Part shown: piece by piece, positions 1 through 55,303 of the stretch
Layout of the letters: each line of letters begins with the position of its first letter
How positions within the stretch are numbered: position 1 is the first letter of the stretch
Source: Bryobacterales bacterium
GTDB taxonomy: Bacteria; Acidobacteriota; Terriglobia; Bryobacterales; Bryobacteraceae
Direction of reading: 5' to 3'
Length of the DNA: 55,303 nucleotides
Assembly (NCBI GenBank): GCA_003166875.1
Contig: PMUN01000359.1
Coordinates: 1,974-57,276, forward strand
Notes under the pieces: generated by a model
The model's database searches: none
What the model was told of the DNA's origin: nothing
What the model saw: the letters and a program-made list of their open reading frames with translations, nothing else
Made by a program: the position numbers and the translations under genes

Positions 1-33
1 CTGCCGCCTGCCGCCTGCTTCCTGCGGCCTGTC
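1..33. repeat. GCAGnnn heptamer array abutting a stop codon
   Basis: Read on the minus strand, this short array repeats the heptamer GCAGnnn in register (GCAGGAA, GCAGGCG, GCAGGCG). It starts a few bases after the TAG of the serine hydrolase gene and runs off the left edge. Arrays of the same family lie directly after two other minus-strand genes in this window (8819-8900 and 16749-16807). Confidence 0.7.
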
Positions 34-1395
34 CTACTGGATCTTCTTCGCCTTCTGATCCGCGCCGCCTTGATGCAGTATCAGACTCGTCACCGCCCCC
101 TTCTCATCCTTTGAGAACGTGATCTGCGCGTCCACCACCTTCAGAAAGAAATCCGCTTCCTTCTCCGCGAATATTTCGAATCTCGGTTGATCGGTAGCTT
201 GCGCAAACAGCCGAGCTTCCTCGCGCGTGATCTTGATCTTGAAAGTGGGCGCCAATTCGTATTCCCCCACGTAACTTTCCAGGATCTTCGGATCCAGCGC
301 AATCTCAACTCGTTCTTTGGGCGCTGAAAATTTGCCCAGCGGATATTGGCTTTCCAGAATGTGGTAACCCATGTCGTCGATGTCGAAAAAAGTGTTGCAG
401 AGAACCACCACGCCAGTTTTCTTGGCTGGAACGAAACCTGCGAAAGATCGATATCCGGCTGTCCCGCCGTTATGCCAGTAGATGTCCGTCCCGAATTTGT
501 GGAACACGTGCCAGGCCATGGCAATCTCGAGATCTGGCGTTCCGGTTTCCCGATGGACCGACCGCATGCGGCGCATGGCGGCCTTGAGCGGCGTATCGGT
601 CAGCTCCAGATTCGCCGCCAGGAACTTCAGCATGTCATTTGCGGTTGAGCGCAGCGCGCCCGCGCCCGCTAACGCATCCAGGTCCCAATTCTTCACCGGA
701 TTCAGTCCAGTATCATGACCGACGGCCAGCCGTTTTTTCTGCGAATCCGAAAGCGTAACCGAGCTGTTGGTCATACCCAGCGGCTCCAGTATCCGGCTTC
801 GGACCAGTTGCTCATAGCTCATGCCGGCCTTCAATGAAAGCGCATGTCCCAGCAGCCCAACTGCCAGGTTGGAATATTCGTATTTCTCGCCGATGTCCCG
901 CTGCAGCTTATAGCCGGACAGGAACGCGTACAACTTCGGCGGGTCGTAATCGGCGTACGGATTGGCCATATCCGCCGGCTTCATATTATTCGGCAGGCGT
1001 GGCAGACCCGAGATCTGCATGGAAAGATCCAGCAGCGTAATCTGGCGGCCATTGCGGCTCGGCACCGTCACCGAAGCTGGCAGGAACTTCGACACAGGAT
1101 CGTCCAGCTTCACTTCGCCCCGCTCCACCATGTCGGCCAGGATCAGCGACGTGAATACTTTGGTGATGGAACCGATTTCGAACACAGTGTCGCCATCGGG
1201 CTTCTCATCGCGATCTTTAGCTAGCTTGCCGTAGCCGATAACGGCGCGGCCCTTGTCGTCTATGGTCCCGACTACGATCCCGACGGCCTTTTTGCCGAGA
1301 TCGATGCGGTTCTCCAGAGTCGAGCGTATCTCGCTGGAATCCGCGCCCAGCAGCACGGGTACGATCATAACAATCGCTGCCAATGATTTCTTCAT
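34..1395 (-). CDS. Secreted serine hydrolase, beta-lactamase class C family
   Basis: The 453-residue product starts with a signal peptide (MKKSLAAIVMIVPVLLGADS), so it is probably exported. The penicillin-binding-protein/class C fold is indicated by the SxxK motif in GSITKVFTS near residue 77 (nucleophile Ser), a YSN motif in YEYSNLAVG near residue 173, and an HxG motif in WHNGGTAGY near residue 312. The roughly 100 residues after the catalytic domain resemble the extra C-terminal domain found in many such esterases and D-aminopeptidases. The substrate cannot be read from the sequence; a peptidase or esterase role is as likely as beta-lactam hydrolysis. It overlaps the end of the upstream membrane-protein gene by 4 nt, so it is probably co-transcribed with that gene and its sigma factor. 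Confidence 0.88.
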   Translation of the reverse strand: MKKSLAAIVMIVPVLLGADSSEIRSTLENRIDLGKKAVGIVVGTIDDKGRAVIGYGKLAKDRDEKPDGDTVFEIGSITKVFTSLILADMVERGEVKLDDPVSKFLPASVTVPSRNGRQITLLDLSMQISGLPRLPNNMKPADMANPYADYDPPKLYAFLSGYKLQRDIGEKYEYSNLAVGLLGHALSLKAGMSYEQLVRSRILEPLGMTNSSVTLSDSQKKRLAVGHDTGLNPVKNWDLDALAGAGALRSTANDMLKFLAANLELTDTPLKAAMRRMRSVHRETGTPDLEIAMAWHVFHKFGTDIYWHNGGTAGYRSFAGFVPAKKTGVVVLCNTFFDIDDMGYHILESQYPLGKFSAPKERVEIALDPKILESYVGEYELAPTFKIKITREEARLFAQATDQPRFEIFAEKEADFFLKVVDAQITFSKDEKGAVTSLILHQGGADQKAKKIQ

Positions 1396-1985
1396 TTCGC
1401 CACTCCTTCTTCTCCAACTAAAACCGCCAGTTCCCGGCGCTTCCGTTCCAGGTAGCGGACGCCCGGCCCCTCATCCAACCACCACGCAAAAGCGCTCCCC
1501 GCCGTTATAACAATCACTACCAGTGCGAATTTAATATTCTTACCACCATTCACCCGATATGCGATGTCGTAAAGCAACAGGCCCAACCACATTGGAAGAA
1601 TAAACCAATACTTCACGCCCTTCGCCAGCCGGATCTGCGAATCGTAGCGTCCCACCAACGCTTGCCGGTACGCGCCCAAGGTCTGCTCCGGCACTGGCTT
1701 CCGCGAGATCCTGGCATAGCGCCGCACATAAAAGATAAACCAAACGCCGCAGGCCACCAGCCACACATCGGCCACGCGTTCCAAAGTGTTCCCCGCGCGC
1801 ACAGCGAACCAAGAATAAACAACTATGACGACCAACATCGCCACGATGTTCCGAAGGTCGCGGCGACGATTCATGCGGTCCAAATTGCGGCTTCTCCGCT
1901 GCAGCTCCTGCAACAACTCGCGCTGATTAATCGCCTCGCTGATATCCGACTGCCAAAGTTGCCGCAGTTCATCGGTCGGTGTCAT
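1392..1985 (-). CDS. Membrane protein, probable partner of the adjacent ECF sigma factor
   Basis: This 197-residue protein has a hydrophilic N-terminus beginning MTPTDELRQLWQSD, then four predicted membrane segments (near residues 48-64, 70-86, 125-142 and 150-168) and a basic tail. It overlaps the upstream sigma-factor stop by 4 nt and the downstream hydrolase start by 4 nt, so translation is probably coupled. The layout matches a second sigma/membrane-protein pair at 35452-36554, whose protein begins with a similar Leu-Trp-x-x-Gln-rich stretch. No zinc-finger HxxxCxxC motif is visible. An anti-sigma role is inferred from position only. Confidence 0.7.
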   Translation of the reverse strand: MTPTDELRQLWQSDISEAINQRELLQELQRRSRNLDRMNRRRDLRNIVAMLVVIVVYSWFAVRAGNTLERVADVWLVACGVWFIFYVRRYARISRKPVPEQTLGAYRQALVGRYDSQIRLAKGVKYWFILPMWLGLLLYDIAYRVNGGKNIKFALVVIVITAGSAFAWWLDEGPGVRYLERKRRELAVLVGEEGVAK

Positions 1986-2500
1986 TTTCTTACCTCCTGC
2001 TTACGGATCACATCGGTCAAACGATCGCGAATGCGGCTCAAGCGGCTGGCGATAGCGCTTTCAGAAAGTCCCGAGACTTCTTCAATCTCCTGGTAACTCA
2101 AACCTTCCAGGTGCAGCACAATAATTTGCTTGTCGACCGGCGCCAATTCCTGAATCGCGGCCAGCAGCGCCTCCCGCCGCTCCTCCACCACTAACACGTG
2201 GTCCGGATCACTCCATCGGCCCACTCGTTCCACCGAATCAGGCATGGGCAACTCTCGTGTGTCCCGCCTACGCCGTGATTCCAACGTTGATATCGCGATA
2301 TTGTGCGCAATCCGGTACAGCCACGTCCGCTCGCTAGAATCTCCCCGAAAGCGCGGCAGCGCCTGCCAAACCCCGAGTGCAATCTCCTGGAACAAATCCT
2401 CGCGCAGCCCCGGATCAGCTTCATAGGAATTCACGAGCCGCCGCAGCGCAGGCTGATATTGCTCGATAATCCCGAGGAACCTGGCTTGTTCCGATCGCAT
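1982..2500 (-). CDS. ECF RNA polymerase sigma factor
   Basis: This is a sigma-70 family extracytoplasmic-function factor of 172 residues counted from the ATG at 2500. The open frame extends to 2539, but the upstream residues look non-conserved. Region 2 is seen in LREDLFQEIALGVWQALPRF and RTWLYRIAHNIA; region 4 is the helix-turn-helix LSYQEIEEVSGLSESAIASRL near the C-terminus. It directs transcription of an unknown regulon, probably including its own operon. It is clearly paralogous to the sigma factor at 35452-35994: both carry the ALPRFRG(D/E)SSERT stretch. The gene leads an operon with the membrane protein and serine hydrolase. Confidence 0.9.
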   Translation of the reverse strand: MRSEQARFLGIIEQYQPALRRLVNSYEADPGLREDLFQEIALGVWQALPRFRGDSSERTWLYRIAHNIAISTLESRRRRDTRELPMPDSVERVGRWSDPDHVLVVEERREALLAAIQELAPVDKQIIVLHLEGLSYQEIEEVSGLSESAIASRLSRIRDRLTDVIRKQEVRK

Positions 2501-2587
2501 TCTAAATAGATAGTCCCGCGAGCGGCGGAAACCTTGCAAAGTTTCTCGACTGCGCCCAACGAGAAACGAGAAACGAGAAACGGGTTT

Positions 2588-4234
2588 TTAAAGCTTCTCC
2601 CCCAACAGCGCTTTGAGCCGATCGTATCCAGCCCGGCTCACCGGAAGCTGCGTGCCGTCCGACAACACCGCTACGCGGCTGTCCTTGGCGTATGGTTCTA
2701 TCTTCGCCACGCGCTCCAGGTTCACGATGGTGGAACGGTGAATGCGCACGAATCGCTCGGGATCGAGCGCAGATTCCAGGCTCGATATAGTCTGCTGCTT
2801 GAGGTAGTTTTTGCCCCGGCTGTGCAGTTCCACGTAATCGTCCTGTGCCTCGGCATAATCCAGCCGGTCCACCGGGATGATGTGCACCCGCGTTCCATCC
2901 TTAACCACGATGCGTTGCAGAAATTGCTGCGGAGGCCGGGCGGCCGCAGCCAGCTCCATCGCCGGAGGCAGCTTCTCGCCCAGCCGCTGGCGCGCGCGCT
3001 CCAGAGCTTTTTCGAATCGCTCCAGGCTGAATGGCTTCAGCAAATAATCCACTGCGTGCGCGTCGAAGGCCTTCATCGCATATTGATCGAATGCTGTCAC
3101 GAAAATCACGGCCACCTCGTTGCCGATCAATTGCAGCACCTCGAAGCCGTCCAGCTTCGGCATCTGCACATCCAAAAACACCAGGTCTGGTTTATGTTCG
3201 GAAATTGCCTTCACAGCTTCGAAACCATTACCGCATTCCGCGACAACATCAATGCCCGGACTTGATTCCACATACTCCCGCAGCAGCGACCGCGCCAGTT
3301 CCTCGTCATCCACGATCACCGCCGAGATTCGCCGCCGCGCGTCTTTCGAGGAACCATCCGCCACCGCCGCGCTCTTCTGCGATCCCGAATCGCGCTCCAG
3401 GTTCTTCAGGTCCACCATCAGCTCCCGCGCCGATTGGTACCGCCGCTCTCGATCCTTCTCCAGGCACTTCCGCACCGTTCGCTCCAGCTCTTCGGGAACT
3501 TCGTAATTGAAGCGAGCCATCGCATCCGGCTGCGCTTGCAGAATGCGCGCCATCGTTTCGGTAGAATTCGCGCCGCTGAACGGCAGCCGTCCGGTGGCCA
3601 TCTCGTACAGCACTACGCCCAGACTGAAAATATCGGAGCGATGGTCCACGTCCCGGCCCAGCACCTGTTCCGGACTCATGTATTCCACCGTCCCCACCAC
3701 CATCCCGGCGCTCGTCAACAATTGCGTGTCTTCCGAATTCCGCGTGGATTTCTCCCGCTTTGCCAGTCCGAAATCCAGAACTTTCACGTGCCCACGCGGC
3801 GTCAGCATTAGGTTGGCGGGTTTGATGTCGCGATGCACGATTCCCTTCTGGTGCGCATCGTCCAGCGCGTCAGCCACTTGAATGCCAATCGGGAGAATCT
3901 CCGAAATCTTCATCGGACCCTCGCGGATCAAATTCGTCAGTGGCACGCCCTCCACGTACTCCATCGCCAGAAACCACAGGTCGCCGTCCTGGCCGATTTC
4001 GTGGATGTAGGCGACGTTGGGATGTGTGAGCGCCGAGGCCAGCTTGGCTTCCTGCACGAAGCGATGCATACGGTCCGGGTCTGAGGCGACATCGGGCGGC
4101 AGAACTTTCAAAGCCACCCGACGGCCCAGCCGCGTGTCATCGGCCAGATAGACAGCGCCCATGCCGCCCTGCCCCAAGCGCGAGACCACGCGGTAGTGCC
4201 CAATCAGCGCACCAGGCGCCAACGAATCAGCCAT
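2588..4234 (-). CDS. Ser/Thr protein kinase fused to a REC-LytTR response regulator
   Basis: The 548-residue product (start [14 protein letters not shown] at 4234, preceded by GAGGAGG) joins two signalling modules. Residues about 10-270 form a Hanks-type kinase with a glycine loop ([10 protein letters not shown]), catalytic loop [12 protein letters not shown] in VLDFGLAK and APE equivalent YMSPEQ. Residues about 305-420 form a receiver domain with phosphoacceptor Asp in LVFLDVQMP and a conserved Lys in YLLKPFS. Residues about 445-545 form a LytTR DNA-binding domain ([10 protein letters not shown]). A LytS-like histidine kinase and a LiaF-like protein lie immediately upstream on the same strand, so the regulator could be phosphorylated by that kinase as well as acting as a kinase itself. 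The open frame continues to 4345 through a palindromic repeat, which argues against the longer start. Confidence 0.92.
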
Positions 4235-4253
4235 GACCTCCTCTATGTTACCC

Positions 4254-4344
4254 GTGGGGCAGGTTGGCAACCTGCGCGCCGATTGACAATCGGCGCAACT
4301 CAGGCGGGTTACCAACCCGCCGCAGGATTCCATCCTGCCCCACA
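4254..4344. repeat. Compound palindromic element with four hairpins
   Basis: Four hairpins follow one another: GCAGGTTGGCAACCTGC (4259-4275), a 9-bp stem around GAC (4276-4296), GCGGGTTACCAACCCGC (4304-4320) and CAGGATTCCATCCTG (4323-4337). The outer ends GTGGGGCAGG and CCTGCCCCAC are also complementary, so the whole unit could fold as a cloverleaf. It fills the gap between the histidine kinase and the kinase-regulator genes. Simpler relatives occur at 13962-13981 and 24392-24408. It is a REP-like element; a role in mRNA stability or attenuation is possible but unproven. Confidence 0.85.
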
Positions 4345-4349
4345 CACAG

Positions 4350-5465
4350 TTACTTCCGGCCGCTTCGTCCCTCCAGCAAGGCGTCCAGGCGATTGAAGGA
4401 ACCCTCCCAAAACGCGCGTGGCCCGCAAGGCAAATCCACGGTCACCACGAATACGTTGCCGGTGACAACGGTATCGATCCGAGCCTGATTCTCGTACACT
4501 GCCCGCAATCGGTTACGAACATTCTGCAGCCCCAGCCCATGCCGCTGCGCCGCGGGAGCGTCCGGATCAAACTCATTCTGGATGGTCACCTGCAACCAGC
4601 CCTCCTCGCAATGCGCCTCCAGACGAATGGTTCCCCCCTCCACCAGGCCCGCGATTCCGTGCTTCACGGCGTTTTCCACCAGCGGCTGCAGAAACAGCGG
4701 CGGCACCGTGCAATCGTCGCAAGCGGAATCCGTTTTGAGTTCAATCCGCAGTCGCGAGCCAAACCGCACTTGCTCCACTGCCAGGTACGCCTGCGCCAAG
4801 GCCAACTCGTCGCCGAACGAAATGCTCTGCCTCTCGCCCAAGCTAAGCGTGTTGCGCAGGAAATCCGATAGCTTGATGCACATATCGCGTGCGCGAAGGC
4901 CGTCCACGGTGGCTAGCGCTGCGATGGAGTTCAGGCTGTTGAACAGAAAGTGCGGATTGATCTGCGCCTTCAGAGCTTTTATTTCCGCTTCCCGCGCCAG
5001 CGTCCTTGCTTCGTGTTCGCGCGTCTCGGACTCTTTGGAGGATTCCACCGAGAGCAGAACATAATGCAACGCCACCGAGAGCAGGTACAGCAGCACTCCG
5101 ATGCCAAAGACCAGCGGAAGCTGGGGGCTGAACCGTTCGTTGATCGTCGGATAATACCGGCTGAGCCCTAACCCCAGCACCTTCGCCAGCACAATCCAAA
5201 ACAGAGCGGCAACCACGGCCGCCGCCATATGGTTGCCCAGCAATTTCGGAAGCTGCGCCGGGCCCAGCGGCAGAAACCGGCACATATACCAAGGCGCCAG
5301 ACATACGAATGAGTAAAACAGCGCCAGCGGCAACGCCAGAATGCTCGCCTCCAGCCAACTCAACCTCCCGGTGATTGTTAGCAGGTAACCCAGCAGGCCG
5401 CCCAACGCAGCCCAAATGAGCAAATAGAGGGTAATCCTGCCTTTGGTGGCAAGCAGCGGATGCAT
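4350..5465 (-). CDS. LytS-like sensor histidine kinase
   Basis: The 371-residue protein has four predicted membrane segments in residues 10-140, a short coiled stretch ([19 protein letters not shown]), then a His_kinase module with the motif [12 protein letters not shown], where His172 is the probable phosphorylation site. An HATPase_c domain follows, with N-box VENAVKHGI and glycine box [11 protein letters not shown]. This is the 5TM/LytS/YehU type, which usually partners a LytTR response regulator; here the partner is the kinase-REC-LytTR fusion encoded directly downstream. No periplasmic ligand domain is visible, so the signal may be sensed within the membrane or through the adjacent LiaF-like protein. 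Confidence 0.92.
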
Positions 5466-5479
5466 AAAAACTGGCCTGG

Positions 5480-6232
5480 TTAATTATCTACCTTGGCTGC
5501 GCCGAACACCGCGGTACCCGTAATTATGAGTTGCGGTGTCTTTACGCCAGGATCGACACGTGGAGGCAGGGTCTTATCCTCGAACGCTCCGAAAATGCCG
5601 GCGCCTTTCATCTCCACGCGCCAGTTCTCCGGCACGCGAATGTCGACGCCGCCGAACAGTGCATTCACGTCGATTACCGCCTGATCGCCGGCGATACCCG
5701 CCTTGCGAAGATCGATTTTTACTTCACCGAATACCGCCGTCGCTTCGCAGCCTTTGAAGTCCTGCGAGTCGACCTTCCGCTTCACGCTGCTGAAGATGGC
5801 CCATGAGCCGAGCACCCCGTCGGTAGTGGTGGAAGCGGCGGTTGGCACGCCCTCCAGGGTCCTCCTCCGATCCATCGCGCGCAACAGCATAAAGACACCG
5901 AACCCAATCACCGCGAGCGGCCAAATAAGCTCCGAAACGTCGAAATCGAAGATGAGAATGTGAAGATTGTCGAGTAAGAAGGCCACGCCGATCAGCACCA
6001 TCAAGCCCCCCCACACCTGCCCGCCCGGGCGCCGGCTCTCCAAAACCTTCGAAATCCCAAAGCCAATCAGGATCACCGGCCAGAACCGCCATATGTCGTA
6101 TACCCGGACGATTCTGAGATTATCGAGGAGAATGACCAGCCCGATCGCGACGATCAGGGCGCCGATTACGATTCCGGAAAGCCCGGAGTGGCCCCGGAAG
6201 CCGCCACGGTTATCAAATCGCTGTCTGTCCAC
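5480..6232 (-). CDS. LiaF-like membrane protein (DUF5668 plus LiaF C-terminal domain)
   Basis: Counting from a probable GTG start at 6232 the protein has 250 residues; the open frame extends to 6313 but that part lacks similarity to the family. A Gly-rich N-terminus leads into four membrane helices with the repeated pattern LLDNL-(17 to 20 residues)-WPVILIGFG typical of DUF5668. The C-terminal half carries two 'xAVFGxxKxDLR'-like repeats typical of the LiaF/cell-wall-active-antibiotics response domain. In Firmicutes, LiaF inhibits the LiaS kinase. Its position just before a LytS-like kinase suggests a comparable modulator role here, which is inference from context. Confidence 0.82.
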   Translation of the reverse strand: MDRQRFDNRGGFRGHSGLSGIVIGALIVAIGLVILLDNLRIVRVYDIWRFWPVILIGFGISKVLESRRPGGQVWGGLMVLIGVAFLLDNLHILIFDFDVSELIWPLAVIGFGVFMLLRAMDRRRTLEGVPTAASTTTDGVLGSWAIFSSVKRKVDSQDFKGCEATAVFGEVKIDLRKAGIAGDQAVIDVNALFGGVDIRVPENWRVEMKGAGIFGAFEDKTLPPRVDPGVKTPQLIITGTAVFGAAKVDN

Positions 6233-6308
6233 GATTCGATAGTAGCAGCCACCGCCACAAGCTTCGACCAAATATCGGTGAACGGCGGTCCGGGGCCGGT
6301 AAACGTAG

Positions 6309-6327
6309 GACAAGTCTCCGACTTGTC
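6309..6327. repeat. Palindromic hairpin GACAAGTC-TCC-GACTTGTC
   Basis: A perfect 8-bp stem with a 3-nt loop lies 5 nt beyond the stop codon of the DUF429-PdxH gene, between that gene and the LiaF-like gene. There is no run of T after it, so it is not a standard intrinsic terminator. It resembles the short REP-like hairpins elsewhere in the window. Confidence 0.6.
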
Positions 6328-6332
6328 AGATC

Positions 6333-7724
6333 TTACGGCGCCAGCCGCTCCACGATCCACCGCCCGCTAGCCTTCCGCGAATATCGCAACCGGTCGTGTA
6401 GCCGATTCGCGCGCCCCTGCCAGAACTCAATCGTATCCGGCCGCAGCCGGTACCCTCCCCATCCCGGCGGCGCCGGAATGTCCTTTCCGGCGTAGCGTGA
6501 CTCCAGCTTTTCGATTCTCCGCTCCAAAACGTCGCGGCCGGGGATCACCGAACTCTGCCAGGATGCCCACGCGCTCAACTGCGCTCCACGCGGACGGGTG
6601 CGAAAGTATCGCTCGGTTTCCGCGTGCGAAGTCTTCCCCACGTCGCCCGTCACACGGACCTGGCGCTCCAGTTCCGGCCAGTAAAAGACCAGCGAAGCGC
6701 GAGGATTGGCAGCCAACTCGCGCGCCTTCAGGCTTCGATAATTGGTATAGAAAACGAAGCCGCGGGAATCGGCCTCTCTGACAATCACCATTCGCGCCGA
6801 AGGCTGCCCTTCAGACGAAACGGTGGCCAGCGCTACTGCACCCGGTTCCGCGATACCGGCCACGCTTGCCAGAGCATACCATTCTTCAAATTGTTTGATC
6901 GGATTGGCGTCGGCGCTAGGTTCGTCCAGTACAATAGTCTTGGCGCGTTGCCTGTGAGGAACAATAATGTACCCCAGCCTCGAGTTCCCGAGAACCTCGT
7001 TACGCTCGCGTCCCCAGTACCACCAATGCGCGGCGATATACGCGGCTAGCAGCGCATCCAGCTGATCTTCGACAGCCTTCAACGCGCGGCCCGCGTGCGG
7101 AATCTCGGGCAGCTCGGTTAGCTCGAGTTTTGGAACCAGCAGGGGAAGCCGCTCCAAGATCAGCGCGCGCAACCGGTTCAACTCGATTACACGATCCGCC
7201 AGTCTCCCTTTTTTGTATTTAACGATGCGGTCCAGCAGGAAAAGTTGAACCGATGCAGCGTGGGGATGGACTTCGATCTGGAACCGCCCGCTGCCCTTCG
7301 GCGCCCATTCATCGCCGTGGCCGAAACCCATTTTGCCCAGCGCTGAGGAAAACCCGGTTGTCCGCTTCCAAAACGTGCGCGCCCGGCTAGCCGGATAGGC
7401 ACCCGCGTGATACTTACCGTAAAGAGAATGCGCAAGACGGTCCGCGATCCGCATGCCTGACACATTCGGAATCACGATGGGCGCGTCGATGCCGATTCCA
7501 GTATCGGCTGTCGCCTCAGCCGTCACCCAACGCAGCACATCCCCCGGAAGCCTGAGGCGACCGAGTGCAGCAAGGTGCAGCGTTCCGCCGGCCCAATCAA
7601 GAGCCGCAACGCCGCTGGGCTGGTTCTCCCACCCGAAGTCAATCCCGAGGAAGCGCAGACACCTTATTCTAGACTGAGCCGCGACCGGAAGGAAGCGCCA
7701 CCACGACAGCGGCAGGTTTGCCAT
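6333..7724 (-). CDS. pdxH: DUF429 domain fused to pyridoxamine 5'-phosphate oxidase
   Basis: The 463-residue frame joins two complete domains. Residues about 25-255 match DUF429 (PF04250, RNase H-like fold): LGIDFGW near the start, GIGIDAPI near residue 77 and QIEVHPHA near residue 149. Residues about 265-463 are a full PdxH: SARMVIVREAD, FYTNYRSLKARELAANP, a WPELERQVRVTG stretch, and the C-terminal signature IEFWQGRANRLHDRLRY ending WIVERLAP. PdxH oxidises pyridoxine or pyridoxamine 5'-phosphate to pyridoxal 5'-phosphate using FMN, usually as a protein of about 210 residues. The only ATG before the DUF429 domain lies inside a repeat (7675-7754), so the first 18 residues are repeat-derived or the true start is a non-standard codon downstream. 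The function of the DUF429 half is unknown. Confidence 0.9.
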   Translation of the reverse strand: MANLPLSWWRFLPVAAQSRIRCLRFLGIDFGWENQPSGVAALDWAGGTLHLAALGRLRLPGDVLRWVTAEATADTGIGIDAPIVIPNVSGMRIADRLAHSLYGKYHAGAYPASRARTFWKRTTGFSSALGKMGFGHGDEWAPKGSGRFQIEVHPHAASVQLFLLDRIVKYKKGRLADRVIELNRLRALILERLPLLVPKLELTELPEIPHAGRALKAVEDQLDALLAAYIAAHWWYWGRERNEVLGNSRLGYIIVPHRQRAKTIVLDEPSADANPIKQFEEWYALASVAGIAEPGAVALATVSSEGQPSARMVIVREADSRGFVFYTNYRSLKARELAANPRASLVFYWPELERQVRVTGDVGKTSHAETERYFRTRPRGAQLSAWASWQSSVIPGRDVLERRIEKLESRYAGKDIPAPPGWGGYRLRPDTIEFWQGRANRLHDRLRYSRKASGRWIVERLAP

Positions 7725-7754
7725 CCATCACGCTCCCTGCCGGTCGCGGCTCGG
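7675..7754. repeat. Imperfect 80-bp palindrome, GAGCCGCGACCGG type, copy 1
   Basis: The ends GAGCCGCGACCGG and CCGGTCGCGGCTC are complementary, and the interior contains AGGAAGCG/CGCTCCCT. A second copy at 16612-16690 has the same ends and the same order of interior blocks with scattered differences. The copy lies between the glycine-zipper gene and the DUF429-PdxH gene and contains the latter's ATG. Confidence 0.85.
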
Positions 7755-7760
7755 TTTCGT

Positions 7761-8318
7761 CTAGATTCTCGATGCCGGTCGATCGCTCATCGCATAGTCA
7801 GCAGCGGCTTCTCCCGCCGTGCCGATCTCTTCCGCCCCGGTCTGCTCCAGGATCGTCTTGCCGCGCTTCACCCACTCGGAGCTATCGCAGTGCACGGATA
7901 GCAGAATTCCCCCGGACTTCACGCGACCCTCGTAGCGCTTCGCTTCGTATTCCGGTATTCCCATCCCAATCAGCGCTCCAGCAACGCCGCCCACGGCTCC
8001 GCCCGCACCAGCTCCAGCCAACAGCCCCATGATAGGACCCGCTGCGATGAATGGTCCAAGCCCCGGAATCGCCAATGCACCGATACCCGCCAGCCATCCC
8101 AGTGCGCCTCCAATTACGGCTCCGGACGCCACGCCAGTCGTCGCACCCTCGGGAGCTTTGGTGTCCTTCTTGTGAACAAAATCCTTGGTGCCCACGTTCT
8201 CGGGCATCAGGACAGAAATATCCGTGCCGCGAAAGCCCGCGGCCCTCAACGCCTCCAAGCCACCGCCCAGTGCCACGGTGTCCCGGTAAATTCCATAAAC
8301 AGCTGTATTCTTACTCAT
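7761..8318 (-). CDS. Glycine-zipper stress protein (GsiB/17M-like N-terminal domain)
   Basis: The 185-residue protein begins with a small alpha/beta domain (AVYGIYRDTVALGGGLEALR) of the general-stress-protein 17M type. A hydrophobic glycine- and alanine-rich centre of about 70 residues follows, which could form a glycine zipper in a membrane. A C-terminal alpha/beta segment (GILLSVHCDSSEWVKRGKTI) comes next. Proteins of this build are usually induced by stress or low temperature; their molecular role is not established. It lies 24 nt downstream of a BON-domain gene on the same strand, a common stress pairing, so the two are probably co-transcribed. Confidence 0.8.
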   Translation of the reverse strand: MSKNTAVYGIYRDTVALGGGLEALRAAGFRGTDISVLMPENVGTKDFVHKKDTKAPEGATTGVASGAVIGGALGWLAGIGALAIPGLGPFIAAGPIMGLLAGAGAGGAVGGVAGALIGMGIPEYEAKRYEGRVKSGGILLSVHCDSSEWVKRGKTILEQTGAEEIGTAGEAAADYAMSDRPASRI

Positions 8319-8342
8319 GATTTCATCTCCTGAAGTGATGGA

Positions 8343-8693
8343 CTATCTCGACCCGCTCCCCGTCACGGTCAGCTCGCTAGTCACCTTGCCCTGGCCCGCG
8401 ATCTCGGTCGCCTTGTCTTCGATGGACTTCTTCTCGTCATCGGATTTGACAGTCCCCCGCAGCGTCACCATGCCATCCCGGCTGATGATCTTAACGTTGT
8501 GGGCAGCGATAGACAACGACTTATCGGAGACCACGGATTTCCGAATCTTCTGGGTCAACTCGCGGTCGGCCTTATTCGATTTTTGCGAATCGGCTGTGAC
8601 CTGCCCCGGATCCTGCGCGGCCACAGTAAACCCACCCGCAGCCGCGAATAGTTGACAAGCTAAAGCTAATTTTGAAAAACGTTTGCGCTTCAT
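8343..8693 (-). CDS. Secreted BON-domain protein
   Basis: The 116-residue protein has a basic N-terminus and hydrophobic signal sequence (MKRKRFSKLALACQLFAAAG), then one BON domain: LTQKIRKSVVSDKSLS, then VKIISRDGMVTLRGTVKSDDEK and a final AGQGKVTSELTV. BON domains bind phospholipid or protein in the periplasm and occur in osmotic-stress proteins such as OsmY, which has two copies; here there is only one. It precedes the glycine-zipper stress gene, supporting a role in envelope stress. Confidence 0.85.
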   Translation of the reverse strand: MKRKRFSKLALACQLFAAAGGFTVAAQDPGQVTADSQKSNKADRELTQKIRKSVVSDKSLSIAAHNVKIISRDGMVTLRGTVKSDDEKKSIEDKATEIAGQGKVTSELTVTGSGSR

Positions 8694-8818
8694 GCGGATG
8701 GACTATGCAAGAGCATGGCCACGTGCACAAAGCGCTGAATTTGTTCTTGGAGAGAGGACGCTAAAGGCCGCGAGGCAGGAATTATTTTCCCTGCCTAACG
8801 GTAAGTAACGGTGAGAGC

Positions 8819-8900
8819 CGGGAGGCAGGAAGCAGGCGGCAGGCTGCAGGCAAACCGAAATGCTCCGCTCTGCAGCCTGCCGCCTGCGTCCCGCCTCCCG
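8819..8900. repeat. Long fold-back hairpin with GCAGnnn heptamers
   Basis: A 31-nt left arm (8819-8849) and a 31-nt right arm (8870-8900) are complementary with two mismatches around a 20-nt loop. The arms contain GCAGGCG-GCAGGCT-GCAG heptamers. The right arm ends exactly next to the stop codon of the DUF4097 gene (8901). As RNA it would be a very stable hairpin at the 3' end of the sigma/DUF4097 operon, able to stall polymerase or protect the transcript, but there is no U-tract. Confidence 0.8.
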
Positions 8901-9719
8901 TCACTTCGCTTTTCGAATATAAATATTCCCGTTGAAAGTAGTGAGTTGAATCTCCGGTCCGCCCCCATTGATTAACCCATATGTCGCCTTATCGAACTGC
9001 ACACGATACTTGCCGAGCTTACCGTGCCCGGAGCCGGAGTCCTCTACAATCGGCCTGCGCGACGACGCGTCCACCTTGATGTCGAAATCGCTATAGACCT
9101 CGCCATTGTCGCTCTTCAACTTCACCTTCGCCTTCAAGTCGGCCGGCATCGTGACGTCGATATCGCCATTGAGCGAGCTGAACGACATGGGCTTGTCCGC
9201 GGTCACCTTGTCCAGCGTCACCAGCACGCGGTCGTTCAAGGCATGCACGATGGCCGAACCCGAAATATGCGTGGCCGTAGCCTTTCCATTGGTCACGTCA
9301 ATCTCGACGTCTCCCACAATATGGTCCACCGAGATTTCGCCACCGTTCACGTCGTGCAGCTTCAAAGACGTGTCGAACGGCACTTGAATATTGATTTCGA
9401 CGTTCTCGTTGAGCGACCGCGTGCCCACCGTCACGACATTGTCGGATTCCTCCACCGAGAGGCCGCTGCCGCCAATATCGATCCGGTGCATCCCGTCCGA
9501 TCGCTCGGCAGGGCGCCTGTGCCTGCCGCCCTCGCCACGCGCTTCCACGATGGCTTCCTTGCCGTTATAGCCTTTCACCGTGATGCTGCCGTTCAACACC
9601 GACGCTTTCAGCATCTTCGGCCGCGATGGATCGCTGAAGGGAACGTTCACGCGATCCGGTGGTTCCTGCGAAAACGCCGCGCCGGCCGCGAATATAAAGA
9701 GAAGTGCTAGCTGTTTCAT
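8901..9719 (-). CDS. Secreted DUF4097 beta-strand-rich protein (second copy)
   Basis: The gene starts at ATG 9719 with a signal peptide (MKQLALLFIFAAGAAFSQEP), giving 272 residues. The listed open frame is longer only because it runs through the preceding gene in another frame. The mature protein is a DUF4097-type right-handed beta structure with repeated short strands such as LNGSITVKGY, DVNGGEISVDH and NGDIDVTMP. It follows a homologous gene by 2 nt and ends at a long hairpin. DUF4097 proteins are often encoded with sigma/anti-sigma genes, but their function is unknown; a periplasmic or cell-surface scaffold is likely. Confidence 0.85.
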   Translation of the reverse strand: MKQLALLFIFAAGAAFSQEPPDRVNVPFSDPSRPKMLKASVLNGSITVKGYNGKEAIVEARGEGGRHRRPAERSDGMHRIDIGGSGLSVEESDNVVTVGTRSLNENVEINIQVPFDTSLKLHDVNGGEISVDHIVGDVEIDVTNGKATATHISGSAIVHALNDRVLVTLDKVTADKPMSFSSLNGDIDVTMPADLKAKVKLKSDNGEVYSDFDIKVDASSRRPIVEDSGSGHGKLGKYRVQFDKATYGLINGGGPEIQLTTFNGNIYIRKAK

Positions 9720-9721
9720 AA

Positions 9722-10552
9722 TTACTTTCCTCGATTGATAATTCGTATACTTCCGTTGAGCGTGTCGTACTTCAGCTCGGGCCCGCCGTTGCCGATACGC
9801 ATTCCGTTGAAATCGTCGCTGTGATAGACGAACTTGCCGTCCCTCCGCTCGCCCGCTGCGACCATCCTCGGCAAAGCCGTGACATCGTAGTCCGTGAAGG
9901 CCTGCCCGTTGAATGTCTTCACCCTCACGTCGGCATTCAGGTTCCCGCGGAACGACGTCTCGATGCTTCCGTTCACCGTGCCAAACGAGCATGCGCTTGA
10001 AGGATTCCTCGCAAACAGCACCTTGATCGGGCCATTTACCGTGTGAACCCTTCCCGAGCCGGACACTTCCGTCATATCGATGCCGCGGTTCACATTGCTT
10101 ATGTCGAAATCGCCGGTGGTGTTTTCCACGCGCACATCTCCGTTGTTCACCGTGCCCAACCGCAGGATCGTCGCCACCGGAACCTTGATTTCGAAATCGA
10201 AGGTCACGCGATACCCGCGATGGCCGTGATCGCGCGTTCCCCATCGATTGTCCTCACAATGGCAGCGAAACGGCCCGTCCACGAATAGGATCACTGAATC
10301 GCCGGATCTCGAAACATCCAGCTTTACCTCTTGCTTCGCAGCTTCCAGCCGTTCGGACGACTCCGCATCAATAGTTTTCTCGGCCACCACCTGGATCTCG
10401 CTGCCGTTGTAGCCCGAGACGTGAATGTAGCCTTGCACGTTATCCACTTCCAGTCGCGACGCCGCGGGCAACGTCTGCCGGATTGTTTCCTTGGCTTGCT
10501 GATCGCCGTAGGCCAGCGTCAGCGCCGTCATCAGAATTAAGAGCGTTCTCAT
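9722..10552 (-). CDS. Secreted DUF4097 beta-strand-rich protein (first copy)
   Basis: The start is the ATG at 10552 (MRTLLILMTALTLAYG, a signal peptide), which overlaps the anti-sigma stop as ATGA; the product has 276 residues. The body contains repeated strands of the DUF4097 type (VNNGDVRVENTTGDF, VNGPIKVLF, VNGSIETSF, LNGSIRIINRGK). It shares an overall pattern with the next gene, so the two look like a tandem duplication that has diverged. Overlapping starts indicate translation coupled to the anti-sigma factor. Confidence 0.85.
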   Translation of the reverse strand: MRTLLILMTALTLAYGDQQAKETIRQTLPAASRLEVDNVQGYIHVSGYNGSEIQVVAEKTIDAESSERLEAAKQEVKLDVSRSGDSVILFVDGPFRCHCEDNRWGTRDHGHRGYRVTFDFEIKVPVATILRLGTVNNGDVRVENTTGDFDISNVNRGIDMTEVSGSGRVHTVNGPIKVLFARNPSSACSFGTVNGSIETSFRGNLNADVRVKTFNGQAFTDYDVTALPRMVAAGERRDGKFVYHSDDFNGMRIGNGGPELKYDTLNGSIRIINRGK

Positions 10553-11319
10553 TGCAGTTGCTTCAGCGCCCATTGCGCGCGCTGCCTCACGTCCGGATTC
10601 AAGGTCTGGACGGACAACAGAAATTGAATATCCGGGACAGCCGACTTCTCGTGCAGCTCCACAATCTGATCCAGAATCGCGATCTGCACCAGCGGCGAAT
10701 CCTGCTTGGCCAGCGCCTGCACCACGCCTTTTCTTCCCACTGGACTATCGCTGAAATTCCGCAGCGCATCCACCGCCGCCAGTCGCACGTTGACGCTGGG
10801 ATCGTGATTTACCGTGGTCAGCAGCGCGCCCAGCACCTGCGGATCGGACTGCTCCACATGATATGCAAAGTTCACGCCGCGCAAACGATCGCTGGCCGAT
10901 TGCTGCTGCAGCAGCGATAGAGCAACTAATTGACGCATGTTATAAACCTCCCCGCGCAGTTGCGAAACCTCCGTGCTATCGCGCCCGCGCACCAGATATC
11001 CGGTACCGATTCCAACCGCCAGAATCAAAACGGCGCAGGCCGCCTGAAACGCCGGATGACGCAGCCACCACAACGGTTGCCGACGCTGGGCCTCCTGTTG
11101 CCGCCAGGTGCGCAGCGCATCGTAAAAGCGCACGCGCATACCCATACTCGAATCTTCTTCCGGCAACGTTCCGAGCGTCCCCCACAGATCCTTCAGTTCC
11201 TCCGCTTCGGCGCGGCAGCGCTCGCAAGACCCCAGGTGAGTCCGAAACTCACCAGCCGAATCTTCGAGAGTGCCCCTCCAGTAATCCACGAATTGTGTTC
11301 TGGCTTGTTCGCAGTTCAT
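10549..11319 (-). CDS. Membrane anti-sigma factor with zinc finger and HEAT-like repeats
   Basis: The start is the ATG at 11319 (MNCEQARTQFVDYW), overlapping the sigma stop as ATGA; the product has 256 residues. The N-terminus is a zf-HC2/ZAS domain (FRTHLGSCERCRAE, an HxxxCxxC motif) that binds ECF sigma factors. One membrane helix follows near residues 88-106. The periplasmic part has HEAT-like helical repeats (VNVRLAAVDALRNFSDSP; PDVRQRAQWALKQLQ). The HEAT-like C-terminus may bind the signal or the two DUF4097 proteins encoded next, which is inference. Confidence 0.87.
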   Translation of the reverse strand: MNCEQARTQFVDYWRGTLEDSAGEFRTHLGSCERCRAEAEELKDLWGTLGTLPEEDSSMGMRVRFYDALRTWRQQEAQRRQPLWWLRHPAFQAACAVLILAVGIGTGYLVRGRDSTEVSQLRGEVYNMRQLVALSLLQQQSASDRLRGVNFAYHVEQSDPQVLGALLTTVNHDPSVNVRLAAVDALRNFSDSPVGRKGVVQALAKQDSPLVQIAILDQIVELHEKSAVPDIQFLLSVQTLNPDVRQRAQWALKQLQ

Positions 11320-11804
11320 GATGCCTTTTCTCCTGCCAACTCGAAGTAGATCTGCCCCAGCGCACGCACCGCGCGATACACCCGCACCTTCACCGCCCCG
11401 ATGTCGCACCCGAGAATACCGGCGATCTCTTCGTACTTCAGATTCTGATAACGGCTCAGCACCAACAGCTCTCTTTTTTCGAGCGGCAAGCGCGCCATCG
11501 CTCGCTTCAGTAACGCCACTTCCTGCTTGCGCTTCAAATTCTCGTCCATCATATTGGTGCTCGCAAATTCTCTATCACCGATTTCCACTTCAAACTTCCG
11601 CTTCCCGATGGAATCCACATGCGCGTTGCGTGCAATCTGGTACATCCACGCTGTGAAGGATCGTTCCGGCTGGTAGCTCTTCCGGTATTTCAACATCCGG
11701 AAAAAAACGTCCTGCACCAGGTCCTCGCTCAGGTCGCGGTTCCCGTTTACGTGCACAAAGTAGTTGAACAGCGGCCGATGGTGCCGCTCGAACAGGACCG
11801 CCAA
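11316..11804 (-). CDS. ECF sigma factor, 5' end probably frameshifted
   Basis: The frame encodes sigma region 2 (LSEDLVQDVFFRMLKY; WMYQIARNAHVDSIG) and region 4 (LKYEEIAGILGCDIGAVKVRVYR), ending in an ATGA overlap with its anti-sigma gene. As given it must start at TTG 11804, giving 162 residues and cutting into the usual N-terminus. In the frame one base away, the sequence just upstream reads VYEASDSSLMQAR and in this frame continues RDGDLGGLAVLF, which is a normal sigma N-terminus. One extra C near 11850 would explain the break. The natural start would then be a GTG near 11865. It is either a sequencing/assembly error or a real mutation. Confidence 0.82.
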   Translation of the reverse strand: MAVLFERHHRPLFNYFVHVNGNRDLSEDLVQDVFFRMLKYRKSYQPERSFTAWMYQIARNAHVDSIGKRKFEVEIGDREFASTNMMDENLKRKQEVALLKRAMARLPLEKRELLVLSRYQNLKYEEIAGILGCDIGAVKVRVYRAVRALGQIYFELAGEKAS

Positions 11805-11929
11805 GCCCCCCAGGTCGCCATCCCGGACGGGCCTGCATCAGGCTACTGTCGCTTGCTTCGTACACAATAGGAATACCGGCAGCGTAACCAAAGGTTACAG
11901 AGTGGAGCAGGGCCATGCCCCACAGGCTT

Positions 11930-13942
11930 TCACCACACCCGGCAAGCCGGGGCGGCGACCATGGGCTGGCCAACCTTGCAAGCGTAGGCGCGCTGGAACT
12001 CCGGCATGTTCGATACTACGCCGTTTACCCGATTTCGGCCCGGGGAGTGAGGATCCACTTGAATTAGCATCCGCGATGTCTCCGGCCGCACATTCTGGCA
12101 CCAGATCTGTCCCCAACCCAGAAAGAACCGCTGCTCGGGGGTTAATCCATCCAGTTTTGGCCGCGGTTTGCCATTCAGCGCCTCCATCAGCGCCATGAAC
12201 GCCAGCCGGACCCCGCCATTATCGGCCGCATTCTCACCCAGGGTCAGCTTCCCGTTCAGATGAACGTCGTCTATCGGCGTGAACTTCGAGTACTCCTGAA
12301 CGAAGCACTCGGCCCGTTTATCGAACTCCTTGGCATCCTCCGGCGTCCACCAGTCCTTTAGATTGCCGTCCAGATCGAACTGGCGGCCTTGATCGTCGAA
12401 CCCGTGCGTCAGTTCATGTCCCACCACCGCCCCAATCGCGCCATAATTCACCGCATCATCCAGGCGCTTGTCATAAAACGGCGGCTGCAAGATGCCCGCT
12501 GGAAAATTAATGTTGTTTTCCGTCGGATTGTAATACGCATTCACAGTGGGCGGCGTCATTCCCCACTCCATGCGATCGGTGGGCGTGCCGATCTTGTTCA
12601 ACTGCCGATGGACTTCGAACTCAGTGGCGCGCTCGTCGTTGCCCACCGCATCTCCGCGCACTATCTTTACGCTGGAATAGTCGCGCCACTTGTCCGGATA
12701 GCCGATCTTATTGGTCACCGCACGCAACTTGATGAGCGCCTGCTCCTTGGTGGTCGGCGTCATCCAAGAAAGCGTCTGGATGTCGCCCTTCAGGGCCGTT
12801 TCAATCTCCTCCACCATCTTCAGCGTCCGAGCCTTTTGTTCGGCGCCGAATGCCACTTCCACGTATTTCTCGCCCAGTGCGAAGCCCAGATCGCTATCCA
12901 CGGCGCTTACGCAGCGCTTCCAGCGTGGCTCGATCTCCTTGGCGCCCGCCAGGATCTGTCTAAAGAAACGAAAATTCTCATCAACAAACGGCTTCGCCAG
13001 AAACGGAGCTTCAGCGTGCACCAGTTGCCAGCGCAGATAAGCCTTGATCTCATCTAGGCTAGTCTGCACGATCATGGATTCCACCGTCCGGAAAAAATTC
13101 GGCACTACGACGTTCAGGTCCGTAATCGGCGGAGTTCCCATCCCTTGGAAATACTTCGCCCAGTCGATCGCCGGGCTGAGCGATACCAATTCGTGTGCCG
13201 TCAGCTTGTGATAAGTCAGCTTGGGATCGCGCCGCGACGTCACATCGAGTGACCCCTTGGCCAAACCCGTCTCAAAGCGCATCACGGCTTGAGAGTCCGA
13301 AGCAGCCTGCTCACTGGGCTCCCCCAAAAGCTCCAGCATCTTCTGGACGTGCTCCACATATTGCTTGCGTAGCTCTACCGATTTGGCGTCGTCCTTGAAA
13401 TAGTAGTCGCGCTCCGGAAGGCCCAAACCGCCTTGATCGGCCTGCGCGATCTCGAGCATTGAGTCCTTGAAATCAGCGCCGGAAGAAAAGCTGAAGAGCG
13501 CATTGACGCCGATCAACTGCAGGGGGATGAGCACATTCACGATGCCGGACTTGGAGGAGATCGCATCGATGCGATCCAGCTCCGGTTTCAGAGGCGCCGC
13601 GCCCAGCTTGTCGATGGCCGTCTCGTCCATGCAGGAGGCGTAGAAATCCCCAATCTTCTGTTCCACCGGCGTGCGCCCAGCGGCGTCAGCCGAAGCTTTT
13701 TCCAGAATGCCGCGCAAGATGCCACGGTTGTTCTCGTCCAATTGTCCGAACGGGTCCCAGCTGGTCTGGTCGGGCGGGATCGGGTGATTGGCCACCCAGC
13801 CTCCGCATGCGTATTGATAGAAATCGACGCAGGGATTGGCCGACCGGTCCATATTGGAGATGCTGAACCCAGGCGTGTTCTGAGCAGCCGCGATGCCAGC
13901 CGTGAGCGAGAACAGAAGGATGAATCGACGTGGACAAATCAC
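11930..13942 (-). CDS. M13 family zinc metallopeptidase (neprilysin/PepO-like), secreted
   Basis: The 670-residue protein has a signal peptide (MICPRRFILLFSLTAGIAAAQ) and the M13 architecture. The N-terminal M13 domain begins NMDRSANPCVDFYQYACGGW. The zinc site is VVGHELTHGFDDQG (HExxH) near residue 508, and the third ligand is in LGENAADNGGVRLAF. The NAYYNPTENNINFPAGIL substrate-binding stretch precedes the zinc site. Length and order are normal for the family. It degrades peptides in the periplasm or outside the cell. It is an isolated gene between the sigma operon and pnp. Confidence 0.95.
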   Translation of the reverse strand: MICPRRFILLFSLTAGIAAAQNTPGFSISNMDRSANPCVDFYQYACGGWVANHPIPPDQTSWDPFGQLDENNRGILRGILEKASADAAGRTPVEQKIGDFYASCMDETAIDKLGAAPLKPELDRIDAISSKSGIVNVLIPLQLIGVNALFSFSSGADFKDSMLEIAQADQGGLGLPERDYYFKDDAKSVELRKQYVEHVQKMLELLGEPSEQAASDSQAVMRFETGLAKGSLDVTSRRDPKLTYHKLTAHELVSLSPAIDWAKYFQGMGTPPITDLNVVVPNFFRTVESMIVQTSLDEIKAYLRWQLVHAEAPFLAKPFVDENFRFFRQILAGAKEIEPRWKRCVSAVDSDLGFALGEKYVEVAFGAEQKARTLKMVEEIETALKGDIQTLSWMTPTTKEQALIKLRAVTNKIGYPDKWRDYSSVKIVRGDAVGNDERATEFEVHRQLNKIGTPTDRMEWGMTPPTVNAYYNPTENNINFPAGILQPPFYDKRLDDAVNYGAIGAVVGHELTHGFDDQGRQFDLDGNLKDWWTPEDAKEFDKRAECFVQEYSKFTPIDDVHLNGKLTLGENAADNGGVRLAFMALMEALNGKPRPKLDGLTPEQRFFLGWGQIWCQNVRPETSRMLIQVDPHSPGRNRVNGVVSNMPEFQRAYACKVGQPMVAAPACRVW

Positions 13943-13961
13943 GTCTTAATTCTACAAGTGG

Positions 13962-13981
13962 GGCAGGCGCTTCCGCCTGCC
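13962..13981. repeat. REP-like hairpin GGCAGGCG-CTTC-CGCCTGCC
   Basis: A perfect 8-bp stem with a CTTC loop lies between the M13 peptidase start and the pnp stop. The flanking GTGGG matches the outer end of the compound element at 4254-4344. It sits 23 nt after the pnp stop codon, so it could protect the pnp transcript 3' end. Confidence 0.7.
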
Positions 13982-14003
13982 AACCGATCTTGTCACAAAT
14001 TTT

Positions 14004-16100
14004 CTACTTCTTCAACTTGTCCCGCTGCTCCTTCAACACCGCTTTCCGGCTCAGCTTGATCTTGTTGCCTTCGAGCGCCAGAACCTTCACCAAAATCTGG
14101 TCGCCTTCTTTCAACTCATCGCGCACGGCTTTAATCCGATTTTCCGAGATCTCGCTGATGTGCAGCAAACCATCGGTGCCGGGGAATATCTCGACAAACG
14201 CGCCGAACTCCACCAGCCGAACCACCTTGCCGAGATACGTCTTTCCAACCTCAGCGACCGCGGCGATATCAGTAACTCGCTGAATTGCGAGCTTCGCCGA
14301 TTCGCCATCGGCGGCGAAAATGTTGACCGTCCCGTCGTCCTCGACGTCGATCTTCACACCGGTTTCGTCCACGATGCTGCGGATCATCTTGCCGCCTGGC
14401 CCAATCAGATCGCGAATCTTGTCCGTAGGAATCTTGAGAGTGTAGATGCGAGGCGCGAACTGCGACATTTCCTTGCGCGGTTCTGAAATAGTCGCCACCA
14501 TCTTCTCCAAAATGGACAGCCGCGCTTTGCGCGCCTGCTCTAGCGCCTCCTGCATGATCTTGGTGGTGACGTTCGGAACCTTGATGTCCATCTGCAGGCC
14601 GGTGATGCCCTGCTTCGATCCGGCAACCTTGAAATCCATGTCGCCGTAATGATCCTCGGCGCCGGCGATATCGGTCAGCACGGCGTAATCCTTGCCCTCC
14701 ATCACCAGGCCCATGGCGATGCCGGCGATGGTTTCCGAGACCGGCACACCCGCGTCCATCAGCGCCAGCGACGCTCCGCATACCGTCGCCATTGAGCTGG
14801 AACCATTCGATTCCAAAATGTCGCTCACAACGCGCAGCGTGTACGGGAACTTCGCTTCTTCCGGAATCACGGCGGAAATCGATCGCTCAGCCAAAGCGCC
14901 GTGCCCAATCTCGCGCCGGCCCGGCCCACGCATGAATCCTACCTCACCCACGCTGAAGGGCGGGAAGTTGTAATGCAGCATGAACCGCTTCGCAGTCTCG
15001 GTCAGATCGAACATCTCGATGCGCTGCTGATCGTCCTTGGTGCCGAGGGTAACGGTGACCAGCGCCTGCGTCTCTCCGCGGGTGAACAGCGCCGAGCCGT
15101 GAGTGCGCGGCAAAACCCCGACTTCGCAATCGATATTGCGGATCTCGTCGAACGCGCGCCCGTCCGGACGCCTCCGGTGCTTCAGCATCTCATCGCGGAA
15201 GATGCGCTCCTTCAGCAAATCGAACAACGCGCCGGCTTCGGATTTTTGCTCTTCCGGGAATGTCTCCAACACCGCATGCTTAGCTTCGTGCACCTTGTGG
15301 TAGCTTTCGAGCTTGGGATACTTCTTGGTGTCCAGCGCATCCGTCAAATCGGCGCGAATCTGCTTCTCGATTTGGGCCAAGACTTCCTTGCTAATCACGG
15401 GAGCGGTATAGACGCGCTTGGTTTTGCCGGCCTTTTTCACCAGCTCACGAATGGCCGCCCCAACTTTCTTGCAGCACTCGTGGCCATATTCGATGGCTTC
15501 CAGCACTTCGGCTTCGGTAGCGTGCTGCGCGCCCGCCTCCACCATCACGATTCCTTCTTCGCTGCCCGCGACAATAATGCTGAGTTTGGCTTCGCGCGTT
15601 TGGTCGTAGCTGGGATTCGCCACCAGCTTTCCATTGATCGACCCCACCCGCACTCCGCCCAGAATATGGTGGAACGGGATGTCGGAAATAGCCAGCGCAG
15701 CGCCCGCGCCGATAATTGCTAGCGTGCTCGGATCGCGCTGCGGATCGGCCGACAGCACCATCGCGATAACTTGCGACTCGTTCGTGTAGCCCTCCGGAAA
15801 CAGCGGCCGAATGGGCCGGTCGATAAGCCGGCTAGTGAGGATTTCTTTCTCGGAGGGACGCCCCTCGCGCTTAATGAAGCCGCCCGGAAACTTGCCGGCG
15901 GCGTAAGTGTATTCACGGTAATCCACCGTGAGCGGAAAGAAGGCGGCGTTGGGCTTCGGCTCTTCGTTGGAGCAGGCGCTCACCAGCACCACGGTATCTC
16001 CCGAACGGACCACGACGGCCCCATTGGCCTGCTTCGCAATCTTTCCTGTCTCAATTGTGATCTTTTGACCATCCAGGTCAATTTCTACGGTATGTAACAT
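14004..16100 (-). CDS. pnp: Polyribonucleotide nucleotidyltransferase (PNPase)
   Basis: PNPase degrades RNA 3' to 5' phosphorolytically as a trimer. The start is the ATG at 16100 (MLHTVEIDLDGQKITIETGK), preceded by AAGGAAA; the longer open frame is not supported. The product has 698 residues, the usual length. Two RNase PH-like domains are seen (YREYTYAAGKFPGGFIKREG; FTRGETQALVTVTLGT), followed by a KH domain (IRDLIGPGGKMIRSIVDETG) and an S1 domain (GKVVRLVEFGAFVEIFPGTDGLLHIS). It lies downstream of rpsO, the classical rpsO-pnp arrangement. Confidence 0.98.
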   Translation of the reverse strand: MLHTVEIDLDGQKITIETGKIAKQANGAVVVRSGDTVVLVSACSNEEPKPNAAFFPLTVDYREYTYAAGKFPGGFIKREGRPSEKEILTSRLIDRPIRPLFPEGYTNESQVIAMVLSADPQRDPSTLAIIGAGAALAISDIPFHHILGGVRVGSINGKLVANPSYDQTREAKLSIIVAGSEEGIVMVEAGAQHATEAEVLEAIEYGHECCKKVGAAIRELVKKAGKTKRVYTAPVISKEVLAQIEKQIRADLTDALDTKKYPKLESYHKVHEAKHAVLETFPEEQKSEAGALFDLLKERIFRDEMLKHRRRPDGRAFDEIRNIDCEVGVLPRTHGSALFTRGETQALVTVTLGTKDDQQRIEMFDLTETAKRFMLHYNFPPFSVGEVGFMRGPGRREIGHGALAERSISAVIPEEAKFPYTLRVVSDILESNGSSSMATVCGASLALMDAGVPVSETIAGIAMGLVMEGKDYAVLTDIAGAEDHYGDMDFKVAGSKQGITGLQMDIKVPNVTTKIMQEALEQARKARLSILEKMVATISEPRKEMSQFAPRIYTLKIPTDKIRDLIGPGGKMIRSIVDETGVKIDVEDDGTVNIFAADGESAKLAIQRVTDIAAVAEVGKTYLGKVVRLVEFGAFVEIFPGTDGLLHISEISENRIKAVRDELKEGDQILVKVLALEGNKIKLSRKAVLKEQRDKLKK

Positions 16101-16189
16101 CAGTAATTTCCTTTTAATCGAGGCCGAGCTTTCTGCTCCGCCTGCCAAGGATTAAGAGGAGACTTTGGAGGGAACGAAATGTCGATGCA

Positions 16190-16205
16190 CCGCCCACCGG
16201 GGCGG
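16190..16205 (-). promoter_or_regulatory. Hairpin in the rpsO-pnp intergenic leader
   Basis: A perfect 6-bp stem (CCGCCC/GGGCGG, 4-nt loop) lies in the 124-nt gap between rpsO and pnp. No T-run follows, so it is not a clear terminator. In other bacteria a structured rpsO-pnp leader is the target of RNase III and of PNPase autoregulation; a similar role here is possible but only inferred from position. Confidence 0.4.
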
Positions 16206-16224
16206 GTTACCTGAGCCCAGACAC

Positions 16225-16494
16225 CTAACGGCGGATGCCCAAACTTTGAATCAGGTTCTTGTACCTTTCCGGATTACGGCTCTTCAGGTATTTCAACAAG
16301 CGGCGCCGGCGTGCCACCATCGACAACAATCCCCGGCGGGAATGATGGTCTTTGCCATGCAACTTGAAATGATCCTGTAGCTGCAGAATGCGCTGGCTCA
16401 GGATGGCTACCTGGACTTCTGGCGAACCGGTGTCGGTCTTGTGAACTCTGTACGTTGCAACTACCTGTTGTTTCGAATCAGCCGCCAGTGCCAT
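16225..16494 (-). CDS. rpsO: 30S ribosomal protein S15
   Basis: The 89-residue protein has the S15 signature: [20 protein letters not shown] near the N-terminus, [19 protein letters not shown] in the centre and [17 protein letters not shown] near the end. It binds 16S rRNA early in assembly of the small-subunit platform. Length is typical. It is the first gene of the rpsO-pnp unit. Confidence 0.98.
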
Positions 16495-16611
16495 TCTCGG
16501 AAAGATACTCCTCGTCTAAACTTAATCTCTTTTGTTCCTTAACAGGATAGCACAGGTTGGCGTCCACAATTGTCCGACGTGAATTGTGGAGCTTTCTCGA
16601 TGGCCCTTTCC

Positions 16612-16690
16612 GAGCCGCGACCGGCAGGAAGCGCTACCAACACTGCACGGGTTTGCTATCTGTCCACGCTCCGTTCCCGTCGCGGCTCAG
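16612..16690. repeat. Imperfect 80-bp palindrome, GAGCCGCGACCGG type, copy 2
   Basis: This is the second copy of the element at 7675-7754. It keeps the GAGCCGCGACCGG end, AGGAAGCGCTACCA, GGGTTTGCTATC and the closing CGTCGCGGCTC. It lies in the 313-bp gap 16495-16807 between rpsO and the mannonate-dehydratase-like gene. That gap otherwise holds only a heptamer array (16749-16807) and no credible gene. Confidence 0.8.
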
Positions 16691-16748
16691 TTTTATATAT
16701 TCGTGCCGCACTCCCTCCCCTGTGGTAATGGACCTCAGTGGGGGAATC

Positions 16749-16807
16749 CTTCTGCTTTCTGCATTCTGCATTCTGCTTTCTGCTGCCTGCCACCTGCCGC
16801 CTGGCTC
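16749..16807. repeat. GCAGnnn heptamer array after a stop codon
   Basis: Read on the minus strand, eight GCAGnnn heptamers run in register (GCAGGCG, GCAGGTG, GCAGGCA, GCAGAAA, GCAGAAT, GCAGAAT, GCAGAAA, GCAGAAG). The array starts a few bases after the TAG of the enolase-superfamily gene. It is the longest of three such arrays in the window. Confidence 0.85.
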
Positions 16808-18139
16808 CTACTGCTTAATCACTGTCCCATCCCTCCGCCGGATCTCCCCCCAGCCGCCGTTCAGCCGCTTCCGCTCGCTTTCCTCGAAGCTTCCGAAAGG
16901 ATACTTGGCCGCGGCCTTCTCATCTACCTCGATGCCCCAGCCTGCCGCGTCGTTAGGATACCAATAGCCGTTTTTCATCACCGGACAACCCTGGAAAACT
17001 TCCTGCGTGCGCTCGTGAAACGCCGAATATTCCTGGATCCCAAAATTGTGGCAGGCCACGTCCAGCGTGATGTTGCACATTGATCCGATCGGCGAAAGAT
17101 CGCCGGGACCATGCCATGCCGTCCGCACGTTGAACGCCTCGCCCAGGGCCGCAACCTTGCGCGCGGGCGTCAGCCCTCCCACCATGGACGGATGAATGCG
17201 GATGAAATCGATCAGCCGTTCGGAAATCAGCGGCGTCCATTCCAACGGATGCGTGAACAGCTCCCCCATCGCCAGTTGCGTGGCGCACTGCTTGCGAATC
17301 AGCCGGAAATAATCGATGTCTTCGGGCGCAAGCACATCCTCCAGGAAGAATAACCGGAACTTCTCCACATCCTTGGCGAATCGCACAGCTTGTATCGGAT
17401 GCAATCGCTCATGAACATCGTGCAGCAGCTCGATCTCCTCGCCCAGCTCCGTCCGGCTGGCTTCAAAAAGCTGCAATGCCCGCCGCATGTAGGCTGCCGG
17501 CTCAAACACCGGACCATCATGCAGCGCCGCAACGGCAGCGTTCCCACGGCTCGCGCCATATCCTGCCATTCCTGGAACGCCCACCTGCACGCGCACATGC
17601 CGGAAGCCCTGCTCGATAATTCGCCGCGCGTTCGCGATGGTCTCCGGAATCTCTGCGCCGGCAGCGTGCGTATAACAATCGGCCGCTTCGCGGCATTTCC
17701 CACCGAGCAACTCATACACCGGCATACCAGCTTGCCGCCCCTTGATGTCCCACAGCGCCATGTCGACGCCCGCGATGGCGTTGTTCAACACCGGGCCATT
17801 GCGCCAATAGGAGCTGTCGTAGCAGGCATGCCAGATATCGTCAATCCGATCGGTAGCTCGCCCCAGCAGAAACGGCTTCAAATATTTCTCAACCGCTGGA
17901 ACAACCAAATCCGCGCGCTGCGTAAACGTGGCGCATCCGTAGCCGTACAATCCATCTTGGTCCGTAGTAATCTTCACCACCACCAGCCGCAGTCCTTGCG
18001 GCGCAGTCGCGATAACGCTAATGTCTTTGATGCGAGGAACAGCCAACCCACGCGTAGCGCGCTCCACCTTAGCCTGCGCCGCCAATTCCCGCATTGCGAG
18101 AAAGCCGCCAGCCGCCTTCAGCAGATCGCGGCGCTTCAT
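16808..18139 (-). CDS. Tat-exported mannonate-dehydratase-like enolase-superfamily enzyme
   Basis: The 443-residue protein starts with a twin-arginine signal (MKRRDLLKAAGGFLAM), suggesting export of the folded enzyme. The body matches the ManD/RspA branch of the mandelate racemase group: YGYGCATFTQR near the N-terminus, AIAGVDMALWDIKGRQAGMP, HDVHERLHP with acidic metal ligands, FFLEDVLAPED, and TAWHGPGDLSPIG. Members dehydrate D-mannonate or D-gluconate, but many have no or low activity, so the substrate is uncertain. Its ATG overlaps the ccmD stop (ATGA), so it is translated from the cytochrome c maturation operon, an unexpected partnership. Confidence 0.88.
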   Translation of the reverse strand: MKRRDLLKAAGGFLAMRELAAQAKVERATRGLAVPRIKDISVIATAPQGLRLVVVKITTDQDGLYGYGCATFTQRADLVVPAVEKYLKPFLLGRATDRIDDIWHACYDSSYWRNGPVLNNAIAGVDMALWDIKGRQAGMPVYELLGGKCREAADCYTHAAGAEIPETIANARRIIEQGFRHVRVQVGVPGMAGYGASRGNAAVAALHDGPVFEPAAYMRRALQLFEASRTELGEEIELLHDVHERLHPIQAVRFAKDVEKFRLFFLEDVLAPEDIDYFRLIRKQCATQLAMGELFTHPLEWTPLISERLIDFIRIHPSMVGGLTPARKVAALGEAFNVRTAWHGPGDLSPIGSMCNITLDVACHNFGIQEYSAFHERTQEVFQGCPVMKNGYWYPNDAAGWGIEVDEKAAAKYPFGSFEESERKRLNGGWGEIRRRDGTVIKQ

Positions 18140-18297
18140 CGTTTCGGCTCGTGCTCGCGATCGTCCACCATTCGTTTGACGCGGTCTAGTTCCGCCCGCA
18201 GCTTCCGCTCCCGCAAGGCGATCGAGATCACATAGATGATCACCACCAGCCAGGCGACCAGAAAACCGTAAAACATGAACGTGTAGTTTTGGTCCAT
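18136..18297 (-). CDS. ccmD: CcmD-like small heme-exporter subunit
   Basis: This 53-residue gene is too short for the ORF track. It begins MDQNYTFMFYGFLVAWLVV: a short periplasmic N-terminus, one membrane helix (about residues 9-28) and a basic, charged cytoplasmic tail ending EPKR. That topology is the CcmD pattern, and it sits 10 nt after ccmC. CcmD helps release holo-CcmE from the CcmABC complex. Its stop overlaps the start of the following enolase-superfamily gene. Confidence 0.85.
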   Translation of the reverse strand: MDQNYTFMFYGFLVAWLVVIIYVISIALRERKLRAELDRVKRMVDDREHEPKR

Positions 18298-18307
18298 GAC
18301 AATCTCC

Positions 18308-18991
18308 TCAAAAAGCGTGCGCGTACCGCCGCATCGTATCGATCTCTCGCTGCATAGCTTCCTGACGCATCCGGATCAACACCAGCACCGTGGCCAGCAT
18401 TATGAGAGCGAGGAAGTTCCACCAGATGGGCGCTTCCATGCCAGGCGCCATTCCACCGCCGCTGCGAATGCTCAACACCGGGCCAGGATGCTGCGTCCGG
18501 AACCACTCGATCGACTTCCAGACGATCACAACATCCACGCACGCGAATATCGACAGTACCGCGCACAATCTGGCCCGTGTGGTCGGATCGTCAATCGCGC
18601 GCCGCAGCATCAGGTAGCCGACGTACAGCAGCCAGCAGATGAAGAACGACGTGAGCCGGTAGTCCCAGGTCCACCAGATGCCCCAGATGATGCGGCCCCA
18701 AATGCTGCCGGTAATCAAGGTAATTGTGGTGAATGCAAACGAGACCTCAGTAATGGAGGCCGCTACCGAATCGAAGCGCAAATCCTTCTTGATCAGATAC
18801 CCGACGCTACAGAACATCGCCAGGAAGAATCCCGCGAATGACGTGATTGCCGACGGCACATGGAAATAGATGATGCGGAAGATCGCGCCCTGATTCAGCT
18901 CGTCCGGCACCTTCAGAAACATGGTGTGCAGATTCCAGCTCAAGATCAGTCCCGACAGCACCGAAAGAGCCAAAATGATTTTCAGTCGCAT
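18308..18991 (-). CDS. ccmC: Heme exporter protein CcmC
   Basis: The 227-residue membrane protein has six predicted helices and the tryptophan-rich heme-handling motif (WGRIIWGIWWTWDYRLTS) between helices. The conserved histidine in the first external loop is in YFHVPSAIT. CcmC binds heme at the outer face of the membrane and loads it on CcmE. The gene lies 5 nt after ccmB and 10 nt before ccmD. Confidence 0.95.
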   Translation of the reverse strand: MRLKIILALSVLSGLILSWNLHTMFLKVPDELNQGAIFRIIYFHVPSAITSFAGFFLAMFCSVGYLIKKDLRFDSVAASITEVSFAFTTITLITGSIWGRIIWGIWWTWDYRLTSFFICWLLYVGYLMLRRAIDDPTTRARLCAVLSIFACVDVVIVWKSIEWFRTQHPGPVLSIRSGGGMAPGMEAPIWWNFLALIMLATVLVLIRMRQEAMQREIDTMRRYAHAF

Positions 18992-18996
18992 AGTTT

Positions 18997-19677
18997 TTAC
19001 CCCACTAATACGATTTCAACTAGCGCTAACGACAAAGCCGTAAAGATTACATCAAACCCAGCCAACAGCTTGAACCAGATCTGATCGTCAGTTTCGAGCG
19101 GATCGCCGGCAATCAACACCGTGCTGAGCCGGATCGCGCCCAACAACGCGGGGATCAGCATGGGATAGACCAGCGTCGGCAACATCAACTCCCGCAGTCG
19201 CAGATTCACCGTCATGGCGCTGAACAGCGTCCCAATCACCGTGATTCCCCAGGTCCCGAGCAACATGACCAAGAACAGTAATCCCCACCGCGCGGGCCAG
19301 CGAGCATTATAGAAAATAATGAACACCGGGAAGCTGACGCATTCCACCACCATCAGCAGCAGATAGTTCGCCAGACATTTCCCAAAAAACAATTGCGCGC
19401 CGCTGGCCGGCGACGAGATCAGCGCATCCAGGCAATCGTTCACCAGCTCGCGCGCGAAGCTGCGATTGAGGATCAGTGTTCCGGCGAACGCATACACCAG
19501 CCACAGCAACCCTCCGGATATTTCCCGCACCTGGTCGGAACCCGGATCGAAGGCGAAGCTGAACAGCATCAGGATCACCAGCGCGAACGAGAGCGACGCG
19601 TTGACCGTTTCCTTGCTCCGAATCTCCGACCGCAGGTCCTTGCCCGCGATGGCCAGCGCCTGTTGGAGAAACGTCAT
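18997..19677 (-). CDS. ccmB: Heme exporter protein CcmB (ABC permease)
   Basis: The 226-residue protein has six hydrophobic helices and CcmB features: AGKDLRSEIRSKE at the N-terminus, RSFARELVNDCLDALISSP in the first cytoplasmic loop, and TLVYPMLIPALLGAIR near the C-terminus. It forms the ABC transporter with CcmA that drives release of heme-loaded CcmE. Its start overlaps the ccmA stop by 4 nt. Confidence 0.95.
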   Translation of the reverse strand: MTFLQQALAIAGKDLRSEIRSKETVNASLSFALVILMLFSFAFDPGSDQVREISGGLLWLVYAFAGTLILNRSFARELVNDCLDALISSPASGAQLFFGKCLANYLLLMVVECVSFPVFIIFYNARWPARWGLLFLVMLLGTWGITVIGTLFSAMTVNLRLRELMLPTLVYPMLIPALLGAIRLSTVLIAGDPLETDDQIWFKLLAGFDVIFTALSLALVEIVLVG

Positions 19678-20372
19678 GCTTCTCCATAGTGACGATACAG
19701 CCAGCCCGGATCTTCCAACATCTCGCGCGAGCGCTCTCCGCGGAATGCCAATTTTCCTCGATTGATCAACGCCACATCGGTTGCCAGTTCCAGAGCCTCA
19801 CGCAGTTGGTGCGTGGACATGATGATAGTCCGGCCTTCCGCCAGCGCACCTTTCAGCAGCCCTTGCAGCACCGCGATAGCACGATCATCCAACGCCGTGA
19901 AAGGTTCGTCCAGCAGCAGAAGTGAGGGATTATGCAGGAACGCGCGAGCTACCGCCAGCCGCTGTCGCATCCCACGCGAGAATTCGCGCACCAGGCCGTC
20001 GCTAACGCGGTCCAACCCCGTGCGCTCCAACCATTCCATCGCGATCTGGCGCGGATTCTCCATCCCGTACAAGCGCGCGAACAGCCGCAGGTTCTCGAAC
20101 GCCGAAAGTTCTTCATAGACGCCGATGCCGTGGCCCAACACCCCAATCCGCGCCCGGGTCTTCTCCGCCCGCGCATCCCCGCCCAAAATCGTGATGCTGC
20201 CCTTAGCGGCCTTCGACAAACCGGCCAGCATCCGCAGCAGCGTAGTCTTCCCGGCCCCATTGCGCCCCAGCAGCGCGAGACAAGCCCCGCCCTCTACATT
20301 GAAGCTGATATCCTTGAGCGCCGGAAAGTCACCATAAAATTTCCAGACACCCTCAATCGCGACCGCGCTCAT
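19674..20372 (-). CDS. ccmA: Heme exporter ATP-binding protein CcmA
   Basis: The start is taken as the ATG at 20372 (MSAVAIEGVWKFYG), because the upstream part of the frame is a repeat; the product has 232 residues. Walker A is GRNGAGKTTLL, the signature is FSRGMRQRLAVARA, Walker B is LLLLDEPFTALD and the switch His is in STHQLREA. It hydrolyses ATP for the CcmABC complex. A short palindromic repeat sits directly upstream and separates ccmA from the upstream operon part. Confidence 0.95.
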   Translation of the reverse strand: MSAVAIEGVWKFYGDFPALKDISFNVEGGACLALLGRNGAGKTTLLRMLAGLSKAAKGSITILGGDARAEKTRARIGVLGHGIGVYEELSAFENLRLFARLYGMENPRQIAMEWLERTGLDRVSDGLVREFSRGMRQRLAVARAFLHNPSLLLLDEPFTALDDRAIAVLQGLLKGALAEGRTIIMSTHQLREALELATDVALINRGKLAFRGERSREMLEDPGWLYRHYGEA

Positions 20373-20381
20373 GCGAATTCT

Positions 20382-20454
20382 GGCCGCGAATGAACGCAAA
20401 TAAACGCAAATAACCTCGTGCCCGATTCGCGTTCATTCGCGTTCATTTGCGGCC
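20382..20454. repeat. Inverted repeat of GAATGAACGC units
   Basis: The left arm (GGCCGCGAATGAACGCAAAT...) and right arm (...ATTCGCGTTCATTTGCGGCC) form an imperfect palindrome of about 73 bp. The unit fills the gap between the stop codon at 20454 and the ccmA start. A half-unit of the same sequence is at 36564-36593, where it forms the end of tsaE. Confidence 0.8.
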
Positions 20455-21497
20455 TATCCTTTTTTCGGTGAACTGCGGTACAACGCCACCGACCCCGCTG
20501 CCAAGGTCGCGAACGCTATCCCCAGGATCAGGTACAGCCGATCGTAAATACGCGGCTTCACTTCCTGGATGGTTGGCGCACCGTTGTCTTCTTCCGATCC
20601 AGATCCCGATCCCAACGCTTCGGCGGCCGGCTGCAGCCCACCCGTGCCTTCCACCGTAACCTTGTATTCGTTCCCCTTGATGCGGTAGATACTGGCCTGC
20701 GTCTTCGGCTCCTGTCCGGCTAGTTCCAGGTTGTCGCCCTTTACGGTCACTCCGGTCGGAATCACCAAGTCTGATGCTCCCTCCGCGTGCAGGATCTTAC
20801 CCGAAAAGATCAGCGGATTCGCCACAGGAATCGTGTAGTTGAGATCGAAGCGCGTCTCTCCCGGCTTGATCGGATAGTCCACCTTGTAAATGTTCGCCTG
20901 GGCCGTCTTCTGAGCTGGCCGCTGGATCGGCATGCCACCGGGAGCGTTGATTGTAACGCTCACTTTCTCGTGCGCTTCAGGAGGCAGATAAAAACGGAAC
21001 GACCCATTGGCCGAGTCGTTGTAAGTAAGCTTCGGATCGCCCTGATACAGGATGCCCTCGCTCACCGCCATCTCGCTCGCCCCAGGTTGCAGCACAATAA
21101 AATGCTGGCTCACTTTCGCAGTGCCAGGCTTATTGGTGGATTGGAAAACATCCACTTCGACACCGTGCGTGGGCGTGCCGGGCATCATCACCTTGGTGTA
21201 CAAAACACCACTAAAAATCGCTTGAATGAGCGCGGGACCTTGCGTGTCCTTATTGAACCGGAACTTCCCCTCCGCATCGGTCTTAGCGCTGGCCAGCGTC
21301 TGCATCCCGCCCTGCCCAGGCTGCACGAGTTGCAAGATGGTCCCCACCGACGGCTGCCCAGTAGTGCGATTAATCACGGTCCCATCAACAGCCGCAAATG
21401 CCGAAACACAAAAGAGCCACGGATACACACGGATGCACACAGATTTCCGAAAACATCCGTGTCCATCCGTGTCCATCCGTGACCAATTTCTCTTCAT
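20454..21497 (-). CDS. Secreted carboxypeptidase-regulatory-like protein with C-terminal anchor
   Basis: The start is the ATG at 21497, overlapping the previous stop as ATGA; the product has 347 residues. The N-terminus is unusual: residues 5-25 (SRMDTDGHG...CIRVYPWLF) are encoded by a dispersed repeat that seems to supply the hydrophobic core of the signal sequence. Next come a carboxypeptidase-regulatory-like beta-sandwich (VDGTVINRTTGQPSVGTIL), two further beta-rich stretches, an acidic Ser/Gly linker and one membrane helix (LYLILGIAFATLAAGSVALY). It lies between ccmH-zinc ribbon and ccmA, so it is probably a periplasmic membrane protein made with the Ccm machinery. No known Ccm subunit matches it. 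Confidence 0.78.
   Translation of the reverse strand: MKRNWSRMDTDGHGCFRKSVCIRVYPWLFCVSAFAAVDGTVINRTTGQPSVGTILQLVQPGQGGMQTLASAKTDAEGKFRFNKDTQGPALIQAIFSGVLYTKVMMPGTPTHGVEVDVFQSTNKPGTAKVSQHFIVLQPGASEMAVSEGILYQGDPKLTYNDSANGSFRFYLPPEAHEKVSVTINAPGGMPIQRPAQKTAQANIYKVDYPIKPGETRFDLNYTIPVANPLIFSGKILHAEGASDLVIPTGVTVKGDNLELAGQEPKTQASIYRIKGNEYKVTVEGTGGLQPAAEALGSGSGSEEDNGAPTIQEVKPRIYDRLYLILGIAFATLAAGSVALYRSSPKKG
21414..21484. repeat. Dispersed CACGGATG repeat inside a coding region
   Basis: The left arm CACGGATACACACGGATG and the right arm CATCCGTGTCCATCCGTG form an imperfect palindrome. It lies wholly inside the 5' part of the gene at 20454-21497 and encodes the MDTDGHG...SVCIRVYPWLF stretch. The same type of phantom peptide is common in translated intergenic repeats of other bacteria, from general knowledge; no database search was run. 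Confidence 0.75.
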
Positions 21498-21904
21498 AAC
21501 GCCATCGCCTTCCCGCACTCCCCGCAAAATTTCAGCGGCTGCGCGAACGTAGCCCCGCAGTGCGGACATTTCTTGCCGCCAGGCTTGGGTTTAGCTACCG
21601 CAACGGCCGGCGCAGCAGCGGCCTTGGTCTTCACCGCGGGCCCGGTAGAATCAATCTCCGCCAACACCTTCGCCAGCTCCCGCTGCAGATCCAGCTTCGT
21701 TTTCTGATAGTCCGCGTCCGATAGCTTGCCCACCCGAAATTCGAATTGCAAATCGCGCAGGTTCTCGTATATCTGGGCCTTGCGCTGTTCCAAGTGCGCT
21801 GTGGGCGACGCTGCCGGCGCTTCCGGAATGTCCCGGCCTCGAACCAGTAAAGTGAAAACGATTGTTCCTGCAGTAAGAAGGATAGCGGCTACGAGGACCA
21901 TCAA
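21494..21904 (-). CDS. Membrane-anchored coiled-coil protein with zinc ribbon (CcmI-like position)
   Basis: The 136-residue protein has an N-terminal membrane helix, then a predicted helical stretch (LEQRKAQIYENLRDLQFEF) that resembles the CcmI/CycH N-terminal region (KxxxYENLRDLxxEFxxGKLxxxDY). An Ala/Pro linker follows, and finally a double CxxC zinc ribbon (CPHCGATF, CGECGKAM). It overlaps ccmH by 4 nt. CcmI normally has TPR repeats that bind apocytochrome; those are absent here and replaced by the zinc ribbon. It may chaperone apocytochrome c or CcmH, which is inference. Confidence 0.75.
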   Translation of the reverse strand: MMVLVAAILLTAGTIVFTLLVRGRDIPEAPAASPTAHLEQRKAQIYENLRDLQFEFRVGKLSDADYQKTKLDLQRELAKVLAEIDSTGPAVKTKAAAAPAVAVAKPKPGGKKCPHCGATFAQPLKFCGECGKAMAL

Positions 21905-22368
21905 TCGAGCTTTTCCACTTCTTTCTCGATTTGATCGTGATACCGGCTTAGCTCAGGGTCATCCATGGAAGCTGCCCCTGCAACCGCCCCTTTGCGGCTG
22001 TACCTGCGTATCACCCACACGACGAGAATCAGTCCGAGTATGGCAGCCGAGTACATGGAGAGTGAGCCCATCATACCGGGTGGATTTGCGACAACCTCTT
22101 TCCCTTGCTCCCGCGCGAACTGATCCAGTATCGCCTGGTCCGAGAATCCAGCCGATTGCAGCTTCAGAATCTTTTTCTTGTTGTCCCAGCAGGTTCGGCA
22201 AGGATAAGGTTCCATGCGGCATGCCATATTCATCTTGCACCCACATGGGCAGAGCAATTTCTCTGCCACTCGATTCACCGCCGGACTCTCCAACTCCTCG
22301 GCGCTCTGAGCGAAACTCGGCGCCACGAAAAGGGCGAAAACGAGAAAACTATTTCTCAACCGGCGCAT
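21901..22368 (-). CDS. ccmH: Cytochrome c maturation thiol protein CcmH
   Basis: The 155-residue protein has a signal or anchor helix (residues 8-20), a periplasmic domain with a Cys-rich motif (LLCPCGCKMNMAC, Cys40, 42, 44, 50 and then Cys57, 60) and a C-terminal membrane helix. Classical CcmH has LRCxxC; this Cys-rich variant is seen in several non-proteobacterial lineages. It keeps apocytochrome CxxCH thiols reduced before heme attachment. It overlaps the 3' end of ccmF by 20 nt. Confidence 0.88.
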   Translation of the reverse strand: MRRLRNSFLVFALFVAPSFAQSAEELESPAVNRVAEKLLCPCGCKMNMACRMEPYPCRTCWDNKKKILKLQSAGFSDQAILDQFAREQGKEVVANPPGMMGSLSMYSAAILGLILVVWVIRRYSRKGAVAGAASMDDPELSRYHDQIEKEVEKLD

Positions 22369-24364
22369 GTTTCTGCGTCACTCCGATCACTTGCGTCCGC
22401 GCGTAAGACAGCCGCACCTTGCTCGGGATCAAACATACCAGCGTTCCCATCGCCAGCACCCAGAACCCAATCCAGATCCAGGTGACCAATGGAAAGGTGT
22501 ACGCCTGAATTACCGCGCGCTGATTATCATTCGAAATCCCGGCGAAGTTCAGATACAAATCTTCGTTGAGGCGCCGCCGGATAGACACTTCTGAAGTCGG
22601 CTGCTGGCTGGATTTGTATAAACGCCGCTCCGGCTCCATGGTCCCGAGCGACTTCCCGCCTTCGGATGCCTCAACCACCAGCTTCTGCCAAACATAATTG
22701 TCGTTCTCGCCCTTCAACATATCGGCGATTCGCAGCGTGTAGTGCCCCAGTTGAAAACTGCCTCCGGGAGCTACTTCTTTAGTGACATTCTGGTTGAATG
22801 CCGCACCCGTGTACCCAATAAACATGAACACAATGCCCATGTGCACCACGTACCCGCCGTAGCGCCGCGTGTTGCGATGCGTCAGCTCAATCGTCGCCGG
22901 AATCAGTCCGATCCCGCTCTTGGCTTTGATCGCCGAAGCGCCTTTCCAGAATTCGGAAAAGATCGTCGCTGTAACGAACATGCACAGCCCGAACGAGACC
23001 AGAGCGAATGGATGCTCATAAACGCCTGCAATCGCCAACCCGACCATCACAACCAGCGCCGCAATGGACGGCCAGAAGAACGCGCGCCGCAAGCTTTCAA
23101 TCGAGCTCCTACGCCAAGCGATCAGCGGCCCAACCCCCGTCAGAAATAGCAGGCCCAATCCAATAGGAACATTGATGCGATTGAAAAACGGCGCGTCCAC
23201 GCTGATCTTCTCGCCCGTCACGGCTTCTGAAATCACAGGGAACAATGTGCCCCACAGCACCGCGAAGCAGCTCGCCAGCAGGATCAGGTTATTGAACATG
23301 AAGCTGGATTCGCGCGACACCACGCTCTCCAAATTCGCTTCGCTCTTCAGATAACTCAGCCGATCCAGAATCAGGTAAATGGTCGCCGCGATTCCGATCG
23401 CTAGAAACACTACGAAGTAGGTTCCAATCGGCGATTGCGCGAAGGCGTGCACCGAGCTCACTACACCGGACCGCGTCAAAAACGTCCCGAAGATGCAAAG
23501 GAAGAAGGTGGCTGAAATCAGCACCATGTTCCAGACCTTCATCATGCCCTTCTTTTCCTGCATCATCACCGAATGCAGAAACGCCGTCGCGGTGATCCAC
23601 GGCAGCAACGAGGCATTTTCAACCGGATCCCAGGCCCAGTATCCGCCCCAGCCCAACACCGCGTACGCCCAGCCCTGCCCCAACAAGATGCCCGTACTCT
23701 GGAACAGCCACGTCACAATGGTCCACCGCCGCGTGGTATGTATCCATGAATCGCCCGGCTGCTTGGTGATCAACGATCCCATCGCGAATGCGAACGGCAC
23801 CGTGAATCCCACGTATCCCAGATACAGCATCGGAGGATGAATCACCATCGTCCAGTACTGCAGCAACGGGTTCAGGCCCTTCCCCATTCCCTCCACGATG
23901 TTGCCGCGCCCAGCGATCAAAATCTGGAACGGGCTGAACACGAACGCAATCAGGATCAGGAAAAATGTCTCAGTGGCCATCAACACCGACGTGACCCACG
24001 GCATCATATCCCGGAACTTTCGCCGGTTCATGAAAACTACTATGGCCGAATAGGTCGCGAGCAGCCACGCCCACAACAGCAGCGATCCTTCCTGGCCCCC
24101 CCACCACGCCGTGAACTTGTAGATCTTCGACATGGATGCGTCCGTGTGCGCCGCGACGTAACCCATTCGGAAATCGCCTGTCAGGAGGGAGTATATAAGG
24201 ATGCCGGAAGCGATGGTCAGCAGAATCCAGGTGGAGTAGACGGACCGTTCCGCGCTTACCACCAGAAACGGTTTCTTCCGCAGCTTGCCGACCACGGAAC
24301 CAATTACTGCGTAGATGGCAAAGCAAAACGCGAGCAGTATCGCGAGAGCGCCTATGTTTTCCAT
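22349..24364 (-). CDS. ccmF: Cytochrome c heme lyase subunit CcmF
   Basis: The 671-residue protein has about 14-15 membrane helices. The WWD heme-handling domain is seen in WGWGGYWAWDPVENASLLPW-type sequence near residue 230, and a second Trp-rich motif (WWGGQEGSLLLWAW) lies near residue 88. Conserved external histidines are present, including those in MVIHPPMLYLGY and LTRSGVVSSVHAFA. With CcmH it ligates heme to apocytochrome. Length is typical. It is the second gene of the ccm operon. Confidence 0.97.
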   Translation of the reverse strand: MENIGALAILLAFCFAIYAVIGSVVGKLRKKPFLVVSAERSVYSTWILLTIASGILIYSLLTGDFRMGYVAAHTDASMSKIYKFTAWWGGQEGSLLLWAWLLATYSAIVVFMNRRKFRDMMPWVTSVLMATETFFLILIAFVFSPFQILIAGRGNIVEGMGKGLNPLLQYWTMVIHPPMLYLGYVGFTVPFAFAMGSLITKQPGDSWIHTTRRWTIVTWLFQSTGILLGQGWAYAVLGWGGYWAWDPVENASLLPWITATAFLHSVMMQEKKGMMKVWNMVLISATFFLCIFGTFLTRSGVVSSVHAFAQSPIGTYFVVFLAIGIAATIYLILDRLSYLKSEANLESVVSRESSFMFNNLILLASCFAVLWGTLFPVISEAVTGEKISVDAPFFNRINVPIGLGLLFLTGVGPLIAWRRSSIESLRRAFFWPSIAALVVMVGLAIAGVYEHPFALVSFGLCMFVTATIFSEFWKGASAIKAKSGIGLIPATIELTHRNTRRYGGYVVHMGIVFMFIGYTGAAFNQNVTKEVAPGGSFQLGHYTLRIADMLKGENDNYVWQKLVVEASEGGKSLGTMEPERRLYKSSQQPTSEVSIRRRLNEDLYLNFAGISNDNQRAVIQAYTFPLVTWIWIGFWVLAMGTLVCLIPSKVRLSYARTQVIGVTQKHAPVEK

Positions 24365-24391
24365 GCGGGTTTAGTTCCTCTAGAATGCACG

Positions 24392-24408
24392 GCAGGCACC
24401 TCGCCTGC
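24392..24408. repeat. REP-like hairpin GCAGGC-ACCTC-GCCTGC
   Basis: A 6-bp perfect stem lies between ccmE and ccmF and resembles the 13962-13981 hairpin. It could tune expression between the two genes, but nothing in the sequence proves it. Confidence 0.5.
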
Positions 24409-24422
24409 GATTTCACCGGATG

Positions 24423-24845
24423 CTATATTCCGGCCCGGTTCGCGTCCTTCTTCAGTTGCGGCTTGGCTTCGTATTTCGATGCGCACTTAGCCTGGATCTT
24501 GTTTGCTTGAAACACGCCGTCCGGCCCCAGCTTCCCGTCCGCCAAAGCCTGAGCGCCGTCCTTGAACGTGTCCGGCAACGGATCGATCCCGCTGTAAACC
24601 ACCTTCAGCGTCTTGGATTCCTGATGCATCACAAATGTCACTTCAGCGCCATTGCGAACAATCGATCCCGGCTGCACATCGCCACCTACGCGAAGCCGTT
24701 TTCCTTTGGCCTGATCGCCCATCTGACCGAGTTCCGCGATCGTCTTGTAGTAAGTCTTGCTGTCGCTGATGCCGCCCATCGCCAGCCATACCAGCACGCC
24801 CAGAATCACAGCCACCAAAGCGCCAAACTTCGCGTACGTGTTCAT
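24423..24845 (-). CDS. ccmE: Heme chaperone CcmE, CxxxY variant
   Basis: The 140-residue protein has an N-terminal membrane anchor (residues 7-24), an OB-fold domain (RLRVGGDVQPGSIVRNG; FVMHQESKTLKVVYSG) and the C-terminal heme-binding region. In most CcmE the heme-binding residue is His in HxxxY; here the motif is KIQAKCASKYEAK, so Cys121 replaces His and Tyr125 is kept. The CxxxY form is known from archaea and Desulfovibrio, where it was reported with a Ccm system lacking CcmH and CcmG. In this operon CcmH is present and CcmG is absent. It is the first gene of the ccm operon. Confidence 0.93.
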   Translation of the reverse strand: MNTYAKFGALVAVILGVLVWLAMGGISDSKTYYKTIAELGQMGDQAKGKRLRVGGDVQPGSIVRNGAEVTFVMHQESKTLKVVYSGIDPLPDTFKDGAQALADGKLGPDGVFQANKIQAKCASKYEAKPQLKKDANRAGI

Positions 24846-24943
24846 ATTTACTCCTAAAAACTCAGTATAACGCCGAGAAGCAATCGAGGGACCACGTATA
24901 ACCCTAGCAGAACAATATATCAGGACTTAGCAGTTGGGTCATC

Positions 24944-25435
24944 TCACCCAATGTGACATAGATTACACGCGATCTTCAGATCCTCAGGCGTCGCGCACTC
25001 CAACGTGTAAGTATGCCCGTCCATGCTCCAGGTAAACACCCTGGCACTGGACCCCGCGTGCCGCCCATCCACCCTAAGCCGTCCGTCACGACCACCCACG
25101 CTATAAGCGATCTCGACGGACCCCTTCGCGAAGTTCGCACCCATCAACTGGACCCCGGCGGGCCGCGCCCGCAACGGAACATCAATCCCCGCCTGAGCCT
25201 TCACCCAGCCCCGAATCTCCCCGGCATCAGCCGACCTAAATCCCCGATGCCCCACAAACAACCAAATTGCTAATAGAAGCACCGTGGCGCAGGCACTCAT
25301 GCCTGCCGCGGTCACACTCGTGTGAACGCTTTTCTTCCTAACTCGCGGATTCCGAACCCGCTCCCAAAGCTCCTCCGGCGCCGCAACCCGGTCCAACTGG
25401 TGCGCCAGCACCGGCTCAAACCATTCTCTATGCAT
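24944..25435 (-). CDS. Membrane anti-sigma-like protein
   Basis: The 163-residue protein overlaps the end of the upstream ECF sigma gene by 8 nt, the usual anti-sigma position. It has a cytoplasmic N-terminus of about 38 residues (FEPVLAHQLDRVAAPEELWE), one membrane helix (about residues 47-62) and a periplasmic beta-rich domain ending DLKIACNLCHIG, with CxxCH at the very end. That CxxCH is a potential heme c attachment site, although it lacks the rest of a cytochrome fold. A palindromic repeat (25284-25329) is read in frame as part of the segment entering the membrane helix. No zinc-finger motif is visible. Confidence 0.72.
   Translation of the reverse strand: MHREWFEPVLAHQLDRVAAPEELWERVRNPRVRKKSVHTSVTAAGMSACATVLLLAIWLFVGHRGFRSADAGEIRGWVKAQAGIDVPLRARPAGVQLMGANFAKGSVEIAYSVGGRDGRLRVDGRHAGSSARVFTWSMDGHTYTLECATPEDLKIACNLCHIG
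25284..25329. repeat. Two-hairpin repeat, copy A, inside a coding region
   Basis: Two short hairpins in tandem (GCAGGC-ACTCAT-GCCTGC, then TCACAC-TCG-TGTGA) are joined by CGCGG and followed by ACGC. Copies B (27359-27403) and C (46128-46173) share the layout, the ACTC(A/G)TG loop of hairpin 2 and the CCGC spacer. Copy A encodes SVTAAGMSACATV in the anti-sigma-like protein. Confidence 0.85.
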
Positions 25436-26000
25436 TTCCCACCGCCCCTCGCAAATGCGACAACCGCCGCTCCAAAATCTTATGCGCCCGGTTCAGCCGC
25501 GACGCCACGGTCCCCGCTGAACATCCCAGAATCCGCGCAATCTCGTCATACGCCAATCCTTCCGTGTAGCGCAACACCACTACCATGCGTTGCTCAGGCG
25601 ATAACCGGGCGACAATCCGCTGGACGTTGTCCTCCACTTCAGCCCGCATCAATCGATGCAACACGGTTTCCGAGTGAGCGCTCACTGCTTCAATCAGCTC
25701 GCCCAGGCACGGCATCATCCGCCGCCCGCTACGCTGATAGTCCAGGCAAGTATTGACGACAATCCTGTACAGCCACGATTCGAACCCAGCCTCGGCACGA
25801 AATTCCCGAATGGCGCCCAGCACCTTCAGAAACGATTCCTGCGCAATGTCCATCGCCCGAGCCGGATCACCCGAATAGCGCAGCGCGATGGAATACACCC
25901 GATCCTTGTGCGCTTCAAACAGCACACGGAACGCGTCCGAGTCCCCGCGTTGGCAGGCCTCGATCACTTCCCGGTCGTTCGAATCCAGCACTATACCCAA
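25428..26000 (-). CDS. ECF RNA polymerase sigma factor
   Basis: The 190-residue protein shows sigma region 2 (ARAMDIAQESFLKVLGAIREF; FESWLYRIVVNTCLDYQR) and region 4 (LAYDEIARILGCSAGTVASRLNRA). Its N-terminus (DREVIEACQRGDSDAFRVLFE) is typical and complete. It is followed with overlap by a single-helix membrane protein that is probably its anti-sigma factor. The signal and regulon are unknown. Confidence 0.92.
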   Translation of the reverse strand: MGIVLDSNDREVIEACQRGDSDAFRVLFEAHKDRVYSIALRYSGDPARAMDIAQESFLKVLGAIREFRAEAGFESWLYRIVVNTCLDYQRSGRRMMPCLGELIEAVSAHSETVLHRLMRAEVEDNVQRIVARLSPEQRMVVVLRYTEGLAYDEIARILGCSAGTVASRLNRAHKILERRLSHLRGAVGNA

Positions 26001-26096
26001 ACCACCACTCTAGACGACCGTGGCGTTCGGTTTCTTCCATGAATCTAGCCGAACCGCGAGCGTAAGCGACCGGTGCTTTTGACTTTTTACTGGCTC

Positions 26097-27330
26097 CTAA
26101 ATCGCGCGTTCCGCCGCCCGAACCCGCTCCAGCGACGACGCCAGGTGTTGCTCCAGCGCCTTCAACGACTCCGGAAGATTCGTCAAATCGCGATCGGCCG
26201 GAGGCGCAGCCGACAGCACCAGCCGCACTCCGCTGGCCCGCGTCCGGCATTCCCGCGCGCGCGTGGCCGCCGCCGGCGCTTCTTCGGTTTTGCCCTCATC
26301 CTCGCGCAGCCTGGACAACGTGTCGATAGCGTTGCACAGCTGTTCGGGATACGCATCCAAAATCTCAATTGCCTGCTGAATGTATTCTCAGCCCCGGCAA
26401 AGTCGCGCAACCTGCGCCGGCAGCCGGCCAAATTGTTGTATGTGTTCCCCACGCGCCAATGATTGCGGCCCAACATTTGGACGCGCAGTTCCAGCGTCTC
26501 CAGATAGTATTTCTCCGCTTCCTCATTGCGCCCCTGCTCCGCGCAGAGCACGCCCATGTTCAGCAGTACGGTTGAAAACTGCTCGGATTTATCGGCATCG
26601 TTCAGCTTGTGCAACCGCATCGCCTCCCGGTAACACCGCTCGGTATCCTCCAGCTTCTGCATCCGCTTATAACAAATGCCCAGGTTGATGTAAGGGCTAG
26701 CCAGTTCCAGCGCGTCAGGTCCCTTCTCCTTCGTCATCAGATCGATCGCTTTGCCGAACGCGGCCGCTGCATTTGCATGCACCCCGACCCGTAAGCATGC
26801 CATCCCAACCCGCTCCAGACGGCCCGCGGTAGCCAGCGGCGTCGCTTGGGCCCGATGACCCAGGCCCACCGCGCATGACCCGTTTCTAGCAGCAGCCAGC
26901 CCAACTGGTCAATAATGGTCAACTGCGTATGTGCTCCCTGCACTCCGCACATGCATGAGAACGCCCGCGCCGAAGCCTCCAGCGCTGCTTGGTTGTCGCC
27001 CGTCTTCCGCAGCGCCCCTGCGCGGATCACAAAAGCCAGCGCCGCGTCCACAGTCTGCAGAGCCTCCCGATAGTTGCCGGCATCCAGCGCGGTCCCCACG
27101 ATTGTGACCTGCTTCGCGAACCGCCGCTGCGCCCGCCATGTCATCCCAACATTGATCCCAAGCGCTCCCGCCAACCCCGCGAAAACTGCCCAACCCGCCG
27201 CCGGACCAAACTCGCGGCCCACTGTTCTGCTGATCCCAATGAATATCGCCAAGACCAGCCCCATCAAAGCGTATCCATTGCGAACGAGCGCGCGGATTTT
27301 GGCCACCGACCGGCGTGACATACCCGTCAA
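26097..27330 (-). pseudogene. TPR-repeat membrane protein broken by two frameshifts
   Basis: Three consecutive frames make one protein. Part 1 (27330 to about 26875) has two membrane helices and the start of a TPR array, ending LLLETGHAR. Part 2 (about 26870 to 26390) continues VGLGHRAQATPLATAGRLERV with clear TPRs (YINLGICYKRMQKLEDTERC; VLLNMGVLCAEQGRNEEAEK). Part 3 continues EYIQQAIEILDAYPEQL in the third frame to 26097. Single-base changes near 26872 and 26388 would restore a protein of about 410 residues. The breaks may be sequencing errors in short G or C runs or real decay; the protein similarity on both sides suggests recent origin. Confidence 0.8.
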
Positions 27331-27358
27331 TCGACCAAAAGCATGTGGGGATTAGCCC

Positions 27359-27403
27359 GTAGCGCACGCTCTCAGCGTGCCGCGTTCACACTCATGGGAA
27401 CGC
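27359..27403. repeat. Two-hairpin repeat, copy B, intergenic
   Basis: Hairpin 1 is GCACGC-TCTCA-GCGTGC, the spacer is CGC, and hairpin 2 is GTTC-ACACTCATG-GGAAC. It has the same layout as copies A and C. This copy lies between the TPR pseudogene and the divergent M20 gene and is the only intergenic one of the three. Confidence 0.85.
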
Positions 27404-27441
27404 CTTGATCATTTCCCCAACATGCTAAGCTCTCAATAATC

Positions 27442-28683
27442 ATGAGCCTCGATCCGAAACGAACCGTTCGAGAGCTAAAGGAACTCCGCGCTCTCACCGC
27501 CACTGAGGACGGCGCGCAACGCGTCGCCTGGACCGACACCTGGCTCACATCCCGCACCTGGTTTGAATCCAAACTCCACGGCCTGCCGGTGGAGCATCAC
27601 CTGGACGCCGCCGGCAATCGCTGGGTAACATTGCAAGGCGCTTCCGATCGCGCGCTGCTGCTCGGTAGCCATCTCGATTCCGTCCCGAACGGCGGCTGGT
27701 TGGATGGGAGCCTCGGAGTTCTCGCCGCGTTGGAAGTGCTGCGCCGCATCGCGGAAGAGTTCAAAGGCCGCCCGCCCATCACCATCCGCCTGGTGGATTT
27801 CGCCGATGAAGAAGGCGCGCGTTTCGGCCGCAGCCTGCTCGGATCCTCCGCCTTCGCCGGAACCCACTCCGTCGAAGCGGATCGCGTGCGCACCGACAAA
27901 GACGGCATCCGCATGGACCAGGCGCTCCTCCGCTGCGGCATCGAAATGGACAAATTCCCGGACGCCGCCCTCGAACAGAAGAATGCCGCGGCTTATCTCG
28001 AGCTCCACATCGAGCAAGGTCCCGTGCTCGAAAATCTGATGCTGCCGCTCGGCGTCGTGCTCGGAACTAAGGGTGTCGAGCGCCACGCCATCACATTCCA
28101 CGGCCAGGAGGCGCACTCCGGCTCAACCCCCATGAAATCCCGCCGCGATGCGCTAGCCGCCGCCGCCAAGCTGGCTCTCGAAATCCGTTCCATCGCAGGC
28201 CGGCATCCGGAAGCCGTCTGCACCATCGGAAGCGTCAAAACCTTCCCCGGAATCGTAACAGCCGTAGTCGGTCGCTGCGAGTGCACCCTAGACCAGCGCG
28301 ACCTGAGCGCCACAGTGTTGGCCCAAATGTATCGCGAGGCGCGCGAAGCAAGCGAACGCTTCGCCCGCGAAGAGAAGTGTTCGGTGGAATGGTCGCGCAT
28401 CTGGAACATTGAGCCGATCGAATTCCACCCCGAGCTTATCAAACGCTGCCGCGAAGCCATCGCCGAAACCGCCGGCGCAGCTCACCAACTTCCCTCCGGC
28501 CCCTTGCACGACGCCGCCGAAGTCTCCAGAGCCGGCATCCCCACAGTAATGATGTTCGTGCAATCCATCGGCGGCATCAGCCATAACAAAGTAGAAGACA
28601 CCTCCGAAGAACACCTGGAAATGGCAGTCCGAGCCTTCGATCGCCTAGCCAAGAAAACTATGGCCTGGATCCAAGCGAATTAA
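27442..28683 (+). CDS. M20 family Zn-dependent amidohydrolase (N-carbamoylase/allantoate type)
   Basis: The 413-residue protein belongs to the hydantoinase/carbamoylase group of M20. Metal ligands are visible: His77 and Asp79 in LLGSHLDSVPNGG, Asp88 in WLDGSLG, Glu123-Glu124 in FADEEGARF, a His in ELHIEQGP and the last His in SHNKVEDTS. The dimerisation domain has QEAHSGSTPM. Members hydrolyse N-carbamoyl amino acids, ureidoglycolate or allantoate; the exact substrate cannot be fixed from the sequence. The carbonic anhydrase gene starts 1 nt after its stop, which fits CO2 released from a carbamoyl group. Confidence 0.9.
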   Translation: MSLDPKRTVRELKELRALTATEDGAQRVAWTDTWLTSRTWFESKLHGLPVEHHLDAAGNRWVTLQGASDRALLLGSHLDSVPNGGWLDGSLGVLAALEVLRRIAEEFKGRPPITIRLVDFADEEGARFGRSLLGSSAFAGTHSVEADRVRTDKDGIRMDQALLRCGIEMDKFPDAALEQKNAAAYLELHIEQGPVLENLMLPLGVVLGTKGVERHAITFHGQEAHSGSTPMKSRRDALAAAAKLALEIRSIAGRHPEAVCTIGSVKTFPGIVTAVVGRCECTLDQRDLSATVLAQMYREAREASERFAREEKCSVEWSRIWNIEPIEFHPELIKRCREAIAETAGAAHQLPSGPLHDAAEVSRAGIPTVMMFVQSIGGISHNKVEDTSEEHLEMAVRAFDRLAKKTMAWIQAN

Positions 28684-28684
28684 A

Positions 28685-29302
28685 GTGCCAGTCGATAAAT
28701 TTCTGGGAGGCATCTCCCGATTCCAAAAGCATGTCTATCCCGAGCATCAGGAACTTTTTGAAAAGCTGGCGATGGGCCAGCGCCCGGACGCATTATTCAT
28801 AACCTGCGCCGATTCCCGCATAGACCCTTGCCTGATAACCCAAACCAAACCGGGCGAGCTTTTCATTTGCCGCGTGATTGGCAACGTTGTGCCGCCTTAC
28901 CCCGATGCAATCGGCGGTGTTTCAGCCACCATCGAGTACGCGGTGGGCGTGTTGCGCGTGCCGGAAGTAATCGTCTGCGGCCACACCGATTGCGGCGTCA
29001 TGAGAGGAGCACTCAATCCCGAGGCGCTGGAAGCTTACCCCAACGTGACCGCCTGGCTCCGCTACGCGAAAGTGGACCACCGCGAACCGGATCCGAGCGC
29101 CGAGTTTCTTCTTGCGCTAACCGAAGACAATGTGGTCGCACAACTGAAGAACCTGACCTCACATCCCACGGTTGCGGATCGGCTGCAACAAGGCGATCTG
29201 ACACTGCATGGCTGGGTCTATCACATCGGCCCCGGCACGGTAACGATTTATAACGAAGCCAGCCGAAAGTTCGAGACACCAGCGTCCGAACACCGCTCAT
29301 AA
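28685..29302 (+). CDS. Beta-class carbonic anhydrase
   Basis: The 205-residue protein starts with GTG 1 nt after the M20 stop. Zinc ligands are Cys41, His100 and Cys103, with the catalytic Asp43-Arg45 pair (ITCADSRIDP; VCGHTDCGVMRG). It interconverts CO2 and bicarbonate in the cytoplasm. Tight coupling with an amidohydrolase that probably releases CO2 and ammonia suggests joint function. Length is normal for the plant-like beta class. Confidence 0.95.
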   Translation: MPVDKFLGGISRFQKHVYPEHQELFEKLAMGQRPDALFITCADSRIDPCLITQTKPGELFICRVIGNVVPPYPDAIGGVSATIEYAVGVLRVPEVIVCGHTDCGVMRGALNPEALEAYPNVTAWLRYAKVDHREPDPSAEFLLALTEDNVVAQLKNLTSHPTVADRLQQGDLTLHGWVYHIGPGTVTIYNEASRKFETPASEHRS

Positions 29303-29365
29303 GAGAGGGGACAAGATTCAGCAAACCTAACAAAAAGGCTTTACGATAGAAAGGAGGACGAGAAC

Positions 29366-29605
29366 ATGACAACTCTCGATTGGTCTCAGTGCCCAGCCGT
29401 AGAGAGCATCCCCGGAAAGCGGAGTGGTGCATGGGTCTTTAAAGGAACCCGGACGCCGGTGTCCACTGTGTTCGATAACCTCCAGGACATGACCATCGAT
29501 GAACTGGTGGAAGAGTTCGGCGTGACACGGGAACAGGTTCAAGCTGTCCTCGATTTTGCCGCGCATAGCGCCGAAGTATCGATCACCTACGCTCCGCGTC
29601 TATAA
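29366..29605 (+). CDS. DUF433 antitoxin-like protein
   Basis: The 79-residue protein matches DUF433 (winged HTH-like): WVFKGTRTPVSTVFDNL, followed by MTIDELVEEFGVTREQVQAVLDFA. It has a perfect Shine-Dalgarno (AAAGGAGG) 8 nt before the ATG. DUF433 proteins are usually encoded just before a DUF5615 PIN-like protein, as here, and are thought to be the antitoxin of a type II pair. Confidence 0.88.
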   Translation: MTTLDWSQCPAVESIPGKRSGAWVFKGTRTPVSTVFDNLQDMTIDELVEEFGVTREQVQAVLDFAAHSAEVSITYAPRL

Positions 29606-29607
29606 GA

Positions 29608-29940
29608 ATGCTCGTTCTGTTTGATAACGGAACGCCGCGCACGCTCGCGCGATATCTGATCGACCATCATACAGTGACAGAAGCCCGCGCACGGGGGTGG
29701 GACGAATTGGAAAACGGCGAACTTTTGACGGCCGCCGAAGCCGCAGGTTTTGAAGTGATCGTCACCACTGACCGCAATCTCCGCTATCAGCAAAATCTTG
29801 ACAACCGCAAGCTCGCGATTGTTGTGCTGGGCAGAGGTCGTTGGACGCTTATCAAATCCCACATCGCGAAGGTAGTTACCGCGGTGGACGCCGCGACGCC
29901 CGGCAGCTTCACCGAAGTCGAAATGCCAGAAGAGACCTAG
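29608..29940 (+). CDS. DUF5615 PIN-like toxin candidate
   Basis: The 110-residue protein begins MLVLFDNGTPRTLARYL, the DUF5615/Mut7-C-like start with an early Asp, and has a conserved VIVTTDRNLRYQQNL stretch with a second Asp. These are probable metal-binding residues of a PIN-like RNase. The start codon lies 2 nt after the DUF433 stop, so translation is coupled. Together they form a likely toxin-antitoxin module. Confidence 0.87.
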   Translation: MLVLFDNGTPRTLARYLIDHHTVTEARARGWDELENGELLTAAEAAGFEVIVTTDRNLRYQQNLDNRKLAIVVLGRGRWTLIKSHIAKVVTAVDAATPGSFTEVEMPEET

Positions 29941-30146
29941 TCAAGCGCAGCAATGGAGATAATGCCAGCAGATCCACCGTGCTTCATTGGATCGCTTGCC
30001 GAATGGTGGAGCGCTACCTCGATAGACTCTGCTACGCCCTCTCCGAGGATTTGCGTACTAGCCTCGAGCTGTTTGCGAATTTCTCGGAGTGGCGCCACGG
30101 TTAATGAGTAACCTCCCGGCGTCGCCCGGGACCAAGTCAATGCCAT
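29937..30146 (-). CDS. Small hypothetical protein
   Basis: This 69-residue frame has a protein-like composition (alternating strand and amphipathic helix, GGYSLTVAPLREIRKQLEAS) and overlaps the DUF5615 stop by 4 nt in convergent orientation. I do not recognise it. It lacks a strong ribosome binding site and may be a remnant of a larger gene in this accessory patch. Confidence 0.35.
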   Translation of the reverse strand: MALTWSRATPGGYSLTVAPLREIRKQLEASTQILGEGVAESIEVALHHSASDPMKHGGSAGIISIAALD

Positions 30147-30166
30147 ACTGGAACGCGCCCCTCAGC

Positions 30167-30562
30167 CTAGGGATCCGACTCCTGGTTAAGACGTGCTGAA
30201 TCTTCAGAAGCCCTTCTGTTTGACATTCGCGCCCGTGCGCGGAGAAAGTTTTTGACGAGACCCAGGGCCGCAGCCGCCGTCCGAGATGGGCAGGGAGGAT
30301 TTGTCCTTCGCAACACCCCCAGAAGCGTGTACAGAGCTGGTAACGCTCCCAGTTTTGCATCGGGAACGCCGGATGCGACTGCAGCAGCGCAAATGAGGAA
30401 TAAAAAGAACAAGAGAATAAGCCTTCCCCCCGCGCCGTTCAGCGCCGCTAAAACACGTTCCAGCCTCAAGAAAGCCTTGTCGAACGGTAGTGGCTCATGT
30501 TTTACCTTGCCGGCTCTACGGCACCCTTCCTTCGAGTAGGTGTAATTCGTTTTGCGTTTCAT
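30167..30562 (-). CDS. Hypothetical small membrane protein
   Basis: This 131-residue frame has a charged N-terminus (MKRKTNYTYSKEGCRRAGK), one good membrane helix (LILLFFLFLICAAAVASG) and an Arg-rich C-terminus. It is divergent from the transposase-like gene, with 42 nt between the starts. I do not recognise a family. It may be real, but coding evidence is weak. Confidence 0.35.
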   Translation of the reverse strand: MKRKTNYTYSKEGCRRAGKVKHEPLPFDKAFLRLERVLAALNGAGGRLILLFFLFLICAAAVASGVPDAKLGALPALYTLLGVLRRTNPPCPSRTAAAALGLVKNFLRARARMSNRRASEDSARLNQESDP

Positions 30563-30604
30563 ACCTGGTTAAATCGGCTGCTATCATTTCATAAAGCCCC
30601 AGAC

Positions 30605-31423
30605 ATGAGTCACCGAACGGGGACAACTGATATCGTCCGCATACGGCTTGACGCCGTTCACCGAGTGATCCGCGGCGAAAGCCCAGAACAGGTCATCGCA
30701 GAGTATGGCTTCGCGCGCAGCTGTATCTACGACTGGTTGAAGAGATATCGCCGTGGAGGGGACGGCGCGCTTCTGTCGCGTCAATCGCCCGGTCGGCCTC
30801 GGCTCCTACCGGATGATGAGTTGCTGGAAGCTCTCCTGAAGCCACCTCGAGGTCTGGGGGCGTGGTCGACGACGGACCTGATGCATCTAATTAAGAATCG
30901 ATTCGGAGTAGAACCAAGCGGGGTCACAGGATGGCGAATTCTGAGGCGGATGGGAATCGTGCCGGTCCGGCCTCGAACGCCCAAGAACATCAGCTGGTGG
31001 AAAGTGCGCCGTGGCAAAACATCCAGGCCCTTACTTTTCGTCGACGAACTGAAAATGAAAGCCGCAAACCCAATCGGGCCTGCCAAGGACTATGTGATCC
31101 TCGTCGCTTCCACCCCAAGAAATCAAATATTTTTCCAATTGTACTCAGAAATTCCGCCCGAGGAGACATTCAAGAACTTTATCTACAAGGTGGCGCCGCG
31201 TGACGACGTATCTACCACGTTGGTCTTGTCGGGCAGTTCGCCGAGATATCTCCAGGCGCTAGAAATCGCACTTGAGCGGTCGCGGGACGAGAACGCCAAT
31301 CTTCCCTTTGAGGCTACCTGTCGGGAGCAAGTGGTGGGAGAGCAACGAGACCAACTAAGTGGTAGAAAACGGTACAAACAACCTCTGGTAGTTTATCGAC
31401 TTGAGGGCTCCGGTGGTATGTGA
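30605..31423 (+). CDS. Degenerate or domesticated IS630-type transposase
   Basis: From ATG 30605 the protein has 272 residues; the longer frame start is not supported. The N-terminal half is a complete pair of helix-turn-helix/winged domains of the IS630 type (RGESPEQVIAEYGFARSCIYDWLKRYRRGG; WSTTDLMHLIKNRFGVEPS). The DDE part keeps only the first acid (LLFVDELKM); where the second Asp of LDN is expected the sequence reads LVLSGSSPRYL, and no third acid is found. No flanking inverted repeats or TA duplication were recognised. It is probably inactive as a transposase and may survive as a DNA-binding protein. Confidence 0.72.
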   Translation: MSHRTGTTDIVRIRLDAVHRVIRGESPEQVIAEYGFARSCIYDWLKRYRRGGDGALLSRQSPGRPRLLPDDELLEALLKPPRGLGAWSTTDLMHLIKNRFGVEPSGVTGWRILRRMGIVPVRPRTPKNISWWKVRRGKTSRPLLFVDELKMKAANPIGPAKDYVILVASTPRNQIFFQLYSEIPPEETFKNFIYKVAPRDDVSTTLVLSGSSPRYLQALEIALERSRDENANLPFEATCREQVVGEQRDQLSGRKRYKQPLVVYRLEGSGGM

Positions 31424-31527
31424 TTTCAGAATCAAACCGGCCGCCGAATCAGCGGCAAGTTCCTGCCCAGGAGACGATGACCCAACTGGTTTGCCTCGAC
31501 TACGCCGCGGATGCCACCCGCTCCGCT

Positions 31528-31851
31528 TCAAATCGCAAACGCAGCGCGCACACGGGCCTTCACCGGATTCCAGTCCCGCTCACTCAGATGGCCAATTACA
31601 GTCAGCTCCGACCGGTGCATTGTAAGTACATAGGCCCTGAAATACGACTCGGTGCGAAGACCCGCTGATTGCCAGTCCACGAGAATGCAATCCGTCGATG
31701 TGCTCGGCTTCGGCGCCTTGGTCGTCAGAATGCCGACCAGAACATCAGAGCGTTCGGCAAGGTACACGCGGCTGGCAATCACAACTGCGGGGCGAACCTT
31801 GGTTTCCAGCGCACCGGCAAGCACGCCCACCACGACATCGCCCGGCTTCAA
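31528..31851 (-). CDS. MazF/PemK-like endoribonuclease toxin
   Basis: The 107-residue protein has the MazF/PemK barrel: MKPGDVVVGVL, then VRPAVVIASRVY with the conserved RPAVV, DVLVGILTTKAPKPS, and an SYFRAYVLTMHRSEL core ending GHLSERDWNPVKARV. Such toxins cleave mRNA. Its start overlaps the antitoxin stop by 4 nt, as in a type II toxin-antitoxin operon. Confidence 0.88.
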   Translation of the reverse strand: MKPGDVVVGVLAGALETKVRPAVVIASRVYLAERSDVLVGILTTKAPKPSTSTDCILVDWQSAGLRTESYFRAYVLTMHRSELTVIGHLSERDWNPVKARVRAAFAI

Positions 31852-32072
31852 TTCGATTCCTCTGACTCCTCGGCTTCCAGCCGCGCCAGAGATGCGGCCC
31901 TGAAATCCTGCAAATCTTCATCGGTCCATGAATCGGACCAGTCGATAGCACCGCGCGATGAGAGTATGGCTAATCGTTCGGCCAAAGCTGACAGCTCAGC
32001 AGCCGTTTCCGGCGGAAGCCGGCGGAACACTTCCACTAGCGAGGCCTCTCGCGGGTCCAATTGCATTTCCAT
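31848..32072 (-). CDS. Antitoxin of the MazF-like pair
   Basis: The 74-residue acidic protein begins MEMQLDPREASLVEVFRRLP and ends in a Glu-rich tail (LARLEAEESEESN). The helical region contains PPETAAELSALAERLAILSS. The tail could wrap the toxin, as antitoxin C-termini do. Identification rests on size, charge and the ATGA overlap with the toxin gene; no DNA-binding family was recognised. Confidence 0.78.
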   Translation of the reverse strand: MEMQLDPREASLVEVFRRLPPETAAELSALAERLAILSSRGAIDWSDSWTDEDLQDFRAASLARLEAEESEESN

Positions 32073-32109
32073 ACCCTAGTAACCAGTATAGGACCCAGTC
32101 ACCCCACCC

Positions 32110-33594
32110 TCACCTCCGAATATTCTGCGGCGTCGCCCGTATCGCCCTCTCAAACGCCCACCCTCTTATATGATTGATCTGCTCCTTCATCGTCCGCGAT
32201 AATGGCACCAACTTCGCCGCAATCCCGATCAAATCGTGCTCCACCACTTCGCGATCCCCCAACTTTGCCTTGGTGATCGCCGATATCACGCACTGCTCAA
32301 TCTCCGCCCCCGTCCACCCCACCGTGAACTGCATCAGCTCCGGCAAATTGAACTGCGCCGGATCCACTCCCCGCCGGCTCAGATGAATCTTGAAGATTTC
32401 GAGCTGTTCTTGCTCCACCGGCAGATCCACGAAAAATACCTCGTCAAATCGTCCTTTGCGGATCATCTCCGCCGGCAGTAAATCAATCCGGTTGGCCGTC
32501 GCGGCCACAAACAATCCGCGCGCTTTCTCCTGCATCCACGTCAGAAAGAATGCGAAAATCCGGCCCTGTTCGCCGCCCGAATCGGTGGACGTGATACCCA
32601 TCTCGATTTCGTCGAACCAAAGCACCGCCGGCGCCATGTCTTCCAGCATCTTGCACGCCTGCACGAACACTGCCTCCGGTTTGCCGTGCCGCCCGGAGAA
32701 AATCTCGATCATGTCCACCCGGTACAGCGGAAGCTGGAAAAACGACGCGATGGCTTTCACGGTCAGACTCTTTCCGCAACCGGGGATGCCCATGAACAGC
32801 ACTCCCTTGGGCACAATCTCCATGCTCAGGTCATCGCGCAGCTCAAACAATTTCCGGCGTTCCAGCAGCCACGTCTTCAGCCCGTCCAACCCGCCCACTT
32901 CATCCAGCTTCGTTCCGCTGGCAATGTACTCCACGTAGCCGCTTCGATTCACCAGCAGCCGCTTCTCCTGCAGCACCGCCGGAATCGACTCCGGTCCCAG
33001 CCGCGGACTAACCGCCAGCGCCCGGCGCAACGCGTATTTCGCTTCGTCCAGCGTGAGCCCCTGCAACGCACGCGCCACCTGATACAGGATGTCCTCGCTC
33101 GCCTCGCCCGTCTCCTCGCGCAAAAAATCCGTCAGCTCCACCAGATCCGGCGGACGCAGCTCCACAAACAGGATGCTCCGCTCCACTTCCTCGGGAATGA
33201 ATCGCACCGCCGAGCTGATCACCACAAACTTGCGCTGATCAACGCAGGCATCGTGGACATCCCGCAGCCGCCGCCGGATCTCCGCGGATTCCCGCAGCGG
33301 CTCGTGAAAATCTTTCAGTTGGAAAATAGCCGCGCCTTGGTGCGCAATGATGAAGTCGAGCGCCCCTCGGGCATCCTCGGTCCCGGACTCGGCGGCTTGC
33401 CCGTCCAGCCGCATCCCCTCCGTCATGCTCCACGTCCATATGGGCTTGCCCGCAACCTCCCGCAACACCCTCCCCACTCGCTGCTCTTCCGAGGAACGGA
33501 TATAAGTGAGCGGCCGCCCCGATTCGAAAATCTCGCGCACCATCTTGGCCGCGCGACTCTCCCGGGAACTGACAGAAATTTCCATCGACGCCAT
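32110..33594 (-). CDS. Ycf46-like AAA ATPase
   Basis: The 494-residue protein has an N-terminal domain of about 230 residues without P-loop (GALDFIIAHQGAAIFQLKDF; VVISSAVRFIPEEVER), then one AAA module. Walker A is GIPGCGKSLT, Walker B is PAVLWFDEIEMG, sensor 1 is FVAATANRIDLLP, the arginine finger region is RKGRFDEVFFVDLP, and the lid helix is VGWTGAEIEQ. This arrangement matches chloroplast and cyanobacterial Ycf46, whose role is not well established. Start is ATG 33594, or ATG 33585 three codons later. It is a single gene between the toxin-antitoxin patch and the ABC exporter. Confidence 0.9.
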   Translation of the reverse strand: MASMEISVSSRESRAAKMVREIFESGRPLTYIRSSEEQRVGRVLREVAGKPIWTWSMTEGMRLDGQAAESGTEDARGALDFIIAHQGAAIFQLKDFHEPLRESAEIRRRLRDVHDACVDQRKFVVISSAVRFIPEEVERSILFVELRPPDLVELTDFLREETGEASEDILYQVARALQGLTLDEAKYALRRALAVSPRLGPESIPAVLQEKRLLVNRSGYVEYIASGTKLDEVGGLDGLKTWLLERRKLFELRDDLSMEIVPKGVLFMGIPGCGKSLTVKAIASFFQLPLYRVDMIEIFSGRHGKPEAVFVQACKMLEDMAPAVLWFDEIEMGITSTDSGGEQGRIFAFFLTWMQEKARGLFVAATANRIDLLPAEMIRKGRFDEVFFVDLPVEQEQLEIFKIHLSRRGVDPAQFNLPELMQFTVGWTGAEIEQCVISAITKAKLGDREVVEHDLIGIAAKLVPLSRTMKEQINHIRGWAFERAIRATPQNIRR

Positions 33595-34032
33595 TCTATT
33601 ATCTATGACGGCCTCCGCCTCTCAATTAGTTTGACCTGAGGACCTGGTGACAAGCTTTTCGCAACTCCATCACCTTACCCACCCGCCACTTGCGACTCCT
33701 CTTCCCACCAACCACAACCTGCCCACCTTATCCTGATCCCGAAGTGAGCGTCATGCCAGCGAGCAATCACCATCCCGAACCCTAGCGCAGCGACTTCGAG
33801 TCTCCAATTCCTGACGCATCTTGAAATTTCGATACAAATCCGCCCCGCAACGCCCAAAAAACATCAACAATCACAGCCGTTTACGAACGACGCTCTGCCA
33901 AACACAAGAATCGCCCGATGCGTCAAGAGCGGCCCGGGCAGCACCGCGCGACGCGCGACCAGCCCCTAGTCCCCAGCCCCCAGCCCCGGTTTTTTGTAAG
34001 AACCACCCCCGCCTTCCGACTATCTACGCAGA
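33595..34032. other. 438-bp non-coding region before the ABC exporter
   Basis: No convincing gene is seen; short frames here lack protein-like sequence. The last 80 bp contain a C-rich repeated motif (CCCCAGCCCCCAGCCCC) shortly before the ABC ATPase start. The region must hold promoters for the divergent AAA ATPase and exporter operons, but I could not pick them with confidence. Confidence 0.6.
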
Positions 34033-34743
34033 ATGATCCAAACCCGCAACCTCAAAAAATCCTTTGGCGCGGTTCAGGCAGTCCGCGACCTCTCCTTTAG
34101 CGCTCCCGACGGTGCCATCACTGGCCTCTTGGGATCGAACGGCGCCGGCAAAACCACCACGCTCCGCATGATTTGCGGAGTGCTCCAACCCGACAACGGA
34201 TGGGTTCGAATTGACAAACCTGTCGGCGCGCTCCTCGATCACATAGGTCTCTACCCCCGCCTCACCGCGCGCGAAAACCTCGCCTACTTCGGTGAACTGC
34301 GCGGCATTCCGCCCATCCAGCTCGCGCAACGAATCGAGCAGGTGCTCTCCCAACTTGGCATGGACGCCATCGCCGATCGCCGCACCGCCGGCTTTTCCCA
34401 AGGTGAGCGTATGAAGACCGCGCTCGCAAGAGCCATCCTCCACTCGCCCCAAAATCTGCTACTCGATGAACCAACCAACGGTCTGGACGTTCCCAGCGTC
34501 CGCGCCCTCCGCGGGCTGCTCCGCCAAATGCGCGACTCAGGAATGTGCATCGTCCTCTCCAGCCACATTCTTGAAGAGGTGCGGATCCTGTGCGATAACG
34601 TGGCCATCGTCTCCGCCGGCCGCGTGGTCGCACAAGGTTCTCCCGAAGACTTGTGCAGCCAAACCGACAGCCAATCACTCGAAGACGCCTTCATAAAATT
34701 GACCACCAGCCAGGAGAATCTCGAATGCTTGTCCACGCTCTAA
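34033..34743 (+). CDS. ABC transporter ATP-binding protein (NatA/CcmA-like exporter)
   Basis: The 236-residue protein has Walker A GSNGAGKTTTL, Q-loop region near VGALLDHIGLYPRLT, signature FSQGERMKTALARA, Walker B NLLLDEPTNGLD and switch His in SSHILEEV. It is of the ABC-2 exporter type, similar to NatA. The permease gene starts inside its last codons. The exported substrate is unknown; Na+ extrusion is only one possibility. Confidence 0.93.
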   Translation: MIQTRNLKKSFGAVQAVRDLSFSAPDGAITGLLGSNGAGKTTTLRMICGVLQPDNGWVRIDKPVGALLDHIGLYPRLTARENLAYFGELRGIPPIQLAQRIEQVLSQLGMDAIADRRTAGFSQGERMKTALARAILHSPQNLLLDEPTNGLDVPSVRALRGLLRQMRDSGMCIVLSSHILEEVRILCDNVAIVSAGRVVAQGSPEDLCSQTDSQSLEDAFIKLTTSQENLECLSTL

Positions 34744-35474
34744 TCGTTGCTCGAAAAGAAATCCGCGATCATCTGCGCGACACCCGCTCGCTGGTCTCCT
34801 CCATGTTTTATGCCTTGATGGGACCACTCGTGGTCGGCATGGTATCCATCGCAGTGCATGGCGAGAAAAGTTCCGCCGTCCTCGTCAGCATGATGTCCGT
34901 ATTCGCGCTGGTAGCCACTTTCGTGGGCGGAATGAACGTCGCCATGGACGCCATCGCCGGTGAGCGTGAGCGCCGATCGCTGCTCCCACTCCTGATGAAT
35001 CCGCTGCTCCGGCGCGATGTGATTATCGGAAAATGGCTGGCCATCAGCTTGTTCGCTGTTGCCGGCGTGATCATCAACCTCTCGGGATTCGCTGTAGTGG
35101 TCGCGTTCCCCTTCCATCTCCTGATCGCCGTAACCCTCGCCCTCATTCCTCTGGTCCTGTTCGCCGCAGCCGTCGAGCTGCTGATTTCCACCTGGTCACG
35201 CAATATAAAGGAAGCGCATACCTACCTCTCGCTAGTCATCTTCCTCCCCATGGTCATCGGCATGTTTCTGGTATTCTTTCCGCACATGGCTTCGACGTGG
35301 CTTTGGTTGCCAGTGGCCGGTCAGCAATTGCTGATCGATCTCCTCACCAAGGGCGCGCCAGTTTCGCTAGTTTCATCGCTGGCGCTAAGCCTTGTCACCG
35401 CAGCCTCCGCGGTGCTCATCTTACTGGCCGCCGCGAAACTCTTGCATCGAGATGAATTTGTCTACGGCAGCTAG
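34725..35474 (+). CDS. ABC-2 type permease (NatB-like)
   Basis: The start is ATG 34725 (MLVHALIVARKEIRDHLRDT), overlapping the ATPase gene; the product has 249 residues. The N-terminal VARKEIRDHLRDTRSL and the loop AGERERRSLLPLLMNPLLRRDVIIGKW are typical of NatB/ABC-2 permeases, with six hydrophobic segments. It forms an exporter with the upstream ATPase. Its 3' end overlaps the sigma factor start by 23 nt. Confidence 0.92.
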   Translation: MLVHALIVARKEIRDHLRDTRSLVSSMFYALMGPLVVGMVSIAVHGEKSSAVLVSMMSVFALVATFVGGMNVAMDAIAGERERRSLLPLLMNPLLRRDVIIGKWLAISLFAVAGVIINLSGFAVVVAFPFHLLIAVTLALIPLVLFAAAVELLISTWSRNIKEAHTYLSLVIFLPMVIGMFLVFFPHMASTWLWLPVAGQQLLIDLLTKGAPVSLVSSLALSLVTAASAVLILLAAAKLLHRDEFVYGS

Positions 35475-35994
35475 CTTCGAAGCAGCGGACGCCGAGCCCG
35501 TAGTCGAGCAGCAGCTCAATCGATTGCTAACCGAGAACGGCCCGGCGCTGCTGCGTCTGGCCGCCAGCTATACCAACACCACAAGCGATCGCGACGATCT
35601 GTTTCAGGACATTGCCATCGCGCTCTGGAAAGCCTTGCCCAGATTCAGAGGTGAAAGCTCCGAGCGGACATTTCTGTTCCGTGTCGCGCACAACCGCGCC
35701 ATCGATTACCTACGCCGTCACCGCGCACCAACCATCCCTATCGACCCCGATGCCCCATTGCGCGACTCGCGCCTCAATCCGGAAGCAGGCCTAGCTCAAG
35801 AACAACAAGGCGAGCGCCTCCGCCAGGCCATTCATCGCCTCCCACTCCCCTACCGGCAAGTCATCACACTGACGCTCGAAGAAATGTCGTATAGCGAGAT
35901 CGCAGCCATCTTGGGCGTCACAGAAACCAACGTCGGCGTACGCCTGAATCGAGCCCGCCAACTGCTGCGACAACTCCTGGAGAATCACAAATGA
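35452..35994 (+). CDS. ECF RNA polymerase sigma factor
   Basis: From ATG 35452 (MNLSTAASFEAADAEPVV) the protein has 180 residues. Region 2 is seen in DRDDLFQDIAIALWKALPRF and RTFLFRVAHNRAIDYLRRH; region 4 is MSYSEIAAILGVTETNVGVRLNRA. It is paralogous to the factor at 1982-2500. It is co-translated with the ABC exporter upstream and a membrane protein downstream (ATGA overlap), so it may control export or respond to it. Confidence 0.92.
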   Translation: MNLSTAASFEAADAEPVVEQQLNRLLTENGPALLRLAASYTNTTSDRDDLFQDIAIALWKALPRFRGESSERTFLFRVAHNRAIDYLRRHRAPTIPIDPDAPLRDSRLNPEAGLAQEQQGERLRQAIHRLPLPYRQVITLTLEEMSYSEIAAILGVTETNVGVRLNRARQLLRQLLENHK

Positions 35995-36554
35995 AACTGG
36001 ATGCTGAACTGGAACTCTGGCGCGAACAATGGCAATCCTCGCGAGAGGCCCCGGTATTAACCGGCCTTCGCAAACGGGTAGCGCGCGAATCGCTTTACAT
36101 GCGAATCATGTTGATGGCCGACGTCCTGGTGACCGTAGTCATCGGTGGCGCGACGCTCGCCTTGGCGATGCGGAATCCGCGCCCCGCAACCATAATCCTG
36201 GCCGCGACAACTTGGCTATTCATCACCGTCGCCTGGATCTTCGGACTATCGAATCGAAAAGACGCCTGGTCCCCGTCAGCCTCAACTACTTCAGCGTTTC
36301 TGGATCTCTCCATCCGCCGCTCGCGAGGCAATCTTCGCGCCATAACATTTGGAGCAATTCTCTACGCCGTCGAAATGACGTTTTGCCTCTCCTGGGTCTA
36401 CCACGAATCCGGCTTCTTATCCTCAACCCTGATAATCATCATCACGCTAATCACACTACTCTTCGCCGCAACTCTGATCTGGTACAGAAAACGGAAACTC
36501 ACCGACCTAACATATTTGAGCAACCTTCAGCGAGACCAGTCGGCAGCAGAATGA
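35991..36554 (+). CDS. Membrane protein, probable sigma-factor partner
   Basis: The 187-residue protein starts MKLDAELELWREQWQSSREA and has four hydrophobic segments (about residues 38-60, 65-85, 118-138 and 144-164). It overlaps the sigma stop as ATGA. Size, topology and N-terminus match the partner of the paralogous sigma factor (1392-1985), so both pairs probably derive from one duplicated module. No zinc-finger motif is present. Confidence 0.72.
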   Translation: MKLDAELELWREQWQSSREAPVLTGLRKRVARESLYMRIMLMADVLVTVVIGGATLALAMRNPRPATIILAATTWLFITVAWIFGLSNRKDAWSPSASTTSAFLDLSIRRSRGNLRAITFGAILYAVEMTFCLSWVYHESGFLSSTLIIIITLITLLFAATLIWYRKRKLTDLTYLSNLQRDQSAAE

Positions 36555-36561
36555 CGTTGTT

Positions 36562-37005
36562 TTATTTGCGTTCATTCGCGTTCATTCGCGGCCAAATAAC
36601 AATCTCCCTCTCCCTATCACCGACCGACCGCAACGTGATCTCCACCCGCTCCTCAGGCATCAGCTCCGGAAACCGCTCGCCCCACTCCACCAACACCACT
36701 GCCTCGCGATCGAAGATTTCATCCAGTCCGATCGAGGCCACCTGCTCCGCTCGATCCAGCCGATACAGATCGACATGATAAACACGCGGACCATATTCAT
36801 GAATCAGCGTAAAAGTCGGGCTCGAAACCTCGTCCGGATGCGCGGCCCCCAGCCCCTTCACGATGCCCTTCGCCAAAGTAGTCTTGCCAGCCCCGAGATT
36901 ACCAATCAACAACACCGCAACTTTGGCCGGCAATTCCGCCGCCAGGCTTTCGCCCAGCGCAACGGTCTCCTCTTCAGATTGCGTTCGAATGGTCCGCGAC
37001 TTCAC
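36562..37005 (-). CDS. tsaE: tRNA threonylcarbamoyladenosine biosynthesis ATPase TsaE
   Basis: Counting from GTG 37005 the protein has 147 residues. Walker A is LIGNLGAGKTTLAKGI, followed by VSSPTFTLIHEYG, VYHVDLYRL and the late motif VLVEWGERFPELMP, all TsaE features. It powers the TsaBDE complex that makes t6A37 on ANN-decoding tRNAs. It overlaps the end of nnr, a common pairing. The last residues (WPRMNANERK) and the stop codon are encoded by a dispersed repeat. Confidence 0.95.
   Translation of the reverse strand: MKSRTIRTQSEEETVALGESLAAELPAKVAVLLIGNLGAGKTTLAKGIVKGLGAAHPDEVSSPTFTLIHEYGPRVYHVDLYRLDRAEQVASIGLDEIFDREAVVLVEWGERFPELMPEERVEITLRSVGDREREIVIWPRMNANERK
36564..36593. repeat. GAATGAACGC repeat forming the end of tsaE
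   Basis: On the minus strand the sequence is GGCCGCGAATGAACGCGAAT followed by GAACGCAAAT, the same units as one arm of the palindrome at 20382-20454. It encodes the C-terminal PRMNANERK of TsaE and most of its stop codon. Confidence 0.8.
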
Positions 37006-38494
37006 GCATGGCCTCAGGCAGGTACTCAAACAAATCCGTAGCAATCAGCGATTTTTCGCCAAGCTTGGCCGCGCCCAATTCGCCGCATCTTCCATGCAAA
37101 TAAACCGCCGCGAGAAGCGCTGTATCAATTTGATCGGGGAACTGCGCCACCAGTCCCGCGATCAGTCCAGTCAGTACGTCGCCCGTGCCTCCGGTCGCCA
37201 TCGCCGGCGAACCGGTGGGGTTGATCCAGACCCGGCCATCCGGCGCGGCCACTACGCTGCGGTTTCCTTTTAATACAAGGTACACGTCGCGTTCGGTTGC
37301 AAACGCTCGAGCAGTTCCGATTCGATCAGTCTGAATCTCCGCGATCGTGCGGCCGTTCAAGCGCGACATTTCGCCCGGGTGCGGCGTGAAAATCCGCGGC
37401 CATCGATATCGCGTCGGGTGGCCAGCCAATGCATTCAATCCGTCCGCATCTACCACCATCGGCAACGGCGCTTGCTCCACCATCCCTCGAACGAATTGCA
37501 CCGTCTGAGGATCTTGACCCAGGCCAGGCCCGATCGCAACCACGTTCTTGCGTTCCAGGATTCTTGCGCGCGCCGGTTCATCGAACGCCAGCAGTTCGGT
37601 CATAATCTCAGGAGCATGGGCTGCGATACTTCCGAGGGCCGCTTCGGTGGACGCAACGGTCACTAGTCCCGCCCCGGCGCGTAGGGCTCCAATTCCCGCC
37701 ATGGCTGCCGCACCGCTCTTCCCGCGCGATCCGCCAATCACCAGCGCGTGGCCATACAATCCTTTGTTCGAATCGCGCGCGCGCGGCCGGAACAAATGCG
37801 CGAACAGCCCGGGCCCCGATAGCGAAAGGTAAATGGCGGCGTCCTGCTCGTACAATTCTCTCGGACTCCCAATGGCCGCAACATGCAGTCGGCCCGATAA
37901 TTCGCAGGCCGGTGACAGCACATGGCACAACTTCGGCGCCGTGAACGTCACAGTATGGCTGGCGTGTACGGTTTCGCCCGGTGGAACTCCGGAGTCGCTG
38001 TCCAGGCCTGAGGGAAGATCCACCGATACTACATCCGCCAGCGGGAACCGGTCGTTGATGGCGCGGATCAGCTCCAGCGCCCGTCCCTTCGCGGCGCCGT
38101 GAATTCCGGTCCCGAGCAGCGCGTCCACAATCAGTGTCGCGGTCTCCATCTCGGGCGTAGGTTCAAAGCTCACCGGACACCCAACCGCTTCGAGCATCCG
38201 GTAGTTCGCAGCCGCGTCGCCTTCCATCTCGCCGGGATCGCCCGCCAGCACCACGTGCAGCGCCCGCGGGTGAAATCGCGTATAAAGCTGCCGCGCCACC
38301 ACCAATCCATCGCCGCCGTTATTGCCCTTGCCGCACATCACGATGATGCGCTGGTCGCGCAGAGGAGCATAGGCATGAGCCAGCACTTCCACCACGCGCT
38401 GGCCGGCATTCTCCATCAGAACCAGTCCAGGTACGCCCAGTTCGCTTGTGCGCCGATCCACTTCGCGCATCTCGGCCGCCGTCAGAACCTTCAC
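36974..38494 (-). CDS. nnr: Bifunctional NAD(P)H-hydrate epimerase/dehydratase
   Basis: The start is GTG 38494 (VKVLTAAEMREVDRRT), overlapping the channel stop as GTGA; the product has 506 residues. The N-terminal YjeF domain (ENAGQRVVEVL; VMCGKGNNGGDGLVVARQL) epimerises damaged NAD(P)HX. The C-terminal dehydratase has GGSRGKSGAAAMAG, AIGPGLGQ, PMVVDADGLNAL, FTPHPGEMSRL and ATGGTGDVLTG. It repairs hydrated nicotinamide cofactors using ATP or ADP. It is followed by tsaE with overlap. Confidence 0.95.
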   Translation of the reverse strand: MKVLTAAEMREVDRRTSELGVPGLVLMENAGQRVVEVLAHAYAPLRDQRIIVMCGKGNNGGDGLVVARQLYTRFHPRALHVVLAGDPGEMEGDAAANYRMLEAVGCPVSFEPTPEMETATLIVDALLGTGIHGAAKGRALELIRAINDRFPLADVVSVDLPSGLDSDSGVPPGETVHASHTVTFTAPKLCHVLSPACELSGRLHVAAIGSPRELYEQDAAIYLSLSGPGLFAHLFRPRARDSNKGLYGHALVIGGSRGKSGAAAMAGIGALRAGAGLVTVASTEAALGSIAAHAPEIMTELLAFDEPARARILERKNVVAIGPGLGQDPQTVQFVRGMVEQAPLPMVVDADGLNALAGHPTRYRWPRIFTPHPGEMSRLNGRTIAEIQTDRIGTARAFATERDVYLVLKGNRSVVAAPDGRVWINPTGSPAMATGGTGDVLTGLIAGLVAQFPDQIDTALLAAVYLHGRCGELGAAKLGEKSLIATDLFEYLPEAMREVADHSNAI

Positions 38495-39501
38495 TTTTGC
38501 ACCTCCGTCAGCATCTGCTCCAGCCGGCGCAGATTGGCGGACTCGCCCATCGCGATCAAGAAGTCGCCGCCTTCGATCTCCGCTTCGGCCGGTGGATTGA
38601 ACAGCATGCGCCCATCCGTTTTGCGAATGGCCAGAACGATGACACCCAGATCCCTGCGGATTTGCATTTGCTGAAGTGTCTTGGAGGCGAATTCGCACGT
38701 AGCTGACACCCGCACTTGTTCGATGCCGACATCCAGGCCGATATCCTTGGTAGTGAAATCGATGAATTGAGAAACGTGTGGCTTCAGCATCACCTGCGCC
38801 ATGCGGTTGCCGGTCATATCGTAAGGCGCGAACACGTAATCCGCCCCGGCCAGCCGCATCTTCTTCTCGCTCTGCTCGGACGCGATGCGCGCCGAAACCA
38901 GCAGCGACGGCTTTAGAGCCTTCGCCGAAAGAATCACGAACAGATTGTCGGCGTCGCTTTGCAATGTAGCGATGAGACCCTTGGCGCGCAGCAATCCCGC
39001 TTCGCGTAGCGTAACGTCATCGGTGGCATCCGCAAGCACCGCCAGCATGCCTAGCTTCATGGCCCACTCCACCTTGTCCTCGCTCCGATCCACCACCAGA
39101 AACTTGGCGCTGGCCCGCTGCAGTTCCGTCGCAGCGCCCCGGCCCACGCGGCCGAAACCGCAGACGATGTAATGGTCTTTCAAATGATCGATCATTTTCT
39201 TGGTCCGCCGCTTTCCAAAATACTGGTTCAGCTCCAGCTCTATGATGGCCTGGGTCATGCCCCCCACGGCCAGCAGCATGATGGTAACGCCAAAGAAGAT
39301 TAGAAAAGAATTGAATACCCGGCCGGCATAGCTCAATGGATGCACTTCACCATATCCCACCGTACTGATGGTGATGAGCGTCATGTAGAATGCATCGAAC
39401 ACCGGGTAGTGTTCGATGAGGATGAAACCCAGCGTTCCGCCCAGTTGCGTCACCAGCAGAGCGCTGATAATGAAGATGAATCGTTTGCGGAAGCGCTCCA
39501 T
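38491..39501 (-). CDS. MthK-like 2TM potassium channel with RCK domain
   Basis: The 336-residue protein has two membrane helices around a pore loop with the selectivity filter TVGYGEV, then an RCK N domain (YIVCGFGRVGRGAATEL, a Rossmann nucleotide site; VLADATDDVTLREAGL) and a TrkA-C domain at the end (LGVIVLAIRKTDGRM). Architecture and length match MthK, a ligand-gated K+ channel. There is no alternative Met start within the RCK domain with an obvious ribosome binding site. It overlaps nnr. Confidence 0.92.
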   Translation of the reverse strand: MERFRKRFIFIISALLVTQLGGTLGFILIEHYPVFDAFYMTLITISTVGYGEVHPLSYAGRVFNSFLIFFGVTIMLLAVGGMTQAIIELELNQYFGKRRTKKMIDHLKDHYIVCGFGRVGRGAATELQRASAKFLVVDRSEDKVEWAMKLGMLAVLADATDDVTLREAGLLRAKGLIATLQSDADNLFVILSAKALKPSLLVSARIASEQSEKKMRLAGADYVFAPYDMTGNRMAQVMLKPHVSQFIDFTTKDIGLDVGIEQVRVSATCEFASKTLQQMQIRRDLGVIVLAIRKTDGRMLFNPPAEAEIEGGDFLIAMGESANLRRLEQMLTEVQK

Positions 39502-39647
39502 GCTTCCGTTATTTTAGTTCATTGCTCCGTGATTTCTCCGCCGTGGCAAGAACTTTTTTCGTCCCGCTGTGTTTCCAAAGTACGGGACCGGGTGCTCCCC
39601 GCCGCGTCGATCGACGGTCCCGAATCCAATAAAACAGGAGTGAACTA

Positions 39648-40157
39648 ATGTTCACGTTTACACAGAAGATGTGTGTCTTTACGACGGCCGCTGTTGGGCT
39701 ATTCGCACAATCTACTCCGGCCGTCCCCGCTCCGGAAACTCGGACGTCCGGCATGATCGGTATCGCGGATGGGCAAGTAGCCCGCGTGAATGTTCTCAAT
39801 CCGGGTGTCGCCGCGCCTGCCGCCGGAGTGGTTTGCACGGCCACTCTGAATTTCTGGGACGGCAAAGGTACCCTGCTCAAGACTGGTCCGGTCATTGTAC
39901 TTCCTGGACAAAGCCAGTATCTGGACCTGTTCGGCGATAAGGACCTTGCGCTGACCGGTCTTGACCGTCGCGAAATCCGGGCGACGATTACCATTCCCGC
40001 CGTGCCGCCGCCAGCAACCTCAACCACTACGCCGCCCGCGGCGTGCACCTTGATTGGAACATTAGAAATCTTAGACGAATCTACAAGTAAAACTCAGGTG
40101 GTGCTCGGGGTGGGGCACGTGGTACCGAGTCCATCCGTCACCACCACTAATCCGTAA
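39648..40157 (+). CDS. Secreted protein of unknown function
   Basis: The 169-residue protein has a signal peptide (residues 1-21, ending LFAQS) and an Ig-like or beta-rich body (VARVNVLNPGVAAP; LDLFGDKDLALTG), then a Pro/Thr-rich linker and a short C-terminal part. A ribosome binding site (CAGGAG) lies 8 nt before the ATG. I do not recognise a family. It is monocistronic, followed by an intrinsic terminator. Confidence 0.7.
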   Translation: MFTFTQKMCVFTTAAVGLFAQSTPAVPAPETRTSGMIGIADGQVARVNVLNPGVAAPAAGVVCTATLNFWDGKGTLLKTGPVIVLPGQSQYLDLFGDKDLALTGLDRREIRATITIPAVPPPATSTTTPPAACTLIGTLEILDESTSKTQVVLGVGHVVPSPSVTTTNP

Positions 40158-40183
40158 CTCGAAGAGCCCACAGGCATTTATCA

Positions 40184-40222
40184 CCGGTCCGGCCAGTTTC
40201 CATCGGAGCCGGACCGGCTTTT
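40184..40222 (+). terminator. Rho-independent terminator
   Basis: A 10-bp perfect GC-rich stem (CCGGTCCGGC / GCCGGACCGG) with a 13-nt loop is followed by CTTTT. It lies 27 nt after the stop of the secreted-protein gene and ends its transcript before the PEP-CTERM gene. Confidence 0.85.
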
Positions 40223-40319
40223 GGCAACTTTAGTACCGGAACCCATATACCCATTGATTCTATTGTTCACTCTACGGCGCGGGACCTAGACTGAGATCGA
40301 AGTCTGAATGGGAGAAAAA

Positions 40320-41147
40320 ATGAAATTCAATTTGATGTTTCTTACGCTGACGGTCACCGCGGCCGTCGCCTTTGCCGATCCCGCACCGATTACTAGTTCT
40401 AGTGATATTGGGCTGGCGCGGTCCCTGGTTCTCAGCGACACGCCTGCCGGGTCTTCCCAAATGGGTGTCGGCGGCGGCGAATTCGCCGGAACGGTCAACG
40501 GGTACAGCACGCTCTACTGGTGCGTCGACGATCAGGAGGAGTTTACCTTTGGTGACAGCGGCTACGGCAACGTGACTCTGCTCAGCAATGTCGCTGCCAA
40601 TTCGAGCTCCGTCAAGTACGGAAACGTCACCAATGGCGGAACGCCGGGTTGGACCAACACAACCGACACGTTCGACAGTGTCGCGCTTCCGGGCACTGCC
40701 ACTTCACGCTTTGAGATGGCGGCCTATCTCGTGTCGCAATACAACGGCTTTGTGGGGAACGAATCTGGAGCAGTTGTATCCAACACCGCGCAGGACTTGG
40801 CCATTCAGGAGGCTATCTGGTCTCTCACCAACAACAGCTCCCTCTCGGGCGGATTCTCCACCATCAGTGGAAATGATACCGTCAACACCACCGATCAGTA
40901 TTGGATCCACCAGGCTCTGCTGAATTACGCCTCAATAAACACCGCAGACTGGGCCGTGGTTTCGTGGACTACCGACAGCTTAGGAAACTTGAATTACCAA
41001 TCGGATAAGCAGACTTTCCTGGTTCAAGTCACCCCCACGCCGGAACCGCGCTTCTACGGAGTCCTGATATTGGCAATGGCCGGTCTCGGCTTCTTCGCCC
41101 GGCGCCGCCAGCTTGTGACGAAGCGGGTCAGCTCCCAAACAGCTTGA
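40320..41147 (+). CDS. PEP-CTERM sorted surface protein
   Basis: The start is ATG 40320, with GGAG five bases upstream, rather than the ATG at 40308; the product has 275 residues. A signal peptide ends near AVAFADP. The C-terminus has the PEP-CTERM signal: PTPEPRFYG, a hydrophobic helix and the basic cluster ARRRQ, read by exosortase. The mature part is Gly/Ser/Thr-rich with few Cys (YWCVDDQEEF). It is probably exported and processed at the envelope. Its last 20 nt overlap the convergent GntR gene. Confidence 0.87.
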   Translation: MKFNLMFLTLTVTAAVAFADPAPITSSSDIGLARSLVLSDTPAGSSQMGVGGGEFAGTVNGYSTLYWCVDDQEEFTFGDSGYGNVTLLSNVAANSSSVKYGNVTNGGTPGWTNTTDTFDSVALPGTATSRFEMAAYLVSQYNGFVGNESGAVVSNTAQDLAIQEAIWSLTNNSSLSGGFSTISGNDTVNTTDQYWIHQALLNYASINTADWAVVSWTTDSLGNLNYQSDKQTFLVQVTPTPEPRFYGVLILAMAGLGFFARRRQLVTKRVSSQTA

Positions 41148-41781
41148 TCATTTTATCCCGCGAACTATCGATGTGTACCGCCATCGCCTGCTGTGCTTCC
41201 AGCGGGCGATGTGACTCAAGGGCCTCTAGAATGTCGGTATGTGGGATCCAACCTGGAACCGTCTGAGTACACAGCGTATCCAGACGCTGGACGTATCCTA
41301 GAGATAATCGCAGTTCGTCCACTACCCGCTGGTTGCCGGCCATCTGTGCCAACCGCAGATGAAATACCTGGTTCGCTGAGAGGATTTCCCGAAGCTCGGC
41401 CGCCGGATCGTTCTCAACCCGCACCAGATCCCGCAGTTCTTGAACCTGTTCGCGGCTGGCCGAACGCGCCACTTTCTCGGCGGCAAAACATTCCAGCAGC
41501 CGCCTGAATTCGTACAACTCCACGATGTCGCGAACGGAGATGGGCGCCACCAGATACCCTTTGCGCGGGATTCTGACCAACCAGTTGTCTTGGGCCAGCC
41601 TTCCACAGGCTTCCCGTACCGGCGTCCTGCTGGTGCGGCACTGCGCGGCCAAATCAACCTCGGACAAGAACTCACCGGGCCGCAAACGGGCAGCGACCAG
41701 CCATTCGCGGAGGGTGCGATAGACGCGTTCCAGCTCGCTTTCCCTCTCGGCCTTTTTTTTCCTTGCTATTGCTGCGGGCAT
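41128..41781 (-). CDS. GntR/FCD family transcriptional regulator
   Basis: The start is taken as ATG 41781 (MPAAIARKKKAERESEL); a longer frame from 41838 would place the operator inside the coding region. The product has 217 residues. The winged HTH is seen in LSEVDLAAQCRTSRTPVREACGRL and IPRKGYLVAP. The FCD domain has the metal-type residues in ELYEFRRLLE, FHLRLAQMAGNQ and the final AMAVHIDSS. It is divergent from the methylamine operon and separated by a palindromic operator, so it probably represses that operon and itself, with a pathway metabolite as effector. Confidence 0.9.
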   Translation of the reverse strand: MPAAIARKKKAERESELERVYRTLREWLVAARLRPGEFLSEVDLAAQCRTSRTPVREACGRLAQDNWLVRIPRKGYLVAPISVRDIVELYEFRRLLECFAAEKVARSASREQVQELRDLVRVENDPAAELREILSANQVFHLRLAQMAGNQRVVDELRLSLGYVQRLDTLCTQTVPGWIPHTDILEALESHRPLEAQQAMAVHIDSSRDKMIKLFGS

Positions 41782-41797
41782 AGTGCTGATGGTCGGC

Positions 41798-41827
41798 TTG
41801 CACTGCCAGTATACAGCCTGTATACTG
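41798..41827 (+). promoter_or_regulatory. Sigma-70 promoter with overlapping 21-bp palindromic operator
   Basis: A perfect inverted repeat CAGTATACAG-C-CTGTATACTG occupies 41807-41827. On the plus strand TTGCAC (41798-41803) and TATACT (41821-41826) are 17 nt apart and fit a sigma-70 -35/-10 pair. Transcription would begin near 41833, about 20 nt before the mgsA ATG. The palindrome covers the spacer and the -10 box, so binding of the GntR regulator would block RNA polymerase. Confidence 0.8.
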
Positions 41828-41852
41828 CTAGAATCCACGCAAAAACAATCTG

Positions 41853-42761
41853 ATGTGCGGAATCGTTGGCTATCTCGATAAAACGCGTAGTAATGCCGGC
41901 GCCCTGGGGCATACTGTGTTGGGCATGCTCAACGCACTCGGCTGCCGCGGTCCGGATTCCGCCGGGGTCGCATTGTACGGCGATACACGGGATGGGCAAC
42001 TGGTTGTGCGTGTGGCGCTTGCGAGCAGGAACGATTTCGACGCTTCTGCCGCTAAGATCCTCACGGCGGCCGGAAAGTTCGGCGTTGTCAGCGATTCCAG
42101 CATCACGGATTGTTACCTGCGCTTCCAAATCGGGGCAGAGGCATGCGTTCAGCCGTTGATCGATGCCGTAGAATCGGCCGAGCCAGGAACTGAAGTAGTT
42201 AGCTTGGGGCGGCATCTCGAAATCGTCAAGCAAGTGGGATCGCCGGAGAATCTCGAGGCCACCTATCATGTCTCCGGATTCCGAGGCACTCACGGCCTGG
42301 GCCACACACGGCTCTCCACGGAATCGCGCGTGGATCTGAGTCATTCGCAACCCTTCTGGGGGCATGGCTATCCCGACCTGGCCGTCGCTCACAATGGCCA
42401 TATCACCAACTATCATCAGCTTCGCCGCCGCTACGAGCAGCGCGGGATTCGTTTTTATACCGAGAACGATTCCGAGATTATCAGCATCTATCTGGCAGGC
42501 CAACTACGAAACGGACATACTCTTCAACAAGCCTTTGAAAGCATGCATCGGGACCTGGACGGTTCGTTTAGCTGCGTGGTAGCCACCGATTCCGAGATCG
42601 GATTCGTGAAAGATCAGTTCGCATTGAAGCCTCTGCTATTCACGGAAACCAGTGATTTCGTCGCCATCGCGACCGAAGAGGTTGCTATACGCAGCGCCGT
42701 GCCCGGCAACTACGCCGTGCGGGAAGCTCAGGCCAAGGAGTCGCGCATATGGCGGAAGTAA
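41853..42761 (+). CDS. mgsA: N-methylglutamate synthase subunit A (class II glutamine amidotransferase)
   Basis: The 302-residue protein begins MCGIVGYL, so Cys2 is the N-terminal nucleophile of class II (PurF/GltB-type) amidotransferases. Further motifs are GHTRLSTESRVDLSHSQPFW, LAVAHNGHITNY and FYTENDSEII. It is homologous to GlxB and to the amidotransferase domain of glutamate synthase. In N-methylglutamate synthase it works with MgsB and MgsC to transfer methylamine to glutamate. It overlaps mgsB by 13 nt and follows the promoter/operator directly. The ribosome binding site is weak. Confidence 0.88.
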   Translation: MCGIVGYLDKTRSNAGALGHTVLGMLNALGCRGPDSAGVALYGDTRDGQLVVRVALASRNDFDASAAKILTAAGKFGVVSDSSITDCYLRFQIGAEACVQPLIDAVESAEPGTEVVSLGRHLEIVKQVGSPENLEATYHVSGFRGTHGLGHTRLSTESRVDLSHSQPFWGHGYPDLAVAHNGHITNYHQLRRRYEQRGIRFYTENDSEIISIYLAGQLRNGHTLQQAFESMHRDLDGSFSCVVATDSEIGFVKDQFALKPLLFTETSDFVAIATEEVAIRSAVPGNYAVREAQAKESRIWRK

Positions 42762-43459
42762 CTTGCGACGGGCGGAGCATCCGCGAAATCAACGTCGCCA
42801 TCAAATCTTACATTCGCGGCGGGGACAACGAGATCACAGTTACCAATCCCGGCGGACGGCATAATCTGGGCGTCGCCATTCTGGAACCTGCGCACGTAAC
42901 CATCCAAGGCAGCGCCGGATATTATTGCGGCGCTTTGGCCGACGGCTCCACGGTGGAAGTGACAGGAAGCGCTGGTTGGGGCCTGGCCGAATCCATGTTA
43001 AATGGAACGGCGATCGTGCATGGGAGCGCTGGAAATGGAGCGGGCGCGGCCATTCGAGGGGGCGCGGTGATCGTCTATGGCGATGCGGCGGCTCGCGCGG
43101 GCGTCTCCATGAAAGGTGGCCTGGTGTTGATCGGCGGAGACTGTGGCTACATGGCGGGTTTTATGGGGCAAAAGGGAGCGCTGATCGTTTGTGGCGACGC
43201 TGGAGATGCCTTCGCCGATTCAATGTACGCTACGGTCTGCTACGTGGGCGGAAAAATCGCCGGCCTGGGAAATGACACGGTGATCGAAGCATTGAGCTCG
43301 GCGGACGTGGAATTTCTGGATGCCACTTTGGAACGCTACCTGCCCTTCGAAATTCGCAAAACCAAACCTTCCGGAAAAAACTTCAAGAAGATTGTTTCCG
43401 GCCGCAGGCTGTGGAACTTCAACCAGCGCGACCGGAAAATCTGGCAGGAGGCTCTGTAG
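42749..43459 (+). CDS. mgsB: N-methylglutamate synthase subunit B (GXGXG beta-helix)
   Basis: The 236-residue protein has the Gly-rich parallel beta-helix of the glutamate synthase GXGXG domain: VTIQGSAGYYCGALADGSTV, GSAGWGLAESMLNGTAIVHG, GNGAGAAIRGGAVIVYGDA and MKGGLVLIGGDCGYMAGFMG. It is homologous to GlxC. It is a structural subunit linking the amidotransferase to the FMN subunit. The overlap with mgsA indicates coupled translation. Confidence 0.9.
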   Translation: MAEVTCDGRSIREINVAIKSYIRGGDNEITVTNPGGRHNLGVAILEPAHVTIQGSAGYYCGALADGSTVEVTGSAGWGLAESMLNGTAIVHGSAGNGAGAAIRGGAVIVYGDAAARAGVSMKGGLVLIGGDCGYMAGFMGQKGALIVCGDAGDAFADSMYATVCYVGGKIAGLGNDTVIEALSSADVEFLDATLERYLPFEIRKTKPSGKNFKKIVSGRRLWNFNQRDRKIWQEAL

Positions 43460-43460
43460 A

Positions 43461-44762
43461 GTGCTCGAAACCAGCGGAACATTTCAACCCGGCGTCATCG
43501 AGGAAATACAACGGAAAGCAGCGACGGGCCTTTACGCGATTCGCGGCTATGGCACGTTGCGCGAGCGCCGGTGGGCCACCTTCGACGACCTGACGTTTTT
43601 GCCCTGCTCGCTGACTCGCATTCCGCTCGAAGGTTATCGCGAGAAGTGCTCCACAAAGACAGTTCTCGGGACGCGGCACGCAAAAAAGCCGATCGAACTC
43701 GACATCCCCATCATGATCACGGGCATGAGCTGGGGAGCGCTTTCGCTCAACGCGAAAACAGCGCTGGCAAAGGGAGCCGCCCTGGCTGGTTCATCCAACA
43801 CTACCGGCGACGGCGGGATGCTTCGCGCTGAGCGTGACGCGAGCAGGTGCCTGATCTATGAGGTTCTGCCCTCGCGTTACGGCATAAATATTCACGATAT
43901 GCGTGAAGCCGATGGTATCGAGTTGACCATCGGACAAGGCGCGAAGCCTGGAACAGGTGGCCTGCTGCTGGGCTCTAAGGTTTCCGATGTAATCGCCCAC
44001 CAGCGCGATTTGCCCATCGGCGTGGACCAGCGCAGTCCGGCGCGGCACCCGGATTTTCTCGGACCCGATGACATGGTGATCAAAGTGGAAGAACTTCGCG
44101 AAGCCACCGATGGCCAGGTACCGATATTCGTCAAAATGGGCGCAAGCCGCGTGTTCGACGATGTAAAACTCGCGGCAAAAGCCGGCGCCGATGTGATCGT
44201 GGTGGACGGCATGGAAGGCGGAACGGCCGCTTCACCGGCCATTCTGCAGGAACACACCGGCCTACCGACGCTCGCGGCGGTATGTGAAGCGCGCCGCGCG
44301 CTTGAGGATATTGGCGTCTACGGGGAAGTGCAGTTGATCATCGCGGGCGGGATACGCGACGGAGTGGATGCGGCGAAAGCAATGGCGCTGGGGGCGGACG
44401 CTATATATATCGGTACGGCCGCGCTCATTGCGCTGAACTGCAATCGCGCCATGTATGAGATTGACTATCACGCCATCGGAGCCGCGCCCTACCATTGCCA
44501 CCATTGCCACACGGGCCGCTGTCCAGTGGGAATTACTACACAGAACCCCGAGCTGATGCAGCGCCTGGACATCGACGAGGGGGCGGAGCGCGTTTTGAAC
44601 CTGCTGCGCGCGATGACGCTCGAAATTCAGATGCTGGCCCGCGCTTGCGGAAAAAGCGACGTTCATCACCTGGAACCGGAAGACATGGCGGCGCTCACCG
44701 CGGAAGCTTCCATGATCTGCGGCATCCCGCTGGCCGGTACCAGAAAGGTGTTCGGCAGCTGA
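43461..44762 (+). CDS. mgsC: N-methylglutamate synthase subunit C (FMN-binding glutamate synthase-like)
   Basis: The start is GTG 43461, two bases after the mgsB stop; the product has 433 residues (the longer frame reads through mgsB). It is a GltS-like TIM barrel: MITGMSWGALSLNAKTALAK, TTGDGGM, GQGAKPGTGG, FVKMGASRVFDDV, IVVDGMEGGTAASP and AGGIRDGVDAAKAMALGADA for FMN binding. A Cys-rich segment (CHHCHTGRCPVGI) fits an iron-sulfur cluster. It is homologous to GlxD. It is the catalytic subunit that forms N-methylglutamate from methylamine and glutamate. Confidence 0.9.
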   Translation: MLETSGTFQPGVIEEIQRKAATGLYAIRGYGTLRERRWATFDDLTFLPCSLTRIPLEGYREKCSTKTVLGTRHAKKPIELDIPIMITGMSWGALSLNAKTALAKGAALAGSSNTTGDGGMLRAERDASRCLIYEVLPSRYGINIHDMREADGIELTIGQGAKPGTGGLLLGSKVSDVIAHQRDLPIGVDQRSPARHPDFLGPDDMVIKVEELREATDGQVPIFVKMGASRVFDDVKLAAKAGADVIVVDGMEGGTAASPAILQEHTGLPTLAAVCEARRALEDIGVYGEVQLIIAGGIRDGVDAAKAMALGADAIYIGTAALIALNCNRAMYEIDYHAIGAAPYHCHHCHTGRCPVGITTQNPELMQRLDIDEGAERVLNLLRAMTLEIQMLARACGKSDVHHLEPEDMAALTAEASMICGIPLAGTRKVFGS

Positions 44763-45014
44763 ATGTCGTTCTTGTTGGCGTGCCCGGAATGCGGAGAACG
44801 CAGCGCCTACGAGTTCCGCTTTGGAGGCGAGGTCAAATCACGCCCACAGCCCGGCGATAGCGAAGACGCGTGGTTCCAATACATCTACACGAAGACGAAC
44901 GAGGCCGGCGAGCAGGAGGAATGGTGGTTCCACCGCAACGGCTGCCGCAAATGGTTCCAAGCTCTGAGAGACACCCGAACCAACACTGTGATCGCCACCT
45001 GGTATCCGGAGTAA
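44763..45014 (+). CDS. mgdB: N-methylglutamate dehydrogenase delta-like subunit (SoxD homolog)
   Basis: The 83-residue protein starts MSFLLACPECGERSAYEF and has the conserved HRNGCRKWFQALRDTRTN end of heterotetrameric sarcosine oxidase delta subunits. CPECG together with the His and later Cys provides the zinc site. The ATG follows the mgsC stop directly. In this neighbourhood it is best read as part of N-methylglutamate dehydrogenase rather than sarcosine oxidase. Confidence 0.9.
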   Translation: MSFLLACPECGERSAYEFRFGGEVKSRPQPGDSEDAWFQYIYTKTNEAGEQEEWWFHRNGCRKWFQALRDTRTNTVIATWYPE

Positions 45015-45020
45015 TCAACA

Positions 45021-47582
45021 GTGGATATCCGCTTTAACGGAAAAGCAATCCCCATCCAGGAAGGCGATACGGTAGCATCGGCGCTTTATCGCGCAGGTCA
45101 GCGGATTTTCACTCGCAGCTTCAAATATCACCGGCCTCGCGGGTTGCTGTGCTGCTCCGGCCACTGTCCGAATTGCCTGATGAACGTGGATGGAATTCCC
45201 AACGTCCGGACCTGCATTACCCCAGCGCGTGGGGGGATGGCGGTGAAACATCAGAACGCGCGGCCCTCTCTGGATTTCGATTATCTGGCCATTGCTCAAC
45301 AATTCGATTGGATGATGCCGGTTGGCTGGTACTACAAAAACTTCACCAATCCCCGCTTGTGGCATTTGGCTGAGTCGCAGATCCGCAAAGTGGCGGGATT
45401 GGGCGATCCTCCTCCGCCGGATGCTCCCGAGGCTGTATACGAACACGCCCACATGCAGGCCGGCGTGGCAGTGATCGGAGGAGGTGAAGCTGGATTGAAC
45501 GCCGCACGCGAGGCAGCTTCCCAAGGGGAACGCGTGGTGGTGGTGGATGATCAACCGCGTACTACGCTGGGCGACTCTAGCTACACTCTTCTTTCCCGTT
45601 CCTACTGCTTCGGACTGTACGAAGGAAATCTGCTCGGCGTACTGCAATCGGAGCCGCATTCGGGTGTCCGAGAGCGTCTGGTCCACATCCGCGCGAAACG
45701 GATCGTAGTTGCAACCGGCGCGTATGAGGCGCCGCTGACGTTCAAGAATAACGATCTGCCCGGCATCATGTTATCCACGGCTGTCTGGCGCTTGATCCAT
45801 CGGCACGGCATTCAGCCGGGAACCAGCGCCGTGATTATCTCGAATGAAACCGGGGATTCAGCCATTGCCGCGGAACTTCGCAATGTGGGGATTGCGGTGG
45901 TTGCGACGGTTCCTCCGAGTGACGTGCTGGAAGCTACCGGCAGCAAGCATGTCACTGGATTGCGTACCAGGCGCGGTAACTTCGCATGCGATTTAGTTGT
46001 AATGTGCGGGCATCGCATCCCGGACGCGGGATTGCTGTCACAAGCCGGCGCCAAATTGGAGTGGAGCGCTGAAGCGGGCGCTTTTGTACCAACTGAGCTT
46101 CCGCCCAACATCACAGCGGTGGGAGACGTAACGCACGCACTCGTGCGTGCCGCATCGACACTCGTGTCGATGCCCAACAAAAGAACATTCGTCTGCTTCT
46201 GCAACGACGTCACTAGCCAAGACATCTGCGACAGCATCGCGGAAGGCTTCGATCACATTGAGCTTCTGAAGCGCTACACGACAACCACCATGGGTCCATG
46301 CCAGGGGCGCATGTGCCAGCTCCAGGCTATCGGCATTTGCGCGCGAGAGACTGGCCGCGAGATTCAAGAAACCGGCGTAACTACATCCCGTCCTCCGAAT
46401 CCCGGTGTCACGTTGGGCGCACTCGGCGGCGCGCGCCACCATCCCATTCGCCGCACGCCCATGCACTACCAGCATGAGGAGTTGGGAGCGGTGTGGATGG
46501 ACATGGGCGATTGGAAACGTCCCCGCTATTACAAGAGCGCTCAGACGGAACGAGAATCCATCCTGCGGGAATATAACGCGGTGCGGCAGGCTGTGGGAGT
46601 AATCGACGTGAGCACGCTGGGCAAGTTGTCGCTCAAGGGTCGCGACACCGGGAAGTTACTGGATAAGGTTTACACCAACCGGTTTTCGGACTTGAAGCCG
46701 GGGCGGGTGCGATATGCGGTGTTGTGTGATGAAGCCGGGATCATTCTGGATGACGGCACTATTTCAAGAAAGGATGAAGATGACTTCTTCATTACCACCA
46801 CTACTGGGAATTTGGAATTCATGGAGCAGTGGCTGGAATGGTGGCTGGCAGGCGCGGGTTGGGACGTTCAGACGAGTAATTTGACGTCGGCATTGGCGGC
46901 CGTGAATCTTGCGGGCCCTAAGGCGCGGGATGTATTGAGCGCTCTTACTAACTGCGGTCTTTCCAACGCTGAATTCCCTTACATGGCCTGTCGCAACGCG
47001 GAAGTAGCGGGCGTTCCCGCGCTTTTGATGCGCATCGGATTTGTCGGCGAAACCGGGTGGGAAATTCATTACCCCGCGGAATCCGGCGAACATCTTTGGA
47101 GCGCTCTGATGGATGCGGGACGGCCTTTCGGGATTTGCCCGTTCGGCGTGGAAGCGCAGCGGCTGCTCCGCTTGGAGAAGCGCCACGTTATCGTTGGCGT
47201 CGACACCGACGCGCTCACCAGTCCATATGAAGCCGGCATGGCGTGGGTGGTGAAGCATGATAAGGACGATTTCATCGGAAAATTCGCTCTCGGCAAGTTG
47301 GCCAGCGCGCCGGCACAGCAGAGTCTGGTGGGATTCACGATGAACGCGAATGAAATTCCCGAGGATGGCGCCGCGATCCTGGTAAATGGCGCGCTGGCTG
47401 GACGCGTTACCAGTGCGCGGTATTCGCCCGCTGTCGAGAAAGCCATCGGACTCGCATGGGTTCCGGCCGGGGCTGCTGCGGAAGGAGCCCAGATCGAGAT
47501 ACGCGTGGCCGGCGCGCCCGTTCGAGCCACCGTCACGCAGCGCGTTTTCTATGATCCGGACGGCGCTCGACTGAGAATGTGA
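45021..47582 (+). CDS. mgdC: N-methylglutamate dehydrogenase alpha-like subunit (SoxA homolog)
   Basis: Start is GTG 45021; 853 residues. An N-terminal 2Fe-2S-type domain has GLLCCSGHCPNCLMNVDG and VRTC. A pyridine-nucleotide/FAD domain follows (AVIGGGEAGLNAAREAA; RIVVATGAYE; LPGIML). A BFD-like Cys cluster comes next (FVCFCNDVTS; GPCQGRMC), and then a GcvT-like folate-binding domain (GVIDVSTLGKLSLKG; GFVGETGWEIHYP; GRVTSARYSP). SoxA proteins are usually about 950-1000 residues. The shortfall falls partly at the junction between the FAD and BFD domains, where a palindromic repeat (46128-46173) is read in frame as THALVRAASTLVSMP instead of the usual final FAD-domain helix. It splits N-methylglutamate with transfer of the methyl carbon to folate. 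Confidence 0.9.
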   Translation: MDIRFNGKAIPIQEGDTVASALYRAGQRIFTRSFKYHRPRGLLCCSGHCPNCLMNVDGIPNVRTCITPARGGMAVKHQNARPSLDFDYLAIAQQFDWMMPVGWYYKNFTNPRLWHLAESQIRKVAGLGDPPPPDAPEAVYEHAHMQAGVAVIGGGEAGLNAAREAASQGERVVVVDDQPRTTLGDSSYTLLSRSYCFGLYEGNLLGVLQSEPHSGVRERLVHIRAKRIVVATGAYEAPLTFKNNDLPGIMLSTAVWRLIHRHGIQPGTSAVIISNETGDSAIAAELRNVGIAVVATVPPSDVLEATGSKHVTGLRTRRGNFACDLVVMCGHRIPDAGLLSQAGAKLEWSAEAGAFVPTELPPNITAVGDVTHALVRAASTLVSMPNKRTFVCFCNDVTSQDICDSIAEGFDHIELLKRYTTTTMGPCQGRMCQLQAIGICARETGREIQETGVTTSRPPNPGVTLGALGGARHHPIRRTPMHYQHEELGAVWMDMGDWKRPRYYKSAQTERESILREYNAVRQAVGVIDVSTLGKLSLKGRDTGKLLDKVYTNRFSDLKPGRVRYAVLCDEAGIILDDGTISRKDEDDFFITTTTGNLEFMEQWLEWWLAGAGWDVQTSNLTSALAAVNLAGPKARDVLSALTNCGLSNAEFPYMACRNAEVAGVPALLMRIGFVGETGWEIHYPAESGEHLWSALMDAGRPFGICPFGVEAQRLLRLEKRHVIVGVDTDALTSPYEAGMAWVVKHDKDDFIGKFALGKLASAPAQQSLVGFTMNANEIPEDGAAILVNGALAGRVTSARYSPAVEKAIGLAWVPAGAAAEGAQIEIRVAGAPVRATVTQRVFYDPDGARLRM
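46128..46173. repeat. Two-hairpin repeat, copy C, in frame inside mgdC
   Basis: Hairpin 1 is GCACGCACTCGTGCGTGC, the spacer is CGCA, and hairpin 2 is TCGACACTCGTGTCGA, the most perfect of the three copies. It encodes THALVRAASTLVSMP between the FAD domain's AVGDV motif and the BFD Cys cluster. Copies A and B are at 25284-25329 and 27359-27403. Confidence 0.88.
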
Positions 47583-48007
47583 TGAAGCGATCGGCATTAC
47601 ATCGATGGCATGAGAAAGCCGGCGCGACGCTGGCCGAAGAAAACGGCTGGTATGTACCATTTCGTTATTCGAACGCAGAGCAGGAGGCTGGGGCGGTTCG
47701 CGGGAGTGTTGGCATCTGCGACCTGAGCCACATCCACGAACCGCTTTCTCCGTACGCGCGTTTCCTGATTGCGGGACCCAACACACGGGCTGTTTTGAGC
47801 AAACTTACCTCACTCAATCTTGACCTGACCACTGCATACGGCTCCGTGGCACACGTGCGAAGCCTGGTCACGCGCCACGAACTTGGTTTCCTAGTGATGG
47901 TTCCGCGCGACTATGCCGAATCGGTATGGGAATCTCTTCTCGACGCCGGCGAAGAATTCCACATCACAGTATTCGGCCTGGAAGCGTCGAGGAGGCTGGA
48001 AGCTTGA
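47582..48007 (+). CDS. mgdD: N-methylglutamate dehydrogenase gamma-like subunit (SoxG homolog)
   Basis: From ATG 47582 (TGATG overlap with mgdC; a GTG one codon earlier is possible) the protein has 141 residues. It is a compact GcvT-fold protein: WYVPFRYSNAEQEAGAVRGS, VGICDLSHI, and the end LGFLVMVPRDYAESVWESLL typical of SoxG. SoxG is normally about 190-200 residues, so this is a short form. It completes the heterotetrameric dehydrogenase and may help bind folate. Confidence 0.82.
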   Translation: MKRSALHRWHEKAGATLAEENGWYVPFRYSNAEQEAGAVRGSVGICDLSHIHEPLSPYARFLIAGPNTRAVLSKLTSLNLDLTTAYGSVAHVRSLVTRHELGFLVMVPRDYAESVWESLLDAGEEFHITVFGLEASRRLEA

Positions 48008-49203
48008 CGGAGAGAATGTGGAGGCCGCGTTCACTCCAGTCATCCTATGACGTCGTCATCATCGGAGCTGGGATTCACGGGCTTGCCACTGCTTACTACC
48101 TTGGCAAGCGTCATGGAGTGAAGAAAATCGCGCTGCTCGACAAGGGCTATCTCGGCAGCGGCAACAGCGGCCGCAACACGGCTATCCTGCGATCCAACTA
48201 TCGCACTCCGGAAGGCATTCCCTTCTATGACGCATCGGTGAAGCTTTATGAACAAATGTCTCAAGAGCTGGGATGGAACGTCCTGTTCAGCCAGTGCGGA
48301 CATCTGACGCTGGCGCATACGGATTCCTCTCTCATCGGGCTGCGCGTGCGCGCGGAAAATAATCAGGTGCTCGGCGTGGACAGCAAGCTCATTTTCCCGG
48401 ATGAGATCAAGCGGATGGTGCCTGCGATCGACATCAGCAGCCGCGCGCGGTTCCCGATTATGGCGGCGCTCTATCACCCGCCGGGCGGCGTAATCCGTCA
48501 CGATGCAGTGGTGTGGGGCTATGCCCGCGCCTGCGATCGCATGGACATCGAGATTCATCCCTATACGGAAGTGACCGGCATTCGCGTGGAAAAAGGCCGC
48601 GCGCTCAGCGTCGCAACCACGCGCGGTAATGTCGCCGCTGGGGCGGTGCTCAACGTCACCGCGGGATGGGCGTCCACCATTTCAAAAATGGCCGGCGTTC
48701 CGCTGCCCATCGTGTCCCACCAATTACAAGCCTGCGTTACCGAACCTTTGAAGCCGTTTCTTGATAAAGTCATCGTCTCGGCGACACTGCACGTGTATGT
48801 CAACCAGACCGACAAAGGGGAACTGGTGCTGGGCGCGGAAATCGATCCTTACCAGAGCTACAGTATGCGTTCCACGCTTCCAACGCTCGAACAGATCGCT
48901 GGCCACACGCTGGACCTGTTTCCGCAACTGCACGGCCTTCGCATCCTGCGGCAGTGGGCTGGCGTATGCGATATGACGCCGGATTACGCCCCGATTATTG
49001 GACGCGCGGAAGAGGTGGAAAATTTCTACATGGACGTTGGCTGGGGCACGTACGGATTCAAGGCGGGGCCCATTGCCGGGAAGTGCACGGCGGAACTGAT
49101 CGCCACGGGCAAGACGCCGGGATTGATTCAAGCTTTTTCGCCCGGCCGTTTTCGCGCGGGCCGGTTGGTGGGAGAAAAGGCAGCCGCGGCAGTTTCTTCA
49201 TAA
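48004..49203 (+). CDS. mgdA: N-methylglutamate dehydrogenase beta-like subunit (SoxB homolog)
   Basis: The start is best taken as TTG 48004, with GAGGAGG eight bases upstream and a TTGA overlap with mgdD; the product has 399 residues. ATG 48016 is the alternative. It is a DAO-family flavoprotein: YDVVIIGAGIHGLATAYYLG near the N-terminus, GSGNSGRNTAILRSNYRTPEG with the conserved covalent-flavin region, GGVIRHDAVVWGYARA, and the end GWGTYGFKAGPIAGK. It oxidises the N-methyl group. In most known clusters the beta gene comes first; here it is last. Confidence 0.9.
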   Translation: MTERMWRPRSLQSSYDVVIIGAGIHGLATAYYLGKRHGVKKIALLDKGYLGSGNSGRNTAILRSNYRTPEGIPFYDASVKLYEQMSQELGWNVLFSQCGHLTLAHTDSSLIGLRVRAENNQVLGVDSKLIFPDEIKRMVPAIDISSRARFPIMAALYHPPGGVIRHDAVVWGYARACDRMDIEIHPYTEVTGIRVEKGRALSVATTRGNVAAGAVLNVTAGWASTISKMAGVPLPIVSHQLQACVTEPLKPFLDKVIVSATLHVYVNQTDKGELVLGAEIDPYQSYSMRSTLPTLEQIAGHTLDLFPQLHGLRILRQWAGVCDMTPDYAPIIGRAEEVENFYMDVGWGTYGFKAGPIAGKCTAELIATGKTPGLIQAFSPGRFRAGRLVGEKAAAAVSS

Positions 49204-49221
49204 CCCGAAAAGAGGACCATC

Positions 49222-50556
49222 ATGAAGATTGATGAAGTCAGAAGGCTGGTGCGAGACAAAGGAATCGAATATTTCTTCTGCTCGTTTGTGGAAATGAGCG
49301 GCGTGCCGAAGGCCAAGCTGGTTCCCGCAACCAACCTGGAAGAAATGGCGTCGGAAGGGGCGGGATTCGCGGGATTTGCGGCGGGCGACCTGGGTCAAGG
49401 GCCGCACGATCCTGACGTGGTCAGCATTCCCGACTTCGAATCGCTTGCGATTCTTCCATGGAGGAAGAATGTCGCTTGGGTGCCTGGCAATCTACACGTG
49501 GACGGAAAACCCTGGAGCTATTGCCCGCGCACGATTTTGACGCGGCAGATTGAGAAGGCGCGCCAGAAGGGTTACATCTTCAACGTCGGCGTTGAGCCGG
49601 AATTCATGTTGCTGAAGAAGAATGCAACGGGAGAATACGAGCCGTGGGATTCGTTGGACACTCTCGGAAAACCCTGCTATGACATGCGCGCGTTGTACCG
49701 CAACCTGGACATGATGACCACTCTGCTGGCCCACATGCAAGAACTCGGCTGGGGCCCGTATGCCAGCGATCACGAGGATGCCAACTGCCAGTTCGAAATC
49801 AATTGGTTGTACTCAGACGCCCTACGCACCGCCGACCGGCATACGTTTTTCAAGTGGATGGTGCGAACGGTGGCCGAAGCCAATGGCTTGTGGGCGACGT
49901 TCATGCCCAAACCTTTTTCTCATCTGACCGGCAATGGCGCACATTTCCACTTGAGCCTGGCCGACGCGGATACGAACAAGAATGTCTTTCTGGACTCCGC
50001 AGATCCGCTAGGGCTTTCCGAAATCGGCCGCTGGTTTATGGGCGGCGTGCTGCATCATGCCGAAGCGCTGACCGCCATCACGGCGCCGTTGGTGAATAGC
50101 TACAAACGGTTGATCCGCGGAGCTCCACGCTCAGGCGCGACGTGGGCGCCTGTCTACGTGACATATGGCCGCGCCAACCGAACGCAGATGATTCGGATTC
50201 CTGGTCCAGGCAGGATTGAGAATCGCACTGTGGATGGCGCGGCTAATCCTTATTTGGCATGCACGGTGCTGCTGGCGGCCGGTATGGATGGAATCGAAAA
50301 CAAAATCGATCCGGGTCCCATGAACCAAGACAATCTCCATGAGATGTCTGAATCCGAGTTGAAAAAGCGAAACATTCGCTTCCTGCCGACGACGCTGCGC
50401 GAAGCTCTGGACAAATTCGCCGGGGACACAGTGCTTCAGGAAGCGCTCGGCATCGACTACGCACAATACTACCGGCGCGTACGATCGGAAGAATGGCGCG
50501 CCTATCACCAAAGCGTGAGCGCCTGGGAAATCGAGAACTATCTGAAACTCTATTGA
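49222..50556 (+). CDS. gmaS: Gamma-glutamylmethylamide synthetase (glutamine synthetase-like)
   Basis: The 444-residue protein is a glutamine synthetase homolog: FNVGVEPEFMLL, ASDHEDANCQFEINW, TFMPKPFSHLTGNGAHFHLSL, SYKRLIRGAPRSGATWAPVY and IPGPGRIENRTVDGAANPYL. Similarity in size and motifs is to the GmaS/GlnT group (type III-like short form). GmaS makes gamma-glutamylmethylamide from methylamine, glutamate and ATP, the first step of the pathway. Ordinary glutamine synthesis cannot be excluded on sequence alone. It has an AGAGGACC-type ribosome binding site and is the last gene of the operon, 20 nt from the convergent kinase. Confidence 0.85.
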   Translation: MKIDEVRRLVRDKGIEYFFCSFVEMSGVPKAKLVPATNLEEMASEGAGFAGFAAGDLGQGPHDPDVVSIPDFESLAILPWRKNVAWVPGNLHVDGKPWSYCPRTILTRQIEKARQKGYIFNVGVEPEFMLLKKNATGEYEPWDSLDTLGKPCYDMRALYRNLDMMTTLLAHMQELGWGPYASDHEDANCQFEINWLYSDALRTADRHTFFKWMVRTVAEANGLWATFMPKPFSHLTGNGAHFHLSLADADTNKNVFLDSADPLGLSEIGRWFMGGVLHHAEALTAITAPLVNSYKRLIRGAPRSGATWAPVYVTYGRANRTQMIRIPGPGRIENRTVDGAANPYLACTVLLAAGMDGIENKIDPGPMNQDNLHEMSESELKKRNIRFLPTTLREALDKFAGDTVLQEALGIDYAQYYRRVRSEEWRAYHQSVSAWEIENYLKLY

Positions 50557-50575
50557 GGGACGTCACGGCGCCTGT

Positions 50576-52399
50576 TCAGCGGCCACGGAACAGCCACAGC
50601 TTGATCGGCTGATACAGCAAATAGATCACGCCTATGGCTAACCAGATGGTTGAGCTGACGGAGAACATTCGAGCGGTGGTTCTCACTTCGGGCGTGCGGT
50701 CTAACTGAAGCAGCGGGCCACTTTCATTCGCGGCGGTCCGGTCGTAGAGAAACAAGGGAGCCGCCGCAAAGAGCGCGAATACCGGGAACCAGACACCGGT
50801 GATGACGACATTCGCCTGCTTAATCTCCCCACGCATGAAGAAAGAAAGGGACTGGACCACCTCGGCAAGCGTCAACGCCGCAAGCGCGAAATGACGAATG
50901 GCGAGGGCGCGTCCGGCGGACCGCAAGCCGGTCATCAGATCGCGCGAGCGCTGAATGGCCGCCTTTCCCGATAGCTTCTCGACCACGCACACCACCGGCC
51001 AGAGGCAATCGCCGGTTACCCAGCCGGGTCCGTAGAACAACACCGATCGGGCCTGCGTTGCCACCAGAACCGGAATCATCCGAACCAGTTTCCAGAAGAC
51101 TCGGAACGCCAGGAACCTTCTGATGCGGACCTGTTCGTCCATTGCCATTAACGCCGCCGCGGCGCGCAGCAGGTTGTCGGAAAAAATGAAAAGACCCGCG
51201 GCCACGAGCGGGACCAGGACGATTCGCAGGGCGTCAACCCGCAGCAGTTTCCCGCTGAAAGCAACCAGCAGACCCGCTATTGCTAAAATCGTCGCGTAAA
51301 TGGGCATCACCAGGAGCGCATTAGCCCCGAGATGTTGCAGCAGAAATGCTTTGGATCTCCGCAGCGCGAGAAACTCGACGTCCAACGCGTTGTGGAACCG
51401 GCGCGTAAACGCGATCGCGGATGCCGGCCGATCCGCGGGATTTCGCGCCAGACCGGCGACAATGGCGTCCGATACGTCACGCGGAATCTTGCGGACGGCC
51501 GCGGGCGGAACGAGTATACCGTGCTGATGATATTCGAATAACTCGCTCGGCGTTCCGGTGAAGGGCAGTGCGCCACATACCAGTGAGTACGCCACGACGG
51601 CCAAGCTGTAGATGTCGGAGCGGAAATCCACTTCCTTTCCAAGCGCCTGCTCGGGCGACATATAGCCAGGAGTTCCGAGCAAGCTTCCTGGCATGGTTTG
51701 CGCGCCTGCGCTGCTGTCGAACGATCCAGAAGACGGATTCGAGGGAGTTCCTACGATAGCGATTGTCTCACGCTCTTGCGGCACGTCCATCGCCATCGTT
51801 TCGAATTCGCTACCCTTTGGGAAGTTGTCTGGAGGGGCCGCGGTGATCGGATCACTCGTCTCGGGCACTTCCGGGACGGACACAGCCCAATCACCCAGCA
51901 AATTCACCTTGGCTACTCCAAAGTCGAGCACTTTCGCCGTGTATCCGCCGCGGCCGTTTGGTTCCAGCCAGATGTTGTCGGGTTTCAGATCGCGATGGAC
52001 GATTCCGTGCCGATGTGCTTCCGCAAGGGCCAGTCCAATCTGATCCAGAAGGTCCGCGATCAACTGCAGCGCAATAGTCGGGTTGGCTTTCTGGAAATCC
52101 GAAAGGGTCTGCCCGTCGAGAAACTCCATCACCAGGTACGGCATGTCGCCGCCAGCGGCTTTTGCGATGCCGAAATCGGTGACGTTGACAATATTCGGAT
52201 GACGCAGGCGTCCACAGGCCTGCGCTTCGCGCTGGAAACGGGCCAGAAACTGCGGTTCCGCCGCCCACCTTGGAGCAATCACTTTGACGGCGACGACGCG
52301 AGTGGTTCCGAGATGCGTCGCCAAGTACACATTCCCCATTCCGCCTGCGCCCAGTTGTTTGTCGATTCGGTATTTGGCGTCGAGAATTTCACCGATCAT
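50576..52399 (-). CDS. Membrane Ser/Thr protein kinase with long activation-loop insert
   Basis: The 607-residue protein has an N-terminal Hanks-type kinase (residues about 6-340): GAGGMGNVYLA, catalytic loop HRDLKPDNIWL, VLDFGVAKV and the APE equivalent GTPGYMSPEQ. Between DFG and the latter lie about 70 residues instead of about 20, rich in Pro, Ser, Thr and Glu (PEVPETSDPITAAPPDNF). The C-terminal 260 residues have five to six membrane segments of unknown family. The kinase is convergent with the methylamine operon, so the link between them is unclear. Confidence 0.9.
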   Translation of the reverse strand: MIGEILDAKYRIDKQLGAGGMGNVYLATHLGTTRVVAVKVIAPRWAAEPQFLARFQREAQACGRLRHPNIVNVTDFGIAKAAGGDMPYLVMEFLDGQTLSDFQKANPTIALQLIADLLDQIGLALAEAHRHGIVHRDLKPDNIWLEPNGRGGYTAKVLDFGVAKVNLLGDWAVSVPEVPETSDPITAAPPDNFPKGSEFETMAMDVPQERETIAIVGTPSNPSSGSFDSSAGAQTMPGSLLGTPGYMSPEQALGKEVDFRSDIYSLAVVAYSLVCGALPFTGTPSELFEYHQHGILVPPAAVRKIPRDVSDAIVAGLARNPADRPASAIAFTRRFHNALDVEFLALRRSKAFLLQHLGANALLVMPIYATILAIAGLLVAFSGKLLRVDALRIVLVPLVAAGLFIFSDNLLRAAAALMAMDEQVRIRRFLAFRVFWKLVRMIPVLVATQARSVLFYGPGWVTGDCLWPVVCVVEKLSGKAAIQRSRDLMTGLRSAGRALAIRHFALAALTLAEVVQSLSFFMRGEIKQANVVITGVWFPVFALFAAAPLFLYDRTAANESGPLLQLDRTPEVRTTARMFSVSSTIWLAIGVIYLLYQPIKLWLFRGR

Positions 52400-52534
52400 C
52401 GAAGAGTCCAGCCGTCATCATAACAATCGCTAGATCGCCGCATAGGCAACTTCGGCGTGGGCCTGGGCGTGGATATGATCCGGAGAGACCGGCTTTGTCG
52501 ACCGCGAACGCTGCTTCTGCGCGAGTGGTTCGTT

Positions 52535-52580
52535 TGGTCGGGGCGGGGCGATTTGAACGCCCGACCCCCTGCGCCCAAGG
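52535..52580 (-). other. 3' fragment of tRNA-Pro(UGG), probable attachment site
   Basis: Read on the minus strand the 46 nt match the 3' half of a tRNA-Pro from the anticodon loop (CCTTGGGCGC, anticodon TGG) through variable loop, T arm (GGGCG-TTCAAAT-CGCCC) and acceptor strand CGCCCCG-A-CCA. No 5' half is found upstream on the minus strand. Such orphan ends are left when an integrase-borne element inserts in a tRNA gene. The rest of the 361-bp gap 52400-52760 holds no credible gene. Confidence 0.82.
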
Positions 52581-52760
52581 AAGCACAGTCCACTGCGATG
52601 GGAACCTATCAGGTGCCACAAAATGGGAGAAAAGCTCAATAGATACAGGGCTTGCGCGGGAGTTGCATAACGGTCATCGCGTGGGTTGCAGCGGGTTAGC
52701 AACCCTTGGTAACCGGTCTCGTTTGAAGTTCCGTGTGGACATTCGTGTGGACGGATCGGA

Positions 52761-53177
52761 TCAAGAGACTTCCCTTGCAGGTGCAGCTTCGCGAGCAGGC
52801 TCATCCGCCACCTTGCGACCTTCCAAAGATGCGACCGCGTCCCGTTTCGCTTCCATCCGAATGTGCGAGTAATGCTCCAACATCTGGCGGCTCACATGCC
52901 CTGCGATGGACATGAGGGTTTGGTCTGGCACACCGGCTTCGGCCAGCTTCGTGATGCAGTGATGCCTCAGGTCGTGGAAACGTAGCCCTTTGAGATTCGC
53001 CTTCCTCGTGAGATTTCTCCAAGCCGTCCGCCAAGTCTTCATGGGCTTCGTGAAGTCGAAACCGCTACCCTTTACAGGATCTGTTTTCCTAGTGTGCCGA
53101 AAAATTGCCGCCGGGAACAAGTAGTGAGTTGGATCAGCTGTACCGAGTTTCAGGAGGATGGAAATGGACAGACGCAA
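52761..53177 (-). pseudogene. Truncated tyrosine recombinase (phage-type integrase)
   Basis: The 138-residue frame keeps the C-terminal catalytic domain: LKGLRFHDLRHHCITKLAEAG (HxxR), a later His in SIAGHVSRQML and the nucleophile region LEHYSHIRMEAK (Tyr). The first catalytic Arg, the core start and the whole N-terminal DNA-binding domain are missing. The 5' end overlaps the start of a secreted-protein gene on the plus strand, so the truncation is real within this sequence. It lies 181 nt from the tRNA-Pro fragment, supporting past integration. Confidence 0.85.
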
Positions 53178-53604
53178 TTTTTTACTCTCCGGGACCGTCT
53201 TAGTGTCCGCCGTAACGGCTCGCGCACAAGATAAGAGCGCAAATCTGGAAGTTCAAGTGAGCTACACCGGCTCCGGCCCGGTAGACGAATCGCACAAAGT
53301 ATATGTCGTGCTTTGGGACAACCCGAATTTCGTAACGGAGGAGGCGGGTGCCCCACCAATCGACCTCAAAGGAGTCCCTTCGAAGTCGGCGTCCGTTCAA
53401 TTCGACGGCGTCCAAATGAACCCGGTGTATGTGAGCATGGTCTATGATCCAAGCGGAAAGTGGGACGCTCAAAGCCCACCGCCTGCGGGATCATCTCTTG
53501 GCTTCTATGCGAAAGAGCCTGGAAAGCCAGCGCCGATAAAGCTTGAGGCGGGTAACACCACAAAGATCTCCGCGACGTTCGACGATTCTGTCAAAATGAA
53601 GTAG
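53164..53604 (+). CDS. Secreted beta-sandwich protein, unknown function
   Basis: The start is ATG 53164, six bases after GGAGG; the product has 146 residues. The N-terminus MDRRNFLLSGTVLVSAVTARAQ is a signal sequence, possibly Tat-like with a single RR pair. The mature part is beta-rich with an acidic composition (LEVQVSYTGSGPVDESHKVY). I do not recognise a family with confidence. It lies in the putative integrated region. Confidence 0.72.
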   Translation: MDRRNFLLSGTVLVSAVTARAQDKSANLEVQVSYTGSGPVDESHKVYVVLWDNPNFVTEEAGAPPIDLKGVPSKSASVQFDGVQMNPVYVSMVYDPSGKWDAQSPPPAGSSLGFYAKEPGKPAPIKLEAGNTTKISATFDDSVKMK

Positions 53605-53723
53605 AGAGGTTTTCAACAGGCCCTGAAGCGCTATGACCGGGCCAGGTCGAGTCCGTCGCGAACTGAAAAAACTGCGAAATACTTTCGTGACATCTGCATC
53701 TAACTACCCAGAGGGAAATTACG

Positions 53724-53945
53724 ATGGAGAAGCCACGGACCATCAAACTCTCGTTCCTCCGACAGGACGGAAGGCGGGACGGGACGGAATTGGAACACTG
53801 TACACTGAGCGAAGCGCGTGTCCTGGTTTGTCGTGCCCTCCGGAACGCTGACGGGGCCTACACCGAAGCGGACATCTGCATCGCGAGTGCGTACACCGAA
53901 ACGATTCCCCTAGCGGCGGCAGAGCTAGAGTTGGCGTCTGCCTAG
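53724..53945 (+). CDS. Hypothetical small protein
   Basis: The 73-residue protein begins MEKPRTIKLSFLRQDGRRDG, with GAGGG nine bases before the ATG. It looks like a small alpha/beta protein. No family was recognised. It lies in the same orientation after the secreted protein, inside the putative integrated region. Confidence 0.5.
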   Translation: MEKPRTIKLSFLRQDGRRDGTELEHCTLSEARVLVCRALRNADGAYTEADICIASAYTETIPLAAAELELASA

Positions 53946-54001
53946 AAGGTACCAATCGTCAATCTCAATCGGGGAGCCGCAAGGCATCTCGCCGCTCGCT
54001 T

Positions 54002-54253
54002 CTATGCCGATGCTGCTCCAAATCTCTCGGTCCTTCGGAGCTGTGTCGAAACTGCAACGGCCCGCTCTTCAAGGTCGCGAAGGAATATGAGCACGTGGAC
54101 TCCTTCGCAGGTTCCCTCGACCATTCCAACAGTATCCGGTGAAGAATCCATGCAAAGGACCACGGACTCCTTCGCGAGTTCCGTCAGCCGAGGGTGTCCT
54201 GTTTCGCCGGTGACGACCGTGATTGGTTCAGTTAGCCGGTAGGCTAGATCCAT
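54002..54253 (-). CDS. Hypothetical protein
   Basis: From ATG 54253 the protein has 83 residues (MDLAYRLTEPITVVTGETGH); the open frame extends to 54403, but the first 50 residues look non-coding. It has a plausible mixed fold with VVLCMDSSPDTVGMVEG in the centre. No family was recognised. Confidence 0.45.
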   Translation of the reverse strand: MDLAYRLTEPITVVTGETGHPRLTELAKESVVLCMDSSPDTVGMVEGTCEGVHVLIFLRDLEERAVAVSTQLRRTERFGAASA

Positions 54254-54537
54254 CGACGACACTCTCTGCTTCGGCGATGTTATCACGGAGTTAGGAAAAA
54301 TACGAGATGGCCGTTTGGCCAATGGAACAAAAGACGAATACTGCCGCTGGATCGTGGCTGAGAGTTTCCGTCGCGGATATGGATGGTATCGAGTTTCTTT
54401 CACGTTGTCCTAACATGCAAAAAACTTGTACTTTGTCGGACGGTATGCTTGCCAGGCTTTGATCCCTACCGGCCAATCGTGGTGATTCTGGGAGTGTTCG
54501 GGTTTGGCTCTCAAGGTGCACAATCGCCACGCCCCGT

Positions 54538-54804
54538 ATGCGCGAGTTCAACACCGCATGGTTAGCTTCCGAACACAATCGGCTGCACAACATCGAACTG
54601 TGGCCTGATAGCCCCCGCAAGCAAATTGCACTCAGTGCCGTCCAATCATCTCTGGATAGCCTTTCGCGTCACTCAGCAACCGAACAGGGAAAGTTCATCT
54701 GCTTCCTCTGTCAGAGGACAAGCGCGAATCTGAGGGCTATGGAGCCACGGAGGGGCATGTCGCACGCCACTAACTTTGCTGGCACGCTAGCGTTGAGACG
54801 TTAA
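54538..54804 (+). CDS. Hypothetical protein fragment
   Basis: The 88-residue frame has a protein-like first half (IELWPDSPRKQIALSAVQSSL) and a less convincing second half. The preceding 284 bp show no gene. It may be a decayed gene; coding status is uncertain. Confidence 0.3.
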   Translation: MREFNTAWLASEHNRLHNIELWPDSPRKQIALSAVQSSLDSLSRHSATEQGKFICFLCQRTSANLRAMEPRRGMSHATNFAGTLALRR

Positions 54805-54880
54805 GCAGAACAAAGGTTCCGTCGAGGCGGTCCGGGAGCTTGCCATCATACTCTTCGAGGTCTGGTCTCGGCAGCCGCGA

Positions 54881-55174
54881 TTATGCAGCGTTGGGTTTGA
54901 TCTGAAAGAGTTTGCCTCCGCCAACTATTTCCATGATCTTCACGCCGATGGAATACTTGCGTGGTCCGATCTTTTGACAGTAACGAACTTGGCCCACTAC
55001 GATCACGCGGTCCCACCTTATTTCTACCGACGCGCCGACCTTCACAACTCTGGAGACGGTCACGCGGAGACCCGATTTCGACGCGCTATCGATCTTGCCC
55101 GGAATCGGAGTCACAACGGAAACAACGACGGGCTGATCGGCTGCAAAACGCGGTTCGGTTCGACGATCCGACAT
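54881..55174 (-). CDS. PilZ-domain protein
   Basis: The 97-residue protein starts MSDRRTEPRFAADQPVVV with the RxxxR motif of PilZ, and has a degenerate second motif (SASKSGLRV) and the barrel end KYSIGVKIMEI. PilZ domains bind cyclic di-GMP; the imperfect second motif leaves binding uncertain. The remaining 129 bp to the window end show no gene. Confidence 0.8.
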   Translation of the reverse strand: MSDRRTEPRFAADQPVVVSVVTPIPGKIDSASKSGLRVTVSRVVKVGASVEIRWDRVIVVGQVRYCQKIGPRKYSIGVKIMEIVGGGKLFQIKPNAA

Positions 55175-55303
55175 CTATCTTCAAAATCGGCCATCGCGGA
55201 GCTTTCCTTTAAGAGACCGGACCTGGAGAGTCCGACGGTAAAACGCAAACCTCGGTTTGGTTAAGCTTGCACCATGCCCCTCACCCAAAAATCCATCACC
55301 GCC

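Follow-up and report, generated by a model that had tools for sequence, protein, structure and literature searches.

The window analysed here, i.e., the whole stretch of 55,303 nucleotides from a contig of a soil bacterium of the Bryobacterales, carries on its minus strand an operon that we regard, with a probability of about 0.88, as a System I* operon for cytochrome c maturation, of a sub-form that keeps CcmH and is complete apart from ccmG. System I* is the name used in the literature for Ccm systems in which CcmE has a Cys (PMC3601427). This assignment, made from sequence, is based on gene content and gene order, on the heme-site Cys of CcmE, on the conserved residues of CcmF and on the homology of CcmH.

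Gene content of the operon and the heme site of CcmE

The genes are ordered ccmE-F-H-I-(CarboxypepD_reg protein)-A-B-C-D and all of them are intact (Table 1); no thioredoxin-fold ORF, and hence no CcmG, is present in the operon. CcmE is homologous to the solved structures 8ce8_E, 1sr3 and 2kct, and its nearest relatives are found in MAGs of Bryobacterales/Bryobacteraceae and further Acidobacteriota. Residue Cys121 pairs with His130 of E. coli CcmE (in LAKHDENY; alignment with 8ce8 and 1sr3) and, in the D. vulgaris protein, with its Cys (alignment with 2kct), which bears out a preliminary description of this DNA in which Cys was said to replace the heme-binding His. The CASKY motif thus has the Cys and, at +4, the Tyr of System I*, and not the His of canonical System I. 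CcmF keeps the WWD-like segment GWGGYWAWDPVEN as well as four His equivalent to E. coli H173, H261, H303 and H491 (residue alignment).

Table 1. Features of the ccm operon (positions in the window)
Feature	Position	Strand	Evidence and remarks
ccmE, Cys-type heme chaperone, 140 aa	24845-24423	(-)	PF03100 93 bits (cut-off 24.6), 1.3e-26, residues 31-127; N-terminal membrane anchor and OB-fold domain
CASKY heme-attachment motif of CcmE	24471..24485	(-)	Cys121 = TGC, 24485-24483
ccmF, heme lyase	22349..24364	(-)	PF16327 211 bits, PF01578 119 bits
ccmH-type protein, 155 aa	21901..22368	(-)	PF03918 30.2 bits (cut-off 25); periplasmic domain of three helices and a TM segment
CcmH cysteine cluster C40-C42-C44-C50-C57-C60	22189..22251	(-)	sequence alignment of relatives
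ccmI-like small membrane protein, C-terminal zinc ribbon	21494..21904	(-)	TIGR03142 25.5 bits, under the cut-off of 29.3
CarboxypepD_reg-like domain protein with C-terminal TM helix	20454..21569	(-)	PF13620 28.7 bits, under cut-off; start codon uncertain
ccmA, heme ABC exporter ATPase	19674..20399	(-)	TIGR01189 140.6 bits, above cut-off; ATG start possibly 20372
ccmB	18997..19677	(-)	PF03379 124 bits
ccmC	18308..18991	(-)	TIGR01191 162 bits, under the cut-off of 186, best match
ccmD-like small membrane protein, 53 aa	18136..18297	(-)	TIGR04391 CcmD_alt_fam 22.7 bits (cut-off 24); position conserved

The ccmI-like protein is a helical hairpin with no TPR, and homologues of it occur in 30 of 61 acidobacterial loci surveyed (see below), mostly adjoining ccmF or ccmH. 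The CarboxypepD_reg-like protein lies between ccmI and ccmA, a place that it keeps in dozens of acidobacterial ccm loci, and its homologues in two of these (L106 and L107) end in a second CcmI-like helical hairpin; it is possibly an unrecognised Ccm component.

We also searched the remainder of the genome, which is available as an 8.0 Mb draft of 485 contigs (94.7% complete, 5.2% contamination). A second CcmE, which the preliminary description had suggested looking for, was not found in this draft, and the only CcmH above the PF03918 cut-off is that of the operon itself. The draft has no ResB, for which reason System II was rejected as a substitute, and contains 38 matches to cytochrome c CBB3 domains. 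With the only CcmE, the only CcmH over the cut-off, no ResB and these 38 matches, the operon most likely carries out cytochrome c maturation for the CBB3-domain cytochromes of this genome.

CcmH, its cysteine cluster and candidate sources of reductant

The score of CcmH against PF03918 is low, but profile comparisons and a predicted structure support its identification. A profile of 21 CcmH relatives matched the solved domain 2hl7 with an E-value of 7e-8, and profile-profile comparison with canonical CcmH gave an E-value of 9e-23. In a Foldseek comparison, an AlphaFold2 model (pLDDT 82.8) matched 2hl7 and 2kw0 best, with probabilities of 1.00 and 0.99, respectively, and E-values of only 0.02 and 0.09. 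The cysteine loop, with the motif LLCPCGC...C......CRTC, occupies the place of the LRCxxC of textbook CcmH, which is itself absent; C40, C42, C44, C50 and C57 are invariant among the 21 aligned relatives. That CcmH is kept and Cys-rich, as the preliminary description had it, was thus confirmed. In five loci of related genomes (L076, L090, L098, L222 and L235), CcmF and a CcmH of the CxC type form a single ORF of about 815-850 aa, a fusion which supports joint action of the two proteins. No paper describing a five-cysteine CcmH was found in the literature searched.

The absence of CcmG, also claimed in the preliminary description, is true of the operon but does not extend to the cell in the same way, as 25 DsbE/TlpA-like stretches are found elsewhere in the genome. 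None of these scores above the TIGR00385 cut-off; the best DsbE/CcmG-like candidate is an anchored 180-aa protein on another contig (C52), which is closest to ResA. This ResA-like thioredoxin and the single DsbD of the genome are the candidates for a reducing path.

Published Ccm systems and two operon types in Acidobacteriota

For System I* of Desulfovibrio desulfuricans and archaea (Allen 2006 and Goddard 2010, as reviewed in PMC3601427), the features shared with the window are a CxxxY CcmE, CcmABCDF, the lack of an operonic CcmG and a CcmI-like protein. D. desulfuricans has no CcmH, whereas the operon in the window encodes one with a CxCGC..C..C cluster; the missing CcmH on which the first description of System I* (2006) laid stress, as reviewed in PMC3601427, is therefore not a feature of the present operon, in which a CcmH-family protein is found. 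According to the 2011 review, approximately one third of the bacteria with Cys-CcmE contain CcmH and its lack is not characteristic (PMC3601427). The preliminary description had mentioned reports of CxxxY CcmE in systems without CcmH and CcmG. CcmH has also been reported in two archaeal groups, i.e., Ferroglobus (PMC4429474) and ANME-2d (PMC9012536), and archaeal CcmE is said to be universally of the Cys type (PMC9084895). The streamlined archaeal system of Methanosarcina (CcmABCEF) has the CxxxY CcmE in common with the window but is without CcmD, CcmH and CcmI and has its CcmF split in two (PMC9084895), while the window has all of these and a CcmF in one protein. Compared to System I (ccmABCDEFGH of E. 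coli and some acidobacterial His loci), the window shares the CcmABCDEF core and the fold of CcmH, and differs by Cys for His in CcmE, by the lack of an operonic CcmG, by a CcmH without LRCxxC and by gene order (E-F-H-I-A-B-C-D as compared to A-B-C-(D)-E-F-G-H).

For Cys-CcmE, the 2011 review lists delta-Proteobacteria, Chloroflexi and Firmicutes (PMC3601427). The literature searched yielded no paper that names Acidobacteria for Cys-CcmE or combines Acidobacteria with CcmF, and no experiments on any acidobacterial CcmE. We found PF03100 in 186 of 297 Acidobacteriota genomes and read 61 acidobacterial CcmE (60 loci from the PF03100 sample plus the window), the preliminary description having proposed an alignment of such proteins. 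Of these, 53 have Cys at the heme site and 8 have His; Cys-CcmE is the standard form in this sample of the phylum, where all counts represent related genomes and not independent events.

Among the His loci (e.g., L080-L082, L084, L086, L096 and L099), all seven with ccmF in reach show the gene order A-B-C-E-F-G-H, with a thioredoxin gene in the place of CcmG and a CcmH that carries LRCxxC. An operonic thioredoxin or CcmG was found in 0 of 32 Cys loci with ccmF in reach; in these, a CcmH of the CxC type was adjacent in 13 and fused to CcmF in 3, and no linked CcmH was present in 16. All 16 linked CcmH have a motif of the CxCG(x)C..C..C type and none has LRCxxC. The relatives share the Cys and the order E-F-(H)-I-A-B-C-D. 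A further set of 50 Cys loci from named genomes with ccmH in reach, obtained by a scan whose hits were all acidobacterial and whose patterns favour Cys, so that the set is uninformative on the frequency of His, showed CxC[GSP] in 49 cases, CLCKSC in one and LRCxxC in none. In a CcmF tree, one branch (SH-aLRT 83) parts 43 Cys rows from 8 His rows, with E. coli among the latter; this division may reflect a single old split. Overall, there are two discrete operon types in the phylum, and the operon in the window is an unremarkable example of the Cys type.

In a sister family, 18 loci (L052-L069) have ccmE-A-B-C(-D) apart from ccmF-H-I-(CarboxypepD_reg), and at the second locus (L198-L206) CcmH is of the CxC type in 9 of the 9 cases read. 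A ligase-free system in this family, with ccmF missing beside ccmE, was ruled out, as all such genomes that were tested contain a ccmF, which, where read, is located at the second locus adjoining ccmH. A canonical CcmH elsewhere in the related genomes with Cys-CcmE was rejected as well, since none of the unlinked hits read has LRCxxC.

Two side observations were made in the course of the survey. Unlinked CcmH-family proteins mostly have APCCW...H or MSPxC motifs and are located far from ccm genes and not next to ccmF (L207-L209, L213-L217, L221, L224-L228, L232, L233 and L237). One genome (G254) has two His-type CcmE at separate loci (L085 and L086), the former without ccmF nearby.

Alternative explanations and a proposed mechanism

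Nothing was found in favour of a sequencing or assembly error affecting codon 121, or of decay of the operon. Such an error was ruled out because the same Cys recurs in both same-family genomes compared and in 53 of 61 CcmE across the families of the phylum; with every gene of the operon intact as well, we give this explanation virtually no weight. The preliminary description had proposed an intermediate type of System I, and one could accordingly think of an evolutionary or mechanistic stage between System I and System I*, in which the CcmH of System I was kept, CcmE was changed and CcmG was lost. The retention of CcmH in an operon without CcmG would fit, but the CcmH motif is of a type never met with His-CcmE in the phylum sample, and Cys- and His-systems have different gene orders and part on the CcmF tree (with a support of only 83). 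Moreover, the arrangement is widespread, the presence of CcmH varies among Cys-systems, and the combination of Cys-CcmE and CcmH was already reported in 2011 (PMC3601427). The intermediate type was therefore not upheld, and we consider it very improbable.

Another explanation is that CcmG and CcmH are both replaced by the five-cysteine CcmH, which would itself pass electrons from DsbD to the CxxCH of apocytochromes, either as a thiol-disulfide oxidoreductase or as a redox module that binds metal. Five invariant cysteines in a loop equivalent to LRCxxC, in a protein that occurs solely in loci without an operonic CcmG, are consistent with such a role. On the other hand, 16 of 32 Cys-systems have neither a linked CcmH nor an operonic CcmG, so that a replacement is not needed generally, and the genome encodes many free thioredoxin-fold proteins; we thus view this role as rather unlikely. 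A wider form of the idea couples the chemistry of CcmE to the cysteine motif of CcmH in Acidobacteriota: Cys-CcmE would function in the absence of CcmG and solely beside a five-cysteine CcmH, or beside no CcmH, and the CxCGC..C..C protein would be a separate module for redox or metal binding, evolved along with heme transfer by Cys and filling the role of CcmG. We consider this wider form rather unlikely too.

For the preferred reading, a System I* operon that keeps CcmH, the sequence of events may be outlined as follows. CcmABCD would export heme and load it onto CcmE, which, by analogy to Desulfovibrio, Methanosarcina and E. coli, would carry it, the bond most likely being a thioether of Cys121 and the axial ligand Tyr125. 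Covalent heme on the Cys of CcmE is known from Desulfovibrio desulfuricans and Methanosarcina, and Cys and His are not interchangeable (PMC3601427, PMC9084895); a covalent bond to Cys121 is nevertheless not assured, because the Cys-CcmE of D. vulgaris has been reported to bind heme non-covalently (PMC3884852). CcmF would then take heme from CcmE and join it to the CxxCH of apocytochromes, presented to it by CcmH together with the small CcmI-like protein. By analogy, the cysteine cluster of CcmH most likely handles the thiols of the apocytochromes. As a guess, reductant could come from the single DsbD, either directly or via a TlpA/ResA-like thioredoxin that would stand in for the operonic CcmG.

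Why CcmE uses His or Cys, and what CcmH and CcmG do, are questions in cytochrome c biogenesis for which Acidobacteriota offer a good natural comparison, as they hold both forms of CcmE with a clean two-way split in gene sets. Cys-CcmE together with CcmH is already known, and the locus in the window by itself, a System I* operon with CcmH as is typical of Acidobacteriota, adds nothing unusual; the one point that is possibly new concerns the CcmH with five cysteines and the strictness with which it goes together with Cys-CcmE, established within one phylum.

Several other genes of the window were also noted. Directly upstream of ccmE and on the same strand is an ECF sigma factor (25428-26000 (-)), overlapped by a small membrane protein (24944-25435 (-)), which has no Pfam match and is a possible anti-sigma factor. 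A pair of ABC genes for an ATPase and a permease (34033-35994 (+)), after which comes an ORF similar to ECF sigma factors, matches the CcmA and CcmB profiles with 208 and 110 bits, as compared to about 260 bits for the operon's own ccmA/ccmB; this weaker pair looks like an ABC-2 exporter rather than a second ccmAB.
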